NCBI RefSeq assembly: GCF_001592755.1
Contig: NZ_LUKF01000016.1
Span: 372,001-436,000 of the forward strand
From: Bdellovibrio bacteriovorus
GTDB taxonomy: Bacteria; Bdellovibrionota; Bdellovibrionia; Bdellovibrionales; Bdellovibrionaceae
Direction: 5' to 3'
DNA: 64,000 nucleotides
Notes under the pieces: model-generated
The model's database searches: none
Seen by the model: the letters and a program-made list of their open reading frames with translations, nothing else
What the model was told of the DNA's origin: nothing
Position numbers and translations under genes: made by a program
In this document: positions 1 through 64,000 of the stretch, piece after piece
Numbering within the stretch: the first letter of the stretch is position 1
How the letters are laid out: the number at the start of each line of letters is the position of its first letter

Positions 1-148
1 GTCGCTCAAGGCTTAAACTCTTATTGGAAAGAATGCGCTTCACGCTAGATTCGCTCAAACCTAAGGGTTTCGCTAAATCACGATATAGAACATTCTTCGC
101 TTTTAAGGCGCGTTTCAGTGAGTTTAAAAACTGGTCAATCTGTGACAT
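1..148 (-). CDS. XRE-family helix-turn-helix regulator, N-terminal part
   Basis: The gene starts at 148 on the minus strand and runs off the left edge. The visible 49 residues start MSQIDQFLNS and continue through a helix-turn-helix of the lambda-repressor (XRE) type: the stretch LYRDLAKPLGLSESSVKRIL has the usual pattern of first helix, turn and recognition helix, followed by LSLER, which in this family begins the next helix. It would bind DNA in the cytoplasm as a regulator; the target cannot be told. It is divergent from the small gene at 255, so the 106-base gap between them may hold operators for both, including an imperfect inverted repeat near 181-201. Partial because of the window edge. 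Confidence 0.75.
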   Translation of the reverse strand, partial: MSQIDQFLNSLKRALKAKNVLYRDLAKPLGLSESSVKRILSNKSLSLER

Positions 149-200
149 CTCAACCCCCAAAACTGACGGTAGCGTATTTTAATACTCTAAGCAAGGGTAT

Positions 201-227
201 TGAATAATAGGACCAACCTGCCGATCC
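201..227 (+). promoter_or_regulatory. weak candidate FliA (sigma-28) promoter
   Basis: TGAA, 15 bases, then GCCGATCC, compared with the known consensus TAAA-N15-GCCGATAA. It lies 28 bases before the ATG at 255 and points at it. One mismatch in the -35 and two in the -10 make it weaker than the other candidates in this window. Confidence 0.35.
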
Positions 228-254
228 TAGAGACAAGGCACTGTAGGAGGTTTT

Positions 255-395
255 ATGGCCATCTTTAAGTTTCTAGTAGACCGTTTATTTCAGTCCCGCC
301 CGTTCTTTTATGGCTGGGAACAAAGAGCTTACGAACGACGCCAAGAGCAATATCGAGGGGAAACCCAAAACTCTTGCAGAGTCCGCTGGGATTAA
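255..395 (+). CDS. 46-residue hypothetical protein
   Basis: A short gene with an excellent ribosome site (AGGAGG, four bases before ATG). The product starts MAIFKFLVDRLFQSRPFFYG, then turns strongly charged (QRAYERRQEQYR), and ends RVRWD. It has no signal peptide or clear transmembrane segment; the amphipathic, aromatic N-terminus could sit on a membrane surface. It ends 14 bases before the ATG at 410 of the ABC exporter, so the two may be translated together. I do not recognise the family. The case for a real gene is the Shine-Dalgarno sequence and the position at the head of the ABC operon. Confidence 0.55.
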   Translation: MAIFKFLVDRLFQSRPFFYGWEQRAYERRQEQYRGETQNSCRVRWD

Positions 396-409
396 CTACA
401 GTTCCGACG

Positions 410-2167
410 ATGCAATCTGCGACAGAGAACTCCTCTTTATTTAATCGCCCTCTTTGGTTCTACATAAAAAACAATCCCCGGGCCTTCAGCTTGGGGATGA
501 TTTTTTTGCTTATCACGAATGCCCTTGATGGAATTTATCCATTGATCATGAAAACGGCGATTGATCAAATCGAAACCAAAGTTCCTTTGGACGACATCGG
601 TAAAACATGCGCCATGTTTTTCGCTGTAATGGCAGGCCTTGCTATCAGCCGTTATGGCTGGCGCGCTCACTTTGGAAGGTTTCACACGTTTGCGGCCGAA
701 CACATTCGTCAAAAACTTTTCCGCCACGTCACCTCTTTAGGACCGAACTTCTTTCACAAAAATCAAGTCGGCGAATTGATGAGCCTTCTGACCAACGACG
801 TTCAATCTTTCCGCCAAGCCATCGGCCCCGGCCTTTTGATTCTGGCTGACGGTATCATCATCATCGGCGTGGTCTTACCGATTATGATTTCTTTAAACTG
901 GGAATGGACTTGGAAAACTTTGGTATTCCTGCCGATCGTTCCGTTTTTGATCTGGCGAGTGATGCGCCTGATCCATTCTAACTATAAAACTCAGCAAGAT
1001 CGTTTTTCTGAGTTGACCGGTGTTGCTCAGGAAACTGTGGGCGGCATTCGAGTTATCAAAAGTTTTGCTCAAGAGGACAATCGCACGACACTCTTTAACA
1101 GTGTTAGCTCGGCCTTTGAAAAAGCTTGCAACAAAGTCGCCCGTATTGATGCTTTCTTTATTCCGGTGATGGAATTTGGAGTCACCTCAGGAAGTGTGAT
1201 TCTGCTTTTTGTCGCTCGAGATGATATTTATTCCGGCGCCGTGACTATCGGAACCTTCGTCGCTTTTCATCGTTATATTCAAAAGATGGTGTGGCCGATG
1301 ACGGCATTGGGTATGGGTTTTTCATACTTCCAAAAGGGTTATGCTTCTTTCGATCGCATCAAAGATGTTCTGCAAACAGAAACGGACATTCCCGATCTTG
1401 GAAAGCACGAACTGACTTCATTTAGATCTTTAGAATTTAGAAACGTTTCTTATAAACACAAGGGCAGCTCGGTCTATGTTCTAAAAAATGTGTCTTTCAC
1501 ACTGAATGCCGGTGAATCCTTAGGAATTATGGGACCTGTCGGCGCCGGTAAAACTACGATTTTGAATTTACTCTCGCGCATGTATCCTCTGGAAGAGGGC
1601 CAGATCTTGATCAATGGTCACCCTATTGAGGACATCACTCAGGAATCCTTAAGAAGAACCTTCCTGCTTGTACCGCAAGAGGCCTTTCTATTTAGCGAAA
1701 GCATTTCGGACAATGTCAGTTTTGGTCTAAAAGCGCGCGCCGCCGATGAAGACATCGTTCGCATGACGGAGGTCGTAGATTTAACAACAGAGATTGAATC
1801 ACTGCCTCATAAATTTGAATCGCAATTAGGAGAGCGCGGAGTGAATCTTTCAGGCGGCCAAAAACAACGCCTTACGATCGCTCGTGGACTGATTATGAGG
1901 ACGCCGGTTCTGGTCCTGGATGACTCATTAAGCGCCGTCGACACGCAGACAGAAAAAGCTATCGAAGCAGAATTAAGCAAAAGTCATTCAACCATGAGTC
2001 GTATTATCGTCGCTCACCGTCTTTCATCTTTGAAAGCCGTGAATAAACTTTTGATTCTAAAAGACGGGCAAGTGGAAGCTTTGGGTACTTACAGTGATGT
2101 TTTAGAAAAAAGTCCGACGTTCCAAAAAATTGTGCAGATTCAAGGAAAGGGGGATCATCATGAGTGA
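410..2167 (+). CDS. ABC exporter half-transporter with degenerate ATPase site (YheI/BmrC/MdlA type)
   Basis: A fused membrane plus ATPase protein of about 585 residues. The N-terminal 300 residues hold the six-helix exporter domain; the ATPase domain has Walker A GPVGAGKT (about residue 375), signature LSGGQ (about 480) and Walker B VLVLDD (about 500). The catalytic glutamate after Walker B is aspartate (LDDSLSAVDT), as in the non-catalytic half of heterodimeric exporters such as BmrC/YheI. The next gene overlaps it by 8 bases and encodes the matching canonical half, so the pair should form one inner-membrane exporter of lipid or drug-like substrates. A TTG at 374 is an alternative start; I prefer ATG 410 because it does not overlap the small gene, but neither has a strong ribosome site. 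Confidence 0.88.
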   Translation: MQSATENSSLFNRPLWFYIKNNPRAFSLGMIFLLITNALDGIYPLIMKTAIDQIETKVPLDDIGKTCAMFFAVMAGLAISRYGWRAHFGRFHTFAAEHIRQKLFRHVTSLGPNFFHKNQVGELMSLLTNDVQSFRQAIGPGLLILADGIIIIGVVLPIMISLNWEWTWKTLVFLPIVPFLIWRVMRLIHSNYKTQQDRFSELTGVAQETVGGIRVIKSFAQEDNRTTLFNSVSSAFEKACNKVARIDAFFIPVMEFGVTSGSVILLFVARDDIYSGAVTIGTFVAFHRYIQKMVWPMTALGMGFSYFQKGYASFDRIKDVLQTETDIPDLGKHELTSFRSLEFRNVSYKHKGSSVYVLKNVSFTLNAGESLGIMGPVGAGKTTILNLLSRMYPLEEGQILINGHPIEDITQESLRRTFLLVPQEAFLFSESISDNVSFGLKARAADEDIVRMTEVVDLTTEIESLPHKFESQLGERGVNLSGGQKQRLTIARGLIMRTPVLVLDDSLSAVDTQTEKAIEAELSKSHSTMSRIIVAHRLSSLKAVNKLLILKDGQVEALGTYSDVLEKSPTFQKIVQIQGKGDHHE

Positions 2168-3971
2168 GAATTTCATGCATGAAGATCTGGTTAAGACCAA
2201 GATCACCTACCCTGAACTGTTCCGTCGTTTGTGGCCTTATGCTCGTAAAGAGAAGCTTTTGTTATTTTCAGCCATCGCGGCTGTTGCCGGTGGTGCCGCC
2301 GTGGCCCGCATGGTTCCGTTCTTAGTGGGCTATGCGATCGATCACGGTGTTAAAGAAAAAGACTATAGCGTCTTTATCAATGTCGCCTACGCTTATTTGG
2401 CTTTGGAAGTCTGCCGCTCGATTTTCTCTTTCGGAAACGTGTACCTGTTCCAGCGTTTTGGAAATCGCATGCTCTTTCACTTGCGTGAAGATCTTATGTC
2501 GCATGTCCAACGCTTGCCACTGCAGTTCTTTAATAAAACTCCCACCGGCCGGATTGTGACACGTCTTACGAATGATGTGATGTCTTTAGGGGAACTTTTC
2601 TCTGAAGGTGTGATCGCCGTCTTTACTCAAAGCGTGGTGATTGTTTCAGTCGTAGTGGCGCTTTCTTTGATTTCTTGGAAACTGACTTTGGTGTCCTTGA
2701 TCCTAGCTCCATTTTTTATTGGTGCTTCGATTTACTTGAGCAATCGCATTCGCGAAATCCTGCGTGAACAAAAGAAGAAACTTTCTTTGATCAATGCTTT
2801 CTTAGCGGAAAATCTAAACGGCATCAAAGTCGTTCAGCTGTACAATCGTGTGACCCGCAATCGGGAGCTGTTCGGAGCGCTTTCTACCGATTACCGTGAT
2901 ACAAACATGCGTTCCATCCGCGCTTATGCGCTGATGCAACCGATTATGAATCTGTTTAATGCAACGACAATCACTTCTGCATTGTATTTTGGCGGCTTGT
3001 TAAGTGCGCAGAACTCGATCGCGATTGGATCTTTGGTGGCCTTCTTGATGAATATCCAGGACTTCATTCCGCCTCTGCGCGAAATCTTAGAGAAGTACCA
3101 GCAGTTCCAAAACTCATTAACCAGCGCCGAACGTATTTTCACATTGATGGATGAAAAGAAAGAGTTCGAACTGGACAATCTTCACAGTCCGAAAGTGGTT
3201 CAAGGCGATATTGAAATTCGTAATCTGACATTCCAATATGAGCCTGAACTTCCGGCCGTGTTAAAGAATATCTCTTTACACATCAAAGCCGGTGAATCCA
3301 TCGCCTTGGTGGGACGCACAGGAAGTGGCAAATCTACTTTTATTTCTTTGCTTCAGCGCTTTTATGACGCTCCAGAAAAGTCGATTTATGTCGATGGCGT
3401 TGCTTTAGAGCGTATCGCCCGTCATGAAATCCGCCATCACGTCGGCGTCGTACAACAGGACAATTTTATCTTCCGTGGCACCATTCGCGACAATATTGGT
3501 TTAGGTGATCCAAAGGTGACGGACGAGCAGATTCAAAGAGCCTGCGAAAAAACCGGCTATATGTCGCTGCTTGTGCGCACCGGGCGCGATCTTTCAAGTC
3601 CTGTGGATGAACGCGGCGCCAATCTTTCTGTCGGCGAAAGACAGCTTATTGCTTTTGCCCGAATTCTGGCATTCAACCCCGATATTCTTATCTTAGATGA
3701 AGCGACCGCAAACATTGATTCTGAAAGTGAACACATCATTCAGGAAGCGACGAAAGAGATCACCAAAGGCCGCACGAGCATTATCATTGCTCACCGTCTT
3801 TCAACGATTGAGCAGTGCGATCGCATTGTTGTTTTGAATCAGGGCGAAGTGGCCGAGGTGGGCTCTCATGCAGAATTGATGAAAGCCCAAGGACTGTATT
3901 ATCAGTTTGCTTCTTTAGGTTTGAAGTCCACTTTGATGGATGCATCCGCTGCTGGCACCGCGGAACCATAG
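2160..3971 (+). CDS. ABC exporter half-transporter, catalytic partner (YheH/BmrD/MdlB type)
   Basis: A 603-residue membrane-ATPase fusion starting MSENFMHEDL, with a good ribosome site (AAGGGGG) inside the end of the preceding gene. The exporter domain fills residues 1-320. The ATPase has Walker A GRTGSGKS, Q-loop VQQDNF, signature LSVGE and Walker B ILILDEAT with the catalytic glutamate present. The non-standard signature LSVGE faces the Walker B aspartate of the partner in the dimer, so both changes fall in the same ATP site, which is the usual arrangement in asymmetric exporters. Its 3' end overlaps the end of the convergent VWA gene by 70 bases, an unusually long tail-to-tail overlap. Substrate unknown. 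Confidence 0.9.
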   Translation: MSENFMHEDLVKTKITYPELFRRLWPYARKEKLLLFSAIAAVAGGAAVARMVPFLVGYAIDHGVKEKDYSVFINVAYAYLALEVCRSIFSFGNVYLFQRFGNRMLFHLREDLMSHVQRLPLQFFNKTPTGRIVTRLTNDVMSLGELFSEGVIAVFTQSVVIVSVVVALSLISWKLTLVSLILAPFFIGASIYLSNRIREILREQKKKLSLINAFLAENLNGIKVVQLYNRVTRNRELFGALSTDYRDTNMRSIRAYALMQPIMNLFNATTITSALYFGGLLSAQNSIAIGSLVAFLMNIQDFIPPLREILEKYQQFQNSLTSAERIFTLMDEKKEFELDNLHSPKVVQGDIEIRNLTFQYEPELPAVLKNISLHIKAGESIALVGRTGSGKSTFISLLQRFYDAPEKSIYVDGVALERIARHEIRHHVGVVQQDNFIFRGTIRDNIGLGDPKVTDEQIQRACEKTGYMSLLVRTGRDLSSPVDERGANLSVGERQLIAFARILAFNPDILILDEATANIDSESEHIIQEATKEITKGRTSIIIAHRLSTIEQCDRIVVLNQGEVAEVGSHAELMKAQGLYYQFASLGLKSTLMDASAAGTAEP

Positions 3972-4882
3972 AAACGAACGGCGTTGATAGACTCAATGTA
4001 GTCCCACCCGTTCACGTTGCTGCGAGGAATAGAAACGCCATTGATTTTAACCGTGATAGTTTCAATCAGTGGTTTTTTTGAAAGTTTAAAGTCCGTCAAG
4101 ATCTGATAGATACGAGATCGGATATTCGTCACCGCTGTCGTCAGACTCGAGCTGCAAATGGATTCCGTGACTCCGCCGGATGCTTTAGCAATATCAATAA
4201 ATGTAAGACCGGACTCAGAGTAGTCATTAAACGTGGAGCAATTGATACTTGTAGGCAGTACTCCGATGAAATTGAAAACCCATGAACGACTGCCATCCAC
4301 CCAAGGCCTTTTCAAGGAATCTAAAACATTCGTGTAATACGCAACTGGATTAGACACCGGACTCTTGTCGTTTTCGTTAGATAAAGCAATCACAACAAGC
4401 AAGGCATCTTCTCGAAAGAAACCTCGGCCTTCATTCGCTAGATACGAAGGTGACAGGGCAATTTCCATGGATTGAAGACCGCGTTCATTAGAGCTTCCCG
4501 CTTCACCCACGATCATGCGACTTTTTAAGCTGTTTACCAAATCAGGAGTCGACTTGGTCACAAACTTGGGCGAGCCAATGAATTTACCACCGTCGGGATT
4601 TGTGCCACCCACGCTCGTCGTTACCACCGCCATGTGATAATCCATTTTTAAGGAATTTAACTTCGTCACAAGATCGGGTACTTGGCTCGACAAACTTTGC
4701 TGATGTTTTAACATCGACGAAGAGTTGTCGACGATCCAAAGAATATCCACTTTATTATTATAAGTGACATTTTGATCGAAGTTGTCGGAATCCGCTGGCA
4801 GATCGAACTTCACATCCTGTGCACACGCCATTAGCATCATCGCACTGACGCCCACTAACAATGCTGAAAGTCCTTTTTTCAT
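3902..4882 (-). CDS. VWA-domain lipoprotein
   Basis: About 326 residues starting MKKGLSALLVGVSAMMLMAC, a signal peptide with lipobox ending at the cysteine. From about residue 45 there is a von Willebrand factor A fold: VDILWIVDNSSSM carries the metal-ion-dependent adhesion motif DxSxS. It is therefore an envelope lipoprotein, possibly surface-facing, that may bind a protein ligand through a metal ion. A short C-terminal beta-rich part (TVKINGVSIP... FYGSAVPA) follows. An upstream extension to 4969 is possible but would bury the signal peptide, so I chose 4882. It lies 49 bases behind the GYF-PilZ gene and is probably co-transcribed. The final 70 bases overlap the oppositely oriented ABC gene. 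Confidence 0.85.
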   Translation of the reverse strand: MKKGLSALLVGVSAMMLMACAQDVKFDLPADSDNFDQNVTYNNKVDILWIVDNSSSMLKHQQSLSSQVPDLVTKLNSLKMDYHMAVVTTSVGGTNPDGGKFIGSPKFVTKSTPDLVNSLKSRMIVGEAGSSNERGLQSMEIALSPSYLANEGRGFFREDALLVVIALSNENDKSPVSNPVAYYTNVLDSLKRPWVDGSRSWVFNFIGVLPTSINCSTFNDYSESGLTFIDIAKASGGVTESICSSSLTTAVTNIRSRIYQILTDFKLSKKPLIETITVKINGVSIPRSNVNGWDYIESINAVRFYGSAVPAADASIKVDFKPKEAN

Positions 4883-4931
4883 AGTTCCTCTAAAAGTTGC
4901 GGAAGAGGCCTGGGAACCTCTCCCGAAAAAA

Positions 4932-5717
4932 TTAAGCTGCTTTTGTTGTAAAGTTCTTAATGCTTTCACGCACAGACTGACTGAGCGTCGTGAATTTCAC
5001 GCCGTACTTCACAGATTCAGAATCTGGAGCCGCATCTTTCACGAACTGCTTGCTGACGATCTGGCAGACAGCATTGAAAGGGGGAACTCCATCGCCGGGT
5101 TGGAAATGCAGGAAGAGAGACTGACCTGGTTGTAAATTCGGAGTGTCGATAAGAACACCGGCTCCGCCTGCGCTGATTTCAAGCGCCTGACCGCGGAAAA
5201 CGGTTTTGTTATTGTGAACAATCAGTGAAGCCCCGTAAGAAGCTCGTGCGTGACGGCGACGGAAGAAGATCTCTGCCACATCGGCATCTTTAGAATCTTT
5301 CATTCCACGAATGCTCTGGGACGAAAACTCTTCCACTTCAGCGACGCGCTTCCATGCAGGAAGTTTTGCGTGCCAAATGTAGTCGTATTCAAAAAGAGTT
5401 TTTTCTTGCAGCATCTGCACAAGTTCCAATCTGCAGAAAGGACCATAATTATTGCCTTCCTTCAGAATGAACCACTCTTTGTCCTTAAGGTTCTTAGGTG
5501 CTGGTGCAGGAGAAGCGCCAGGACGAACCGCAGGCTTTTGGGCTAACTTGGTTGCAAACTCGGGGTGCTCTAACAACATCATCCATTCGCCGACGTTGTC
5601 GTCGTAAACGTAGTCTGTCCATTGATGTTCCTGGGCCTCGATCTTCTTAAGAACCGTCTCATGCGTATACGGTCCGATATGGGTCCCATTGTTAGATAAA
5701 TAGTACTGTTTTGCCAT
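4932..5717 (-). CDS. GYF-GYF-PilZ domain protein
   Basis: A 261-residue cytoplasmic protein. Residues 4-50 (YYLSNNGTHIGPYTHETV) and 85-130 (WFILKEGNNYGPFCRLELV) are two GYF_2-type domains, which in known families bind proline-rich peptides. Residues about 150-255 look like PilZ, the c-di-GMP receptor: RRHAR fits the RxxxR motif and EISAGG sits where (D/N)xSxxG is expected, with glutamate replacing the first residue, so c-di-GMP binding is likely but not certain. A FliA-type promoter at 5740-5766 ends just before its ribosome site AAGGAG. The gene is divergent from a receiver-CheX gene with its own FliA-type promoter. Inference: links c-di-GMP level to a motility or envelope partner. Confidence 0.85.
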   Translation of the reverse strand: MAKQYYLSNNGTHIGPYTHETVLKKIEAQEHQWTDYVYDDNVGEWMMLLEHPEFATKLAQKPAVRPGASPAPAPKNLKDKEWFILKEGNNYGPFCRLELVQMLQEKTLFEYDYIWHAKLPAWKRVAEVEEFSSQSIRGMKDSKDADVAEIFFRRRHARASYGASLIVHNNKTVFRGQALEISAGGAGVLIDTPNLQPGQSLFLHFQPGDGVPPFNAVCQIVSKQFVKDAAPDSESVKYGVKFTTLSQSVRESIKNFTTKAA

Positions 5718-5739
5718 CTCAGAATACTCCTTAGGAAGT

Positions 5740-5766
5740 CTATCGGCACAAACAAGACCCGACTTA
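5740..5766 (-). promoter_or_regulatory. candidate FliA (sigma-28) promoter for GYF-PilZ gene
   Basis: Read on the minus strand: TAAG, exactly 15 bases, GCCGATAG. The known consensus is TAAA-N15-GCCGATAA. A transcript would begin near 5733, immediately at the AAGGAG ribosome site of the gene starting at 5717. Confidence 0.7.
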
Positions 5767-5838
5767 ACTGTAGGAAATTAGACAGTTTCTCGAAGAAAAT
5801 TCGTTATGTTTCGTCGAACTTTTAGACAAAAATAAGGT

Positions 5839-5865
5839 TAAAGCCTTCCTCACGAAAGCCGATCA
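5839..5865 (+). promoter_or_regulatory. candidate FliA (sigma-28) promoter for receiver-CheX gene
   Basis: TAAA, exactly 15 bases, GCCGATCA: the -35 is perfect and seven of eight -10 bases match the known FliA consensus. It lies 46 bases before the first ATG of the receiver-CheX gene and is divergent from the matching site at 5740-5766. Confidence 0.75.
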
Positions 5866-5911
5866 GATTACTAGCAGTTAAGGTTATCAATATTTAAACC
5901 GAAAAAAGTTT

Positions 5912-6850
5912 ATGGTTTTTGTACAGAAGAAAGAAATGAAGACAAGAAAGAATATTCTAATAGTGGATAACAAGTGTGAATTGGAGCATCAGCTCCGCGA
6001 ACCACTATTTAAACAGCTGGAAAATTCAGCTGTTTCTCCTATTCTTGTCCGAGCTAAAGACGGTGCCGAAGCTGCTATCAAATCCGAAAATCAAAAATTC
6101 GACATGGTGATCATTGATACGGAAGTTCCCCGGCTGATGGACGGTGGCTTCGTCTATGGCATTCACACTTATAAGAACACCCAAGATGCCGACATCATCG
6201 TGATTTCTCAAAGAGAAGAAACAGATCTTCCCGAGTCTTTGCAAAATTCAAAGTTCTTTAAAAAGCCTGTTTCGCCGGGTGAGTTGATTGATGCGATGAT
6301 TTCTATTTTGAACATTCAGCATCATGGAGCACCGAAAGAGGCAGCTCCCGCTGTTGCGGCTGCAAAGTATGCCGTGGATGTGCGTGTGATCAATGCTGTC
6401 ATTAAAGCAACGACCAGTGTGCTGGGGCAGTTTGGTGTAACGTCAGTCAACATGGGTAAAGCCGGACCAAAATCCCCTCATGAGCCTATGATGGGCGAAG
6501 TCTCTTCTGTGATTGATATCAAAAGTCAGTCGTTCCAAGGTTACCTGACGATCTCTTTTGACAAAGGAAGTTACCTCGAAGTTGTTTCGACCATGTTGAT
6601 GGAAGAACAAACCGAACTAACACAAGATAATCAAGATGCCGTTGGTGAGATCAATAACATCATCTTCGGGAATGCAAAGGCTGAAATTAGCAACTACGGT
6701 GTGCAGATGACGGTTCCTCGTGTGATTTTAGGCGCCGGGCAAACCGTTCACAGTGCACCCGGTGCTGCCGGCATGATGATTCCGTTTTCAACGGGTAAAG
6801 GACAGTTTTACTTGACCGTTGTGGCGTCTCCGATCGCTAAAGTCGCTTAA
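5912..6850 (+). CDS. response-regulator receiver fused to CheX-type domain
   Basis: 312 residues. Residues 12-128 are a receiver domain: KNILIVDNK, phosphoacceptor region DMVIIDTEVPR and the conserved lysine in FFKKP. Residues 155-310 match CheX, a CheY-phosphate phosphatase family; the catalytic ExxN is seen in GEINNIIFGNA. An Ala/Pro-rich linker (APKEAAPAVAAA) joins them. The acidic pocket of the receiver has one rather than two aspartates before the lysine-like residue, so phosphorylation may be altered. The protein would dampen or tune chemotaxis phosphorelay in the cytoplasm. ATG 5936 (MKTRKNIL), preceded by AGAAAG, is an equally good start. No chemotaxis operon is adjacent. Confidence 0.85.
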   Translation: MVFVQKKEMKTRKNILIVDNKCELEHQLREPLFKQLENSAVSPILVRAKDGAEAAIKSENQKFDMVIIDTEVPRLMDGGFVYGIHTYKNTQDADIIVISQREETDLPESLQNSKFFKKPVSPGELIDAMISILNIQHHGAPKEAAPAVAAAKYAVDVRVINAVIKATTSVLGQFGVTSVNMGKAGPKSPHEPMMGEVSSVIDIKSQSFQGYLTISFDKGSYLEVVSTMLMEEQTELTQDNQDAVGEINNIIFGNAKAEISNYGVQMTVPRVILGAGQTVHSAPGAAGMMIPFSTGKGQFYLTVVASPIAKVA

Positions 6851-7021
6851 TCCCTCATATTTTAAATGTCAGTATTTTGTTTTGGCGCAGTACGCATAGG
6901 ATTATGTACTTGCTTCGCTGCCTAATTTCATATTTAAACTTCATACGTTCCGTATATGCTGTGAATAGGGCGCAGCGTTTCTACAAGACACCAAAAAATG
7001 TCTGTCTATGGAGGGGTTTAT

Positions 7022-7882
7022 ATGACAGCAAGTTTACTGTCGGTTCTATTTGTTCTTCTTTCTGGCTCTGTTAATGCAGCCACCATTTCTCAACAAATTC
7101 CATACTACGGTGAAGACTTTTATAATGATCTTTCGTCGGGTGCTCGAGACGAAGAATTGGTGGGGCGTTTGCACACCGTGCTTAGCAGCCAACACCGTGC
7201 GGTTCCAGGTCGCCTGGATGAAATCACGGATAACTGCAACGGCTCTAACGGTTGTTACCAACACATCTCGCTGGGTTATGACCGTGCCCGCATCTTCCTT
7301 CTAGGCGTTTATTACCTGGTCGATGAAGGAAACGGCAACTACGGTCTTCCTGATGTTTACTGCGGTAATATCAGACACAGCCACGAATTCCGTGGAACAC
7401 CTCCTGGTCCTCGCGTCATCCCCGACAGCACGACTCTGAACACAGAGCACACATGGCCTCAAAGCCGCTTCACTGGCAAATTCAATAAAGGCATGCAAAA
7501 ATCAGATCTTCACCACTTGTATCCCGCCGACTCTGAAATGAACTCTGTTCGCGGCAACAATGAATTCGGTGAAGTTTCCAGAGATTCTAAAATCCTTAAA
7601 TGCAAAGAGTCCCGCACAGGCAAAGGCACTGGCGGAAGTGCTGAAATTTTCGAACCACCAATGGCTCACAAAGGAAATGTCGCTCGCGCTCTTTTCTATT
7701 TCTCGGTTCGCTACAGCATTCAAATCAGCTCAAACCAAGAAAAAGTTCTTCGCAAATGGCATCTTGAAGATCCTGTGGATGACGAGGAAATGCACAGAAA
7801 TAACGAGATCCAAAAAGCGCAAGGCAATCGCAACCCATTCATCGACTTCCCTGAATTGGTTGACTACATTCACAACTTCTAA
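7022..7882 (+). CDS. secreted endonuclease I (EndA/NucM/Bsn family)
   Basis: 286 residues with a cleavable signal peptide (MTASLLSVLFVLLSGSVNAA). The mature protein has the endonuclease I hallmarks: PYYGEDFYNDL, NTEHTWPQS, SDLHHLYPADSEMNSVRGN, the beta-beta-alpha-metal nuclease core in which histidine activates water and asparagine and other residues hold a divalent metal. It degrades DNA in the periplasm or outside the cell; in a predator it could help digest prey DNA (inference). Several cysteines suggest disulfides. I chose 7022 because GGAGGGG lies just upstream; an upstream extension to 6998 lacks a ribosome site. A rho-independent terminator follows at 7908. Confidence 0.93.
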   Translation: MTASLLSVLFVLLSGSVNAATISQQIPYYGEDFYNDLSSGARDEELVGRLHTVLSSQHRAVPGRLDEITDNCNGSNGCYQHISLGYDRARIFLLGVYYLVDEGNGNYGLPDVYCGNIRHSHEFRGTPPGPRVIPDSTTLNTEHTWPQSRFTGKFNKGMQKSDLHHLYPADSEMNSVRGNNEFGEVSRDSKILKCKESRTGKGTGGSAEIFEPPMAHKGNVARALFYFSVRYSIQISSNQEKVLRKWHLEDPVDDEEMHRNNEIQKAQGNRNPFIDFPELVDYIHNF

Positions 7883-7907
7883 GATCTGATGGTCTTAAAC
7901 GAAAAAA

Positions 7908-7932
7908 GGCATCCGTGATGGATGCCTTTTTT
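7908..7932. terminator. bidirectional rho-independent terminator
   Basis: GGCATCC, five-base loop, GGATGCC, with A6 before and T6 after. It lies between the convergent endonuclease I and thioesterase genes and can serve both. Confidence 0.9.
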
Positions 7933-7951
7933 ATTTTGTAAGCTTGAAGTT

Positions 7952-8356
7952 TTATTCCATCCCTAAAGCGCTCTTCCATTCTGGGGTAGGCTCAATCAGA
8001 CGGCGCTCTTTCATATCGAATAGTCCAAAGACGAAGGTTGCTTCATTGGCAATGGATCCATCCTCCTTCACCATCTGTTGCAACATAGTGGCGATCTTAC
8101 CTTTGTAACTCGTGAGCTTTGAAACGATGGTGATAGTTTCTCGCAGACGGATTTCTTTTAAGAATTTGATATTCACTTCAAGGATGACCGGTCCCATTTT
8201 CTTTTGATGAATCTCTTTAAAACCAAATCCGCGCGGCGTGATGATCTCCCAACGTGCTTCTTCGTAAATCTGCAAATAGGTGGCGTTGTTGATATGCCCA
8301 TAGGAATCCACGTGATGTTCTTTGATCGTGATTTTAAAAGGACTTAGTTCTGACAT
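7952..8356 (-). CDS. acyl-CoA thioesterase, 4HBT hotdog family
   Basis: 134 residues, starting MSELSPFKITIKEHHVDSYG. The 4-hydroxybenzoyl-CoA-thioesterase pattern DSYGHINNATYLQIYEEAR is clear, with the catalytic aspartate near residue 17. The family hydrolyses acyl-CoA or acyl-ACP thioesters in the cytoplasm, as tetramers or dimers; the acyl group is not predictable here. The start at 8356 has GAGGTGG just upstream; a GTG two codons earlier is less likely. It follows the phnE-like gene by 8 bases and so is probably the last gene of the phnDCE operon, though a functional link with phosphonate or phosphite uptake is not obvious. Confidence 0.88.
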   Translation of the reverse strand: MSELSPFKITIKEHHVDSYGHINNATYLQIYEEARWEIITPRGFGFKEIHQKKMGPVILEVNIKFLKEIRLRETITIVSKLTSYKGKIATMLQQMVKEDGSIANEATFVFGLFDMKERRLIEPTPEWKSALGME

Positions 8357-8364
8357 AACCACCT

Positions 8365-9378
8365 CTATTTAAGCGCTTCGCGAATATGTGCAGAGGCCAA
8401 ATCCAGCGCCCACACAACAACCGCGATCACCGCAATGATACAACCGACTTCACGCCACATCGCTTGGCCTTGATACTGAACAAGCATAGTTCCAATACCT
8501 CCCCCACCGACTAAACCGATGATGGTGGCCATGCGCACATTGATGTCCCAGCGATAGACCGTAAATGAAATATACGGCAGAAGCACTTGAGGAACAATCG
8601 CATACCAAATTGTTTGCAGTTTATTAGCGCCCGTCGACTCTATGGCTTCGATGGGACCTTCTTCTACGGCCTCCACCATTTCCGAGTATTGTTTGGCGAG
8701 CGAAGCAATAGAGTGGATCATGAGCGCGAGCATACCCGCGAATGGACCGATGCCAACCCACACGGAAAAGATAATGGCCCAGATCAAGGCTTCGATCGAA
8801 CGCGTGATATTTAAAAACATGCGCAAAACCAAATAGACCGTTTTTGCAAAAGGTCCGCGCATGATATTTTTTGCGCAAAGAAAGCTTAGAACAAACGCGG
8901 CGGGGATTGCGAGGGTCGTTGCTAAGAACGCCATGAAGATAGTTTCTATAATATTTAAAACGGCGCGCGGAAGAACTTCCCAGTTCGGAGCCAAGAGCCC
9001 CTTAAAAAGGCGAACGGCGCCAGCAAAACCATTTTCGTCTAAAATCTCGATAAGTGAAAATTCCGTTTTATAGATAGAAACGATAAGAGCCGTCGACAAA
9101 GAAATGATCAGTTGCCAGCCCCAGAAACGGCGAAACCAGGCCTTGTCCTCGAGGGTTGGTGGAGACGTCTTAAATAAAACATCTCCCAAAGTCGTTACGC
9201 CCATCTTCTTTAAGAGCGCGCTAAAGGCACAGCCTAGGGCAAAAAAGGCAATGACACAGGCCACTCCGACAGGAAGGTTCAACAACGCCTCTTCCGAGGT
9301 AACAAAGAACGCCACGGTGAATACTGAAAGAAGAAATCCAAAGAGAATGCCATCAAAAATGATTTTACGAAATGTCAT
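8365..9378 (-). CDS. phnE: phosphonate-type ABC transporter permease
   Basis: 337 residues, an integral inner-membrane protein with about six to seven hydrophobic segments. It has the PhnE-type binding-protein-dependent permease core with the cytoplasmic EAA loop (EAIESTGANKLQTIWYAIVPQ) that docks the ATPase, then a glycine-rich GLVGGGGIGTM segment typical of PhnE. An N-terminal helix and a charged loop of about 80 residues precede the permease core. The gene overlaps phnC by 14 bases, so the two are translationally coupled. With PhnD and PhnC it should import phosphonate, phosphite or phosphate. No carbon-phosphorus lyase genes are nearby, which leaves the substrate open. Confidence 0.9.
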   Translation of the reverse strand: MTFRKIIFDGILFGFLLSVFTVAFFVTSEEALLNLPVGVACVIAFFALGCAFSALLKKMGVTTLGDVLFKTSPPTLEDKAWFRRFWGWQLIISLSTALIVSIYKTEFSLIEILDENGFAGAVRLFKGLLAPNWEVLPRAVLNIIETIFMAFLATTLAIPAAFVLSFLCAKNIMRGPFAKTVYLVLRMFLNITRSIEALIWAIIFSVWVGIGPFAGMLALMIHSIASLAKQYSEMVEAVEEGPIEAIESTGANKLQTIWYAIVPQVLLPYISFTVYRWDINVRMATIIGLVGGGGIGTMLVQYQGQAMWREVGCIIAVIAVVVWALDLASAHIREALK

Positions 9379-10132
9379 GGGCGTCTTCTCCGTAAATGCG
9401 ATGGAACCACTCTTCAGTTATTTCTTCGGGTCTGCCGGTGAAAACGATTTCCCCGTCTTTAAGAGCCACAACACGTGTAGCGTACTTACGAACTAAAGAA
9501 AGAAAATGCAGATTAGCGATCACCGTTATGCCAAGCTCTTGATTTATTTTTTTTAGATAGTCCATCACCGCGTGTGACGTCGCTGGATCTAAAGAAGATA
9601 CAGGCTCATCTGCCAGAATCAGTTTGGGCTTCTGAGTCAGTGCTCGCGCAATCGCTACACGCTGCTTCTGTCCTCCGGAAAGATGATCGGCTCTTTGCAA
9701 AGCTTTGTCGGCGATTCCAACCAGCTTTAAATTTTGCAAAGCCTCTTTTTTATCTTCGTCTGAAAAAAGCCCGAAGAAACTTTGCCACGTGGACTTTTCG
9801 GCCAGTCGTCCCATCAATACATTTTTTAGAACACTTTGCCTTGGGATTAAATTGAAGTGTTGGAAAATCATTCCAATGTTTTTACGCAGCTGACGAATGC
9901 CATCACTTTTTTGCAGCTGGCCCACGTCTTCACCTTGAAAAAGAATTTGTCCCGAAGTGGGTTCGTGCAAACGATTCAGACAGCGAAGCAAGGTCGACTT
10001 TCCCGAGCCACTTAGTCCAATAATAACTAAGAACTCGCCGGACTGAACTTCTAAATTCACTCCTTTTAAGGCGCGCACCCCATTGGGATAAGTCTTAGAA
10101 AGATTTCGCACACTCAGTAAAGGAGGGGTCAT
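9365..10132 (-). CDS. phnC: phosphonate-type ABC transporter ATPase
   Basis: 255 residues. Walker A GLSGSGKS (about residue 38), Q-loop MIFQHFNLI, signature LSGGQ, Walker B LILADEP with catalytic glutamate, and the switch histidine in NLHFLS. The VLMGRLAEKSTW segment after the Q-loop is characteristic of PhnC proteins. It energises the PhnE permease on the cytoplasmic side. It starts one base after the end of phnD and overlaps phnE, placing all three in one transcription unit read right to left. Confidence 0.93.
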   Translation of the reverse strand: MTPPLLSVRNLSKTYPNGVRALKGVNLEVQSGEFLVIIGLSGSGKSTLLRCLNRLHEPTSGQILFQGEDVGQLQKSDGIRQLRKNIGMIFQHFNLIPRQSVLKNVLMGRLAEKSTWQSFFGLFSDEDKKEALQNLKLVGIADKALQRADHLSGGQKQRVAIARALTQKPKLILADEPVSSLDPATSHAVMDYLKKINQELGITVIANLHFLSLVRKYATRVVALKDGEIVFTGRPEEITEEWFHRIYGEDAHDIS

Positions 10133-10133
10133 T

Positions 10134-11027
10134 TTATTTTCCTTCAGGCGGCGCCAAAGTTTTTAGCATTTCGCGGACGCTGTCATAATCACTGTCAGAC
10201 GCTTTTTTAAAATTCGTCGCTCCGAGCATCAAGTCGATGGCCTTCAGACCCTCGGGAGTGGCGGCAAACTGCAGAAGTGTGTCGACGATTTTTTCTTTCA
10301 TCTCTTCCGGCATGTCTTTTCTAAAGACGATCGGATCATTCGGGATCGGCTCGGAAAGTTCGATGATTTTTACTTTCTGTTCGACGTCAGGATATTGCAT
10401 CTTCACCAAGCGACGCGCATCTTCGATCTGACCGTTTTGCGCGGGACTGTAGTAGGTTGCTCCGGCATCCACTTGGCCTTGATAGATCATCGTCACGACA
10501 GAGTCATGCTTCATCGCGAACACCGTGTCCTTCGGTTCTATCTTCAGGTCTTTCAAAGTTTTCAGCGGCAAAAGGTATCCTGACGTTGAAGCAGGATCGA
10601 CAAATGCGACTTTCTTTCCTGCCAAATCCTTCAGCGATTTGATCTTACTGTCCGCACGCGCCAGAAACTGCGATTGGTAAGTCGCAATCCCATAGCGAAT
10701 CACCGTGAGGCGTGCTTCAACACCGTACTGCTTATGCGCAAGATAATAGCCATAAGTGTTGATCGCAGCCACATCCGCTCTTTTTGTACCAAAGGCTTCA
10801 ACGACAGCAACAAAAGACTGGGGAATGGTGATTTCATATTTGTAGGGAGTGTTTTTCTCTAAATACTCTTCAAGCACCTTGGCATTATCAGCAAGGACTT
10901 TCGCATCAACAGCCGGCACAAGATGAAACTTGATAGGATTTTTTTCGGTGCCCAAGGCGTCTTTTTTTAAATTACATCCCGATACTAAAAACGAACTCAT
11001 CAGGACCATCGTAAGAAGTCTTGTCAT
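10134..11027 (-). CDS. phnD: phosphonate/phosphite/phosphate-type binding lipoprotein
   Basis: 297 residues starting MTRLLTMVLMSSFLVSGC, a lipoprotein signal with the cysteine at position 18. The mature part is a periplasmic binding protein of the PhnD family: IKFHLVPAVDAKVLADNAK at the front, then FVDPASTSGYLLPL, the anion-binding STSGY motif. It captures an oxyanion or phosphonate and passes it to PhnE. GGAGG seven bases upstream supports the start at 11027; an upstream extension to 11093 would mask the signal peptide. A good sigma-70-like promoter lies directly upstream. The absence of C-P lyase nearby suggests phosphite or phosphate, or scavenging without degradation. Confidence 0.9.
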   Translation of the reverse strand: MTRLLTMVLMSSFLVSGCNLKKDALGTEKNPIKFHLVPAVDAKVLADNAKVLEEYLEKNTPYKYEITIPQSFVAVVEAFGTKRADVAAINTYGYYLAHKQYGVEARLTVIRYGIATYQSQFLARADSKIKSLKDLAGKKVAFVDPASTSGYLLPLKTLKDLKIEPKDTVFAMKHDSVVTMIYQGQVDAGATYYSPAQNGQIEDARRLVKMQYPDVEQKVKIIELSEPIPNDPIVFRKDMPEEMKEKIVDTLLQFAATPEGLKAIDLMLGATNFKKASDSDYDSVREMLKTLAPPEGK

Positions 11028-11046
11028 GCTGTAAGCCTCCAAAGCT

Positions 11047-11074
11047 ATTATAGAAAATCGCTCTGACAGGGCAA
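11047..11074 (-). promoter_or_regulatory. sigma-70-type promoter for phnDCE
   Basis: On the minus strand TTGCCC, 16 bases, TATAAT. The -10 is a perfect consensus and lies about 20 bases before the phnD start at 11027. It is in the 83-base gap between divergent genes. Confidence 0.6.
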
Positions 11075-11110
11075 GAAAAGTCTTTGATTTCACTGGACTT
11101 GTATGGCTAG

Positions 11111-11848
11111 ATGGCCCTTATGTTAGAGCAGGTTCTTGATAATATTCGAGCGATCACTCAGCAAGGTGAAAAAAGCCTGGTTGTGTTTGATTTGGATTCC
11201 ACCCTTTTTGATGTGAGCCCTCGGGTGGAAAGAATTCTTCTCGACTTCGCAGCCTCCCCCATCAATCAAAAAAAATTTCCTGAGCAAACGACTTTGCTTA
11301 AGAACATTAAAACTATGCGCTCGGATTGGGGTATCACTGCCGCCCTTGAACGCGCTGGTTTGGACGGCGCTCATCCTGAGTTTCAAGAAGCCATCCGCGC
11401 TTATTGGCAAAAGCATTTCTTTTCAAATCACTATCTTCAGTTTGATTCTTTGTATGATGGCGCTTTGGAATTTGTTCTTGAGGTTGAAAAAGCCGGAGCT
11501 GAAATCGCTTACCTGACGGGCCGTGATGTGGAACGCATGGGAATTGGCTCTGCCGAGATTCTTCATCAATGGGGCTTTCCGATGAATGATCACGCGAAGC
11601 TTGTATTAAAACCTCATCGCAGCATGGACGATGCTCAATTCAAAACAGATTGGTTTATTGAAAACGATAAGAAGAATTTTAAGAAGATTTACTTCTTTGA
11701 AAATGAGCCGGTAAACTTGGTGCATCTGGAGCAATTCTGCCCTCATGTAGAAATGATTTTCTTTGAGAGCACTCATTCTGGCAAAGCTCTGGCACCGGCA
11801 AAGCTTCCTCGTATCATCAATTATCTGCTCAACCAAAAGGGTTCTTAG
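11111..11848 (+). CDS. HAD-superfamily hydrolase
   Basis: 245 residues. Motif I VVFDLDSTLFD (DxDxT) near residue 24 carries the nucleophile and acid/base aspartates; motif II is YLTGRD; a later lysine (LVLKPH) and acidic residues (FIENDKKN, FFENEP) fit motifs III and IV. Such enzymes are mostly phosphatases; the four-helix cap between motifs I and II (residues 35-125) would set the substrate, which is unknown. Cytoplasmic. It is the first gene of a tight trio with the rsmI-like gene (one base gap) and hrpB. ATG 11120 is an alternative start; no strong ribosome site supports either. Confidence 0.82.
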   Translation: MALMLEQVLDNIRAITQQGEKSLVVFDLDSTLFDVSPRVERILLDFAASPINQKKFPEQTTLLKNIKTMRSDWGITAALERAGLDGAHPEFQEAIRAYWQKHFFSNHYLQFDSLYDGALEFVLEVEKAGAEIAYLTGRDVERMGIGSAEILHQWGFPMNDHAKLVLKPHRSMDDAQFKTDWFIENDKKNFKKIYFFENEPVNLVHLEQFCPHVEMIFFESTHSGKALAPAKLPRIINYLLNQKGS

Positions 11849-11849
11849 C

Positions 11850-12503
11850 GTGTTATATCTAGTTGCCACACCTATCGGAGATACGGGCGAAATCACTTTG
11901 CGAGCTTTAGAGATTCTAAAGTCCTGCGACGTCGTTATCTGCGAAAGCACGAAAGAAGCTTCCAAATTACTGCGTGCTCACGGCATCACTGGAAAAACGT
12001 ATGAAGTGCTGGATGAACACTCTACCCCCGATGACAAAGCCGCCTTGGTTCCGATTTGTGCGGAAAAGAACGTGGCTTTGGTTACCGACTGTGGCACTCC
12101 CGGGTTCTGTGACCCTGGAGCGGATTTAGTTCGCCTGTGCCGTCAGAAAAATATTCCTGTAAAGTCAGCTTTAGGAGCTTCGGCCCTGATGGGGCTTCTT
12201 TCGTTGAGCGGACAGCGACTGGATGAATTTGTTTTTCGCGGCTTTTTACCGGCGGAAACAGAAAGTCGCCAACGCGCTTTAAAAGAGCTTACCAAAGAAA
12301 AGCGTGCGATCATCGTGATGGATACTCCCTATCGCTTGAAAAAAACTTTGAATGATATGAAAGAGCATTTTTCAAATCGCAAGGTGCTTTTAACCCTGAA
12401 TCTTTCTCAAGAAGATGAAACAGTATTAGAAGGTCACATCGATAAAGTTATTTCGTCGGTGCCTTTTGAAAAAGCTGAGTTCATGCTTTTGATTTATCCT
12501 TAA
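11850..12503 (+). CDS. rsmI: RsmI-like SAM-dependent methyltransferase
   Basis: 217 residues from GTG at 11850, one base after the HAD stop codon. The tetrapyrrole-methylase fold is clear: LYLVATPIGDTGEITLRALE, then the SAM-binding CGTPGFCDPG. RsmI 2'-O-methylates cytidine 1402 of 16S rRNA. This copy is divergent: it has CESTKEASKLL where RsmI usually has an AEDTR motif, DEHST instead of HEHN, and MDTPYRL instead of an ESPHRL motif. It is also shorter than the usual 270-290 residues, lacking the C-terminal domain. It may be a paralogue with a different substrate. The position before an RNA-helicase-type gene fits rRNA work. Confidence 0.75.
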   Translation: MLYLVATPIGDTGEITLRALEILKSCDVVICESTKEASKLLRAHGITGKTYEVLDEHSTPDDKAALVPICAEKNVALVTDCGTPGFCDPGADLVRLCRQKNIPVKSALGASALMGLLSLSGQRLDEFVFRGFLPAETESRQRALKELTKEKRAIIVMDTPYRLKKTLNDMKEHFSNRKVLLTLNLSQEDETVLEGHIDKVISSVPFEKAEFMLLIYP

Positions 12504-12505
12504 TA

Positions 12506-15037
12506 ATGACGAATTTGATTTCACTTCCTATTGATAGCTTTGTTCCCGCTATTCAGGACAAACTGAGAAGTGAAAGCAATCTTGTGATCACTGCCGCGCC
12601 AGGTGCGGGTAAAACCACACGCCTGCCGCCAGCTCTTTTAAGTGTCGTTGCAAAAAAGGTGATTGTACTAGAGCCACGAAGAATGGCCGCGATTGCCGCT
12701 GCTCATCGCATCGCTGAAGAGCAAGGATGGCAAGTGGGTCGTGAAGTGGGATATCAAGTTCGATTTGCCAATAAGACATCGAAAGAAACTCGTCTTATCT
12801 TTATGACCGAGGCCTTGCTTGCCAGACAGATGATTCAAGATCCTGAATTGCTGGATGTGGATTTAGTGATTCTGGATGAATTTCATGAGCGTTCCATGCA
12901 TGTGGACTTGGCGTTAGGACTCTTGCGTGAGCTTCAAGAGCTGGGACGCGATATCAAAATTCTAGTGATGTCGGCAACATTGGAGGCGGAAAAGATTTCT
13001 GCTTATCTTGGTGGCTCGGGCATCATCAGCGTTCCCGGAAAACTTTTTGAATTGGATGTTCGCTATCAAAAGTCTTCTCAGCACCTGCAAACCTTTCCTG
13101 GGTTTTACGATACGGTTTTGCAGACGGTGAAAGAAGCTCAAGCTCAAACGGATAAGGATATTTTGGTGTTCCTTCCCGGCGTGGGCGAAATTGATCGGGC
13201 CCTGAATGCCTTGCAAGCCTGGGCGGATGGAAAAAACATTGAGCTTGTGCCTTTGCACGGATCTTTAAATATCGAAGATCAACGACGAGCCTTGCAAAAG
13301 TCTTCTCGTCAGCGGGTGATTCTTTCTACGAATATTGCAGAGTCTTCCGTGACCATTGATGGCGTGAATACGGTCATTGATTCGGGTCTTGCGAAGAATA
13401 TGAAACAAGATCATCGCACGGGATTTTCTCGCCTAGAGCTTGGCCGGATCAGTTTATCAAGCGCCATTCAAAGAGCCGGTCGCGCCGCTCGTCAGTTTCC
13501 CGGCGTTTGCTATCGTCTTTGGAACAAGCACGATGAACTTTCCTTTAGTAAAAGTGAAATCGCTGAAATTCAGCGGGTGGATTTGACCGAAAGCCTGCTT
13601 TTTTTGAGTGCCCAAGGCGTGACGGACTTTGAAGCCTTCAGCTGGTTTGAAAAGCCTGCTGCGGTGGCCATTCAAAATGCTTCGAGGTTTTTGAAGGTTG
13701 CCGGAGCTATTGATAGCGATAATAAAATCACGGAGCTTGGAAAGCGTATTCTTCATTTCCCCCTGCCTGTGCGTTTAGCCAAGCTTATGTTGGTCGGAAT
13801 AGATCTGAAAGCGACAGAGCTTGCATCAGAGATGGCAGCCTTGCTTCAAGAGCGCGACATCTTACGCAAAGAAGCCGTGAGTTCATTTATTAGTGATAAT
13901 TTAGAGTGTGATCTGTCGGCAAGATTAGAAGTCTTGCATCAGTTCCGTAAAGACAAACGTGCTCCGAGGGAAGCAGCCTTTTTTGCTTTGCAAACCGTGG
14001 ATCAGGCCGCTCGTCAGACCGAAGAGTTAGCAAAGCGACTTCAAAACGCGGGAGAGAAGTCTTTATCGAAGGACGAACAAAAGATTCTAACGAAAAGAAT
14101 TTTGCTTGAAGCCTATGCCGATCGTTTGTGCCGTCGTCGAGGGCGGTCTGAAAGAGCCTTGATGGTCGGCGGCCGCGGAGTGAAGCTTCAACCGGAAAGC
14201 TTGGTTAAGAATTCTGAATTTTTCGTGGCCTTGAACGGAGTCGAAGGAAGTTCCGACTCCGAAACCGTTGTGAGCCTGGCTTGTGGATTTGAAAAAGAAT
14301 TTATTCTGCAGAACTTCAAAGACAGCATTGTCAAAGTGAAGGACGTCACGTTTATTGAAGAAAAAGGTCAGTTCTTCGCCCGTGAATATCGCTCGCTGCA
14401 TGGGTTGGCTTTAGACGAGCCTACTTTAACTCCCGCATCTAGCGAAGATATCGCAAGTAAGCTGCCGCAAATCCTGAGTGAAAAATTAGAACTCGTTTTT
14501 AAATCCAATGAAAAGCTTGCCGACTGGTGGCAACGCCTGGAGTTCTTGGAAAAACAAGAACCGCAGAATTTGGATTTAGAAAATTTGAAATTAGAAGCCT
14601 TCACACAAGCCTGCATGGGCGAAAGCAAAATGCAGGTCGTGATGGAAAAAGACCTGGTCTTTTTCTTTGAAAACGTCTTTCCCCAAGAAGTCGTACAAAC
14701 TTTAAGAAAAGAACTGCCCGATAAAATTCAGGTTCCCAGCGGCAGTCATATCAAAGTCCACTACCCGTTAGATAAAGCTCCGTATTTAGAAGTAAGAATT
14801 CAAGAAGTCTTCGGCATGATGGAAACACCGAAAGTGTATTTCGGAAAAATTCCGCTAACGTTTCATTTACTGGGACCGAACTTCCGCCCCGTGCAAGTGA
14901 CGTCCAATTTAGAAAGCTTCTGGAAAAACGGCTATCCCGAAGTACGCAAAGAATTGCGCATCAAGTACCCTAAACATCAATGGCCGGAAGATCCTGCGGA
15001 TGGGACGCCGGAAGCCAAAGGCCGACGTCGCTTTTAG
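12506..15037 (+). CDS. hrpB: ATP-dependent DEAH-box helicase HrpB
   Basis: 843 residues. Motif I APGAGKTT (about residue 30), motif II DEFH, motif III MSATL, motif VI QRAGRAAR; then the helicase-associated and OB-like domains, and a HrpB-type C-terminus (KYPKHQWPEDP, then TPEAKGRRRF). Motif II is DEFH rather than DEAH, as often in HrpB. The protein unwinds RNA or RNA-protein complexes; the exact role of HrpB is poorly known. Starts two bases after the rsmI-like gene, so the three genes from 11111 form an operon. Four bases after its stop begins a long inverted-repeat element. Confidence 0.93.
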   Translation: MTNLISLPIDSFVPAIQDKLRSESNLVITAAPGAGKTTRLPPALLSVVAKKVIVLEPRRMAAIAAAHRIAEEQGWQVGREVGYQVRFANKTSKETRLIFMTEALLARQMIQDPELLDVDLVILDEFHERSMHVDLALGLLRELQELGRDIKILVMSATLEAEKISAYLGGSGIISVPGKLFELDVRYQKSSQHLQTFPGFYDTVLQTVKEAQAQTDKDILVFLPGVGEIDRALNALQAWADGKNIELVPLHGSLNIEDQRRALQKSSRQRVILSTNIAESSVTIDGVNTVIDSGLAKNMKQDHRTGFSRLELGRISLSSAIQRAGRAARQFPGVCYRLWNKHDELSFSKSEIAEIQRVDLTESLLFLSAQGVTDFEAFSWFEKPAAVAIQNASRFLKVAGAIDSDNKITELGKRILHFPLPVRLAKLMLVGIDLKATELASEMAALLQERDILRKEAVSSFISDNLECDLSARLEVLHQFRKDKRAPREAAFFALQTVDQAARQTEELAKRLQNAGEKSLSKDEQKILTKRILLEAYADRLCRRRGRSERALMVGGRGVKLQPESLVKNSEFFVALNGVEGSSDSETVVSLACGFEKEFILQNFKDSIVKVKDVTFIEEKGQFFAREYRSLHGLALDEPTLTPASSEDIASKLPQILSEKLELVFKSNEKLADWWQRLEFLEKQEPQNLDLENLKLEAFTQACMGESKMQVVMEKDLVFFFENVFPQEVVQTLRKELPDKIQVPSGSHIKVHYPLDKAPYLEVRIQEVFGMMETPKVYFGKIPLTFHLLGPNFRPVQVTSNLESFWKNGYPEVRKELRIKYPKHQWPEDPADGTPEAKGRRRF

Positions 15038-15040
15038 TCT

Positions 15041-15228
15041 TTCTTCTTTCTGGCGAGGATTTGCCTTAGAAAGCTTTAAAGTAGATTGTCGCTTCGTTCG
15101 GGCACGCCATCCGGGCTCAGTTGCCGCCGCACTTCGTGCGGTTCGCGCCATCGTGGCGCCGGCAAAGGCCCTCACTACGGACACTCTACTTTAAAGCTTT
15201 CTAAGGCAAATTTTGCTAGATAGAAGAA
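15041..15228. repeat. structured repeat element, copy A (long inverted repeat with three-way-junction core)
   Basis: Outer arms 15059-15085 and 15185-15211 are a perfect 27-base inverted repeat, extended outward with a few mismatches to 15041 and 15228. Between them is a GC-rich core. At 15121-15165 the core folds into a perfect three-way junction: stem TTGCCG/CGGCAA enclosing a CCGCAC/GTGCGG hairpin with a TTC loop and a GCGCCA/TGGCGC hairpin. The core, read on the minus strand, matches the core of copy B (15668-15831) over about 95 bases at roughly 80 percent by eye, while the outer arms of the two copies are unrelated. It lies directly behind hrpB. It has no long T-run, so a simple terminator does not explain it. 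Confidence 0.85.
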
Positions 15229-15667
15229 CGGCTATTCAGCTTCGCTGTGAGTTTTGGGTCGGCGTTCCGCCGACGTTGGGGATTGGTGATTGTATCGATG
15301 TCGACTTCCCATTTTTAACGATAGATTCAACGAGATCTTTTGGAATTTTAGTTTTACCTTTTGCTCTGGGCACTCTTGGAGAAAACCAAATTTGTGATCA
15401 GCGATTGCAAGTTTCCATTCGCGAAAAGAAAGCTAATGCAGACAAAAGGTACAAATCTACTGCCACCGTGGCAGTAACTTTCGACCGGTTCTGCTCACTG
15501 ATTTTCAAATATCAAAGTCTTCCAACCCAAAAAACCGACAGAAACCACATCTGCATTAAGCACAGCCCACAAAAATTTCTGGCGATTTAAAAATAGAAAA
15601 ACCGAAAGCAAAAAGAACCAACGAACCATTCGAGCTGTAACAAAAGAAAGATTTTGAATCCAGCACA
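15229..15667. other. non-coding or decayed segment between repeat copies A and B
   Basis: No convincing gene on either strand. Visible structure: hairpin GTCGGCG-TTC-CGCCGAC at 15258-15274; hairpin CAGC-TTC-GCTG at 15237-15247; and a 9-base perfect palindrome with one central base at 15458-15476 (TACTGCCAC then GTGGCAGTA), operator-like. A minus-strand reading from about 15435 to 15230 gives some 62 residues without a start codon (begins FREWKLAIADHKFGFLQECP after a stop), which may be a gene remnant. A plus-strand open frame of 125 codons from 15213 has a TTG start and no ribosome site. The segment is richer in A+T than the elements bounding it. Confidence 0.5.
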
Positions 15668-15831
15668 GATTTGGGAGTGGGGAAAGGCCCCCTCTTGAAG
15701 CACGTCCGAAGGCTCGGCCTTCGCCGGCGCAGGATACGCGAACCGCACGAAGTGCGGCGGCGATTGAGCCAGGATGGCGTGCCGACCGAAGCGACGGGCT
15801 TCAAGAGGGGGCCTTTCCCCACTCCCAAATC
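15668..15831. repeat. structured repeat element, copy B (33-base perfect inverted repeat with shared core)
   Basis: Arms 15668-15700 and 15799-15831 form a perfect 33-base inverted repeat (starts GATTTGGGAGTGG). The enclosed core is related to that of copy A in the opposite orientation. Its junction stem is TCGCCG/CGGCGA at 15721-15726 and 15758-15763, against TTGCCG/CGGCAA in copy A: the second base pair changed on both sides, keeping the pairing. The CCGCAC/GTGCGG hairpin (15743-15757) is conserved; the other hairpin is weaker here. The following block (GAGCC-GGATGGCGTGCC then GAAGCGAC) is also shared. Possibly a small non-autonomous mobile element or a structured RNA. Confidence 0.85.
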
Positions 15832-15849
15832 CGTCGCTAGAAGCAAAAA

Positions 15850-16077
15850 CTAGTGAACCCGCTTACAAGCACAAACAGCCTCGTCGCCGTCCGCCTCTGC
15901 AAGCTCTTCTTCACGGTTTTCAAGATACGCTAGAAACGCGGCGGAGCGAAAAGCCAGATCGTATAAAGTGTCCATATCGATCACGAACTTTTCCTCGCCG
16001 AGTTTTAGCGCAGCATAAGAATCGGAAATTTCTTCGAAGGCGATTTGTTCTGCCTCGATGAATTTAGAATTTTTCAT
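15850..16077 (-). CDS. 75-residue hypothetical protein coupled to rpsD
   Basis: Starts MKNSKFIEAEQIAFEEISDS and overlaps the rpsD stop by one base (TAATG), so it is translationally coupled to ribosomal protein S4. It is acidic overall with a hydrophobic middle (LYDLAFRSAAFLAYLENREEELAEA) predicted helical, and ends with ACKRVH after two cysteines (CAC). No signal peptide. I do not recognise the family. The tight coupling supports a real cytoplasmic protein; a link to ribosome function is only an inference from position. Confidence 0.6.
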   Translation of the reverse strand: MKNSKFIEAEQIAFEEISDSYAALKLGEEKFVIDMDTLYDLAFRSAAFLAYLENREEELAEADGDEAVCACKRVH

Positions 16078-16703
16078 TAGCCCCTCATTGAGTAGTAACC
16101 GATGACAAGACCTGGTTCGAAAGCAAATGGAACTGCTTCCAAATTCGGTTCATCAGTCAGGCGGCCTTCTTCTTTACCCGCAACTTCTTCTTTCACCATG
16201 AAAGTAGGAAGTGGAAGGCGTGGAGCTTGTTTCGCCTGCAAGTAAACTTGGTTGTCATAAGCTTCGTCTTTCAAACGAACCTTGTCGCCGACCTTAATAA
16301 TAGCAGAAGCGATATTCACCTTCTTACCATTCACCAAAACTTTACCATGAGAAATCAATTGTTTCGCCGCCGGAATGCTAGAAGCAAAACCCAAACGGAA
16401 AACCACGTTGTCCAAACGTTTTTCCAAAAGATTTACCAAAGCCTCAACCCAGTTTGTAGAAGCTGATTTTTGCGCCTTAGCGATGATACGACGGAACTGC
16501 TCTTCACGCAGACCGTAGTGGAAACGGATTTTTTGTTTTTCTTCTAATTGCAAAGCAAACTCAGAATACTTACGACGTTGCAAGCCGTGTTGGCCCGGAG
16601 GATAAGGGCGTCTTTCTAGAGCGCCAGACTTCCCCATACCAGGAAGTTCCGTGAGTAAACGTCTTTGTCTTTTAAAGCGTGGAGTTTTACCTGTTCTTTT
16701 CAT
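16077..16703 (-). CDS. rpsD: 30S ribosomal protein S4
   Basis: 208 residues starting MKRTGKTPRFKRQRRL, with the S4 N-terminal domain (PYPPGQHGLQRRKYSEFALQLEEKQKIRFHYG) and the S4 RNA-binding domain (RLDNVVFRLGFASSIPAAKQLISHGKVLVNG). S4 binds 16S rRNA early in assembly and helps decoding fidelity. The N-terminus lacks the zinc-binding cysteines found in some S4 proteins (C-minus form). It lies alone, not beside rpsM, rpsK, rpoA or rplQ, where rpsD usually sits, so it may be a second S4 copy. Followed with one-base overlap by a 75-residue gene. Confidence 0.95.
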   Translation of the reverse strand: MKRTGKTPRFKRQRRLLTELPGMGKSGALERRPYPPGQHGLQRRKYSEFALQLEEKQKIRFHYGLREEQFRRIIAKAQKSASTNWVEALVNLLEKRLDNVVFRLGFASSIPAAKQLISHGKVLVNGKKVNIASAIIKVGDKVRLKDEAYDNQVYLQAKQAPRLPLPTFMVKEEVAGKEEGRLTDEPNLEAVPFAFEPGLVIGYYSMRG

Positions 16704-16887
16704 TTATTCGTCCTTCACAATATCGTCAGATGATTTAAAAGCCTCTGAGGTGAAAGAACAGAATTTCCTAAAATTTCTGGATCAATGAAAGTATGAAGAA
16801 AACGGAATGAAAGCGTGTTGAGATTGAAAACAAGTTGAAACCGACTTCTTCCCTATGCTAGAACCCGGGCCACAAAAAGGTGGCATT

Positions 16888-17244
16888 ATGAAATTTGTTG
16901 TAGCAATTGCGACGGTATTAGTTGGATTCAATGCTTTGGCGTCTACGGAAGTTCTTTTGAACTGCAAACACATCGATCAAGCAGACATCAGTTCTGCGGT
17001 TGTTCAAACTTACGCAGACCCAGCGAAAAAATTCTCTTTGGAACTGGTCCTGACTTCTCCTGCTGGCGAAACTCAATCAATCGAAATCGACTCTGAAGAC
17101 TACACTGAAGGTTGGATCGCTCTTCCTGCTGAAGACACAGCAGAACGCTATTTGACTCGCCAAGAAGGCGGCTGGGAGATCTTCGGCACTATCGGCCAAG
17201 CTACTTACTTCGCCACAGCAACATGCGAAGAAAAAGCCGAGTAA
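16888..17244 (+). CDS. 118-residue secreted hypothetical protein
   Basis: Starts MKFVVAIATVLVGFNALAST, a signal peptide likely cut after ALA. The mature part of about 100 residues has two cysteines near its ends (LLNCKHID and TATCEEKAE) that could form a disulfide, and alternating beta-strand-like segments (FSLELVLTSP, SIEIDSEDY, YFATATCE), suggesting a small periplasmic beta-sandwich. AAGGTGG upstream supports ATG 16888; an upstream ATG at 16855 would add eleven residues before the signal. Family not recognised. A long palindromic element starts 37 bases after the stop and may end transcription. Confidence 0.75.
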   Translation: MKFVVAIATVLVGFNALASTEVLLNCKHIDQADISSAVVQTYADPAKKFSLELVLTSPAGETQSIEIDSEDYTEGWIALPAEDTAERYLTRQEGGWEIFGTIGQATYFATATCEEKAE

Positions 17245-17281
17245 TAAAAAATTACTCATCTCTCCCCATACCGGGAACCAA

Positions 17282-17406
17282 GTGATGATCAAAAAGGCTC
17301 ATATGCAAGGCGGAGGGTTTTTTCCGAAACGGAGGCGTGCTGGAGGCACGTCGGAGTGAAGGAAAAGGCCCGACAACGCAGTCAGATGGGCCTTTTTCAT
17401 CATCAC
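17282..17406. repeat. long palindromic intergenic element C
   Basis: Arms 17282-17302 and 17386-17406 pair over 21 bases with two mismatches and carry AAAAAGGC and GCCTTTTT, so the ends look like a bidirectional terminator. Inside are a CGTGC/GCACG hairpin near 17336-17350 and a stem pairing GGGTTTTTTCC with GGAAAAGGCCC (two G-U pairs). From memory, elements with GGAGGCGT...ACGTCG...CAACGCAG...CTTTTTCA are scattered through other deltaproteobacterial genomes; I cannot check this here. It is not related by sequence to elements A and B. Confidence 0.75.
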
Positions 17407-17416
17407 GGATTTAGTA

Positions 17417-17464
17417 AGATGGGGAAAAGGTTTCGTTCTTATTTATTAAACCTCTTCCCCATCT
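17417..17464. repeat. 17-base inverted repeat, possible transcript-end hairpin
   Basis: AGATGGGGA-AAAGGTTT at 17417-17433 pairs with 17448-17464, one mismatch, 14-base loop. It lies 14 bases after the stop of the small minus-strand gene at 17478-17594. No T-run follows on that strand, so a plain rho-independent terminator is not certain. Confidence 0.6.
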
Positions 17465-17477
17465 CACTTCGCCTAAC

Positions 17478-17594
17478 CTACCAACCAGTTAAGCGACGAC
17501 GGCGATTTCTTTTGCGAACTGGAACATTTGTTCCTGTGCTCTCTTGATGAGTTGTCGAAGTTGGCACCGTCTGGATTGTTTCTGTCTGCTTCAT
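17478..17594 (-). CDS. 38-residue basic small protein
   Basis: Reads MKQTETIQTVPTSTTHQEST, then GTNVPVRKRNRRRRLTGW and stop. AGGAG lies seven bases before ATG. The N-terminal half is Thr/Ser/Gln-rich and uncharged; the C-terminal half has an arginine block that could bind RNA or DNA, or serve as a basic tail. No hydrophobic segment. The gene follows the Mpo1-like gene by 111 bases on the same strand and is followed by a strong inverted repeat. I do not recognise the family; support is the ribosome site, the composition and the hairpin behind it. Confidence 0.5.
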   Translation of the reverse strand: MKQTETIQTVPTSTTHQESTGTNVPVRKRNRRRRLTGW

Positions 17595-17705
17595 AGCCGA
17601 ACTCCTTTCGTCTAGATTAAGAACTCCATCCATTCTCTCAGAGAAGCAGGGCATCAATCGACGCTTTTAATATTAGTCTTGGGTCATGAAAACAGGTTGA
17701 GAATG

Positions 17706-18140
17706 CTATTTCTTACGAAATAAAGATTGTACGACCCACAAAGGACCGATCAGCAAAAACTGTAAGTCTTTGAAAAATGAGGGCTTTTTACCCTCGATCT
17801 GATGACCCTTGAATTGGCCGATCCAAGCCAGAACGAATATAGCCAGCAACGAATAAACCGGATTTCCGAACTGACTCAGTGCATAAGTAAGGACATAACT
17901 CAGGATAACTTGTGCCAACATTACCAAAAAAGGCAGGGCTCCTAAGGTCATGTACCAGCCCAAGGCTACCGCAATCACCACTTCACCGAGCTTAATTGGT
18001 CCCATAGAAAGTGGAATCTGAATCAACAAACCCACAATAGAAAAGAAAATCAAAGGAACGCAGATCTTATGAATCACCTGGTTTTGAGGATGCTGATGAC
18101 TTTCGCTGTATTCAGAAAACCATTGCTCCAGGGGCTTCAT
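17706..18140 (-). CDS. Mpo1-like (DUF962) membrane protein
   Basis: 144 residues with about four hydrophobic segments. The DUF962/Mpo1 pattern is visible: WFSEYSESHQHPQNQVIHKICVP at the N-terminus (several conserved histidines) and QFKGHQIEGKKPSFFKDLQ near residue 110 (the GHxxEGxxP motif). Yeast Mpo1 is an iron-dependent dioxygenase that shortens 2-hydroxy fatty acids; bacterial members are little studied, so a lipid alpha-oxidation role is by homology only. Last gene of the long operon, 7 bases behind cysE. Confidence 0.8.
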   Translation of the reverse strand: MKPLEQWFSEYSESHQHPQNQVIHKICVPLIFFSIVGLLIQIPLSMGPIKLGEVVIAVALGWYMTLGALPFLVMLAQVILSYVLTYALSQFGNPVYSLLAIFVLAWIGQFKGHQIEGKKPSFFKDLQFLLIGPLWVVQSLFRKK

Positions 18141-18147
18141 AACTCTC

Positions 18148-18654
18148 CTATTTTTGCGTAGAAAGAGGACCTACCATCGTGGCACCCGGCGGAACATCTC
18201 TGGTCACAACGGCGTTAGCACCGATCAAAGCTCCATCGCCGACGGTGATGGGACCTAGAACTTTCGCCCCTGTTCCAATAAGAACTTTATTTCCAACAGT
18301 GGGATGACGTTTTACCGGGTCGAATTTTAAACCGCCTAACGTGACTCCATGAAAGATGATGCAGTCATCGCCGACAACGGCTGTTTCGCCGATCACCACA
18401 CCCATGCCATGATCGATCACCAGGCGTTTACCGATAGTGGCGCCCGGGTGAATTTCGATTCCCGTCAGTAATCTTGAGATTTCAGCGACCAAGCGGCCTA
18501 CGAAAAATAACTCCGCTTTATAACAAGCATGCGCGATACGGTGAAAGAATAAAGCTTTCGGACCCGGATACAGAAGACCGATTTCCCAGAGGGACTTGGC
18601 TGCCGGATCATAGTTTTTATACGTGCGCAGGAACTCTAGAATACCATTAACCAT
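18148..18654 (-). CDS. cysE: serine O-acetyltransferase, short form
   Basis: 168 residues, beginning [21 protein letters not shown]. The left-handed beta-helix repeats are clear ([34 protein letters not shown]), with the catalytic histidines in IDHGMG and in FHGVTLGG. It makes O-acetylserine from serine and acetyl-CoA, the first step of cysteine synthesis. It lacks the long N-terminal helical domain of the 273-residue E. coli enzyme, like the short CysE/EpsC forms, and its C-terminus ends soon after the last hexapeptide repeat. Its start overlaps the yhaM stop by 8 bases. Confidence 0.9.
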
Positions 18655-19615
18655 TTAACTTCTCATTCATATCATCCAGCAGGAAGTAGCGATCAAAGAG
18701 TTCATTGTATCGGGACCATTTTTCACCCGAGCCTCTTTCCGCGTCCATCAACGTTTTTAAAGTCGCCACTTTGCTGTCAAAGTCATCGACCATCGCGATC
18801 ACCATCGCCTCTAAAAATTTAGGTCTTTTTGGAGAACCGTATTCCAGTTTGCCGTGATGACTTAAAATAATGTGCTTACAAATATCTCGCAGCTCTTCGT
18901 TGAATCCCAAGATGCGCGAGGCTTTTTTATCGATCAACTCACAGGCGATTTGCATGTGACCAATCAGACGACCGCGGTCTGTGTAAGAGATACCATTGTC
19001 GTAAGAAAGTTCCCACAACTTTCCGATGTCATGAAAAATAGCGCCGAATAAAAGAAGATCTCGGTTTAGGAAAGGATAGTGCGACCCCATGAAATCCATG
19101 ATCTTACAAATCGAAAGAATGTGCTCAAGCAGTCCTCCCGTCCACGCGTGGTGAATGGATTTGGCTGCGGGAGCTCTTAAAACTTTCGGGCGAATCTCCG
19201 GATCTTCCAACGTATCTAAAATCAACTGACGAAGGTGATCGTTCTTCATAGTTCGAACCATGTTCAAAAGTTCGACCAACATGTCTTCGGTATTGCGCGA
19301 AGATTTTGCGATAAAGTCTTCAAAATTCACCGTCGAAGAGTCCACTCTTTCCAAACGATGCACAACAAGCTGCTTGCGATTTTGGAAAAGTTGAATCTGA
19401 CCTTTGATCTTAACAACGTCACCAACTTCAAATTCTTTCGCCAGTTCATCCACGCGATCCCAAAGACGCGCATCTAAACTTCCCGTGGCATCACCCAACT
19501 GAAGCCCCATAAAAGGACGACCGTTTTTTCCCATTCCGACATGTTTTTCTTTCACTAAGAAATTCATGTCTACGCCATCTTTATCCTGAAGACTTTGGAT
19601 CGATTTTCTTTCCAT
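18647..19615 (-). CDS. yhaM: 3'-5' exoribonuclease of the YhaM family (OB plus HD domains)
   Basis: 322 residues. Residues 10-100 look like an OB-fold nucleic-acid binding domain ([37 protein letters not shown]). Residues 150-300 are an HD-type metal phosphohydrolase: [27 protein letters not shown] and [20 protein letters not shown] match YhaM closely. YhaM trims RNA (and ssDNA) from the 3' end in Gram-positive bacteria. Its start overlaps the end of the upstream lipoprotein gene by one base. Confidence 0.88.
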
Positions 19616-20319
19616 TACGGGGCCTCACAGAAAAGTGGTGAATATTCAGAGTGCGTGAAGGTCACTTGCGCCAAGTAAACGTCGTTGTCTTTTTGCGCCG
19701 AGAAAAAGAAGGTACCGCCCAAGACACTGACGTAGCGTTCTTGAGTGGTGTTCACCTTGATACCTTCGCCGGCCATTTCTTTTAAAAAACGATCGGTGAT
19801 ATCGAAAAACTGATTGCAACCCGAGCCAAAAATTTGCTGGCCAAGACGACGCTTGCGGGCTTTGCTGACGAAGATTACTTTTTTTGCCGTCGCCGTTTCA
19901 AACTGAGGGAATTCGAATCCTACAAAGAAGGACCCTTGTTTCTTGGTGATGTAACGGGATAAATCCACCGTGCCACCGCCTTTAGGCAGTAACAACTTAA
20001 CAGCTTTGTTTTCGACAATGCCGTCGTTTTTTTCGACCAAGAAAACATTTACTTCAGAGAAAACCAGATTCTTACCAACAGCCGAAGACGCGGCTGCGGC
20101 GCCATGTTCACCACCGCCACCTTCAGCGTGTTCCCCTTCAGGAGCCGCTTTGAATTCCAGCATGTCCCACACCTTCGTGGGAACTTTCAAATCTTCCGCC
20201 AAGTCTTCGAATTTAACGTCATGATATTCTGATACGTGATAACCCGCAGGATCTGAGGTGCAGCCTGCAAGAACTACGGACATCCAGAAGATAGAAACCT
20301 GGACGAACTTGATCATCAC
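19615..20319 (-). CDS. hypothetical lipoprotein
   Basis: 234 residues starting MMIKFVQVSIFWMSVVLAGC, with a lipobox ending at residue 20. A Gly/Glu/His/Ala-rich linker (EGEHAEGGGGEHGAAAA, about residues 61-77) separates a short N-terminal part from a C-terminal domain with many beta-strand-like stretches and two cysteines. Family not recognised. It sits between the GYF-TPR protein and yhaM in the operon that carries mlaEFD, so an envelope role beside the Mla system is possible but only inferred from place. Confidence 0.75.
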   Translation of the reverse strand: MMIKFVQVSIFWMSVVLAGCTSDPAGYHVSEYHDVKFEDLAEDLKVPTKVWDMLEFKAAPEGEHAEGGGGEHGAAAASSAVGKNLVFSEVNVFLVEKNDGIVENKAVKLLLPKGGGTVDLSRYITKKQGSFFVGFEFPQFETATAKKVIFVSKARKRRLGQQIFGSGCNQFFDITDRFLKEMAGEGIKVNTTQERYVSVLGGTFFFSAQKDNDVYLAQVTFTHSEYSPLFCEAP

Positions 20320-22094
20320 TCGTACTCCAGTTGATCCCTCAACTCTAGCAACGGAAGAAAGTTAGGTTCGGATTGAAGACCCGCACGAACGTAATCATAG
20401 GCCGCCGTGCGATCATTGTTTCTCATCATCACCCAAGCCAAACCATAAAGTGCCGATGCACTTTGTTTATCTTTATTATACGCGTCCGTGTAGGCTTTTT
20501 GTGCGCAGGCGACATCCCCTGTATTAATACAGATATCGCCCATCAAAAGATCCTTCACTGACAAAGTGGAAAGCTCTGGCATCTTCAAGATCGCCGTCGA
20601 TTCTGGCAAACGACCGATTTTCGCCAGGTAACTTGCTTGAGTGGAAAGCACATAAGCATCTTTAGGAGCTTCAGCCATCGCCTCTTGCAAAAGTTTTGCA
20701 GCGTCGCTGTCGCGATTGATTTCCATCAAACACACCGCACGCAAAGCTTTGAGTTCAGGATTCGGTGGTTGCTTTTGATAGATCTCATCACAGTATTTTT
20801 CTAAATAATCCCATTGAGTAAAACGCCATTCCACGTGCAAAGGATGCGTGTAGTTGCGCGCCTGCCCCGGCATTTGACTTAAGAATTGAACCACCGCCTG
20901 ATTCACACCATCTACGTCACCCAAAAGATTTTGCGCATAGACGTTGAACAACAGAAGTTCCTGGCGAAGATATCCGGTTTTTTGAACGTTGGCTTTGATA
21001 TCACGCACCAGAGTCTGCAAAACGCCCGCGTCGGAATTCGCTTTTGCATACTCTACTGTCGACATTGCGCGACCGAAAAGCGCCAGCACTGAGTTTGGAT
21101 TTTTGCGATAAATATTATCGAAGTCGCGCATCGCTTCGCCGTAATTGCCTTTTTTCTGCTGGATAATCGCTAGGTTTAGCAAAGCAGAGACATTGAAAGG
21201 CTCATGCCCAATGGCTTTTTGAAGAGTGTCTTCGGCTTGCTTCAAGTCCCCGTCCATCATGTAAGAAACGGCGATTCCAAGGTAGGCATCAACGATTTCA
21301 GCGCGGCTGCGGCCTTCTTTAACCAAAGCTCGTTCTAAAATACGTCGTCCCATCAAACTTTGACGGTCTTCAGAGATAAGAACTGACGCCATCTGCACTT
21401 GCGATTCTGCATCAGGTTCTTTCAGTTTTGTCGCCTTCATGTAGGTTTGCAGAGACTTTTCATAAAGCCCCAATGTCTTATAGCGGATCGCATGCGACAT
21501 CAGCTCTTCATAACCCAGACTTTTCTTTTTACCTTTTTGCGACAAAGAAAGAACAACCACACCTGCGATCAGTAAAGAAGCCCCGATCAAACTCCAACGA
21601 AGAACGTTGGACTTCTGACGAATCTTTCCTTGCAAGCGTGTATCGCCCGAAGCGCCATAGCTTTTAGCCGCCGCCGGAGCCGTCGTCGAACGAGACACCG
21701 GCTGCTCTCGCACCGGAGTGACATCTTTAAATCCTGTGTCGCGCACAGGTGGCGGAGTCAGATCTAAATTCGGAGGAACCGGCGTAGGAGTCAAATCATC
21801 CGTCACCGGAATAATATCAGTTCGAGTCATCGTATGATGAGCAATCGACTGAGTCATTGTCTGTTCAGACTGGGAATCTTGCTCTTCACGGATATTTTTA
21901 ACGATATCCATGAAAACTTTATTTTCGCGGATATAACTCCAGCGTCCTTCAGGCAGACGAACTTCGTCGATGATCGAAACTTGTTTTGTACGAAGCTGTT
22001 CCGTGACTTCAGACAACGTAAAAGGGCCCAGGATCCTGGTTGAGGATTTGATGAGCCAATTTTTTTCGTTGCCGTTCACGTTGTCTGTACTCAT
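20316..22094 (-). CDS. GYF-domain and TPR-repeat membrane protein
   Basis: 592 residues. Residues 12-60 form a GYF_2-like domain (WLIKSSTRILGPFTLSEVTEQL). A Pro/Thr-rich cytoplasmic linker follows (TPTPVPPNLDLTPPPV), then one membrane helix at about 168-185 (SLIGASLLIAGVVVLSL). The rest, from about 195, is helical tetratricopeptide repeats (for example EDTLQKAIGHEPFNVSALLN). The layout puts the GYF domain in the cytoplasm and the TPR array in the periplasm: a scaffold across the inner membrane. A second GYF_2 protein (4932-5717) has a related domain. Directly follows mlaD. Confidence 0.82.
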   Translation of the reverse strand: MSTDNVNGNEKNWLIKSSTRILGPFTLSEVTEQLRTKQVSIIDEVRLPEGRWSYIRENKVFMDIVKNIREEQDSQSEQTMTQSIAHHTMTRTDIIPVTDDLTPTPVPPNLDLTPPPVRDTGFKDVTPVREQPVSRSTTAPAAAKSYGASGDTRLQGKIRQKSNVLRWSLIGASLLIAGVVVLSLSQKGKKKSLGYEELMSHAIRYKTLGLYEKSLQTYMKATKLKEPDAESQVQMASVLISEDRQSLMGRRILERALVKEGRSRAEIVDAYLGIAVSYMMDGDLKQAEDTLQKAIGHEPFNVSALLNLAIIQQKKGNYGEAMRDFDNIYRKNPNSVLALFGRAMSTVEYAKANSDAGVLQTLVRDIKANVQKTGYLRQELLLFNVYAQNLLGDVDGVNQAVVQFLSQMPGQARNYTHPLHVEWRFTQWDYLEKYCDEIYQKQPPNPELKALRAVCLMEINRDSDAAKLLQEAMAEAPKDAYVLSTQASYLAKIGRLPESTAILKMPELSTLSVKDLLMGDICINTGDVACAQKAYTDAYNKDKQSASALYGLAWVMMRNNDRTAAYDYVRAGLQSEPNFLPLLELRDQLEYE

Positions 22095-22100
22095 ATCAGA

Positions 22101-23471
22101 TTAGAATGGTGCTTTCGTTAAAAGAAGTTTTAAGTCGTCGTTCGTTAAGAAAAGACCCGCGCCCAAATAGCTGGATCGTCGGTCCCCTTGATTGAAGGCA
22201 TCGTTGATACCTCCAGTAACATAGATACCGCGATACAAGGTATAAGACAGAGAACTTCGAACATTCGTATTTTCAAAATCAAACGCTTCTAATGTGAATT
22301 TCAACTTACGACGGAAGAAGAAGTAGTCGATACCAAAACCACCCGAGTTCTCGATCAAACCACCCTTTAAAGTCAGATCCCAGAAATTCTTCGCGTAAAG
22401 AACAGTGAACTTGATCTGGTTGTAATAAGTTTTTGTTTCCGTGTAATCCGCTGGAGATTCAGGCCCCGTACCTGTTCTTTTGTAACCGGTTTTTTCCACA
22501 AGACCTGCGGGATCATCCACAACGGCGATATAGTAGTAACGGTCTAGACCGGGTTGAATTTGCACCCCGATATAGGATTTCGTCGCACCGACATCATTTA
22601 AATACTCACCACGGAAATCAAAGGCCGTTTGAATGCGATTTGCAGTATCCAACATACCGCTAAGGCCATCAATCGCTGAAGAAACGTTTTCAGCTGTCTG
22701 CTCGTCGCTGACAAGCTTACCGATAGCACCTTCACCTTTATTGATTTTTGAAGTGATCTCATCCAGGTTTTTAACCGAGTTCGACAAGCGCTTCCAAGTT
22801 TCTTTCAAACCGGTCTCGCTTTGGTCGTTCATAACTTCTTTCAAAGACGATGTGATGTCATGGATGTCATCCACGATATCGCCGACCTTGTCTTTGTTTT
22901 CAGTCGTCATTTGCGCCAAGTCACCGGTCAAAGTCTCGATGTTCTTAACAATACGACCCAGAACGTGACGACGAGTTCCGTCTTCAGACGTGGCCTCTTG
23001 CAAGTTCTTCGCAACCTCTTTCAGCGAAGTTGTCACTTCAGAAACTTGAGTCATCAAGTTATCCAGCGAGCCACCATCACGAACGATCAAGATTTGCGCA
23101 TTATCTTCCAGTGGAGGATCTGTCGGCGAACCTGGATATACTTCGACGTGCTTGTCACCCAAGATCCCTTGAGCTTTCACTTCGATAGACGCCGATGTCG
23201 TTAAAGGAACATCGGATTTTACGGTGATATCGATACGAGCTTTTCCGTCTTGCAAAGAAATGTTTTTGATCACACCGACAGGAATACCGGCAGAACGTAC
23301 GGCTGAGTTTTTAACCAAGCCGCCTGCATTCGGAAGTAAGAACCAAGCTTTTTTAGAACGACCAAGGTATGAAGGATCATCACTGACCTGCATCGACATG
23401 ACGGCGATCAGTGATCCCACCACGACAACTAACAAACCTACTTTAAACTCTGCAGCGCGAAGCCAATTCAT
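22101..23471 (-). CDS. mlaD: MlaD-family (MCE) protein with C-terminal beta-rich domain
   Basis: 456 residues. A membrane anchor (residues 10-28) precedes an MCE domain (about 40-118: GLVKNSAVRSAGIPVGVIKNI ... ILGDKHVEVYPG). Residues 125-265 are long amphipathic helices (SLKEVAKNLQEATSEDG, NKDKVGDIVDDIHDI). The last ~185 residues (from AFDFRGEYLNDVG) alternate short beta strands with aromatic residues and end LFLTNDDLKLLLTKAPF, like an outer-membrane-barrel-type fold. E. coli MlaD is about 183 residues and has no such tail, so this form may bridge the periplasm. With MlaE and MlaF it moves phospholipids between membranes. Confidence 0.9.
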   Translation of the reverse strand: MNWLRAAEFKVGLLVVVVGSLIAVMSMQVSDDPSYLGRSKKAWFLLPNAGGLVKNSAVRSAGIPVGVIKNISLQDGKARIDITVKSDVPLTTSASIEVKAQGILGDKHVEVYPGSPTDPPLEDNAQILIVRDGGSLDNLMTQVSEVTTSLKEVAKNLQEATSEDGTRRHVLGRIVKNIETLTGDLAQMTTENKDKVGDIVDDIHDITSSLKEVMNDQSETGLKETWKRLSNSVKNLDEITSKINKGEGAIGKLVSDEQTAENVSSAIDGLSGMLDTANRIQTAFDFRGEYLNDVGATKSYIGVQIQPGLDRYYYIAVVDDPAGLVEKTGYKRTGTGPESPADYTETKTYYNQIKFTVLYAKNFWDLTLKGGLIENSGGFGIDYFFFRRKLKFTLEAFDFENTNVRSSLSYTLYRGIYVTGGINDAFNQGDRRSSYLGAGLFLTNDDLKLLLTKAPF

Positions 23472-24235
23472 TGATGTTTCATCCCTTTATTCACGAACCT
23501 CTTCACAAGCTCGATGTCCGTGTTGAAGAAATCCTCTGGAGTACCAAATAATAGAACTCGGCCACTATCTAACATCGCAATATAGTCGGCAATCCTGAAT
23601 GCGGCGGACAAATCGTGGGACACCATGATAGACGTCGTCGCACCAGCTCTTAATTTATGAGTACTCAGAATCAAATTATCCACCATTTCAGTCAGAATGG
23701 GATCTAAACCCGTGGTAGGCTCATCATAGATCAAGATTTCTGGATCTAGGGCGAGAGCCCGGGCTAGACCCGTTCTTTTCTGCATCCCACCACTGATTTG
23801 ACTTGGAAGTTTGTGATAATGTTTGGACTCCAAACCGACTTGCTGCAATTTTTCTTCGGCAATACGAAGGACTTGGGATTCTTTCAAGTCACGGCGATGC
23901 TCGAACAAGGGAAAACACACATTTTCTATGACAGTCATGTCGTCAAAAAGTGCGGCCGACTGAAAAAGGACGCCAAATTTACAGCGAAACTTTGTCAATT
24001 CATCCGGAGGCAGGGTTCCGATATCAGTTCCCAAAACTTCAATCGTTCCCGAAGTGGGTTTGAACAATCCCAAAAGATGTTTCAACATCACACTTTTTCC
24101 GGTTCCAGAAAAACCAATGATCGCAGTCAAACTGCCTTTCGGAATTTCTAAGTTGATACCTTTAAGGACAAACTCTTTTCCACCATCGAAGGATTTTTTC
24201 ACGTCCCTTAAGGACACTGCTGATTCTTGTTTCAT
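23468..24235 (-). CDS. mlaF: Mla phospholipid transport ATPase
   Basis: 255 residues with Walker A GFSGTGKS, Q-loop VLFQSAAL, signature ISGGM in place of LSGGQ (usual in MlaF), Walker B ILIYDEPTTGLDP and switch histidine VSHDLS. It powers MlaE in the inner membrane. Its stop overlaps the mlaD start by four bases (ATGA) and its start overlaps the mlaE stop (TAATG). No mlaA, mlaB or mlaC is visible in the window, so the set is partial here. Confidence 0.93.
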   Translation of the reverse strand: MKQESAVSLRDVKKSFDGGKEFVLKGINLEIPKGSLTAIIGFSGTGKSVMLKHLLGLFKPTSGTIEVLGTDIGTLPPDELTKFRCKFGVLFQSAALFDDMTVIENVCFPLFEHRRDLKESQVLRIAEEKLQQVGLESKHYHKLPSQISGGMQKRTGLARALALDPEILIYDEPTTGLDPILTEMVDNLILSTHKLRAGATTSIMVSHDLSAAFRIADYIAMLDSGRVLLFGTPEDFFNTDIELVKRFVNKGMKHQ

Positions 24236-25062
24236 TAAGAAATCCCCATGATGTTGTAGTAAAAGCGAATCAAGTTTGTCGCGAAATAATCTAGAATGAT
24301 AATTCCGACCATGCTTTGCACCACGCCTTGGTTCGTGGCATCACCCACACCTTTAGCGCCGCCCGTGGTGTTAAACCCGCGATAAGTACAAACTACTGCG
24401 AAGTAAACGCCAAAGATCATGCCTTTAAAAAGACCTTCGTTAATGTGTTTCACCTCGATGAAATCCGCGATCTTTTGCCAGAACACGGCTTCGTCCAAAG
24501 AAACCAATTTCACACAAAGGAAATAACTTCCCAACATCGCAACGAAGTCAAAAACCGCCACTAGCAAAGGCATGCAGATCACCGCAGCCACGATTCGCGG
24601 AGAAATCAAATACTGTTTCGTGTTCACGCCCATCACATCCAAGGCGTCGATCTGTTCGTTCACGCGCATAGTTCCCAAACGGGCCGCCATGGCACCGCCG
24701 GCTCTGGCAGCAACGATCAATCCGGTTAAAACCGGGCCTAATTCCCGCGTGATCCCTAGGGCAACCGTAGGTCCCACCATGTTCACGGCATTGAACAACT
24801 TAAAACCTAAATAGAGTTGGAAAGAAAGAGCCAAGCCCGTGAACACACCTGTTAAACAGATGATGCCAACGGATTGATTTCCGATGAACTCCATATGACG
24901 AATAACTTCAGGGAAGCGCGAAGGTTTCGCAAAGATCAGACGCACACTTTCCGTGAAAAACATCATGATCTGACCTGTCTCGGCGATACCATCACGCACT
25001 TTGTTTAAGACAAAGGCGCCAATGCCCGAGATGATCGTATAGAATCTGTCCGCTAAGGTCAC
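24235..25062 (-). CDS. mlaE: Mla phospholipid transport permease
   Basis: 275 residues from GTG at 25062, one base after the alr stop, with GGGGGAGAG as ribosome site. It has the MlaE/YrbE motifs: FIGNQSVGIICLTGVFTGLALSFQLY, TRELGPVLTGLIVAARAGGAMAARLGTMRVNEQIDALDVMG. The N-terminal amphipathic helix lies on the membrane and five to six helices span it. Reading the frame further upstream inside alr gives an extra 26 residues that have no ribosome site. Confidence 0.93.
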   Translation of the reverse strand: MTLADRFYTIISGIGAFVLNKVRDGIAETGQIMMFFTESVRLIFAKPSRFPEVIRHMEFIGNQSVGIICLTGVFTGLALSFQLYLGFKLFNAVNMVGPTVALGITRELGPVLTGLIVAARAGGAMAARLGTMRVNEQIDALDVMGVNTKQYLISPRIVAAVICMPLLVAVFDFVAMLGSYFLCVKLVSLDEAVFWQKIADFIEVKHINEGLFKGMIFGVYFAVVCTYRGFNTTGGAKGVGDATNQGVVQSMVGIIILDYFATNLIRFYYNIMGIS

Positions 25063-25063
25063 T

Positions 25064-26266
25064 TTACTCTCCCCCAACTTCGTCACGGATAAAACGGGCA
25101 TCAACCCCGGTATAAACCCGAGGCACACGCTCACCGACACTGGTTAACATTTCCCAAGTGATACTTTGAGCCAGTGTTCCGATTTCGTCGGCGGAAAGAA
25201 AACTTCCTCCACTGCCGTATCCAAATAAGATCACTTCTTGATCTTTAAATTTCTTCAAATCTTCGTTTCCTACCACATCTGTCACATCCAGCATCAGATA
25301 GTCCATGCAGATCGTACCGGCGATAGGAACTCTTTTTCCCGCAAACAGCAACGTCGCTTTGTTGGAAAGAATGCGGTGAAAACCATCCGCGTATCCCACA
25401 GGGACCACAGCAATTACAGAGTCACGCTTGGCTTTCCAAGTGGCGCCATAAGAAACAGTCTCGCCGGCTTTGACCTGACGATAAGTGGCCACTTGGGATT
25501 TAAAAGTCATGACAGGTTTTAATTGGCAGACAGATTTATCTTCTAAGGGATTGTAACCATAGATCATCAGGCCTGGGCGTAAACCCCAGTTTTGTAAAAG
25601 AAGCGGATGATCCTTACTTCCCCCCTGCTGTTTTAAAGCCAGCAGATTTAAAATCCCCGAGCTATTTAAAGCGTGGCAGAAAATATTGAACGGCTTAAAG
25701 AGCTGACTGACTTGATCCAGTTTACGCAGCTGTTCGGCACTTTGCCCTTGAGGATCTAAAGCGTCGTCGCCATTGTACAAATGAGTGACCAAAGCTTTCA
25801 GGCGGATTTTTTTGTTCTGCCACAGACGATCAAAAAGTTTCTGCCCTTCCTCGGGACGGAAACCCAAACGGTTCATGCCGGTATCAAACTTCAGATGAAT
25901 GTTTACGGGCTGATCGGCCACCGCTTCGAGATGCTCGATATGTTCCCAAGTGCTTACCACCGGGGTCATTTGATATTGAAGAATTTTTTCCGCACCTTCT
26001 CTGTCGAAACCACGGAAGACCAAGATCTCGGCTTTCACTCCGAAATTTCTTAACAAAAGACCTTCTTCAATCAGGCAGACACCTAAGTGTTTAATACCTA
26101 AAGATTCTAAGAAGCGCGCCAATTGCACGTCGCCATGCCCATAAGCATTGGCTTTCACCATCGGACACAAAAAAGGCGCTTGCGGAAATGACGACTGCAA
26201 CAGGCGAATGTTGTGCGCCAAGTGATCCAAGTTGATTTCCGCAAAGGTGTGTCGATACATTTCCAT
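25064..26266 (-). CDS. alr: alanine racemase
   Basis: 400 residues. The N-terminal TIM barrel carries the pyridoxal-phosphate lysine in MVKANAYGHG (about residue 39) and the C-terminal beta domain the catalytic tyrosine in SYGATW. It makes D-alanine for peptidoglycan. ATG 26266 and ATG 26260 are both possible starts; a weak AAAGT stretch lies upstream. The C-terminus (VGERVPRVYTG) is standard. Being one base ahead of mlaE means cell-wall precursor supply and lipid transport are made from one message. Confidence 0.93.
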   Translation of the reverse strand: MEMYRHTFAEINLDHLAHNIRLLQSSFPQAPFLCPMVKANAYGHGDVQLARFLESLGIKHLGVCLIEEGLLLRNFGVKAEILVFRGFDREGAEKILQYQMTPVVSTWEHIEHLEAVADQPVNIHLKFDTGMNRLGFRPEEGQKLFDRLWQNKKIRLKALVTHLYNGDDALDPQGQSAEQLRKLDQVSQLFKPFNIFCHALNSSGILNLLALKQQGGSKDHPLLLQNWGLRPGLMIYGYNPLEDKSVCQLKPVMTFKSQVATYRQVKAGETVSYGATWKAKRDSVIAVVPVGYADGFHRILSNKATLLFAGKRVPIAGTICMDYLMLDVTDVVGNEDLKKFKDQEVILFGYGSGGSFLSADEIGTLAQSITWEMLTSVGERVPRVYTGVDARFIRDEVGGE

Positions 26267-26287
26267 CAAATTACTTTTTCCATTCGC

Positions 26288-27775
26288 CTAATCAGGCGCC
26301 ACTTCAAACTCGGGACGATGAGTTTCGGGAGCTTTATACAAACAAATTTTATTTCCGCCCTTATCGGTAATGTGCAAAAGAGCTTTGGTCGATGTCTCGT
26401 CCAAAGTTTTCGCGGAATCACACAATGATGGATACTCACTCACGCCCAAACTGATTGATACTTTCATACCGTTATCCATGAATGACGTGCCTTCGATAAT
26501 TCGGCGCAGTCTTTCTGAACGCAATGCTGCTCCTTTTTTTGAGCAGTGAGGCAATATCATCGCAATTTCGTTAGCCGAAGTTCTGCACGTCAAATCATTG
26601 GTTCGGCTGGTCTTAGTGATGATGGTTGCAACGGATTTTAGCAACTCATCTCTCACTGCTTCACCTAAAGATGATTCAATCTCATAAAAATCATCCATGG
26701 CGATCTTCACAACCGAAATGGGCTGCTTCAATCGACGCGCCCGCGACACTTCATCCCCCAAAGCTTTTTGGTAGAAGTTGCGGTTGTACAATTCCGTCAC
26801 GAAATCTTGGACCTCTAAGGCATCGACTTTCTTTTCTAACGTGAAAGTCGAATAGCAAAGAGACAAAAGACTGAACTCTTCTGCGAGCTGGCTGGCTTCC
26901 GCGGGAGTGATATTGCCGGAATAAACAAACACACCTTCTAAAGCGTGATGGGCATAAAGCGGCAACGCCTTGGGTGGATTGAAGTGAAATGCTTCAACCA
27001 ACATATCGTTAAAGCGCGCTGGCAATAGCCCCATCGCCATTTGGGTCGTTAGATCTTTGGTGTCGCCCGTCTCTAATTGCACGCCGACACCTTGAATGTC
27101 GGAAGCAGGAATTCCTTGCGCGTGGGTCGCCACGAAAGATCGAACAGATGGCAGAAACTTAAAGAAAATGCACAGAGCATTGGGAAGATGATTCAGATAT
27201 TTCTGAATCAAATCTTCCTTGCTTTGCGCGGATCGATAATCCGTAATGCGCATTGAAACATGGGGCGTCGACTTTTCTGTTTCGGCCTGCTTCAAACTGC
27301 TGACGGCAGCGGCGTGAACTTCTTCCACTTTGGATTTCGTCGCTTGCAACTCATCAAAGATCTGTTCGTTTTGATAAGTCAGGTAAAGTTTTTCGCAAGC
27401 GCGATCCACAGACCAAACAATACGTGACTCTAAAGCTGCAGATTCATCTGAAATCACGTCGACAAAACCAAAGCTATTGTACTGAGCTAAAATATCGAAT
27501 TGCGAAACGCTTGAGACCGCAATGAATTTGATTTCCTCATTGATGTCCTGAACGATTTTTACGAAGTCACTTAAAGACCCCGCAAGGGCTGCTGTTGAAA
27601 ACACCAGGATGTGCGGTGGATTTTCTTTCAGACGCTGTTCTAAAGTTTCCGGGTCTTGGAAGTAGTAAGCGTCATAGCCCGCCTGCGAAAGATACACTTT
27701 CGCCGAAGCCCCCGCATCCACATCGGTGGTGAAAACAAAAACCGTAAACTGAGAACTATAATCGCGAATATTCAA
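26288..27775 (-). CDS. degenerate GGDEF protein with intact I-site, receiver-like N-terminus
   Basis: 495 residues. Residues 8-125 resemble a receiver domain without a clear phosphorylation set. A central region (190-325) is of unknown fold. From about 325 a GGDEF-like domain follows (FVTELYNRNFYQKAL...), but the signature is SANEI (400-404) instead of GGDEF, so cyclase activity is not expected. The inhibitory-site motif RxxD is kept as RTND at 391-394, exactly five residues ahead as in active cyclases, so the protein may bind c-di-GMP as an effector. Such a degenerate GGDEF effector (CdgA) is known from Bdellovibrio; identity is a guess. Directly follows the histidine kinase gene. Confidence 0.82.
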   Translation of the reverse strand: MNIRDYSSQFTVFVFTTDVDAGASAKVYLSQAGYDAYYFQDPETLEQRLKENPPHILVFSTAALAGSLSDFVKIVQDINEEIKFIAVSSVSQFDILAQYNSFGFVDVISDESAALESRIVWSVDRACEKLYLTYQNEQIFDELQATKSKVEEVHAAAVSSLKQAETEKSTPHVSMRITDYRSAQSKEDLIQKYLNHLPNALCIFFKFLPSVRSFVATHAQGIPASDIQGVGVQLETGDTKDLTTQMAMGLLPARFNDMLVEAFHFNPPKALPLYAHHALEGVFVYSGNITPAEASQLAEEFSLLSLCYSTFTLEKKVDALEVQDFVTELYNRNFYQKALGDEVSRARRLKQPISVVKIAMDDFYEIESSLGEAVRDELLKSVATIITKTSRTNDLTCRTSANEIAMILPHCSKKGAALRSERLRRIIEGTSFMDNGMKVSISLGVSEYPSLCDSAKTLDETSTKALLHITDKGGNKICLYKAPETHRPEFEVAPD

Positions 27776-30085
27776 CTAAAGCCTCTTTCCAGGTCGACGA
27801 ATTTCAACGTGATACGTGTCTAATTTTGTCGTCTTAGCCTTCGCCGTCATTTGAGGTGGCATGACAAAATTCACCGGAGTTAATTCGTCACTCATCGTTG
27901 CAAGTTCTTCCGGCGTTGGCGCCATAACAGGTTCAGCCACTGGAGCCGCATCAATCGTTGTCGCCACCTCATCAGCCGTTACAACCTCTGCCAAGACGGG
28001 CTCTGCTGCGGAAGCTGACACAGTCGCCGGAGCTTCCTCGGTCTTTGCTTGCGGGGCTTTTGGCTCTTCACCTAAGAAGCCGTCAATAAAACTAAATTCA
28101 TCATTACCCAAAGCCGGTGCTGCAGGCTGTGACGCTTTCACCGAAGACGTCGACACAATGGGAGTTGAGATTTTTGGTTTCAAAGACTCATGTGAGGATT
28201 CTGCCTTCACTTCTTCCGCTTGCGCCGGCGGAGGAGCGACTTCTGTCGCCTCAGGAAGCTCCAAAAGATTATCAATGTTCACATCCAGCGGCGATGCTGG
28301 CGCCGAAGAAGCTTTCACCTCTTCATAGTGAGCTTTGGCTTCTTCTTGATGAGCAGATTCTTCAGACAACTTCGGCAACTCTGGGGAAATCACTAGAGGC
28401 TCTTCCTTTGCAACAAGAACATCGGCCGGAGCTTTAAGGACCGACACCGATTGAACTTTTTTAAACAGAATATTCACTTTCGTTCCTTGACCACGTTGAG
28501 ATTCCACACGCACATCAGCGTTGTGTTCTTTCAAAATCCCAAACGCCACCGAAAGGCCCAAGCCCATATGATTGTGGAAAGAACGTGTGGTAAAGAAAGG
28601 ATCAAAAATCTTGTCGACGTTCGCGGCTTCAATGCCCTCGCCCGTGTCCTCGATATTCAAGTGCACACCGTCGGCATCTTCGAAAAGATCGACTTTGATT
28701 TCTTTTTTCGGCATACGCTCCATGGCTTCCACAGAGTTATGCAGAACATTTGAGATCGCGCGCATGATCGCATCCACGTGAAGATCCAAAGCTGAGTTGT
28801 CTTGGATATTCTTTGTCAGCTTGACACCTTTTTGCGCGAAGAGGGGCTCCATCTCTTTCAGTGCTTTCACTAAAGGCCCTTCGACCTTCATGGAGTTTTT
28901 CTCTTGCACTTCTTCGCCTGCGTAACCCAGAAGTTTATCTAGCACTCCACGAGCCGCGCGTGTTTCACGCAAAATAGATTCTGTGCTTTGCACGATGTCG
29001 GTTTCTGGAGACTTCGCCAGAATCATTTGCGAATAACCCAAGATCGAAGCCAAAGGCCCGCGCATTTCATGCGCCAAAGCCGAAGCGACTTTCATCGAAG
29101 CTTGAACTTTTTCTTTTTGCACGACTTCAGGATCTTGCGCGATGACTTTTTCAGGAACCGGTGGAGCTAGCGGACGAGACTTTGCTGCTTGCAATTCGTC
29201 TTCAAGCTGAGTGATTTGTTTTTCCGTTGTCGTCGTTAACCACAGCAATGCGGCGGCGGCCACCGTCATAAGGCCTGCCCCCATAAGCAAGAACTGCCAC
29301 CACAAGCCCGTGCGACCCTTCATGGTTTCCTTCAAAGGTGCTGAGCTTAGAACCAACAAGTTACTTTGCGGAATCATCTCGTACATTCCGTAAAGGTCGC
29401 CCGATTTTAATTGAAACGTATTGCTGCCATGAGAAGAACCGCTCTTCTGTGCTTCTTTAAAAACAGGATCATCGCGCATCACTGTTCCAAGATACTCCGG
29501 CACGGAATGACCGACAGTAAGACCGGTTGAAGTCACAATTGAAAATGAACTCAAAGCACCTCTTTGGGCATCAATCACCGATTGAAAAATTTCACCAGAT
29601 CCGAAAAGAGCGTAAGCCTTGCTGCCTTCTAGAAATACCAAAGCGACATAACGTCCACGTTGAGAATCCTGAAAAGGCTTCACATAAAAACGCAAATCTG
29701 AAGTTCTGTTTGCGATATTACCAACGGCGGATTTTACAAACTCAGTGGTCCAATTCGCGGCTTTCGAATTTTCTTTCGCGACGATAACTTGCGGCTCAAG
29801 GTTCCCGCCGTTGACCGAAAACGATGCCGCCGCATAGTAAGGCGCCATCGCATTCCAGTTGAGCTTTCCTTTTTGAAAATTTTCTGAGTTCAAAGTTGCG
29901 ACAACTCTTTGCAGAGTTTTTAACTCTGTCGCCATGGAATGATTGATCGCACCGACTTGGGTGCGCGTTTGGGCTTCCACCCAGCTCATTCTGTCACCGT
30001 AAACGAAACTGTCCGTGCGCCACAAAACAGCTCCGATAAAAATCGCGGCAACAGCAACGAGGACGGCGATGAGTTTTACTTTCAT
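27776..30085 (-). CDS. membrane sensor histidine kinase with long Pro/Ala/Glu tail
   Basis: 769 residues from ATG 30085 (ribosome site GGAAGGAA). A first membrane helix (3-22) and a second at about 275-295 (FLLMGAGLMTVAAAALLWL) enclose a ~250-residue periplasmic sensor. Cytoplasmic kinase core: H-box ALAHEMRGPLASILGYSQ, N-box AISNVLHNSVEAM, G1 DTGEGI, F-box FDPFFTT, G2 GLGLS. About 200 residues of Ala/Pro/Glu-rich low-complexity sequence follow the kinase, ending KAKTTKLDTYHVEIRRPGKRL. Its neighbour, the degenerate GGDEF protein, starts one base downstream and may be a partner. No response regulator gene is adjacent. Confidence 0.88.
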   Translation of the reverse strand: MKVKLIAVLVAVAAIFIGAVLWRTDSFVYGDRMSWVEAQTRTQVGAINHSMATELKTLQRVVATLNSENFQKGKLNWNAMAPYYAAASFSVNGGNLEPQVIVAKENSKAANWTTEFVKSAVGNIANRTSDLRFYVKPFQDSQRGRYVALVFLEGSKAYALFGSGEIFQSVIDAQRGALSSFSIVTSTGLTVGHSVPEYLGTVMRDDPVFKEAQKSGSSHGSNTFQLKSGDLYGMYEMIPQSNLLVLSSAPLKETMKGRTGLWWQFLLMGAGLMTVAAAALLWLTTTTEKQITQLEDELQAAKSRPLAPPVPEKVIAQDPEVVQKEKVQASMKVASALAHEMRGPLASILGYSQMILAKSPETDIVQSTESILRETRAARGVLDKLLGYAGEEVQEKNSMKVEGPLVKALKEMEPLFAQKGVKLTKNIQDNSALDLHVDAIMRAISNVLHNSVEAMERMPKKEIKVDLFEDADGVHLNIEDTGEGIEAANVDKIFDPFFTTRSFHNHMGLGLSVAFGILKEHNADVRVESQRGQGTKVNILFKKVQSVSVLKAPADVLVAKEEPLVISPELPKLSEESAHQEEAKAHYEEVKASSAPASPLDVNIDNLLELPEATEVAPPPAQAEEVKAESSHESLKPKISTPIVSTSSVKASQPAAPALGNDEFSFIDGFLGEEPKAPQAKTEEAPATVSASAAEPVLAEVVTADEVATTIDAAPVAEPVMAPTPEELATMSDELTPVNFVMPPQMTAKAKTTKLDTYHVEIRRPGKRL

Positions 30086-30247
30086 TGAGACGGTTCCTTC
30101 CCTGTAACAGTCCTCCGGCGGGGCCCAAAGCATCTTGCCTTGTCACTTCCGCTCGACGTCTTTGATTTTATTGTAGTTTTAGAAACTGGTAAGAATCAAG
30201 CAAGAGTCCTTTGCAAATGCCAACAAAAGCGGTAAGAAGATGCCACT

Positions 30248-31861
30248 ATGAGTACTCATCGCTCGGATGTTTTGATTATTGGTTCTGGCTCTGCAGGATT
30301 GGCGCTGGCTTTAAAACTTTCTTCATTGGGAAAAGTGATCGTGCTTGCCAAAGAATCTGCGGGCGGAACGAACTCTGCCATGGCTCAGGGAGGCATCTCT
30401 GCCGTCATGTCGGAAGAGGACAGCTTTGAGTCTCACATCCAAGACACCCTCGTTGCGGGTGCCGGCCTCTGCAAGGAAACTGTAGTTCGTAACTATGTAG
30501 AGCAAGCCCCTGAACGCATTCAGGATTTGCAAAACTGGGGCGTGCATTTCGACGTTAAAAAAAGAGGCTCTGAAGAGACCAATGAAATCGATTTGACGCG
30601 CGAGGGCGGGCACAGCTTTCGCCGCATTCTTCACTTCGAAGACCAAACGGGATTAGAAATTCACCGCACTCTTTTAGCTCGTGTTCGTGAAAATCCCAAT
30701 ATCACTTTGCTTGAACGCTTTTACGCCATCGACCTGATTGTGAACAAAGAGGTCGATCCCAATGACATGAATCCGGTTCACTGTATCGGTGCCTACGCTT
30801 TGAACAAAAATGATGGCGAGGTGCATACATTTTTAGCGAAGAACACGGCTCTTGCGACCGGTGGCGCAGGAAAAGTTTATCTCTACACTTCCAATTGGAG
30901 TGGCGCGACGGGCGACGGCATCGCTATGGCTTACCGTGTGGGCGCGCGAATTGCGAATTTAGAATTCATGCAATTTCACCCCACCTGTCTTTTCCATCGC
31001 GAATCGCGCAACTTCTTAATCTCTGAAGCTCTTCGCGGTGAAGGTGGCGAATTGATCGATGCTTCTGGCAACGCATTCATGCAGAAATATCATAAGCTGG
31101 GCTCGCTGGCTCCGCGCGACGTTGTGGCTCGTTCTATCGATAAAGAGATGAAAAAAACCGGCGCAGAATGTGTTTACTTGGACATGACAAAATTGGATCG
31201 CGAATTCTTAAAAAATCGTTTTCCAACGATCTTCAACAAATGTCTTGAGTTCGGTATCGACATGAGTGAGTCGCCGATTCCTGTTGTCCCCGCTGCGCAC
31301 TACCTGTGTGGCGGTGTGCTTACGGATCTCAACGGTCGCACGGATGTTCCCGGTCTCTGGGCTGTCGGTGAAACGGCTTGCACAGGCTTGCATGGCGCAA
31401 ATCGTTTGGCCTCAAATTCTTTACTGGAATGTTTAACGATGGCCCACAACTGTTCTGAACAAATTAAGCAGCAGTGGGATACAGACACATTTTTCCCTCT
31501 GGATCCCAAGCCTTGGACTCATCCGGAAGAATCAAATGATGATGAGATGATCGTCATCAACCACATGTGGGACGAGATTCGCCGCTTGATGTGGAACTAC
31601 ATGGGAATTGTCCGCTCTAACAAACGTCTGGAACGCGCCCAACATCGCCTCCAGAATATTTTGTCAGAGACGAAAGAGTACTATTCACACATGAAGATTC
31701 ATTCTGACATCTTAGAGCTCCGCAATATCGCTATCGTCGCCAACTTATCGGTCGAATGCGCCCTTCGCCGTCAAGAATCCCGAGGCATACATTTCAATAT
31801 CGACTACCCTGAATCCAGTCCGGAACCGCACGACACAATCGTGGTCCGGGGCCTGATTTGA
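30248..31861 (+). CDS. nadB: L-aspartate oxidase
   Basis: 537 residues. FAD-binding Rossmann motif VLIIGSGSAGLALAL at residue 8, then SGGTNSAMAQGGI-like stretch (AGGTNSAMAQGGIS), TGGAGKVY, and the RGEGGELID and HGANRLASNSLLE motifs of the succinate dehydrogenase/NadB flavoprotein group. It oxidises L-aspartate to iminoaspartate for NAD synthesis in the cytoplasm. nadA and nadC are not in the window. It is divergent from the histidine kinase gene, 162 bases away; that gap shows no clear promoter motif. The start MSTHRSDVLII fits the family. Confidence 0.93.
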   Translation: MSTHRSDVLIIGSGSAGLALALKLSSLGKVIVLAKESAGGTNSAMAQGGISAVMSEEDSFESHIQDTLVAGAGLCKETVVRNYVEQAPERIQDLQNWGVHFDVKKRGSEETNEIDLTREGGHSFRRILHFEDQTGLEIHRTLLARVRENPNITLLERFYAIDLIVNKEVDPNDMNPVHCIGAYALNKNDGEVHTFLAKNTALATGGAGKVYLYTSNWSGATGDGIAMAYRVGARIANLEFMQFHPTCLFHRESRNFLISEALRGEGGELIDASGNAFMQKYHKLGSLAPRDVVARSIDKEMKKTGAECVYLDMTKLDREFLKNRFPTIFNKCLEFGIDMSESPIPVVPAAHYLCGGVLTDLNGRTDVPGLWAVGETACTGLHGANRLASNSLLECLTMAHNCSEQIKQQWDTDTFFPLDPKPWTHPEESNDDEMIVINHMWDEIRRLMWNYMGIVRSNKRLERAQHRLQNILSETKEYYSHMKIHSDILELRNIAIVANLSVECALRRQESRGIHFNIDYPESSPEPHDTIVVRGLI

Positions 31862-31898
31862 CTTGCCCGCTGATTGCTCTCGCGGCAATCTAGTGGGT

Positions 31899-32750
31899 AT
31901 GTACAAAAGATCTGAAGGCTTTTTTAAAGGTTATCAGGACATCAACCTGTTCTTTCAAATTTGGGACAACCCGAATGCTCGCGGCACCGTCATCATCAAT
32001 CACGGTCAAGGCGAACACTCCGAATCTTACCACCGTCTGATCAAAGCATTTGAAAATGATCAATGGAGTTTTTACGGATGGGACTTGCGCGGACATGGAC
32101 GCTCTGAAGGGCGTCGTGGTTACGTCGCGCAGTTTGATGATTACTGCAAAGACTACAAAATCTTTTTGGACATGGTTCTTAAGAACGAAAAAGTGAAGCA
32201 AGGCCCCGTAATTCTTTTCTGTCATTCGATGGGTGCTTTGATCGAGCTTAAAACTCTTTTGCGCAATCCCGACATTCGCTGCGACGGCATTGTTGTCAGC
32301 TCTCCCCTTTTAGGAGTTTCTGTTCCAGTGCCTGTTTATAAATCCAAAGGCGCGGTGATCTTAAATTCGTTACTACCGACAATCACAATGGGGAACGAAT
32401 TAACGAATGATATGCTAACGCGCGATCCAGATGTGATTCGCGAGTTTGAGCAAGATGCTCTTCGCCACAACCGCATTTCACCGGGAGCGTTCTTAGGTTT
32501 CTTAGAATCCTTTGAATACGTTCTTCCACGCGCGAACGAAATCAAAAAGCCCGCTTTGTTCGTCATTGCTGAAAACGACCCCGTGGTCAGTAGTTTCGAA
32601 GCTAAAAAGTTCTATGACAAATTGGGCAGTCAGAAAAAAGAAATTTACATTTACCCTGAAGCAAAACACGAAGTCGTGAACGACATTATGCGCACAACGG
32701 TTTTTGCCGATATCAAAAAATTCTTAGACGGTTTCTTGGAGTCTAAATAA
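31899..32750 (+). CDS. alpha/beta hydrolase, monoacylglycerol-lipase-like
   Basis: 283 residues from ATG 31899. The lysophospholipase/monoglyceride lipase pattern is clear: NHGQGEHSESYHRLIKAF, YGWDLRGHGRSEGRRGYV, nucleophile serine in CHSMGA, catalytic aspartate in AENDPVV and histidine in EAKHEVVND. It probably hydrolyses glycerides or lysophospholipids. There is no signal peptide, so it should be cytoplasmic or membrane-associated. A longer reading from 31863 overlaps nadB closely and has no ribosome site. The following lipoprotein gene overlaps its stop (TAATG). Confidence 0.88.
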   Translation: MYKRSEGFFKGYQDINLFFQIWDNPNARGTVIINHGQGEHSESYHRLIKAFENDQWSFYGWDLRGHGRSEGRRGYVAQFDDYCKDYKIFLDMVLKNEKVKQGPVILFCHSMGALIELKTLLRNPDIRCDGIVVSSPLLGVSVPVPVYKSKGAVILNSLLPTITMGNELTNDMLTRDPDVIREFEQDALRHNRISPGAFLGFLESFEYVLPRANEIKKPALFVIAENDPVVSSFEAKKFYDKLGSQKKEIYIYPEAKHEVVNDIMRTTVFADIKKFLDGFLESK

Positions 32751-33334
32751 TGAAATACCTTTTGAGCCTTTGTTTTTTACTTTCTGCGTGCGCCAGCACT
32801 TATGAAGTCACTCCCGCAGGTCACACGATTAAAACCAAAGATGACTATATGGAAGTGATTGAAAAGTATTCCGATCAAGTGCGCCAGTATTCAGGCTTTT
32901 ACAACACTTTGGATTTCCAAGCGACTTTGCTTAATTCAACGGTGGCTCAAGCCCAACTTGCTCAAAGCAGTATGCTTTATCAGTGGGATGACAAACGCTT
33001 CACTGAAGAAAAAGGGAAATACGAGAACCGCCTAAGCAAAGAAACAGAAGTATTCTTGAGCTTCTATACTCCGGAAAGAAAGAATGATGATCTTTTCAAA
33101 GACTCCACAATCTGGAAAATCTTTTTGGATGTCGATGGACGTCGTTATGAAGGCAAAGCTAAGAAGATCAAATTGCAGTTAGCAGAAATCGAAGGGCTTT
33201 ACCCTTATCACAACCGCTTTTACACGCCTTATTCCGTGATCTTCCCGGTTCCTATGCGTTCTATTGAAGGTAAACCGATGAAAATGACCATCACGGGCGC
33301 TGTCGGCTCTGGCGTTTTAAATTTCCAACCTTAA
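32750..33334 (+). CDS. hypothetical lipoprotein
   Basis: 194 residues starting MKYLLSLCFLLSACASTYEV: short signal peptide with lipobox LSAC. The mature part has a helical region (about 30-100) and a beta-rich C-terminal region with IWKIFLDVDGRRYEG and FPVPMRSIEGKPMKMTITG. Family not recognised; similar domain arrangements occur in small Bdellovibrio lipoproteins. Translationally coupled to the lipase-like gene by a TAATG overlap. Ends in a strong terminator. Confidence 0.75.
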   Translation: MKYLLSLCFLLSACASTYEVTPAGHTIKTKDDYMEVIEKYSDQVRQYSGFYNTLDFQATLLNSTVAQAQLAQSSMLYQWDDKRFTEEKGKYENRLSKETEVFLSFYTPERKNDDLFKDSTIWKIFLDVDGRRYEGKAKKIKLQLAEIEGLYPYHNRFYTPYSVIFPVPMRSIEGKPMKMTITGAVGSGVLNFQP

Positions 33335-33350
33335 TAAGTTTTTTTCTAGG

Positions 33351-33380
33351 AAGTCCGTCTGAAAAGACGGACTTTTTTTT
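33351..33380 (+). terminator. rho-independent terminator
   Basis: AAGTCCGTCT, GAAA tetraloop, AGACGGACTT, then a run of seven to eight T. It ends the nadB-lipase-lipoprotein unit. On the other strand no T-run follows. Confidence 0.9.
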
Positions 33381-33383
33381 GCC

Positions 33384-34160
33384 TTAATTGCGCTTAAAGC
33401 GTCGTCCGACTTCAATATCAAAAAGCGGTTTTGCGAATTTCGCAATCTTCAATCCCACTCCCGTCAATCCACTCGGCTCTAAAACTTCAATATCATGAAG
33501 AATAGCTTCACGAATCATCTGTGCATATTTTGCTGGAGAGATTGATTCCGTCGGAATCACGAAATTCTTAGAATACAAAGTCTCGATCTCATCAAACATG
33601 CGAGTCTTGATCCCGGGAGTGACCAACAATAATGTCGTAACACCCGTATCTTTAAGCTCCATACGAATGCAGTCTGTAAATGCCATGACGGCGGCTTTTG
33701 AGGCCGCGTAAGTCGAAGCACAAGGAAAATGCATATACGCAGAGACGCTAGAGTTATTAATGATTTTTCCGCGCTTACGTTCTAACATTCCTGGCAACAG
33801 CCCGTGAGTCAGATGAACCAGCGCATTCACGTTCACTTGAAACATTTTGTAAATATCATCTAAAGGCTGCTCTTCAATCAGACCGCCCGTTAGCATTCCG
33901 GCGTTGTTGAAGAGAATATCAATCGGCGTCTCTTTCAGATTATTCAACAGCGCATCGACACCTTGACGGGTTGAAAGATCTGATTCCCACACGCTCACTG
34001 ATTTTGCGCCCACGGTTTGCAATTCTTTTACCAGATTGTCGTCCGACTGCCTCATCACAAGATGAAGATTCGCTTTGTCTTCGGCACACATTTTAGCGAA
34101 GGCTTTTCCGATTCCACGACTGGCACCTGTGATAAGAATATGACGGTTCGCGATTTCCAT
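33384..34160 (-). CDS. short-chain dehydrogenase/reductase
   Basis: 258 residues. Cofactor motif TGASRGIG at residue 11, NNAG at about 86, catalytic serine in NNSSVSAY and YAASK at about 152. The presence of MRQSDD after the second strand and no acidic residue at its end suggests NADP preference. Substrate unknown; the C-terminal hydrophobic part (IAKFAKPLFDIEVGRRFKRN) resembles lipid-metabolising SDRs. The ribosome site GAAGGA overlaps the rnhA stop codon, so the two are co-translated. Confidence 0.88.
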   Translation of the reverse strand: MEIANRHILITGASRGIGKAFAKMCAEDKANLHLVMRQSDDNLVKELQTVGAKSVSVWESDLSTRQGVDALLNNLKETPIDILFNNAGMLTGGLIEEQPLDDIYKMFQVNVNALVHLTHGLLPGMLERKRGKIINNSSVSAYMHFPCASTYAASKAAVMAFTDCIRMELKDTGVTTLLLVTPGIKTRMFDEIETLYSKNFVIPTESISPAKYAQMIREAILHDIEVLEPSGLTGVGLKIAKFAKPLFDIEVGRRFKRN

Positions 34161-34165
34161 GCTGA

Positions 34166-34918
34166 CTATCCTTCTTTGATGACGGTCTGAGGACTTAATC
34201 CCCAGGATTTCAGAATTTCGATTTCATCGGCGGCCGACGTGGCCTTTTTGAATTTAGCTCCTGATTTTCCGCTCACACGGTTTTGGCAAGAAGGCCAATT
34301 CTTGTGACGATAAACCAGGCCACCGATATTGCTCAAGTAACTGAAAGCCTCTTTCTTTTCACCCGGCGCACGCATTTCTGGCAAAGCCGTGTCGGCGGGA
34401 ACTTCCAGCATGTTGATGGGATAAGAGCTCAAAGGTCCCTGATACAAAGACACGTAATCATTTTTTGAAAAGGCGACGGCGATGCGATCACAGCGTTCAT
34501 TGCCCGGCGTGCCCACGTGACCGCGCGAATATTTCCACTCAATCTTATTACCGGGACCGCGCGCTTGAATGAGCTGCGCCAGTTCTTCCCAAATATCACG
34601 ATTGGAAACATCCGCACCTTCCGCCGTTTTCCAACCGCGTTTTTTCCAGCCCCAAATCCATTGCGTGATTCCACGAATCAAGTAAGTGGAGTCCGTATAA
34701 AAATGCACAGGACCTGGCACAGCAGAAATAAACTTCAGCGCCTCGACAGCGGCTGTCATCTCCATGCGGTTGTTCGTCGTAGAGCGTTCTCCCGCACCTA
34801 GTTCTTGCACCTGATCATTCGGCAAAAGCACAATGCTTCCCCAGCCACCGGGACCGGGATTTCCTGAACAAGCGCCATCAGAGAATATCAAAATATAATC
34901 GCGTACTTTTATTGCCAC
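34166..34918 (-). CDS. rnhA: ribonuclease HI with C-terminal hybrid-binding-like domain
   Basis: 250 residues from GTG at 34918. Residues 8-150 are RNase HI with the four catalytic acidic residues in SDGACSGNPGPGG, NNRMEMTAAVEAL, YTDSTYL and GTPGNERCD, plus the basic protrusion GWKKRGWKTAEG. The enzyme cuts RNA in RNA-DNA hybrids. After a ~40-residue linker, residues 195-245 (FSYLSNIGGLVYRHKNW, CQNRVSGKSGAKFKKATS) match the pattern of the hybrid-binding (viroplasmin-like) domain that sits at the N-terminus of eukaryotic RNase H1. Here it is C-terminal, which is unusual. Confidence 0.9.
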   Translation of the reverse strand: MAIKVRDYILIFSDGACSGNPGPGGWGSIVLLPNDQVQELGAGERSTTNNRMEMTAAVEALKFISAVPGPVHFYTDSTYLIRGITQWIWGWKKRGWKTAEGADVSNRDIWEELAQLIQARGPGNKIEWKYSRGHVGTPGNERCDRIAVAFSKNDYVSLYQGPLSSYPINMLEVPADTALPEMRAPGEKKEAFSYLSNIGGLVYRHKNWPSCQNRVSGKSGAKFKKATSAADEIEILKSWGLSPQTVIKEG

Positions 34919-35075
34919 AGCTCATGGTCATCGCGCGCTTTTCTTATGTCAATGCGCTGGATGCCAGAGACGGGCCTCTGACCAATACTTAGACAGGTAA
35001 ATCTTATCAGGCTGCAATTTAGGGCCGTTGGCTTCTGGCACCCTCCCTGCAAAATAATCCCGAAGGAGAGTGTTT

Positions 35076-35924
35076 ATGTCTTTTGCTATGCGCCCCCTTA
35101 TCGGATTTTTGACGACAGTCTTGCTGGCAAGCCAGGTCTTTGCCAATGCATCTGTGACGTCTTCGACGACGCTAGTACAACAACCGAAAAAACAAGGGCG
35201 CATGTGGAGTGGATTCGTCAATGCCAGTCGCTCGACAAGTCTTTATGACTTTGAAGACGGCACTCGCCAGGACGCTATGGACTATATGATGCGTCTGAAT
35301 CTGAAGTTGAACGACAAGTTTTCTATGCGCGTTCAAGGTGGTTATTCTCAAGATTTAAAATATCCTGAAAACAATGATTTCTCGGACACGTCTGTCAGCT
35401 TGGGGCGTGCGCCCATGGCTTTGGGTAAAACGATTATGTTGGGTTATCGCGTAGCTACGGGTCTTCCTACTTCTAAGGATTCTCATACTCGTCAAAATCT
35501 GATCGCTTCGCTTTCAACAACCGTGAACGGCATGATCAATCCAGACCGTCTTATTTCGGGACTGGACATCGCGGGTTCAATTTCGGCAGGTCGCAACTTC
35601 CATCAGTATGAAACTGCTTTGGATGGCCGTGTAAATACGCAATGGACTTCATCGCAGATGTTTTCGATGGCGTACACTTTTACTACGGGCATTTCTGTAT
35701 CCGCTGAATTTCTTCACCGAAACACATGGTCTTACCAAAACGTGATGCGCGACAGTTTCGAAATGACTCAAGAGATTGGCTATGAAATCAATCCCACTTT
35801 TTCGATTGCCGCAGGCCACACAAACTCAGGTTCTTCTTTAAAACCTAACGGCGATGACTCTAACGTGCAGTTGATCAACGAAAACACTTCACTTGTTTAC
35901 GCCTCTGCAACTGTAGTCTTCTAG
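35076..35924 (+). CDS. outer-membrane beta-barrel protein
   Basis: 282 residues. A signal peptide (MSFAMRPLIGFLTTVLLASQVFA) is followed by alternating amphipathic strands (MRLNLKLNDKFSMRVQGGYSQ, TIMLGYRVATGLPTSK) and ends SLVYASATVVF with the terminal phenylalanine typical of BAM substrates. AAGGAGAG lies just upstream of ATG 35076. About 12-14 strands could be drawn. Function unknown. Seven bases later starts a secreted HAD-like gene on the same strand. Confidence 0.82.
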   Translation: MSFAMRPLIGFLTTVLLASQVFANASVTSSTTLVQQPKKQGRMWSGFVNASRSTSLYDFEDGTRQDAMDYMMRLNLKLNDKFSMRVQGGYSQDLKYPENNDFSDTSVSLGRAPMALGKTIMLGYRVATGLPTSKDSHTRQNLIASLSTTVNGMINPDRLISGLDIAGSISAGRNFHQYETALDGRVNTQWTSSQMFSMAYTFTTGISVSAEFLHRNTWSYQNVMRDSFEMTQEIGYEINPTFSIAAGHTNSGSSLKPNGDDSNVQLINENTSLVYASATVVF

Positions 35925-35931
35925 GACGGCC

Positions 35932-36720
35932 ATGAAAGCCTGGTTGGTAGCACTTCTTCTTACTCTAAGCTTCCAACCCGCGTGGGCCGGCACTCCTCTG
36001 GACATTGTCTTTGATATCGACTGGACCACCTTTTACACCGTTCATTCCGAAGACCCGAATGAACGCAGCTCTAAGAGCATTCAAATAGAAGGTAAAACCT
36101 ATCGACCCACCGACCACCTCACGGAAGTCATCGAACATCTTTTAAAAACTCATCCAGATATTCGCATCAGTTTTTTTAGTGGTGGAACCCAGTCACGCAA
36201 TATGACTTTACTTGAAAGTGTGAAGCTTTCTGATGGTCGGTCCCTCGTCGATATCAGCCACCGTATTCTGTCTTATGGGGATCTGACCGTGGTGTCTCAA
36301 AACAAGACTTTGAAATTCTCCGAGCAGCACAAAAAAGTTTTGAATCAAGGAATTCCCGACTGGAATCCCAAGAACACTCTTCTGATCGACGATCAGCCTG
36401 AATTCGCCGTGAAGCCTTTAAAGTCCGTTTCTTCTTTAGGTCATTTCAACTTCCAACAGAAATTTGATGTTTCACGAGCTGGAGAAAAATTCTTTCCGGC
36501 ATCCGAGATCGAATGGAAGATGGAGCGCAACAAAGCTCTTATCTGGTTGGCTCTTTTAGAGAACGCCATTGCAGAGTCTGCGCGCACAGGAAAAGATTTT
36601 TCATCCGTCGCCCAAGAGCTGTGGACTCGGGACTCAAAAAATCCTTTCATTTTAAAACAAGGGCAAGACCTGCTTCCTTCCTTGAAGGGACAGGCCTGCC
36701 GCAAGATTTTCGCACTCTAA
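35932..36720 (+). CDS. secreted HAD/NIF-like hydrolase
   Basis: 262 residues with a signal peptide (MKAWLVALLLTLSFQPAWA). The mature start DIVFDIDWTTFYTV carries DxDxT, the nucleophile motif of HAD phosphatases; FFSGGTQSRN may be motif II (Ser in SGG) and LLIDDQPEFAV motifs III/IV (the DD pair). The set resembles the FCP/NIF-type phosphatases but with a tryptophan inside DxDxT. A HAD enzyme in the periplasm is relatively uncommon; AphA-type acid phosphatases are one precedent. Probably co-transcribed with the barrel gene ahead. Confidence 0.75.
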   Translation: MKAWLVALLLTLSFQPAWAGTPLDIVFDIDWTTFYTVHSEDPNERSSKSIQIEGKTYRPTDHLTEVIEHLLKTHPDIRISFFSGGTQSRNMTLLESVKLSDGRSLVDISHRILSYGDLTVVSQNKTLKFSEQHKKVLNQGIPDWNPKNTLLIDDQPEFAVKPLKSVSSLGHFNFQQKFDVSRAGEKFFPASEIEWKMERNKALIWLALLENAIAESARTGKDFSSVAQELWTRDSKNPFILKQGQDLLPSLKGQACRKIFAL

Positions 36721-36722
36721 AT

Positions 36723-37454
36723 TTACTGCATTTCTTTTAAATACTTCAGAGTTATAAAGTGCATTGCCCGTGTTTTATCAAAATGTATCGAATACTTTTG
36801 CGGATAATAGCCTAGATGGGTGAAGGTCTTTGGCAACATCAGCTCTTGCTCGAATTTCTTTTTCTTTAACAAAAACTCTCGCGTGATCATCGGCTCAATG
36901 AATATTAAATTTGCGTCGTAATAGCCATAGATGTAAGTGGTCGTAAAAGGCTTGCCGTTGTACTCTGGCGAACGCATATCCACCCAGTGCCAACCCATTT
37001 GCGGAACGCCTTCGGGGCCACCGACATAGAACGGTGGAAGCTTATCGGGATCCGGTTGCTTCAAACAGATTTCACGATCGGCGCCCATACAAGTGATCGC
37101 TTTGCGAGTTGTCTCATCAATAAAATAAAAGTGAAAATCGAAGTGAGGTCGGTTGTAAATACCATCAGGCTCATGACCGTGAGGCATCCAATTAATGACC
37201 ATGTGATTGTAAGGCGGGATGTTCAGAATGGACGGCAATTTTAGTGTGTACTCACCTGGCTCATGTTGAGGCAAGGCATTCAAAGCTCCATCCGTAAGCG
37301 CCAAGCCGACAGAATAAGGAGTGCCATCTTCTCCGATATCTGCGAAGGCCTTCGCAGTTCCCTCTCCCATCGCCACGGCATCCCCGTATACGATAAATCC
37401 GTGGGCGTAGATCGCTAGAAAAAATAGTCCGCAAAAGACAAAAATCCCTCTCAT
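36723..37454 (-). CDS. secreted TTHB210-like (DUF5602-type) protein
   Basis: 243 residues with a signal peptide (MRGIFVFCGLFFLAIYAHG). The motif stretch WMPHGHEPDGIYNRPHFDFHFYF has several histidines that look metal-binding, followed by PPFYVGGPEGVPQMGWHWVD, a pattern I associate with the TTHB210-like/DUF5602 family. Two cysteines (CMGADREIC) may form a disulfide. Function of the family is not known. Convergent with the HAD-like gene, three bases apart. Confidence 0.7.
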   Translation of the reverse strand: MRGIFVFCGLFFLAIYAHGFIVYGDAVAMGEGTAKAFADIGEDGTPYSVGLALTDGALNALPQHEPGEYTLKLPSILNIPPYNHMVINWMPHGHEPDGIYNRPHFDFHFYFIDETTRKAITCMGADREICLKQPDPDKLPPFYVGGPEGVPQMGWHWVDMRSPEYNGKPFTTTYIYGYYDANLIFIEPMITREFLLKKKKFEQELMLPKTFTHLGYYPQKYSIHFDKTRAMHFITLKYLKEMQ

Positions 37455-37605
37455 AAATCCCCCTGCTTTTCAGAATGAAATCCGAGATTTAATTCGACGA
37501 CAAGCTTCCACGAGGACCGGTGTTTTAAATCAGAAAATCAGTGTCTCATTTTGAGATCTCCCTGAATTGTCCCCTGTATATTCTGTGGACGGCTTGTCTG
37601 CCTGT

Positions 37606-37660
37606 AATGCATTTAATTCACGGCCGCAACCAGAAGCTCGTGGCACTTTCAATGCATTTA
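37606..37660. promoter_or_regulatory. repeated AATGCATTTA boxes upstream of the large metalloprotease
   Basis: The 292 bases from 37455 to 37746 separate the TTHB210-like gene from the metalloprotease. Inside are two identical 10-base boxes, AATGCATTTA at 37606-37615 and 37651-37660, each holding the palindrome AATGCATT, spaced 45 bases (about four helix turns). Upstream at 37546-37558 is a small TCTCA/TGAGA repeat. These are candidate operator sites; no clear sigma-70 or FliA promoter was recognised. Confidence 0.4.
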
Positions 37661-37746
37661 TATCCCTTAAGGAGAGTGTCTTTGTTCTAGGCCCATATAT
37701 TCGATGTGGTGCTATGAGCAGTGACAATTTAGGAATGGAGAGAAAA

Positions 37747-40700
37747 ATGGCTCACAAACCTCAGTACACAAAAGCATTTACGGCTTTGTTGACCTTCGCC
37801 CTCGTGGCCGCGGGTTGTACGAAAAAGCGTGATGCGACTTTACCGGATTCAGAAGCTCTAGAGATCTTTGCGATTTCAGACTTCGCGACCCCGTCGAGTG
37901 AAGGTTTTAAAGCCATCGCAAAAGCCAGCGCCCGCGAGAAGTCTTTGGTTGAAGCAGCTAGCAATAAGGCTTCAAACGAAAAAGGTTTAGTTGCGGTCGA
38001 CACATCAGAATCTTCCATCCCTCAACGTTTGCGCTTCATGTTTGAAAACCTTGAAGTTTCCGGTCAGGAAGCCCAAGACTTCAAAATCGTGTTCGGCGTA
38101 GATTCCAAATTTGTTACGGCCTACAAGCTCACAACGAATGTTGAAAGCTTGACCCGCCTAGAAAAACAACTCGCTGTCTCTCCAAGCGAAGTTCAGCTTT
38201 CTATTGATTTACAAAAAGCCACTTCCTCTCAAGCTAAAAAAGAAATCATGAATAAGATGGCGACGGCGCAAAAAGCTCGTTCGGCTTCTTTATTGAACCG
38301 CGCTAACATCAACGTTCTAGTTCCACTTTTCAAATATGAAATTGCTTCTAAAGGTGTTCTGGAAAGAACAAAAAATGAACTCAGAGAAAGCACTTCGACA
38401 TTGAAGTTGCGTGAAACTGAGTTCAGCCAGGCCACTCATATTCGTTTGAATATTACTTCTGACGCTCGTAAGGATGTAGGCAGCGTCGACCAAAAAGTCG
38501 AAATGGACCAAATCTTCACGATGGAATCCTTGGATAACAAGATCCATAGGGCTGCAGACCTTCAATCTCGCTATAACTTCAACATGAAGTTCGTAGCTGA
38601 CGATTCTCAAGTTCTTACTAAGCTTGATTCTGACGATATGAAAGTTTACGAACTAACAACGGTAGGTTCTTTGTCTGACGATGAAAAACGTCTTATCAAT
38701 ACAGGTCGCGCAGCGGGCGAAATCATTCGTTGCTCTGACTCTGGCGTGACTTCTGCGGATAAGAACTGTGTTCTTCGCTTGGTGGCGAAGGTTCCAGTGA
38801 CTTATAAAAACGCTCGTCTAGTGCTTGCAGACTCTAAAGATAATACTTCAAATAAAATCGAGCTTCAAAAGGTTACCAAAGCTCAGGCGCAAGGCTTGGT
38901 TGAAATCGCCCGCGAAGTACGTGCAGAGCGCGCTCGTCCTACGGGAATTATCGATCCATTGAATACAATTAAAGTAGCGGACCTTAAGGGTGAGTTTTAC
39001 TTCAGAAGAACTTTTGAAGATGCTTCTAACATGATGCTCGTGGGCAAGTCTGGTACAAGCGGTGACCTTTCCGTCGTGAAATTCGAACTTGAAAAAAGCC
39101 GTTTAGTAGTACGCAATCAAAAAGCTTTGATTCAATACGAAGGACAAACAGCGAAAGACAAAGAAGAGTTGATTTCAGTTCCGGTAAAATACTTCAAACT
39201 TGAGACTGTGAACGCTGATGGCGTAGCTCTTCAAGTTCCTAAATTAATTGAAGCGAAGCTTGAAGATGCAGAGTACGTAGAGATTGATTGGACTAAAAAT
39301 ACAATTCCTGTTGCCAATTCTCCATTGGCTTTTTTCGATGCTGGCGAGTGCTGGGCTGCAGCGACTTCTCAACAAGTCACTGACATGGACATGCGTTTAA
39401 ATAGCGATGGCATCCTGAACTTCTCTTTGTCTGGTTCTTACACTGTAAAACCAGGTTGCCATAACGCTCCGACGACAAATAACTATGCTTTGGGTTGGAA
39501 TGTTCAATTCAACTACAACGTGATCGAGCGTCTTTCATTCAAAAAACGCACGAATGCGCAAGTTGACGATGCTCAATGGGCACCGAACATCGCTCCCAAC
39601 GTTCAAAGCTCTTTGAACTTCGCAACATTCACTATGGGTGAAACAATCACTTCTACTGATGTTCGTCCAGGCCGTGAGAACAGCGAAGTGTACCGTCCCG
39701 TGGTTCATGACTTCCGTAACGGCAAAGTATTGCACTACTGGGTTGGCGGTTTGAAAAATGCTCCTTCTGACAGAAAAGCTCTTATCACTCAGGCAGCGGT
39801 CGAGGTTGTGGCTGAGTGGAATGAAGCTTTCCGCAAAGCTTTCAAAGGTACGAACCTTGAGCGCTCTGGTGACTACATCGTTCTTCACACGGGTGATGAT
39901 GATACAGGTCACTTGGGTGACTTGGACCGCAACTACTTATGGTTCTTTGACCAACCGACTGAAAACGGTCTTTTGGGTGTAGCTCAACCGGCACCAAATC
40001 CATACTCTGGTACAATCATCGCGAACAACGTGATGGTTTACTCTGGAAACTCTGAGATGGAAATCCGTCGCATGATGGAATCTTACAAAGAGTCTCGCGA
40101 ATACGAAAAAATGTTGGACGAAGCAAAACAAGAGGCTTTGGCTGAATTCCAAAAAGAATTGGCAGCTCAACAGCAGCAACAAGGCTCTTCAGCAGCAGCT
40201 GAAGGTTCAGCAGGTGCGGCTTCAGGTGCTGCAGCAGCTGAAAAAGTGAGATCTTTGACGAAGTCTTACGGTTCATTCGTACAGAAATTAGTGTTGTCTT
40301 CACGCCCAGTGGCGGCTCAACGCTTCTCTTCTAAGTTCGCTTCGAACGTAGCATCTAAAAAAGCAGGCAAGTCTTTGCAAGCTAAGATTCTAAAAGGACG
40401 CAGCGTAGTCTCTGAAGCTAAAGTAAATTCAAATAAAGACTTCACTCGCAGTGTATTGGAGGCTGCTCTTTCTCAGGAGTTGGAAAACGATCCAATCATG
40501 TTGGAAGCTATCATTGCTCGTGAGTTGGCTCGCACTGAAAATGGCATGTCTCAACAAATGAAACAATTGTTGTTGAAACAAGCTCAAATGAAAGAGATGT
40601 CTGCAAGATTTGATCAACAAGCTAAAAAACGTGGCGGTTGCTTCTTGTACACGCGTGCAGAATACAACGACAAGTTCCTAAGCTCAGATTTTAACACATT

Positions 40701-42822
40701 ATTCAAAAAAGAGATCAAAGCGACTTTATTGCATGAAGTGGGTCACGCGATCGGTCTTGTGCACAACTTCAAAGGCTCTTTTGACAAAGCTAACTTTAAC
40801 TTCCCAGGTGAAAAGACAAACCGTAACTATACATCTATCATGGACTACATCGCAGCTCCTGAAATGGAATACCAAGGCCCAGGTACATACGACGTGCATG
40901 CATTGCGCGCGGCTTACACAGGTTTGGTTGAGTTGAGTGAAGATATCAAAGCTATGGTTGCTAAAACTGGTGGTGTATTAACTAACCAATCTAAAGTGTC
41001 AGTAAACACGGTAGCTGGTCAGTTTATCTCTTTCCAAGACGTTAAGAAAATCTTAGGCTTCAGATATTACTCTGATATGGCAAGACAAACTGTCGCGCAA
41101 ACAGGACTTTTGAAACATTACGGTCAATGTAACGACATGGAAGTAGGAAATGAACCAGGATGCCAACGCTATGATCAAGGTGCCTCTGCGGTAGAAGTTG
41201 TTAAAAACGAAATCCAAAACTACCACAGATCTTATGCGACATCTTACCATGCAGCTGATCGCTTGAACTTCGGCTGGCCGCAAAAAGTAAACGTGATCAG
41301 AAGCTCTATCTCTAGATTCACGACGATTCGCTCTTACTTGGATCATTACTTCAAGATGGTGATCTACCGTACAGCATTGTCAGACGCTGAAATGGCTGAC
41401 TTCCGTGAGGCTTCTCACCTTGGATACGACTTCTTCCACGAAGTGATCCGTATCCCTGACACGAACTTGGCTTTCGGTAACTCGAAAGAAGAAATCAAAC
41501 AACGTTTGATCCCAGTTCCATACATGTTGAACGAACCAGTTATGCAAAACGGTCAACAAGCTGTCGATGCTAACGGTCAACCGGTGTTTAAACAAACTCC
41601 TGACGTGCGTATCCTTGAAGCTCGTCGTGTTTACGATGCGGCTCCGGCTCCGATGAGCGATCGTTTGGATACTTTGGGTATCGGTTACGACAAACAGTTC
41701 GCTCTTAGATACTTGTTAACTGCAAATCCTGCAGCTATGACTGATGACTCTCAAACGGGTTGGATTGGTTACAATGAATTCGAACAGTATTTCTTAGGCG
41801 TTCAACATGCGGCTCAGTCTCAAAACATGTTGACGCTTCTTGAAATCATCTCTGGAACACTAAACTCAGGGTTTGTAGACAAGTACCACAACTTACAAAC
41901 GGTTGAGTTGCCAGTGAACGTAAACAGAAGCCTTTTGGATTCTGCAACATTGGGTGGCTTGGCTGATACCAACCAATACCGCTATCCAGGTTTGGATACT
42001 TTCGCAGAGTTCTTCAAAGTGGGAACTTTGAAAGGTGGAAAAACTGTAAAAGATCGTTTGATGGCAACTCGTTACGGTCAGAGTTCAAAATCAGCTGCGG
42101 GTGTTAAGTTCTTCGCTGCTGACAATGCGATCGGTGCGCAGGTTCTAGTAAATAAAGCCGCTCGTAAAGGAACACTGTTAGAAAATAGGGAGACTTTGAC
42201 TCAGGGTATGTTCCAGATGATCCAAGCGGACATGGAATTGAGTGCGAAGGTAGCTGCAGTTAAGAAAGCGGACGAAAAGTTGAAAGACAAAGCGTTTGCA
42301 GACATTGTAGCTTCTTCTGAAGAGTTAAAAGCACTAGCTGCCAAGGGTGACGCAGCAGCAGCCGAGCTTGTGATGACATTGACAGCTTTGAATCAAAACG
42401 GCGCGATCGTGTCTGCTGATGAGATCAAAGCAAATCCAAACTTCGCTTTGGATAAACAAGTGTTGATGTTAAGAAGCATGACTAGCAGATCTATGTCCTA
42501 CTTCACGCAAGTAAAACCAATGCTTGAGCAAGTTCCTCTAGAGCAGTTGAACAACGTATTGCAACAGTTGGCGGGTTTGAAATCAAACAACACGACTCTT
42601 GCAAATTCATTGGATTTGCTAGCGCTAGGTCAGGAAGTTTTAGTTCAAGCCGTGTCTTCAGTACAAATCGTACTTAAAGACCGTGGCCCAGTATCTGGTG
42701 ATGTGGTGATGGGATTGATGATGGATGCTTCTCCATTGTCGAGCTCACAACAAAACTTGATGTACGCGATCGAAGATCTTGCTCGCTACACAAGCATCTT
42801 GAACCCTGAGTACATCTACTAA
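37747..42822 (+). CDS. giant lipoprotein zinc metalloprotease (metzincin-like)
   Basis: 1691 residues from ATG 37747 (GGAGAG five bases upstream). Signal peptide with lipobox ending at Cys-24 (LVAAGC). The N-terminal ~500 residues are unclassified, helical and beta-rich. The protease motif HEVGHAIGLVH at 996-1006 is the metzincin HExxHxxGxxH, followed by NFKGS and a Met-turn SIMDY at about 1030; this matches bacterial zinc-dependent metalloproteases with DUF4953-like C-terminal parts. A Gln/Ala/Ser-rich stretch (about 800-835) precedes it. The C-terminal 400 residues are helical. Likely anchored in the outer membrane and acting on proteins. The gene starts far from neighbours and ends in a strong terminator. 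Confidence 0.9.
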   Translation: MAHKPQYTKAFTALLTFALVAAGCTKKRDATLPDSEALEIFAISDFATPSSEGFKAIAKASAREKSLVEAASNKASNEKGLVAVDTSESSIPQRLRFMFENLEVSGQEAQDFKIVFGVDSKFVTAYKLTTNVESLTRLEKQLAVSPSEVQLSIDLQKATSSQAKKEIMNKMATAQKARSASLLNRANINVLVPLFKYEIASKGVLERTKNELRESTSTLKLRETEFSQATHIRLNITSDARKDVGSVDQKVEMDQIFTMESLDNKIHRAADLQSRYNFNMKFVADDSQVLTKLDSDDMKVYELTTVGSLSDDEKRLINTGRAAGEIIRCSDSGVTSADKNCVLRLVAKVPVTYKNARLVLADSKDNTSNKIELQKVTKAQAQGLVEIAREVRAERARPTGIIDPLNTIKVADLKGEFYFRRTFEDASNMMLVGKSGTSGDLSVVKFELEKSRLVVRNQKALIQYEGQTAKDKEELISVPVKYFKLETVNADGVALQVPKLIEAKLEDAEYVEIDWTKNTIPVANSPLAFFDAGECWAAATSQQVTDMDMRLNSDGILNFSLSGSYTVKPGCHNAPTTNNYALGWNVQFNYNVIERLSFKKRTNAQVDDAQWAPNIAPNVQSSLNFATFTMGETITSTDVRPGRENSEVYRPVVHDFRNGKVLHYWVGGLKNAPSDRKALITQAAVEVVAEWNEAFRKAFKGTNLERSGDYIVLHTGDDDTGHLGDLDRNYLWFFDQPTENGLLGVAQPAPNPYSGTIIANNVMVYSGNSEMEIRRMMESYKESREYEKMLDEAKQEALAEFQKELAAQQQQQGSSAAAEGSAGAASGAAAAEKVRSLTKSYGSFVQKLVLSSRPVAAQRFSSKFASNVASKKAGKSLQAKILKGRSVVSEAKVNSNKDFTRSVLEAALSQELENDPIMLEAIIARELARTENGMSQQMKQLLLKQAQMKEMSARFDQQAKKRGGCFLYTRAEYNDKFLSSDFNTLFKKEIKATLLHEVGHAIGLVHNFKGSFDKANFNFPGEKTNRNYTSIMDYIAAPEMEYQGPGTYDVHALRAAYTGLVELSEDIKAMVAKTGGVLTNQSKVSVNTVAGQFISFQDVKKILGFRYYSDMARQTVAQTGLLKHYGQCNDMEVGNEPGCQRYDQGASAVEVVKNEIQNYHRSYATSYHAADRLNFGWPQKVNVIRSSISRFTTIRSYLDHYFKMVIYRTALSDAEMADFREASHLGYDFFHEVIRIPDTNLAFGNSKEEIKQRLIPVPYMLNEPVMQNGQQAVDANGQPVFKQTPDVRILEARRVYDAAPAPMSDRLDTLGIGYDKQFALRYLLTANPAAMTDDSQTGWIGYNEFEQYFLGVQHAAQSQNMLTLLEIISGTLNSGFVDKYHNLQTVELPVNVNRSLLDSATLGGLADTNQYRYPGLDTFAEFFKVGTLKGGKTVKDRLMATRYGQSSKSAAGVKFFAADNAIGAQVLVNKAARKGTLLENRETLTQGMFQMIQADMELSAKVAAVKKADEKLKDKAFADIVASSEELKALAAKGDAAAAELVMTLTALNQNGAIVSADEIKANPNFALDKQVLMLRSMTSRSMSYFTQVKPMLEQVPLEQLNNVLQQLAGLKSNNTTLANSLDLLALGQEVLVQAVSSVQIVLKDRGPVSGDVVMGLMMDASPLSSSQQNLMYAIEDLARYTSILNPEYIY

Positions 42823-42835
42823 TATGAATCTTCAA

Positions 42836-42876
42836 AACGCGGCCCCCGCTCTCTCCTGGGGGTCGCGTTTTTTTTA
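42836..42876 (+). terminator. rho-independent terminator
   Basis: AACGCGGCCCCC pairs with GGGGGTCGCGTT (one G-T pair), ten-base loop, then a long T-run. It ends the metalloprotease gene. Confidence 0.92.
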
Positions 42877-42900
42877 ATTTTAAAACCACGGAGTCTATAA

Positions 42901-43383
42901 ATGAAAAAATCAGTTCTGATGGGTCTTTTATTATTAGGAAGCTCCTCGGCCTTTGCGGGCGTTCAAGATTACATTGGACGTTATGATTTACAGCGCGAAG
43001 AGCTTAAAGACGGGACCTTCTGCTATGAAGGTTTAATCGTTAGACAAGAGGGCAAAGAGCTTTCTCTTTATCGCTCTGACATCACAGATTTCGCCCTGGT
43101 AAAAAGTGAACTTAATTCTTCACGCGAAGTCCGCACGTCTCACGGCGAAGCCATGACGACAACTAAAGGCAAAGACTCCGTCACTTTGAAAGACGATGGC
43201 AGTTTAGTTTTTCAATTTAGCGGTATCGAAAGTATCTTGGGAGTTCCCGCTTCGCGAGTTAAAGACGCGGTCGCTTTGAAACTTTCCGATGATAAGAACA
43301 CTCTTTTTGCCGTTCGTAAAACAGCCGATGGGCTTGCCGGTCTCAACCGTGGTGAAGCTCGCTGCGTTTATAAACGTCAGTAA
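42901..43383 (+). CDS. 160-residue secreted hypothetical protein
   Basis: Signal peptide MKKSVLMGLLLLGSSSAFAG, then ~140 residues with strand-like segments (YIGRYDLQREE, LIVRQEGKELSLYR, SLVFQFSGIES) and two cysteines (FCYEG and RCVYKRQ) near the ends. It resembles small lipocalin-like or beta-sandwich periplasmic proteins in shape, but I cannot place it in a family. The gene lies between two terminators and so should be transcribed on its own. Confidence 0.75.
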   Translation: MKKSVLMGLLLLGSSSAFAGVQDYIGRYDLQREELKDGTFCYEGLIVRQEGKELSLYRSDITDFALVKSELNSSREVRTSHGEAMTTTKGKDSVTLKDDGSLVFQFSGIESILGVPASRVKDAVALKLSDDKNTLFAVRKTADGLAGLNRGEARCVYKRQ

Positions 43384-43395
43384 TTTCTTGAAAAT

Positions 43396-43426
43396 AAAAA
43401 GGGAGCTTTCGAGTTCCCTTTTTTTT
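43396..43426. terminator. bidirectional rho-independent terminator
   Basis: A5 GGGAGCT, TTCG tetraloop, AGTTCCC, T8 (one G-T pair). It lies between convergent genes; the stop codon of the PilZ gene on the minus strand overlaps its T-run at 43425. Confidence 0.9.
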
Positions 43427-44219
43427 ATGATCTGAATTTTGGAAAAAGTCCTTCGCCCTTAGTTACGAGCTTCTTGAGCCAAGCTCCGAAACTATCTTCA
43501 GGTCCCGGCAACCGTTCGGTCACAATTTTCTTGTCTGCGTGCAACTTATCAATCACGCGTTTTACTTGTTTCTGACTTTCGTTAGTATGCTCGAAGCGAA
43601 CACCCCAACCTTCACTGCCTGGACGATTCACTCGGTAAACTACAAGACCCGATACAACAGTTTCGTGATCGTCGAATTTCCAATACACGTCGACCTTATC
43701 ACCATCAGCAAGTTCCGGCCCCGCTGTCAGGAACAAGCCACCTTGCGAAAGATTTTTAATAAAAGCTTTCGCTCCATTCACGGTTCCTTCTTGATTGAAG
43801 TTATAACGAGGCGCCGCTTCCCACCAACGCATGCGCGGATCAAAGTACACTTGTTGAACGGACGGCACGACGAAGTAGGCAACAATCAAGACGTCTACAA
43901 GAAGAACCACAATCAGAATCACCAACGTGTTCCAGTTCATGCTTGTCCAGTAGCTATAAAGATTCGAAAGTAAGACTAAAGCGATACAAGCAAGATAGGC
44001 CCAGTAGCTCCAGCGGCGGCAGATGTAGATAAAGATGCCCGCAAGGACAGGTACGCCTACGTAAAGAAACAACAAAGGCTTCGGTAAAATCTCAAACCAA
44101 TAAGTCCACTGCTGCGGAAGAGTACGTCCCGAGCGGAAGGCATTGAGAATAAGATTTCCAATGGGTGCGAAAACATGAAGGAGTGCAAGAACGATCAAGG
44201 ACCAGGGTTTTCTTTTCAT
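43425..44219 (-). CDS. membrane-anchored PilZ-domain protein
   Basis: 264 residues. Residues 1-145 hold four hydrophobic segments (for example PLLFLYVGVPVLAGIFIYI and LVILIVVLLVDVLIVAYFV). From about 150 a PilZ-type domain follows: PRYNFNQEGTVNGAKAFIKNLSQGGLFLT, where NLSQGG fits the (D/N)xSxxG c-di-GMP motif; the RxxxR arm is less clear (RMRWWEAAPRY). It would sense c-di-GMP at the inner membrane. A TTGTCT-N17-TATCAT pair on the minus strand (44228-44256) could serve as a promoter giving a nearly leaderless message. Second PilZ protein in the window. Confidence 0.82.
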   Translation of the reverse strand: MKRKPWSLIVLALLHVFAPIGNLILNAFRSGRTLPQQWTYWFEILPKPLLFLYVGVPVLAGIFIYICRRWSYWAYLACIALVLLSNLYSYWTSMNWNTLVILIVVLLVDVLIVAYFVVPSVQQVYFDPRMRWWEAAPRYNFNQEGTVNGAKAFIKNLSQGGLFLTAGPELADGDKVDVYWKFDDHETVVSGLVVYRVNRPGSEGWGVRFEHTNESQKQVKRVIDKLHADKKIVTERLPGPEDSFGAWLKKLVTKGEGLFPKFRS

Positions 44220-44269
44220 ATAATCAAATGATAAGAAAGCCCTCGGGACTAGACAAGGGAAAACAAAAG

Positions 44270-47200
44270 TCAGGACTCCGACGACTGCATGTACTCAAGA
44301 AGTCTTTTTTCCATTCGAGAATTCATCTCTGGAAGACTGCGGACATTCTCAATCTTCACCAATGCATCCATCGGATAAACAACAGCAAGATTGATTTTAT
44401 TAACGCCGTCTAAATACTTCATTTGATAAAGAGCCCATGCATAGGCTTCTAACTGTTTAAACGCGGTTTCTGAATACCGTTGAGAGCCGGTTTTATAGTC
44501 CACCATCCACAGTGTATCACCAACGATGCCCCAAAGATCGATCTGACCTTGCATAAGAGCGTTTTTAAAATTCAAAGCAAAACCCCATTCGACATGTCCT
44601 TTTTCGATGATTTCTAAAAGAGGAATGTCCTTGGTTTCAGTTAAGAATTGCAAAGGCTTTTTGAGGTCTTCATCCGAGACTTTAAGCAGCTCTTCGTAAG
44701 AAGTGTATTTCAAGGCCTCAAACAATCTATGCGCATTCGTTCCCTGTTGGGCCCGAGCTAGACCTTGTCCTAAAGCGCCTGCTTTCGGAGTGTAAGTGGA
44801 GCCCGTCGGTGCTTCCGGCGCAACGAGTTCGGTAACAGAAATATATCGGCGTTTAGCCTCTATGTCTTCGCCTTGCCATGCCGGACGAAGATTCTTATGT
44901 TCCAATGCTTCGCTTTGCATTTTCTGCGGTAACAAGTTTTCTACTCGCACCACGTAAGCGAAATCTTTTTCCTGATGCAGACCTTCTTCCAGGTTCAAAG
45001 GACATTGTGCGGCCCACGATTTCTTACCGATCTTTCGGTCCCAAATTAACGAGACACCGGATTTGGCTCGAGTCATTGCCACGTACAGCACGCGATTGAA
45101 CTCTTCACTTTCACGCTGACGAAGTTCTTCGGTGATTTGATCTGCCAGAATACTTCCGGTCATCGCTTGAGTTTCTTCGTTGCGAACTTTCAGAGACCAC
45201 AAACCATCTTGCTCTCGGATACTGAGCACAGGGGCGTGGCTGGCGCGAGGATCTTGCCCCATACCTGGTAAAATCACTTGATCAAATTGCAAACCTTTTG
45301 AGGCATGCACGGTCATGAAGTTCACACGCTTAGGCTCAATCACCGGAGTCGCATCCGCATCTTCCCCGCCTTCGTCCGTCGACAAAGTTTCAAGGCTAGA
45401 GTCTAAGAAATCCAAAAAGTTAAAACCAGGTCGGCGTTCTTCCTGACTCAGAAGTGCCACGACTTTCCAAAGATTGGCTTCGCGACGTCCCGTGGAATCA
45501 ATTTTTGCCGAATAGTCAAAAAGTCCCAGATCAATCAAAGCTCGCTTAAAGGTCCAAGAAAGCCCCTTGGTTTCACTTTGCGCAATTAAAGTTTTAAGAA
45601 TACGCAAGGGATGAGTTTCATCTTTTTGCTCTAAAGGCTTTTGAGCCTCTTTCCAGAACGAGTGCTTGAAGCTGTGACAATAACTTGCAATTTCACTATC
45701 CGACAATGCCAACCACGGGGATCTTAATAAGGCCACAAAGTTGGCGTTATCATGAGGATTCACTAAGAACTTCAAAATGGCCAAGGCGTCCAAAACTTCA
45801 CGACGCTCATAAAAACCACTGCCGCTATGAAGTTGCAATGGGACGCCGTACTCTTGCGCCACTTTCGCAATGTCTTCAAGAGTTTTATGGGTCCGACCTA
45901 ACACACAGATTTGTTCCGGACTCACACCTTCTGCCAACAGTTCTTGAATGCGGGCTACTGTCGTTAAAACCTCGGCAGAGGTTTCGTCTTCGTCTCCAGT
46001 TTCAGAAAGCAAAACTTGCACGACGGGATCTTCATTCCCCTTTCGAACTTTATCCGGAGCCGGCGTCATAGCGGCAAACTGCTTGCTCAGCTTGGTAAAA
46101 TAGTGATTGAAGAATTCTAACACTTCTGGAGACGAGCGGTAATTCGTCAGTTTAATCTGCACATCGCCGTTTTGGCTTTGGATTTCGCTGACCTTTTCCT
46201 GGAAGACTTCCGAACGAGCTCCGCGGAAAAGATAGATACTTTGCTGGGGATCCCCCACCACAAAGAGAGGACGCTCGCCGATAAGGTGACGCAACAACCG
46301 CACTTGCACAGGGCTTGTATCCTGGTATTCGTCGACCATCCAAAAATCCCACTCTTGCGAAAACTTCACAGCAGCGTCTGGGGACTCTTGAATGATTTTG
46401 TACGATAGAGTCTCAAGATCACTCATAGAAAGCAGACCTTGTTCTAATTTCGAGCTCATAAAGTCACGACAGAAGAAAGACGCTAGTTCATCAAAAAGTT
46501 CACAGTTCTTTTGATGCTTTTCCCAAAATTCGGGACGATAGCGCGGCTCTTCCAAAAGCTTATCAATACGCTCACGCAATTCTTCTAATTCTTCATGAAG
46601 ACTGAGGGAAAATGGCGGTGTCGCTTTTCTAAACTGAGGTTTCGAAGTGTGTTCCCAGAAACTCTCTAGGCGCGCAAAGAACTCATCCCAGGACGACACC
46701 GTCCAAGAGAAGTTCGCTAAAGATTGAGCATATTCCTGCCACTTTTCATTGGAAGCTTCTTGTCCGATCTCAGTACAGACGCGCTTCAACTTACCTGCGA
46801 TATCTTTGACGACTTTTTCAGTTTCCTTTTGCATGTCCCCTTTTTCAATAAAGGTCATGTTGGGAAAGATCACATTTTCAGAGAAATACTTTAGCAAGGC
46901 ACTTTCTAGGGTTTGAAAGTCGTATTCTTCCAGAAGTTCCTGCAAAGAAGGATTCTCCAACAGGTATTTGCGCATGATTTTACGCGCGCCCTTGCGGATC
47001 TCGGAATCACTCATGATTTTATAATCAGGCGTCAGCCCGATGCTAGAACCATAACGAGATAAGAACAGACTTAAAACCCCGTGAATCGTTGAAATCTGAA
47101 CTTGCGACTTTGCACTGACATAGTGGAAAAGATCTTCACGACCTTCAGATAAAGCTTTGCTTAAAAGACGCTCTTTTAGTTCTTGCGTGGCTTTGCGCGT

Positions 47201-47353
47201 GAAGGTCGTCACGACGATGCGTGGAAATTTACCGTTTCTTTCTTTAAAGTCGCTAGCAAACTTCAAAAAGGTTTGGGTCAATGTTGTGGTTTTACCCGCA
47301 CCGGCCCCGGCGCGCAGAATGGTGTTTTTTAATTCAGATGTGGGGCTCGACAT
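44270..47353 (-). CDS. addA: ATP-dependent helicase/nuclease subunit A
   Basis: 1027 residues. UvrD-type helicase motifs: Ia Walker A AGAGAGKTTTL, motif II DEYQDTSP, III VVGDPQQSIYLFRGA, IV TNYRSSPEVLEFF, V TVHASKGLQFDQVILPG, VI VLYVAMTRAK. The C-terminal ~180 residues carry a RecB-type nuclease: GTNAHRLFEAL, QIDLWGIVGDTLWMVDYKTG (the D-x-K core). It resects double-strand breaks with AddB. I chose ATG 47353, which has GGAGG five bases upstream; it overlaps the addB end by 25 bases. Confidence 0.93.
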   Translation of the reverse strand: MSSPTSELKNTILRAGAGAGKTTTLTQTFLKFASDFKERNGKFPRIVVTTFTRKATQELKERLLSKALSEGREDLFHYVSAKSQVQISTIHGVLSLFLSRYGSSIGLTPDYKIMSDSEIRKGARKIMRKYLLENPSLQELLEEYDFQTLESALLKYFSENVIFPNMTFIEKGDMQKETEKVVKDIAGKLKRVCTEIGQEASNEKWQEYAQSLANFSWTVSSWDEFFARLESFWEHTSKPQFRKATPPFSLSLHEELEELRERIDKLLEEPRYRPEFWEKHQKNCELFDELASFFCRDFMSSKLEQGLLSMSDLETLSYKIIQESPDAAVKFSQEWDFWMVDEYQDTSPVQVRLLRHLIGERPLFVVGDPQQSIYLFRGARSEVFQEKVSEIQSQNGDVQIKLTNYRSSPEVLEFFNHYFTKLSKQFAAMTPAPDKVRKGNEDPVVQVLLSETGDEDETSAEVLTTVARIQELLAEGVSPEQICVLGRTHKTLEDIAKVAQEYGVPLQLHSGSGFYERREVLDALAILKFLVNPHDNANFVALLRSPWLALSDSEIASYCHSFKHSFWKEAQKPLEQKDETHPLRILKTLIAQSETKGLSWTFKRALIDLGLFDYSAKIDSTGRREANLWKVVALLSQEERRPGFNFLDFLDSSLETLSTDEGGEDADATPVIEPKRVNFMTVHASKGLQFDQVILPGMGQDPRASHAPVLSIREQDGLWSLKVRNEETQAMTGSILADQITEELRQRESEEFNRVLYVAMTRAKSGVSLIWDRKIGKKSWAAQCPLNLEEGLHQEKDFAYVVRVENLLPQKMQSEALEHKNLRPAWQGEDIEAKRRYISVTELVAPEAPTGSTYTPKAGALGQGLARAQQGTNAHRLFEALKYTSYEELLKVSDEDLKKPLQFLTETKDIPLLEIIEKGHVEWGFALNFKNALMQGQIDLWGIVGDTLWMVDYKTGSQRYSETAFKQLEAYAWALYQMKYLDGVNKINLAVVYPMDALVKIENVRSLPEMNSRMEKRLLEYMQSSES

Positions 47354-50052
47354 TGTCGCCTCCATTCACAACCAGAACAGGTCTTAAAGTCCGTGGGTTT
47401 TGCCTGACTTTCCCCTTTTTTGATACGATCTAAAGTTCCCATAAGAACTGTGCTGAACTCGGAAAGATATTTTTCTTTGGATTCAGCCGTGGCATTTTTA
47501 TCTTTCCGTTTGGAAGACGGAAATAAGCCTCCGGCAAAATCTTCGATTTTAAATCCTTTGCGTTCAAAATTTCTAAAGACGTAATAGAAAAGACCGATGA
47601 CTTCCCCGCCGACGTCTTCTAGCAGGCCTTTTTCAATCACCCACATGTAAAACAAAAGCTGAAGCTCGCGGTTTTTAAACCACGAAGCATGAGAAGAGAT
47701 GCCCCCTGCAGAGCTCTTGTAATCCAGAACAACCAACTGACTGACACCATCCCCGTCAATACGGTCGATTTGACCAGAGATACGGAAGCAGTTGTCTTTA
47801 GGTTCGCGAGAAATTTCTTCGGTCACCGGATCTAGATAAAATTCGAAACGCTTTTCTCGGGCCAAAGTACGTGTTTTCTTAAACTCATCCCGCCAACGCT
47901 TTTCAAAATCTAAAAAGCGTTGTCCCAAGTGAATGTGTTTTTTCTTAAATGGCTTCCAAAGACGATCATCCGCGAAAAGAAGTTTCTTTTCCGTTTTGAT
48001 TTCTTCTAGAACCTGGTCCAACTCTTCCGCGGTCCAATTAAAGCGCATCGGCTCCGCCGTCAGTTTTTCAAATAGAGCATGAGCCAACTGACCACGCGTT
48101 CGATGATCCACATCCAGATCAATATCAGGAAGGTCTTTTAATTTAAAATATCTTTGCGCTGCAAACACGAAAGGACACTCTAGGAAACTTTCTACAGAGG
48201 ACGCAGAGATTCGCGGTAAATTTGGCACCTGAATATTTTCAAGCTCCATCTTCCCCATATCCTGCTGAATGCGTCTTTCGATATTTTCTTTACGTGCATC
48301 CACCCACGGACGTCCCGCGGTTTGATCAGAGTGTTGCAGTTCATCCCAACGAGTTTCTTTAGGAAGATTTAAAGATTCGTGATCGCCAGATAAGCTCATC
48401 CAGAATGTGCAAGGCGAACAGAGGCTGCCACTTAAATCCGTAGCTCCAAAACAGAAAATGTCGTGAATGCTTTCAGCTTCGGCCAAAAGACGAAGTTCAA
48501 AATCCAAATCGCTTTGATCTGGATTATCCAGGTAGAAACCAATGTCTTTTGCTAACTCAAAATAGTCTTGACCCGAAAGCTGCGTTTTATTTCTGGCACG
48601 CAAAGCTTCGTCGGTCAGGCCTACGAAGATACGGTACTGCGCTTTTTCACTATGCGCTGACATCAGTTTTGTCACCATGATGCCGCGAGGATGGCCTTTT
48701 TCTAAAGTGTACTCTTTAGCGGCCACGATGCTTTCAAGATAACTCAGCCATTCTTTCCAAATAAGTTTGGTCGAGCTAACGGCATTTTGTAAGAGCTCGC
48801 GCAAGATTACCTGCACGATGTCGGTCTCGGCTGAATTCCAGTACATCAAAGCTTTTGCGACAAACTCGTCGCGACTTAAAATTCCAGTAAGATCCAATTG
48901 CTCGTGGAAGACCTTATAGACGGTTTCATTGCGGGCAAGATCTTCATTCACGTAAAGGCTTTTAAACAACGAACGGAATTCTTCATAGCGAAGCTCTTGA
49001 GATTCTTCTTTATCGAAGAAGGAAATTTCAAGGTCCGAGCTAGAAAGTCGTCCGCTCTTAGAACGAAGCAAAGCCAACCAACGAGTGACCGAAGGAAGAC
49101 TTTGCGCTTTGTGGGTTATATCCTTTTGAACCGGAATGCCTTCTTCTTGCAAATACGACTGCAAAACCGGCCAGTATGTTTCTATATCTGGAGCAACGAT
49201 GGCAATAGACTCTGCGGATTTTCCCTCATCCAGCCATTCGCGCACTTGCCCTACGCTGTGTTTGATTTCGGCTAACATCCCTGAGAAACGCATCACATCC
49301 TGACGTTTCTCCTTTTTTACGACAGAAGGAAGCTCTTGCACCTTCTGACTTTGTTGGCGCAGATCTTCGTAAGGCTTTAATAGGAAATGGAAATCTTTTT
49401 TCCAAGAAGGATTCGGCTCTAAAACAATCACGTCCACCGAACGCGAAAGCACGCGCAGGATTTCTGCCTCCACACGTGAGATTTCCCCGCTCAGATCGAC
49501 GATCAAAGGAATATCCCAGACGCGTTCAAGCTCATTGAAGTTTTGCAAATAGGCCGTAATCCAATCCGCGGTGATCACGCGGTGGTCTTGAAGAAGTTTC
49601 AGTGCACAGAAACGCGCGCGCAGATACCAATCACGCCACCGGTTCTTAGATTCAGGGTGAGTTTCAAACCACTCTTCAAGCCGCGACGTCCCTTCGGGAT
49701 GGAAAAGCACCGCCGCCATTTGGTCGATATAAGAAAAGACCGTGTCCTCCGCGGAAGAATTGACGCCAAGAACTTCGGCATTTTCATCCATAATGGTGCG
49801 CAGAAGAGAACGCGCAAAAGGATCGCTGACCAAACGTAAACCCGGATCCAAACGCTTTAACAGAATTTTCCAAAGATCACTGGCACGCAAAACAGATTCA
49901 TCAACGTACTGTCCTTCACGTGCCAGAATTTTTTGTTGAAGTTCGAACTTTGTGCGCAAGTCAGAAACCAACCACGATTGGGAACGTGGATTGTAGTTCG
50001 CAAAAATCTGTGCGATCTGAGTTCGACTTTCTATGGGAATGACTTGCAACAT
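47329..50052 (-). CDS. addB: ATP-dependent helicase/nuclease subunit B
   Basis: 907 residues. The N-terminal 600 residues are a helicase-like fold without a Walker A motif, as in AddB. The C-terminal part has SFLECPFVFAAQRYF then ISGQIDRIDGDG and VLDYKSSAG (nuclease core), then CSGCEWRRQC at the end. The cysteine in SFLECPF plus the three near the C-terminus are the 4Fe-4S ligands of AddB nucleases. Forms a heterodimer with AddA to process DNA ends until Chi. Seven bases behind the barrel gene at 50060 and overlapping addA. Confidence 0.9.
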   Translation of the reverse strand: MLQVIPIESRTQIAQIFANYNPRSQSWLVSDLRTKFELQQKILAREGQYVDESVLRASDLWKILLKRLDPGLRLVSDPFARSLLRTIMDENAEVLGVNSSAEDTVFSYIDQMAAVLFHPEGTSRLEEWFETHPESKNRWRDWYLRARFCALKLLQDHRVITADWITAYLQNFNELERVWDIPLIVDLSGEISRVEAEILRVLSRSVDVIVLEPNPSWKKDFHFLLKPYEDLRQQSQKVQELPSVVKKEKRQDVMRFSGMLAEIKHSVGQVREWLDEGKSAESIAIVAPDIETYWPVLQSYLQEEGIPVQKDITHKAQSLPSVTRWLALLRSKSGRLSSSDLEISFFDKEESQELRYEEFRSLFKSLYVNEDLARNETVYKVFHEQLDLTGILSRDEFVAKALMYWNSAETDIVQVILRELLQNAVSSTKLIWKEWLSYLESIVAAKEYTLEKGHPRGIMVTKLMSAHSEKAQYRIFVGLTDEALRARNKTQLSGQDYFELAKDIGFYLDNPDQSDLDFELRLLAEAESIHDIFCFGATDLSGSLCSPCTFWMSLSGDHESLNLPKETRWDELQHSDQTAGRPWVDARKENIERRIQQDMGKMELENIQVPNLPRISASSVESFLECPFVFAAQRYFKLKDLPDIDLDVDHRTRGQLAHALFEKLTAEPMRFNWTAEELDQVLEEIKTEKKLLFADDRLWKPFKKKHIHLGQRFLDFEKRWRDEFKKTRTLAREKRFEFYLDPVTEEISREPKDNCFRISGQIDRIDGDGVSQLVVLDYKSSAGGISSHASWFKNRELQLLFYMWVIEKGLLEDVGGEVIGLFYYVFRNFERKGFKIEDFAGGLFPSSKRKDKNATAESKEKYLSEFSTVLMGTLDRIKKGESQAKPTDFKTCSGCEWRRQCRAPHLN

Positions 50053-50059
50053 TTACGAA

Positions 50060-51178
50060 TTACCGGCGTTGTTTTAGTTTACGTCTCTTGCCGTTATTAT
50101 CCGTGAATTTGAAGTTTGCATCAAAGCTTAAATCAATACTGAGACTCGCCATATAACGGGAATCCCCGTCTTGACCTGGATAAAGACCGGTCTCTTCAGT
50201 GTAACTTACAGCATCAAGATGGAATATGAGAAAATTCACACCCACACCGTAACTGAGGTAACCTTGATTATATCCTGCGCGCAAGTCGATCAAGGGAAGA
50301 GAAATCTCCGTTCCGACGTGCAGTTTCTTTCCTATTTCGATTTCAGGATTCAAGAGTCTTCGGCCCTCGACGCCTATCACCCAATCAAGGCCAGGCAAAT
50401 CCATGCCGACGCCCGCACCAAAGACTAAATTCTGTTCAATATGAACGGGCGCATCGTCACCCTCTGTTTTCTTAAAGGCTGTGTTACCCACGTCTTGCCA
50501 CACCAGTGTCAGCGTCGGCTTTAGAATCGGCAAAGGAATCTCATGCAAGATCGCCAAATCCGCACCATATCCCTGCCCTTTGTTGGCAAAGCGATCTCCG
50601 ATGTCTGAAAGACTGCTTGAGTCTGCGATATCGCTGATGCTTAATTCCTGCGTTGAGCCCCCTTGGCGAGTGATTCTTTTTACACTCATTCCAAAATAAG
50701 TCGAAGGTCCCAAGGAAAAGGCCGTTCCCAAATAAATGGCCTGATCACTGCGGAAGTAAGTTTCAAATTGAGGGAACGCCGGATTGTGAAGTTCGGCAGT
50801 CACTTCGGTGTCGTAAAGATAACCTGCAGAAATCAAAGGCAAAGAAATGGCGGCTTTACCCACGCCTTGCGCCCACAGCTTTTTACCGTAGAAGTCATTG
50901 AACGTGGATGGGTCATTGGCATCAATATTCTGCAAATCATCAAGACTGTCGACCAAGGTTTTATTCGCACCTGCCATTAATTCAATCAGCTTAATATCAA
51001 TGGCAGCGGCTCTTTTTAAAGCCGCAGGATTGACGAACAAGGCATCCGCATCATTTACAAATGGCACCAGCACGCCACCCATCCCACGAGCGCGGATAGA
51101 GCGTGTCGTTTCACCCAAAGACTGAGCAAAACTTTGCGCACTGAATGCAAAAATAAGAGCGGCAAAAATCAACTTCAT
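50060..51178 (-). CDS. OMPP1/FadL-like outer-membrane barrel, paralogue 1
   Basis: 372 residues with signal peptide MKLIFAALIFAFSAQSFA. The N-terminal stretch RARGMGGVLVPFVNDADALFVNPAAL is the FadL/OMPP1-type hatch motif (MGG...NDxxAxxxNPAxL). The end has VSYTEETGLYPGQDGDSRY and then SLSIDLSFDANF, and is shared in pattern with the genes at 52216 and 57296. It should form an outer-membrane barrel for hydrophobic small molecules or a surface scaffold. Its start overlaps the upstream lipoprotein stop by four bases (ATGA); a reading from 51202 would lose the signal peptide. Confidence 0.88.
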   Translation of the reverse strand: MKLIFAALIFAFSAQSFAQSLGETTRSIRARGMGGVLVPFVNDADALFVNPAALKRAAAIDIKLIELMAGANKTLVDSLDDLQNIDANDPSTFNDFYGKKLWAQGVGKAAISLPLISAGYLYDTEVTAELHNPAFPQFETYFRSDQAIYLGTAFSLGPSTYFGMSVKRITRQGGSTQELSISDIADSSSLSDIGDRFANKGQGYGADLAILHEIPLPILKPTLTLVWQDVGNTAFKKTEGDDAPVHIEQNLVFGAGVGMDLPGLDWVIGVEGRRLLNPEIEIGKKLHVGTEISLPLIDLRAGYNQGYLSYGVGVNFLIFHLDAVSYTEETGLYPGQDGDSRYMASLSIDLSFDANFKFTDNNGKRRKLKQRR

Positions 51179-52206
51179 GGAGCTTGCATCCCCGGACAGC
51201 AATCCGCATTCACCGAAATTGTCGGAGGAGATCCCATCGTGTAGTTCACCGTAATATCGGCGATATCACACGCACCCACTCCCAGAGTGCCACTTTCAAT
51301 CATGCGACGGAAAATACGACGCAACTTAGGTGTCACATCGGCGTCTTGAGTTGTCGTACAAACAATGGGATCTGTGACATCCGCGCCTAAACCGAAATCT
51401 TGATACGTCGGCGTATTAGAAGGAAGTCCCAAGTCGACCCACGTCACACCCATAGGAGCACCATGGTCTTGAGGAGTTCCAATAGGCGGAATCACCACAT
51501 CTGTTTGACACAAGGTTTGTGCATCACCGAATGAATCGCCCGCGGTTCCCGAAGTCAATTCATCACCCAAGGCCGCCAAGTTTTCAAAGACCAATCCCAC
51601 ACCCGTGACGATGCGATCTACTTCGGCATCACTGAGCTTTCCTGCCGCCGCACTCACCGTACAAGCTTCTGCGCCCGCATCGGGCACACCATCACCAAGA
51701 CCCGCAGCATCGATATCAAATTTTGATTTCAGAGTCGTCGCCATGCGAGTCAGTCCCAAAATCGCGGCGAAAAGGTTTTGATCATTCGTTCTTTGTGCAG
51801 CGGTAGTTCCGATGCTCATCAAAACCGCTACAGCGTTGTCACAAGCAGCAACATCGGTGACCTGACCTTGAAAAATCTGAAGGGCAATTTCAAACATCTT
51901 TGTCGAAGACACACCTTTAAGTGCCTGCACCAAATCAAAAAATGAAATACCGCACTTACCACCGTAGGCATGCATAAGGCTCGTTTTCACATCATTACGA
52001 GCTTGGTAATCCGCAGACAATTGCGTCGTCATGATAGAGATCGCATCATCCCAAGCGGCATCATCGATTTTCTTTTTCGCTTCCAAAAAAAGAGCGGCAT
52101 CTGAATCCGTAGATGCATACTCGGTCAAAACGTTTTCCTGATTGCTACAAGAAGTCGCCACCGACAGAGAAATTAGAATGATAAAGAGATGTCTAAAATA
52201 TTTCAT
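51175..52206 (-). CDS. cysteine-containing hypothetical lipoprotein
   Basis: 343 residues; signal peptide and lipobox MKYFRHLFIILISLSVATSC. About eight further cysteines are spread through the mature part, which is mainly helical up to residue 200 with Ala/Asp-rich stretches, then a C-terminal part rich in Gly/Asp/Pro. It sits between two barrel genes on the same strand, 9 bases after one and overlapping the next, so it is likely a partner of one of them. It shows the same style as the lipoprotein at 56476 (helical, Ala/Thr-rich, scattered cysteines) but I cannot align them confidently. Confidence 0.78.
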   Translation of the reverse strand: MKYFRHLFIILISLSVATSCSNQENVLTEYASTDSDAALFLEAKKKIDDAAWDDAISIMTTQLSADYQARNDVKTSLMHAYGGKCGISFFDLVQALKGVSSTKMFEIALQIFQGQVTDVAACDNAVAVLMSIGTTAAQRTNDQNLFAAILGLTRMATTLKSKFDIDAAGLGDGVPDAGAEACTVSAAAGKLSDAEVDRIVTGVGLVFENLAALGDELTSGTAGDSFGDAQTLCQTDVVIPPIGTPQDHGAPMGVTWVDLGLPSNTPTYQDFGLGADVTDPIVCTTTQDADVTPKLRRIFRRMIESGTLGVGACDIADITVNYTMGSPPTISVNADCCPGMQAP

Positions 52207-52215
52207 GCCTCATCC

Positions 52216-53301
52216 TTAAAACCGGTAAGCAAACTTCATAGTATAACGTCTGTCTTCTTTAGGTTCGTCTTGAGTGCCGACTTCTTCGCCGTAAGATGCA
52301 AGCTGCCATTGAAAGTGTTCAGTAGAATACTCAAAGCCTGCGGTCCAATATCTTTGATTATATCCTCCACGGAAAAAGAAGGCATCTCCGAAGTTCAATT
52401 CGAAACCACCGTGAATCAATTTGGCCTTATCCTCTTCATCACCTGATGTTAATAAGCCACGGTACTCAACCGTCCAAGCCGAACGAATGTTGTTGGAATG
52501 AATCGGAAAGAGAGCCGCTGCCACATCGATGTCTTGCTTTATCAAATTGGGACGATTGACTGTGTCTAATCGGATACCATTGGCCTGATCGAAGCTGGTG
52601 CCTCCCACATCACGCACGACAGCTGTCACCGTCGGCAGAAACTTCCAAGGCGCCGCGAGGATCAACCCAACATCCGTTGAAAGGCCTACGCCCTCACTGG
52701 CTATAGAATCATAATCCAGTGGACCTGTGGCACTTAAAGTTTGATTGTCTACTTCGATGCGATTGATAAGTTTCGTGTTAAAGCCAAGCTTGATTCGTCC
52801 ATCCCAGAAACGGAAATTGAATCCCAAAATAAACGCGACGTCATTGCGATAATAAGTGTCAATGGTCGTACCGTCACCGGACATCTCAGCATCTAGCAGA
52901 TAGTTCCCGTAAAGTCCCACACCGAAGTTTCTGCCGACAAAAGAAGGAAACACCTGCGCCTTGGCATGATAATAGGAGCTGCGTTTTTTATCTAAGGCCG
53001 GAGCCACATCTTCTAGGGAAAATGGATTTGAAAAAGCCTCTTCGCTATAGAAACCCGGAGCGTTGTAACCCAATTCAATTTCCGGGTCGATGATCGTTCC
53101 ATAAAAATCACGAAGTTTTCCCAAAGCCGCGGGATTCACGATCAATGCGGTTTCATCATTGGTAACGGCAATACAAGCGCCACCCATGGCCTGGCAACGA
53201 ACACCTGAATAAAAACTACGACGCTCTCGTGCATTCACTTCGTAAGTGAACGCCATCAATGCAAAAATTTGAAAGAGCGCGATCCACAAAATCCTTTTCA
53301 T
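52216..53301 (-). CDS. OMPP1/FadL-like outer-membrane barrel, paralogue 2
   Basis: 361 residues with signal peptide MKRILWIALFQIFALMAFTYEVNA. FYSGVRCQAMGGACIAVTNDETALIVNPAALGKL is the hatch motif, as in the genes at 50060 and 57296. C-terminal ASYGEEVGTQDEPKEDRRY and MKFAYRF end with the phenylalanine of BAM substrates. A candidate FliA promoter at 53341-53367 lies 40 bases upstream, heading the run of three minus-strand genes 52216, 51175 and 50060, possibly on to addB and addA. Ribosome site GCGAGG. Confidence 0.87.
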   Translation of the reverse strand: MKRILWIALFQIFALMAFTYEVNARERRSFYSGVRCQAMGGACIAVTNDETALIVNPAALGKLRDFYGTIIDPEIELGYNAPGFYSEEAFSNPFSLEDVAPALDKKRSSYYHAKAQVFPSFVGRNFGVGLYGNYLLDAEMSGDGTTIDTYYRNDVAFILGFNFRFWDGRIKLGFNTKLINRIEVDNQTLSATGPLDYDSIASEGVGLSTDVGLILAAPWKFLPTVTAVVRDVGGTSFDQANGIRLDTVNRPNLIKQDIDVAAALFPIHSNNIRSAWTVEYRGLLTSGDEEDKAKLIHGGFELNFGDAFFFRGGYNQRYWTAGFEYSTEHFQWQLASYGEEVGTQDEPKEDRRYTMKFAYRF

Positions 53302-53340
53302 AGATACCTCGCTAAAAACACGTGGAATATATCAAAAGGC

Positions 53341-53367
53341 TTATCGGTTCAATGGGGGCTCATATTG
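53341..53367 (-). promoter_or_regulatory. candidate FliA (sigma-28) promoter for barrel paralogue 2
   Basis: On the minus strand CAAT, 15 bases, ACCGATAA (or TCAA with 16 bases). The -10 matches seven of eight consensus bases; the -35 is weak. It lies 40 bases before the barrel gene start at 53301. Confidence 0.5.
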
Positions 53368-53421
53368 AGACAGAAAGGGAAAATAAGGTCTTAGGTCGTG
53401 AAGAAAGACTCTCTTCAGGCT

Positions 53422-54270
53422 TTAGAAGCCAAGAAGAGAGTTGATACGTGAAAGTCGATTTAACGTTTCTAGTTGAGGTTTGTTACGGCCTGGTTGCAAG
53501 TCTTCAGGCTGAAGGTCTTGCTCTTTCATGAAGGCACATATTGATTGAGCGAAGTCTTCTTGGGACATCTCATCTTCTAATTGGAATTCGATTTCATATT
53601 TTTTTTGAATGAAAGTGCTCCCCACAAAGTCTTCACCTTGAGTGATGGAAACTTCTATATTTCCCCAGCCCATATCCTGAAGAACCGTCCACTTGATCTT
53701 TTTCGTCAGATGGCTCGCCGTAAAGTACCAGTGGGTGTTTGCAGGGACAGACAACAACTTATCCAAAAGAGGAAGCTTCAGCCCGACAATGTGCCGATGT
53801 AACTTTTGGACATCGTGAACAGCTTTTGGCAGATCAGTTCCATTCAAAGCATCCAGTTGTTCAACCACGGCGCGCGCGAAGTTTTCGTGATCACGATTGT
53901 TAAGTTTTAACTCCCCGACAGCCTTCTCTTTGACTTTGAAAGTCCATCCCTCGGGACATACCGAAGGCAGAATCGAGATCTTTGTATTCGCTTGAAGAAC
54001 GGCTTTTCCTTTTGTCGTTTTTAAACGGAACTTGTACATCTCTGGATTGGGGATCAACAAAAATTTACTTCCATCATAGATATCCGCGTAATAGTCGACA
54101 CGATCTTCACCCACGAAAGCGTATTTTTTAAGAATCTTTTGAGCCGCGACAGCTTCGAGGTTGAAGCCCGCTTCGATCTGATTCTTGATACTACCATCTT
54201 TCGCGCTCGCGACTGAAGAAACCACAGCGAAAAGGACCAGCCCGAACAGGGCCTTAGACAGAGATTTCAT
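53422..54270 (-). CDS. secreted hypothetical protein
   Basis: 282 residues with signal peptide MKSLSKALFGLVLFAVVSSVASA. The mature part starts with a helical segment (IKNQIEAGFNLEAVAAQKIL), then YYADIYDGSKFLLIPNPEMYKFRLKTTKGKAV, reminiscent of the strands of the CYTH/triphosphate-tunnel fold (YYDT..L..RLR), and IQKKYEIEFQLEDEMSQEDF near the end. The ExExK signature of CYTH is not obvious, so this is only a shape hint. Its start overlaps the stop of the phytase-like gene by one base, so they are co-translated. Confidence 0.7.
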   Translation of the reverse strand: MKSLSKALFGLVLFAVVSSVASAKDGSIKNQIEAGFNLEAVAAQKILKKYAFVGEDRVDYYADIYDGSKFLLIPNPEMYKFRLKTTKGKAVLQANTKISILPSVCPEGWTFKVKEKAVGELKLNNRDHENFARAVVEQLDALNGTDLPKAVHDVQKLHRHIVGLKLPLLDKLLSVPANTHWYFTASHLTKKIKWTVLQDMGWGNIEVSITQGEDFVGSTFIQKKYEIEFQLEDEMSQEDFAQSICAFMKEQDLQPEDLQPGRNKPQLETLNRLSRINSLLGF

Positions 54271-55454
54271 TATTGGATTTCCTCTTTTTTGATAACGAAT
54301 AAATAATTTCTATTTCCCACATCTGCGTCATGAACACCAAAGTCATTGTCATTGACGATATAGACTTGGCCTTCTTTATCGACAGTCATGCCTTCCAGTT
54401 TTTCAAAATCTTGTAAGCCTTTGTCCGTTAGGTTTAAGACTTCGGTTTTTTCTACAAGCTTTACGTCTTGGGGAATTTTAAAAGATTCTGAAGCCAAGGA
54501 CTCTTTGACGACATTGCTGGCTTTCGTGCGGTCCACCGCAAAAACTCTTTGCCATGCTTTCTTACCGGTTTTCCCATTCTGTTCTAAAACCCAAATACGG
54601 CCGTCAGGCCCAACAGTGGCGGCACCAATCTTCCCACCCTCTTTGCTAAGGGGATAAAAATAAACGCCCACAGTTTTTTCTTTGATTGGATCAAATTCGA
54701 GGATCGGAGCCTGCTTTTTATCAAGATCAGGAACTCCGCTTTGCAAAAACACCAATAAGGTTTTCTGTGGAGTAAAGACCAAGGCTTCAAATCCACGGTT
54801 CAACTTTCTTTTAGCATAGAAATACGGAAGCTCTTCAATCCCCGTGCGTTCTTTGGAAGATCCCTTGGGAAGAAACCTTTTTTGCACAAGCCCTTCCGCA
54901 TTCACCTTCAAAAGCGAAGGTCCATATTCCTCACTCGCCCAGAAGTTCTTTTGCTCGTCTAAAGCCAAACCTTCTGGATCCAAGCCGATAGCATCGAATT
55001 TCAAAACAGTGCCTTTTGCATCCATGGGAGTTTCATCCGCGCCTGTTTGATTGAGCTTCGGGTTCACGTTAGGCAGACCGGTAATTAAGATCGGCTCCGG
55101 CTTCAATGTCACTTTGACCTTCAAGCCAATGCTTTGCACAAGTTTCACTTCACCGTTCTTAAATTCAAACTTAAGAATTTGCGGGTTGTAAGCGGGATGA
55201 AGAAAGGCTCTTTCTGGTGATTTTTTATCCCCTTTTTCCTTACCGTTGGGACCACGGTCTGTGATGGAATAAAAAACACGTTTTTCTTTTGAAGACTCTG
55301 ACAGTGAATAGACGAGATCCGAAAGACCACCCAACAACACTTTACCTTCCGAATTTTCAAACAAGGGCTTTTCGGATTGGATCAAATACTTCTCTGCCGG
55401 GGCCGCTTGAGCAACCGTCGAAAGAAGCATTGTTAATACTATGTATTTACACAT
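54270..55454 (-). CDS. secreted esterase-like phytase-domain protein
   Basis: 394 residues from ATG 55454 with signal peptide (MCKYIVLTMLLSTVAQAAP). Motifs of the 'esterase-like activity of phytase' beta-propeller family: ITDRGPNG, LDPEGLALDE, ASEEYGPSLLKV, RTGIEELPYFYAKRKLNRGFEAL and VNDNDFG. It should fold as a propeller in the periplasm or outside, and members are often described as phytase or phosphatase/esterase-like, without firm chemistry. GGGGAC lies before ATG 55454; ATG 55466 would add four residues. Confidence 0.85.
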   Translation of the reverse strand: MCKYIVLTMLLSTVAQAAPAEKYLIQSEKPLFENSEGKVLLGGLSDLVYSLSESSKEKRVFYSITDRGPNGKEKGDKKSPERAFLHPAYNPQILKFEFKNGEVKLVQSIGLKVKVTLKPEPILITGLPNVNPKLNQTGADETPMDAKGTVLKFDAIGLDPEGLALDEQKNFWASEEYGPSLLKVNAEGLVQKRFLPKGSSKERTGIEELPYFYAKRKLNRGFEALVFTPQKTLLVFLQSGVPDLDKKQAPILEFDPIKEKTVGVYFYPLSKEGGKIGAATVGPDGRIWVLEQNGKTGKKAWQRVFAVDRTKASNVVKESLASESFKIPQDVKLVEKTEVLNLTDKGLQDFEKLEGMTVDKEGQVYIVNDNDFGVHDADVGNRNYLFVIKKEEIQ

Positions 55455-55578
55455 TTTTGTCCCCATTCGTCTGGTATATGTGGTCGCGGACTTACAGACA
55501 ATGACTAACCAATAAGCCCATAAAACTCTGACTGAATCCTAACAATAATTTCGCTGAATATTCCAATATAAAAAAGCC

Positions 55579-56364
55579 ATGAAGCTGACTTTCCGCCATC
55601 TAATTCTATTTTTCTTCTTCCTTATGTGCCGACCCGGTTTTGCACAAGAGGCGGTCAGCGTTATCGACACGCCATCACCAAAAAAAACCTGGAATATCAA
55701 AGTTGAAATGGAAGCCAAATCGACTTTCGATAAAGAAAAAAATATGAACGGCTACTCTTCCGAAGCTGATCTTCAATTAACGCGGATGTGGTCCGAGACT
55801 TACGGAACAATTTTAGGTATTCAGGTCGGCCACAAAGCTGGTGAAGAAGAAACAACGTCACAGATGGAAGAAGCGACTTTGGGTCTGCGTGTCGCTCAAA
55901 AAATCGCGGGTCTTAAATGGCGCGCTCAATTGACGTACAATTATCTTCTTCAAGAAGAGCAGCGTCTTGCTGACTTCCGCGACGGCTCTTTGATGTTAGA
56001 TATTCGCACTAATATTCCGCTACAAACATGGGGTAAAGCGCGCTTGCGATTGAAGCATGCGGAATATCTTCCCACGAAAAATGAAGATGACATTGGCGTT
56101 CGCCAAACGAAGCTAGAGCTTTCACCGTCCTATCTTTGGGGAAGATTTGCCACGGGCTTTAAAAATCAAGTCACTCGCCTTTCAACTTTCGCCGAAAGCT
56201 TTCACACTTTTGATATCGCGCCCTTTATTAAATATGAAGGAGATCATTTTGAGCCTATGCTTAAGGTCATCTATCGGCCTGTGGAAAAATCCGCACAGTT
56301 TCACACAGCCCAAAACTGGGAATCACATCCCATTTATGCTTTAGAAATGGAAATGAATTTCTAA
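55579..56364 (+). CDS. outer-membrane beta-barrel protein
   Basis: 261 residues, signal peptide MKLTFRHLILFFFFLMCRPGFAQ. The rest is alternating strands (SEADLQLTRMWSETYGTILGIQVGHKAG, WRAQLTYNYLLQEEQRL, FIKYEGDHFEPMLKVIYRP) ending ALEMEMNF with C-terminal phenylalanine. About twelve strands can be drawn. Function unknown; not related in sequence to the OMPP1-like barrels. The 124-base gap upstream separates it from the divergent phytase-like gene. Confidence 0.82.
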   Translation: MKLTFRHLILFFFFLMCRPGFAQEAVSVIDTPSPKKTWNIKVEMEAKSTFDKEKNMNGYSSEADLQLTRMWSETYGTILGIQVGHKAGEEETTSQMEEATLGLRVAQKIAGLKWRAQLTYNYLLQEEQRLADFRDGSLMLDIRTNIPLQTWGKARLRLKHAEYLPTKNEDDIGVRQTKLELSPSYLWGRFATGFKNQVTRLSTFAESFHTFDIAPFIKYEGDHFEPMLKVIYRPVEKSAQFHTAQNWESHPIYALEMEMNF

Positions 56365-56410
56365 CGTCTCAAGTTAAGACAGAGCCCCCTTCTTTTAATC
56401 AAAATCTGAG

Positions 56411-56437
56411 TTAAGGCCCCCCTTCGGATTCCGATAA
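56411..56437 (+). promoter_or_regulatory. candidate FliA (sigma-28) promoter for lipoprotein gene
   Basis: TTAA, 15 bases, TCCGATAA (or TAAG with 14 bases). Seven of eight -10 bases match the known consensus. It lies 38 bases upstream of the ATG at 56476, whose ribosome site is AAGGAGA. Confidence 0.55.
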
Positions 56438-56475
56438 GTACTAAGTACTTTCAAGACTTCATGAAGGAGACTTCA

Positions 56476-57222
56476 ATGCAAATCCATAAATCTGCAGCTT
56501 TGCTAGCGACATTAAGTTTGGCTTTGGTCCTAACGGGATGTGAGGGCGAACAAACAGAAAAAGACATGATCGCGGAAGCCCAATTCTGCCTGGATAAGGC
56601 GACAGACGAAGCTTCGGCTATGGCTTGTACAAGCAAAATCTCTGGTCTGACTTCTCCTCGTGCCTATGCACTTCGTTGTGCGGCGGGCTTTATCGCCGCA
56701 GAAGTGACAGATCCAGCAAATCTTTCCAGCGCTTTGAATGCTATTCAAGACAACCAAGGCACAACAGCTCTTCTGTCGGCTTTAACATTTCCGCGCCAAG
56801 ATCTTATGAATGACACTTTCGCGGCCTGCAATGCTTCCGGCCAGGACGGTTTAGCGTTGATTGGTGCGATGGCGAAAAGTGCGACGTTGCTTTCTAACCT
56901 TTCAGGTGGAGCTTTTGGATCTTGCACCTCTATTTCAGACTGTGACTCTGCACAGATCGAATCGACTATCAATAATCTGATCGCGGGCCTTACTTCTGGA
57001 GATCCGACGGAAGAAGCGGAGGCAGCCGAGGCCATCACTCAAGTAACGGAAGTGGTTCAAACAGTTTACGCGACAACTTGTGGTGGTACTCAAACGGCTA
57101 ACGATGACATCTGTGGACAGATCAATACAGCTTTGGGTCAAGCCGGTGTGGATATCGCAACAACGGATCCGGCGGAAATCGTAGAGCTTGGAAAAAAACT
57201 TTTAGAACAGTGGACTCAATAG
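56476..57222 (+). CDS. cysteine-rich hypothetical lipoprotein
   Basis: 248 residues, MQIHKSAALLATLSLALVLTGC: signal with lipobox ending Cys-22. The mature part is Ala/Thr/Asp-rich, largely helical, with about nine cysteines (for example AQFCLDKATDE, MACTSK, RCAAGF, AACNASG, GSCTSISDCDS) that may form disulfides. AAGGAGA lies five bases before ATG 56476; ATG 56461 would put five residues ahead of the signal. A candidate FliA promoter lies upstream. It is convergent with the third OMPP1-like barrel, matching the lipoprotein-barrel pairing at 50-53 kb. Confidence 0.78.
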   Translation: MQIHKSAALLATLSLALVLTGCEGEQTEKDMIAEAQFCLDKATDEASAMACTSKISGLTSPRAYALRCAAGFIAAEVTDPANLSSALNAIQDNQGTTALLSALTFPRQDLMNDTFAACNASGQDGLALIGAMAKSATLLSNLSGGAFGSCTSISDCDSAQIESTINNLIAGLTSGDPTEEAEAAEAITQVTEVVQTVYATTCGGTQTANDDICGQINTALGQAGVDIATTDPAEIVELGKKLLEQWTQ

Positions 57223-57248
57223 TCTTCGTCTAAAGAGAAATAAAAAAA

Positions 57249-57272
57249 GGCTTCCACACGGAAGCCTTTTTT
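57249..57272. terminator. bidirectional rho-independent terminator
   Basis: GGCTTCC, ACAC loop, GGAAGCC, with A7 before and T6 after. It lies between convergent genes ending at 57222 and 57296. Confidence 0.92.
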
Positions 57273-57295
57273 ATTATTTAAACTCAGTGATTCTT

Positions 57296-58477
57296 TTAGA
57301 AATCCAGATTCAATCTTGTCGCATACACACGACTTTCAATCGGTGTATTTCTTGTTCCCACATCATCCGCATAAGAAACAACATCCAAGTTGAAGATTCC
57401 GAGCTCGGCAGATAAACCGGCGGTCCAGAAACCTTGGCTCATACCTACACGGTATTGCCCTTTCCACCAACTCGTCACCGTCCAATCAAACTCAAAACCT
57501 AAGTGAATGCCTTTTCTCCAAGTGAAATCCGGATGACCCAAATCGCGAACATCCAAGACGCCACGGCCGCCAAAGATCCACATGGATGGATATTCCCAGC
57601 GTGAGCCTAGGTCGAACACGCGGTACAATTTTTCCGGCGTGCCGTTTTGTTTCTCTTTATTTACTAGTTGCATAGACTGGCCAAAGCCGGTTTCAGCAAC
57701 GTTACGAACTACCGCTCCGAATGTGGGGTGAGCCAAACGCAAAAGAGACCAAACGCCTGAATCCGGAAGTTCCGGCGTCCACAAAACACCGAGGTCTGCA
57801 TCAATGGTGTAACCTTCCAAAAGATCTTCTTTAGAAACAATCTCGTCGCTAGCCGCCAAGTCCGTCGCACTGATCGGCTGACTGAAAAATCCGCGATTCA
57901 CGAATTTGCCTGTAATACCCCATGAAAGACGACCGTGATCAAACCAATGAAGATCATCTCCATAAGCAAGACCTAAAGTCGTATCTGCATAAACCGTCGC
58001 ATTTAAAGTCGGACCGACTTGTTGATGCATGGCCATTTCTACGCTGACATCCATCGGGATTAAAGCCACTCCCCAATTGGGGCGGACCCAAAAGCCTTCT
58101 AACGGAGCCAGTCTTAAAGAATAAACATCACCATAGTGTTTTTGAATAAGTTCTAAGTAAGCCGTTTGTTTGTCGGTTTCAGACTGACTTGAAGATTCAA
58201 TTTTTGAATACTCGTCATAGAAATCCATCGCGCCCGGGGTTCCCGCAGCACTCAAAGAAAGATTGATTTGACCGTCGTCTCTTCTGGCTAGACCAGCGGG
58301 ATTGTAAAAGATCGCGGAATAGTCATTGGCTACGGCAACAAAGGCATCACCCATTCCTAAAGCACGTGGAGCTTGATAATGATGATGAATAGTGGTGCTG
58401 ATGCTTTCTGCCTGGGCAAGAGGTCCAGTTAACAACGCAAAAAGACCCGAGAGGAATAAAGATCCCCGGTTCGACAT
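57296..58477 (-). CDS. OMPP1/FadL-like outer-membrane barrel, paralogue 3
   Basis: 393 residues with signal peptide (MSNRGSLFLSGLFALLTGPLAQAE). RALGMGDAFVAVANDYSAIFYNPAGLARR is the hatch motif, here with an aromatic-rich FYNPAG. The end VVSYADDVGTRNTPIESRVY then TRLNLDF matches the C-terminal pattern of the other two barrels. A TATAAT on the minus strand at 58519-58524 may be the -10 of its promoter, though a good -35 is missing. GGAGG is the ribosome site. Confidence 0.88.
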   Translation of the reverse strand: MSNRGSLFLSGLFALLTGPLAQAESISTTIHHHYQAPRALGMGDAFVAVANDYSAIFYNPAGLARRDDGQINLSLSAAGTPGAMDFYDEYSKIESSSQSETDKQTAYLELIQKHYGDVYSLRLAPLEGFWVRPNWGVALIPMDVSVEMAMHQQVGPTLNATVYADTTLGLAYGDDLHWFDHGRLSWGITGKFVNRGFFSQPISATDLAASDEIVSKEDLLEGYTIDADLGVLWTPELPDSGVWSLLRLAHPTFGAVVRNVAETGFGQSMQLVNKEKQNGTPEKLYRVFDLGSRWEYPSMWIFGGRGVLDVRDLGHPDFTWRKGIHLGFEFDWTVTSWWKGQYRVGMSQGFWTAGLSAELGIFNLDVVSYADDVGTRNTPIESRVYATRLNLDF

Positions 58478-58533
58478 AAATTTGCCTCCAAATTTGTTAA
58501 CAATGATTGTAGTCCTAAATTATACTTTGTCTT

Positions 58534-59097
58534 ATGCGAGTTATTCTTTCTCTCCTTTTTTTGACCTTGGTCGTGAGCGTGTCTGTTTCTCAAGCGGCGC
58601 CTCAAACAACGACCACTTTAGAAACTCAGCCCTTAAGTGGGGAAGATGATCCGTTATTGGCAACGCGAGATCCCGAGGCGCGCGCTTCCATCCCGACTTT
58701 TTTGTTAGGAACATATTTAGGATTCGAGGGCGGAAACTACTTAGAAAGTGATGACTGGGATCAAGGGCCTTACTTGTCTCTTCGTTTTATCCCCGTTCAA
58801 GATGATTCTATTTATTGGGACTATGAAGTCGCCGTGAATACCGCCAACTTTGTGGGATTAGGTGCAGGTTATCGCTGGTACTGTTGTCCTGACGACAGAT
58901 TCAATCCTTATCTTCGCGCATCCGCAAATCTCTATCTAGAAGGAGCTGACGAACTTGCAGGGCTCGTCGAAATTCGTCGTTGGCGGGCTCGCGCCTCTGT
59001 AGGCATGGGTGAAACTTTCAACGCCGAGTTCGGTGTGGGAGCCGCGGTCACGGGGCCTGATTTATTTGCACAGTTTGGTTATCAGTTCGCGTTTTAA
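58534..59097 (+). CDS. small outer-membrane beta-barrel protein
   Basis: 187 residues. Signal peptide MRVILSLLFLTLVVSVSVSQA, a ~35-residue Thr/Asp-rich linker, then an eight-strand-like barrel: TYLGFEGGNYLESDDW, YLSLRFIPVQDDS, YWDYEVAVNTANFVGLGAGYRWYCC, FAQFGYQFAF with terminal phenylalanine. Two adjacent cysteines (YCCPDD) lie in a turn. Similar to OmpA/OmpW-sized barrels in length; no family assigned. Convergent with coaE, overlapping it by four bases. Confidence 0.8.
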   Translation: MRVILSLLFLTLVVSVSVSQAAPQTTTTLETQPLSGEDDPLLATRDPEARASIPTFLLGTYLGFEGGNYLESDDWDQGPYLSLRFIPVQDDSIYWDYEVAVNTANFVGLGAGYRWYCCPDDRFNPYLRASANLYLEGADELAGLVEIRRWRARASVGMGETFNAEFGVGAAVTGPDLFAQFGYQFAF

Positions 59098-59705
59098 GCT
59101 TTTTCCGTTTTTAACGTTTCCAACCAAGCAAGCAATCTTTCGATCTCTTTTAAAAGATGCTGTTCATCGCGGTTGTTATGCAAAATAAAATCCGCTTGCT
59201 GTTCTTTGAACTGAATAGGAATTTGCGAAGCAATGCGCATATCGATTTCATCATCCGTCCAATTCTGACGGCGACGTAAGCGCTCTTTTTGTTGTCCCTT
59301 GGTGCATGAAACCACAACGACGGCGTCGAATTGATCTTGTGCTTTGGTTTCGAAAAGCAACGGAATGTCGTACACCGCGACCGGATGATTCATATCTTCG
59401 AGCAGTCGACGACGGCGACGAGTTTCCTCTCGAATCAAAGGATGTAAGATAGATTCAAGTCGATGCAAAAGCTCCGGATGACCGAAAACATGCTGTCCTA
59501 ATTTGCGACGATCCAAAGATCCGTCGGGCAAAAGGAAGTCTTGGCCAAAAACATCGATCACAGACTTCAGTCCAGGTGATCCGGACTTCACGACCTCTTT
59601 GGCAATTTCGTCCGCATCTACAACTGGAATAGAATGATCTTTAAGCGCACGGCTTACAGTACTCTTACCGCAAGCTATACCTCCGGTCAGTCCTATCCAT
59701 TTCAT
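59094..59705 (-). CDS. coaE: dephospho-CoA kinase
   Basis: 203 residues starting MKWIGLTGGIACGKSTVS. Walker A is GGIACGKS (family usually GGIGSGKS), followed by DADEIAKEVV, the conserved DAD motif, and the C-terminal HPLIREE and RLRRRQNWTDDEIDMRIASQ, all typical. It phosphorylates dephospho-CoA in the last step of coenzyme A synthesis. AGGAGAA lies upstream of ATG 59705; a TTG two codons earlier is less likely. Confidence 0.93.
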   Translation of the reverse strand: MKWIGLTGGIACGKSTVSRALKDHSIPVVDADEIAKEVVKSGSPGLKSVIDVFGQDFLLPDGSLDRRKLGQHVFGHPELLHRLESILHPLIREETRRRRRLLEDMNHPVAVYDIPLLFETKAQDQFDAVVVVSCTKGQQKERLRRRQNWTDDEIDMRIASQIPIQFKEQQADFILHNNRDEQHLLKEIERLLAWLETLKTEKA

Positions 59706-59718
59706 AGACAATTCTCCT

Positions 59719-59745
59719 TAAGGATTAGTTTTATTTTACCGATAG
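59719..59745 (+). promoter_or_regulatory. candidate FliA (sigma-28) promoter for Ser/Thr kinase
   Basis: TAAG, exactly 15 bases, ACCGATAG. The start site would fall near 59752, just before the AAAGGGGA ribosome site of the kinase gene at 59771. The -35 and spacing equal those of the site before the GYF-PilZ gene. Confidence 0.65.
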
Positions 59746-59770
59746 ACCTCACAAAGGGGAATCAGTTTTC

Positions 59771-61723
59771 ATGTCTCAAGCCGTAGAGCAGTTTGGTAAG
59801 TACATCCTTCTTGAGCGTCTCGCCGCAGGCGGTATGGCGGAAGTGTACCTATCTAAGTCAACGGGTGCCGTGGGCGTCAACAAGTTTGTCGCTATTAAAC
59901 GTATTCTTCCCCAATATTCCGACCATCAAGAATTTATTGAGATGTTCAAAGAAGAGGCGAAGATCGCCGTGAACTTGAATCACGGGAACGTCGTCTCTAT
60001 TTACGACTTCGGGGTTGAAAGAAGTCAGTTCTTCCTGGTTATGGAATACGTCGAAGGCCGAAACCTTCGCCAAATCCTGAACGAACTTAAAAAGTCCAAC
60101 ACGCAATTCACTATCGAGCAAATCGTCTACATGATGAAAGAGGTTGCTGCGGGATTGGATCACGCCCACCGTTGCCTTGATGGCACGACGGGCAAACCTT
60201 TGAATATCGTTCACCGTGACATGAGTCCGCAAAACATCATGGTCAGCTTCGAAGGCGAAGTTAAAATCATCGATTTCGGTATCGCTAAAGCTGAAACTCA
60301 ACTGGAAGCAACAAAAGCTGGAACCCTGAAAGGGAAATACGGCTACATGAGTCCTGAGCAAGCCGATGGACAATCCATCGACACGCGCACGGATATTTTC
60401 TCTTTGGGTATCGTTCTTTGGGAACTTTTAGCGAATGACCGTCTTTTCACTTCCAACAGTGAAGCGGCGATTCTTCGTAAGATCCGCGAGTGCCAGGTTC
60501 CTTCTATTCGCAAGATCAATCCTTCTGTTCCTCCGGAATTAGAAAGAATTGTTAACAAAGCTCTCGCAAAAGATAAAAGCCTTCGCTATCAAACAGCGGC
60601 GGCCTTGCACCGTGATTTGAACCGTTTCTTAAATACGCAGTATCCGGAGTTCTCTCCGCACGACTTCAGCGTGTTTATGAAAAACGCTTTCTCTGCCGCT
60701 TTCCTCGAACAACGACGTAAACTCGTTGAGTTTGCAAAAATCCAGGCGACAAACCCGGATGATAAAACCGTGGTCACTCAGACGGATATGCGCACACAAG
60801 CTCGTGCGATTCCTCAAGCGGCCCCGCCTGTTGCGGATGAAGGCGAAGAAAAACTAAATATTGATACTTCGACAGATATCCGTGTGAATCTAGATAACTT
60901 GAAGACTCCGCCAAAACCGGCGATGCCTTCAGCGGGTCAGACAAACACAAACATCACGCAAACCCGTACTTCCGCAACCGGAACTTATGCTTCCGGCACT
61001 GGAACTATGACTCGCACTCCGTCGGCGATTTCACAAAGTGGCACTCGCACTTCGATTCCAAGGTCTGCGTCTTCATCTTCTATGGAAGACATGACGGGTC
61101 TTGTGATGAAGGCCGTGATTGGCTTGGTTGTAGTTGTGGGCGGCTGGTGGGTTTATAACAATTTTGTCGCTAAGAAGACTCCAAAGGCTCCCGCTGTGAG
61201 CGGTGCTACGACAACAGCTCCAAATTCTCCGAATACGGCCGCGAACGGTGGCACTCAACAACTCGATATGGCGGCGACTTCTCCGGAATACACTGTGACT
61301 ATTTACAGCAGTCCGGACCGTGCACGCGTCGTGATTGACGGTGTCGATACGGGCGAATTCACGCCGGCTCGTAAAACTGTGAAAGCGAACACTCCTTTCA
61401 GCCTTCGTTTGGTGAAAGAGGGTTACACAGATCTCGTGACAACGATCACACCGACTTATGAAGCTTATTCTTTCAACGGCACTTTACAAAGACTTCCTCG
61501 AGTCGCGTCCGTGATTATTAACATCGTCAATGGTGGAGCAAATCCAGAGCTTCGCATTGCCGGAGTTCCTGTTAATATTAAGCCCACAGGCGATGCTTAC
61601 TTGATTCAAGCGGAAGTGGGAGTGAAGATCCAAGCCCTTAATAAAACAACAGGGCTTTCTGCTGAAACCACTGTCACAGTGCCAGCAGACCAACGTAAAA
61701 TTTTAGACTTGTATTTGAAGTAA
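59771..61723 (+). CDS. Ser/Thr protein kinase with PEGA domain
   Basis: 650 residues. Kinase domain residues 9-290: glycine loop RLAAGGMAEVYLS, VAIKRI lysine, catalytic loop HRDMSPQNIM, DFG in IIDFGIAKA, and GYMSPEQADG. A ~150-residue Thr/Ser/Pro-rich linker follows, with one membrane helix at about 445-465 (AVIGLVVVVGGWWVYNN). A PEGA domain lies at about 510-580 (VTIYSSPDRARVVIDGVDTGEFTP). This bacterial type phosphorylates proteins in the cytoplasm and reads a signal outside, possibly through the envelope-facing PEGA domain. The kinase catalytic residues all look intact. Confidence 0.9.
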   Translation: MSQAVEQFGKYILLERLAAGGMAEVYLSKSTGAVGVNKFVAIKRILPQYSDHQEFIEMFKEEAKIAVNLNHGNVVSIYDFGVERSQFFLVMEYVEGRNLRQILNELKKSNTQFTIEQIVYMMKEVAAGLDHAHRCLDGTTGKPLNIVHRDMSPQNIMVSFEGEVKIIDFGIAKAETQLEATKAGTLKGKYGYMSPEQADGQSIDTRTDIFSLGIVLWELLANDRLFTSNSEAAILRKIRECQVPSIRKINPSVPPELERIVNKALAKDKSLRYQTAAALHRDLNRFLNTQYPEFSPHDFSVFMKNAFSAAFLEQRRKLVEFAKIQATNPDDKTVVTQTDMRTQARAIPQAAPPVADEGEEKLNIDTSTDIRVNLDNLKTPPKPAMPSAGQTNTNITQTRTSATGTYASGTGTMTRTPSAISQSGTRTSIPRSASSSSMEDMTGLVMKAVIGLVVVVGGWWVYNNFVAKKTPKAPAVSGATTTAPNSPNTAANGGTQQLDMAATSPEYTVTIYSSPDRARVVIDGVDTGEFTPARKTVKANTPFSLRLVKEGYTDLVTTITPTYEAYSFNGTLQRLPRVASVIINIVNGGANPELRIAGVPVNIKPTGDAYLIQAEVGVKIQALNKTTGLSAETTVTVPADQRKILDLYLK

Positions 61724-61762
61724 TCCCCTTCGTTATACATAGGCAGCTAGGGAGTTTTCATC

Positions 61763-63544
61763 ATGACGAAGCCAACCACTTTGGGACATTCCATTCTTTC
61801 CATGCGCAACAGAAATCCTGCGCACGTGGCTGTAAAATTCAAAGTCAACGACACTTGGCAATCGAAATCCTGGGCTGAATATTATCGCGATATCGAAAAT
61901 GTTGGCGCGGCTTTACTTTCTTTAGGAATTAAAGAAGGCGACCGTGTGGCGATCATGGCTAACACTCGTTACGAATGGTCGGTGATGGATTTAGCTATCT
62001 TTGGAATCAAAGCTATCACTGTTCCCATCTATCAGAACAACACCGCCGAAGACGTGGAATACATTCTGAATAACTGCGGCGCCAAGGTTTTGGTCTGCGA
62101 AAGCCGCGGTCCTTTAAAAACTTTCGAATCAGTTAAAAACAACTGCCCGAAGGTTGAAAAGCTCATTGTGTTTGAAAACACCTGCCCGAATCCTGACGCT
62201 ATCACTTGGAATCGCGTGCACGAAATGGGCGAAGGTCATTTGAAGAAACACGCCGACAGCTATCGTCGACTTTGTGAAACAATTAAACCTGAAGACACTG
62301 CAACCATTCTTTACACTTCAGGCACCACGGGACGCCCTAAGGGCGTGATCTTGACACACCTTCAAGCTTTTAGCGAAGTTTCAGAGGCCTTCCCCTATTG
62401 CGGAGCCAATGAAAAAGACATCTCTTTAAGCTTCCTGCCCTACGCTCACATCTTGGGTCGTATCGAGCACTGGGGTCATCTGTATATTGGCTTCACCATG
62501 GCCTTTGCAGAAAGCTTAGAAAAGATTCGTGGGAATCTGACAGAGATTCGTCCCACTATTTTAGTTTCAGTGCCGCGCATTTTTGAAAAAATCTATGCCG
62601 CGATTTGGGCGCAAGTACAAACGCAGCCCTTAAAGATGAAAGTCTTCACTTGGGCTTTAGATATCGGTCGTAAAGTCGGAGAGCATAAACTCAGCGGACA
62701 GATTCTTCCTTTAGATTTATTAGTGAAATACGAATTGGCACGCAAGCTGGTCTTAGGAAAAATCACGGATGCCTTTGGGGGTCGTCTGCGTTTTGCTATC
62801 AGTGGCGGGGCGCCGATCTCTAAAGACATCGCACTATTTTTTCATTCTGCGGGGATTTTAGTTCTAGAAGGCTATGGTCTAACAGAAACAACGGCCGCTA
62901 TCACCGTCAATACGCCTTTTAATTATCGCTTCGGTTCTGTCGGTCGTCCCATTGGCGAAGTGAAACTGAAGATCGCTGAAGACGGCGAGATTTTAGTGAA
63001 AAGCGATAAGGTTATGAAAGAGTACTACAACAATCCGGAAGCCACGAAAGAGGTCTTTACGGATGGTTGGTTTCACACCGGCGACATTGGAGAAATTCTT
63101 CCTGGTGGTGACCTTAAGATCACGGATCGCAAAAAAGATTTGATCAAGACTGCGGGCGGTAAATACGTAGCGCCTCAGAAACTGGATGGTCTTTTGAAAT
63201 TGTCTCCTTACGTTGCTCACGTGCATGTTCACGGAGATCAAAAGAAGTATATCGTCGCACTATTAACTTTGGATCGCCCTTCGGTTGAAAATTTGGCGAA
63301 AGAAAAGAACATCAGTTATAGCGACTGGAATTCTTTAGTCGCCTCCCCTTTCGTACAAGAAATTGCACGTAAGGCCGTCGCCGATGCCAATTCACAATTG
63401 GCTAGCTATGAGGCCATAAAAAAGTATGCAGTCCTTCCCAACGAGTTTACTATTGAGGGTGGCGAATTAACGCCGTCTTTAAAAGTAAAACGTAAAGTCT
63501 TAGATCAAAAATTCAAGGATAAGATCGAGGAACTTTACTCATAG
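61763..63544 (+). CDS. long-chain acyl-CoA synthetase
   Basis: 593 residues. AMP-binding motif ILYTSGTTGRPKGVILTH (about residue 183), then EGYGLTETTAAI and the hinge GDIGEILPGGDLKITDRKKD, KTAGGKYVAP, and the C-terminal catalytic lysine in TPSLKVKRKVL. The long-chain fatty-acid CoA ligase group (FadD/YngI-like with the GGKYVAP signature) activates fatty acids with ATP. It is probably cytoplasmic or membrane-associated. A ribosome site (TAGGGAG) lies about nine bases before ATG. Confidence 0.92.
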   Translation: MTKPTTLGHSILSMRNRNPAHVAVKFKVNDTWQSKSWAEYYRDIENVGAALLSLGIKEGDRVAIMANTRYEWSVMDLAIFGIKAITVPIYQNNTAEDVEYILNNCGAKVLVCESRGPLKTFESVKNNCPKVEKLIVFENTCPNPDAITWNRVHEMGEGHLKKHADSYRRLCETIKPEDTATILYTSGTTGRPKGVILTHLQAFSEVSEAFPYCGANEKDISLSFLPYAHILGRIEHWGHLYIGFTMAFAESLEKIRGNLTEIRPTILVSVPRIFEKIYAAIWAQVQTQPLKMKVFTWALDIGRKVGEHKLSGQILPLDLLVKYELARKLVLGKITDAFGGRLRFAISGGAPISKDIALFFHSAGILVLEGYGLTETTAAITVNTPFNYRFGSVGRPIGEVKLKIAEDGEILVKSDKVMKEYYNNPEATKEVFTDGWFHTGDIGEILPGGDLKITDRKKDLIKTAGGKYVAPQKLDGLLKLSPYVAHVHVHGDQKKYIVALLTLDRPSVENLAKEKNISYSDWNSLVASPFVQEIARKAVADANSQLASYEAIKKYAVLPNEFTIEGGELTPSLKVKRKVLDQKFKDKIEELYS

Positions 63545-63552
63545 GGAGACCT

Positions 63553-64000
63553 GTGACTCTTGTCCCTCTATTTCTTGTCGTCTTTGTAGATATTCTGGGA
63601 ATGATGATGATCATTCCCCTTCTGCCCTTCTTCGCGATGAAAATGGGCGCCTCTGTCTTTGAGACCGGCCTTATCACTGCGGCTTATGCTGTCATGCAAA
63701 TCCTTTTTAGTCCCGTTCTTGGCAGGCTTTCAGACCGTTATGGTCGTAAGAAGCTGTTGTTGTTAAGTCAGGTGTTTTTGGCGGCAGGATTCTTTCTTTT
63801 AGCTTCCTCCACCAGTGTGACGATGGTTTTTATCGCACGCATTCTTTCGGGAATAGGCGCGGGCAATTTATCTTTAGTGCAAGCGATGATCGCCGATTCC
63901 ACTCGAGAAGAAGAACGAACTCGGGCTTTCGGTTTATTCGGAGCTATCGTAGGATTAGGACTTACTATCGGACCTGCATTGACCGGTATTTTTGCAAAGA
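63553..64000 (+). CDS. MFS transporter, N-terminal part
   Basis: Starts GTG at 63553 with GGGAG upstream, eight bases after the acyl-CoA synthetase stop, and runs off the right edge. The visible ~149 residues have four to five hydrophobic segments (LVPLFLVVFVDILGMMMIIPLLPFF) and the motif GRLSDRYGRKKLLLLSQ between helices 2 and 3, the signature of the major facilitator superfamily, then ARILSGIGAGNLSLVQAMIADST. It resembles the TetA/drug-efflux subgroup. Substrate cannot be told from this fragment. Confidence 0.88.
   Translation, partial: MTLVPLFLVVFVDILGMMMIIPLLPFFAMKMGASVFETGLITAAYAVMQILFSPVLGRLSDRYGRKKLLLLSQVFLAAGFFLLASSTSVTMVFIARILSGIGAGNLSLVQAMIADSTREEERTRAFGLFGAIVGLGLTIGPALTGIFAK

Follow-up and report, generated by a model that had tools for sequence, protein, structure and literature searches.

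A multi-copy repeat family of Bdellovibrio with a conserved branched core, locus-specific arms and DNA-like covariation

What kind of element folds twice, in opposite orientations, in the interval between hrpB and rpsD of Bdellovibrio bacteriovorus, and is its folded form RNA or DNA? We focused on a 64,000-nucleotide window of this genome, in which a first-pass annotation had described two inverted copies of a junction-forming core with unrelated, perfect inverted flanks. A structured RNA, a non-autonomous mobile element that copies its flank in inverted form and a nuclease or RAYT substrate had been considered as explanations.

The two elements were delimited by inverted-repeat and folding analysis. 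Element A, with its outer ends, arms and core, occupies 15041-15228 (+) and starts 4 nt past the stop codon of the hrpB-like gene. Its locus-specific 5' arm (15059-15090, +; 32 nt) is 97% complementary to its 3' arm (15180-15211, +), and its conserved core lies at 15088-15181 (+; model R1, 99.4 bits). Element B occupies 15660-15840 (-), with a 42-nt 5' arm in element orientation (15793-15834, -) that is 95% complementary to the 3' arm (15665-15706, -), and a conserved core at 15705-15795 (-; model R1, 90.1 bits). The arms are near-perfect overall rather than perfect, and the perfect stretches are about as long as the annotation had claimed. The shared core in opposite orientation was recovered as 47-nt blocks (15101-15147 and 15737-15783) that are 94% complementary, and the proposed covarying pair, TTGCCG/CGGCAA in A against TCGCCG/CGGCGA in B, is present. 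Folding energies were -104 kcal/mol for A (z -11.8) and -129.6 kcal/mol for B (z -13.6), and in neither case was any of 200 shuffled sequences as stable. An informal look at the short open reading frames across A and B revealed no apparent conserved frame; their interpretation as genes is not supported, and the structure covaries among copies. Both elements have orthologs in G018, the nearest relative of the genome under study (G000) among the genomes compared, and the arms of the A ortholog are identical.

The core is branched, as had been claimed, but it holds two nested three-way junctions instead of one. The outer stem P1 (the arms plus GGC/GCC) encloses the hairpin H0 and the stem P3, and P3 in turn encloses the hairpins H1 and H2. 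In A, H0 (GCC-ATCCG-GGC) lies at 15106-15116 (+) and P3 (TTGCCG/CGGCAA) at 15121-15165 (+), enclosing H1 (15127-15141), a variable stem that reads GCCGCACTTCGTGCGG in this copy, and H2 (15145-15159; GCGCC-ATCGT-GGCGC). H0 can be written GCC-ATCC(G)-GGC. Family-wide, conservation covers the NTCC/NTCG loops of H0 and H2 and to the joining segments GGCACG, GCTC, GGTTCG and AAGGCC, though the conserved core positions partly reflect copies related by descent. The outer ends are weakly conserved (..CGRSGGATTTG / CAAATC..). The whole element is non-coding and about 150-190 bp long, and each locus has its own pair of arms of about 33 bp.

Another structured repeat, about 70 bp in length (GGGCTCCTGCCC..CCCCTTCGGGGCT..CGCGCAAAAATAGCATCCTGCTATTTTTG), was observed inside a core hairpin of several copies (L009:1402-1559 in G000, L367 and L371 in G011, and L147 and L151 in G017, both of the latter judged from core length only). 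It also occurs alone downstream of hrpB in G014 (L212 near 3040), and its hairpins likewise bear CATCC/CTCC-type loops. Some Gammaproteobacteria seem to have hairpin clusters with CATCC loops, which might be relatives of the Bdellovibrio family.

A BLAST search with A detected some twenty more copies in G000 itself and matches in 21 of 60 relatives, every one in the genus Bdellovibrio, and the named public matches to A were exclusively from Bdellovibrio. With a covariance model built from 49 copies, we detected 26 copies in G000 and 338 across 23 of the 24 Bdellovibrio genomes; G003 had zero copies and G002 a single weak match. A search of the kind that the annotation had proposed, by BLAST and then a covariance model, yielded far more copies than A and B, and these form a structured multi-copy family with compensatory stem changes and new, locus-specific flanks, as had been suggested. 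Nearly all copies found are full-length. Weaker matches were detected in five genomes outside the genus but within the wider class, with a hairpin core of the form ACGCC.TCC..GGC and with arms that are long and perfect but differ by locus; each of these distant matches is modest alone, and their credibility rests on the shared anatomy. Since they share the core-plus-arms plan, the repeat family is probably old. In the class-level relative G141, convergent element pairs (L288, L292) stand in tandem on one contig, about 700-800 bp apart, and have almost the same arms; in Bdellovibrio the pattern is a dispersed one. No copies were found in phage, plasmid and viral collections, no relevant family was found in Rfam at gathering or relaxed thresholds, and no description of the repeat family was found in the open-access literature. 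A study of eight attack-phase small RNAs of Bdellovibrio (Karunker et al. 2013, PMC3627812) does not contain the word 'repeat' in its text. The family was apparently not previously described.

The core is paired in 98.5% of the cells of the 49-copy alignment. Double changes were found in 17 of the 22 pairs (126 double-change cells against 1 one-sided cell), and 0 of 500 shuffles reached the paired percentage or the covariation score. Among 141 distinct copies, 3,041 of 3,078 core cells were Watson-Crick pairs, and the other 37 comprised 23 C.T, 7 A.C, 5 G.T, 1 A.G and 1 T.T. G-U/G-T pairs accordingly account for about 0.2% of the core cells (5 of 3,078), against about 7%, by a hand tally of the printed pair table, in a control RNAalifold fold of the RNase P RNAs of 23 Bdellovibrio genomes. 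RNA under structural selection evolves via G-U intermediates. The covariation of the core is therefore DNA-like, because an RNA would pass through G-U pairs and this family hardly ever does; the suggestion that a structured RNA is the selected form was not supported by this comparison.

The arms of 140 copies have a median length of 33 and contain 4,400 Watson-Crick pairs, 309 mismatches and 23 gaps, and their sequence differs at nearly every locus. When one copy was taken per locus group (95 groups), the mismatches were strongly asymmetric, with 95 C.T against 6 G.A (p 1e-21), 72 A.C against 30 G.T (p 4e-5), and 9 C.C against 0 G.G; a sign test per copy gave 61:14 leaning the same way. This excess of C.T, A.C and C.C on the top strand means that the G-containing mismatches sit on the bottom strand, where they read G.A, G.T and G.G, which are the most stable mismatches in DNA. 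Under DNA folding parameters the bottom strand was the more stable one for 83 of 93 copies (p 1e-13); under RNA parameters it was so for 64 copies against 26. The asymmetry may be due to selection for a hairpin of bottom-strand single-stranded DNA (ssDNA), or it may have been left by mutation or repair with a strand bias. Together with the scarcity of G-U pairs, it suggests that a single DNA strand, rather than an RNA, is the target of selection or of templated correction.

Seventeen orthologous copies were paired between G000 and G018, and in the 16 compared the arm identity averaged 0.83 (range 0.50-1.00), with changes nearly always compensated on the opposite arm. Element B, for example, differs from its G018 ortholog by an A/G difference and by 1 nt in length, each matched on the other arm. 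The G018 copy L125:1505-, ortholog of L013, has an identical 5' arm and core and a rewritten, unmatched 3' arm, and is possibly a decaying copy or an intermediate. At several loci the element is kept across more distant species of the genus; five genomes, for example, have one after an EF-G-like gene, and its arms differ. In G012, four related copies, of which three lie within copies of a single insertion sequence (IS), share their arms save for partly compensated changes. As both orthologs and IS-carried copies keep their arm lineage, arms are passed on together with their copy and drift over time, instead of being copied afresh from the flank. The idea of a flank copied in inverted form was thus not supported, also at the readable empty sites, where no convincing donor was found. 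Hypermutation of the arms, considered for arms up to 50% different beside 95-99% identical coding flanks, was dropped; the mean arm identity of 0.83, set beside diverged intergenic sequence, is compatible with roughly neutral arm change, and we make no claim of hypermutation.

The elements are oriented relative to gene ends. According to a simple ORF caller, the upstream neighbour is co-oriented with the element in 102 of 138 cases, with its stop codon a median of 31 nt from the arm, and the downstream neighbour is convergent in 94 of 138. Just 11 of 138 copies have a T-tract behind the 3' arm, a simple scan placed a separate terminator beside about one quarter of the copies, and several copies, among them those downstream of groEL and fusA-like genes, are located past an intrinsic terminator. 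Given the rarity of the T-tract, these elements are not standard terminators, and with arms that vary by locus and no conserved terminal inverted repeats they are not ordinary insertion sequences, in agreement with the annotation on both counts. All opposed pairs in the genus are convergent, with 126-631 nt between core matches. A reading of A and B as a composite transposon with shared cargo was rejected, as the spacers of 14 opposed pairs showed no homology except between orthologs.

Presence or absence at orthologous sites differs between species. Many genomes of the genus retain synteny across the hrpB-rpsD interval, and the A-spacer-B segment (15038-15853, unstranded; about 816 bp), found in G000 and G018, is jointly missing from this site in G008, despite the rejection of the composite-transposon reading; G014 has one copy after hrpB with other arms, and most other genomes have none. 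Within the spacer, a short inverted repeat (CTGCCACCGTGGCAG) was observed at 15450-15490 of the window, and G018 has about 100 bp extra at this point, bounded by similar sequences. G018 is without two elements found in G000, where the gaps measure about 241 and 219 bp, and G008 is without the groEL-linked copy and one further copy, with an apparent remnant at another site. The adjacent terminator sequence is sometimes also missing, so insertion and deletion are not always separable.

On balance, we favour the reading that these are REP-like, non-autonomous interspersed repeats, whose substrate is the bottom DNA strand in folded form; the core would be sequence-specific, and the arms would need only to pair. 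The relevant unit would be bottom-strand ssDNA, reading GGCC...GGCGTGCC and folded as a branched hairpin, and its core sequence may be recognised by a putative trans-acting ssDNA-handling enzyme, such as a recombinase or transposase. The arms would merely need pairing and could drift freely, with compensatory selection, hairpin-templated (quasipalindrome) correction or both restoring their complementarity. New copies may arise by rare insertion near gene ends or terminators, followed by vertical inheritance. Several observations run against this reading. The gain and loss sites examined showed neither a clean target-site duplication nor a recent single insertion whose boundaries were exact, no autonomous partner was found, and the strand asymmetry could stem from strand-biased mutation or mismatch repair. 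Moreover, the loci that keep the element across well-diverged species of the genus, together with the near-universal full length, suggest a host function over pure mobility. A bolder formulation, in which the family is the DNA counterpart of a structured RNA, with a bottom-strand ssDNA fold, a recognition core, compensated drifting stems, a class-wide distribution and a candidate ssDNA-specific enzyme, is put forward tentatively.

The lack of an autonomous partner was apparent from the candidate mobilisers. A Y1_Tnp match is present in 21 of the 24 genomes, and REPs, the usual partners of RAYT/Y1 transposases, are also short palindromes with head-to-head pairs (PMC3733652), which would favour mobilisation by a resident RAYT. 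However, G007, G012 and G016 have copies without a Y1 match, copy number did not correlate with RAYT number (Spearman rho 0.25, p 0.23), and REP stems are conserved where those of the Bdellovibrio repeats vary. At the RAYT-like Y1 transposase gene of G000, which lies between two flagellin genes (L059, G000:C14:89288-89545), the flanks are its own inverted palindromes (GGTGCCTGCTTC-type / AAGGTGCCTGCTTC-type), distinct from the branched family and without the core. The earlier proposal of a RAYT substrate therefore lost ground, and a REP-type repeat moved by such an enzyme is improbable; a mobile element, or a substrate of a nuclease or ssDNA-binding protein, may still apply in the broader sense. 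Even less credit goes to a retro-mobile element, in which cDNA of the sense transcript is inserted elsewhere: such cDNA would equal the bottom strand that the mismatch asymmetry appears to favour, but no reverse transcriptase domain was found in G000 or in 20 of the 24 genomes. The IS1-like element of G012 (L139, L140, L142; a 290-aa zinc-ribbon transposase, terminal repeats AAACTGATCC) bears the core beside its transposase gene and has multiplied it. It was rejected as the autonomous partner, because the core is carried as a passenger close to one end, within the terminal repeats; this IS is a carrier, not the source. In other genera of the class, no transposase was seen among the genes that separate the elements.

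Of the explanations that dispense with a mobilising enzyme, maintenance without selection deserves the most weight, although we consider it doubtful. Fold-back template switching during replication would keep palindromes perfect, with neutral arms and only the core constrained or recent. Arms that drift between G000 and G018 yet stay complementary, even through a compensated indel, and the near absence of G-T intermediates fit it, and the asymmetry could mirror the strand where hairpins form. Alone, it leaves unexplained both the invariant unpaired core bases over hundreds of copies and species and the orientation to gene ends; it is compatible with the favoured REP-like reading as its maintenance step. 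A structured RNA in mRNA 3' ends, whose sense-transcript hairpin protects the ends or binds a protein, seems unlikely. It would account for the sense orientation, often 12-35 nt past the stop codon, the strong covariation and the conserved unpaired bases and loops, but the near absence of G-U pairs compared with RNase P RNA, the residual mismatches favouring the antisense strand, which is also the more stable, the copies past intrinsic terminators and the lack of an Rfam match all speak against it. An intrinsic terminator or insulator between convergent genes is a still weaker candidate: position at gene 3' ends, the convergent neighbours and the very stable stems suit it, whereas the scarce T-tracts, the separate terminators and the retention of the hrpB-rpsD order in species without the element do not.

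The favoured REP-like reading also sets the family beside known systems. Like REP/BIME/REPIN sequences of the GTAG and CGTC superfamilies, the repeats are short, non-coding, palindromic and mostly extragenic, occur in tens of copies, often in opposed pairs, and resemble what is thought to be non-autonomous mobile DNA (PMC3733652, PMC3116915). REP stems are 5-13 bp long, conserved within a family and marked by a GTAG/CGTC tag (PMC3733652). The Bdellovibrio stem, in contrast, is about 33 bp and locus-specific, the conserved part is the branched loop region, and there is no RAYT link; extragenic location at gene ends and opposed pairs were found, RAYT adjacency and a conserved, tagged short stem were not. 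MITEs and foldback elements are likewise non-coding and dispersed, with inverted terminal arms and hairpin potential. In MITEs the terminal repeats are conserved and the interiors variable, and the Bdellovibrio family reverses this with variable ends and a conserved core; no clean target duplication was seen, nor any clean recent insertion that might show one. Because defining features were absent, we did not file the family under REPs or MITEs. Integron attC sites conserve structure over sequence, and their folded substrate is the bottom ssDNA strand, a likeness in principle. By inspection, however, the end consensus of the Bdellovibrio repeats lacks the GTTRRRY/RYYYAAC boxes, no cassette arrays were seen, and the central region is conserved in sequence. 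The structured RNAs of Rfam share covarying helices, conserved loops and a multi-junction fold, but none matched, and the G-U depletion argues against RNA.

Covariation is usually read as evidence for functional RNA, and this family covaries strongly with ssDNA-like pairing chemistry, making it a natural test case for separating DNA- from RNA-structure selection in genome scans. Its layout reverses the usual one of small mobile repeats, with constant ends and a variable middle, and bears on substrate recognition by transposases and structure-specific nucleases. For a well-used model genus of predators, it is also an additional, apparently undescribed family of repeats. Elsewhere in the window, a purine riboswitch aptamer was detected at 6930-7028 (+; 51.4 bits).
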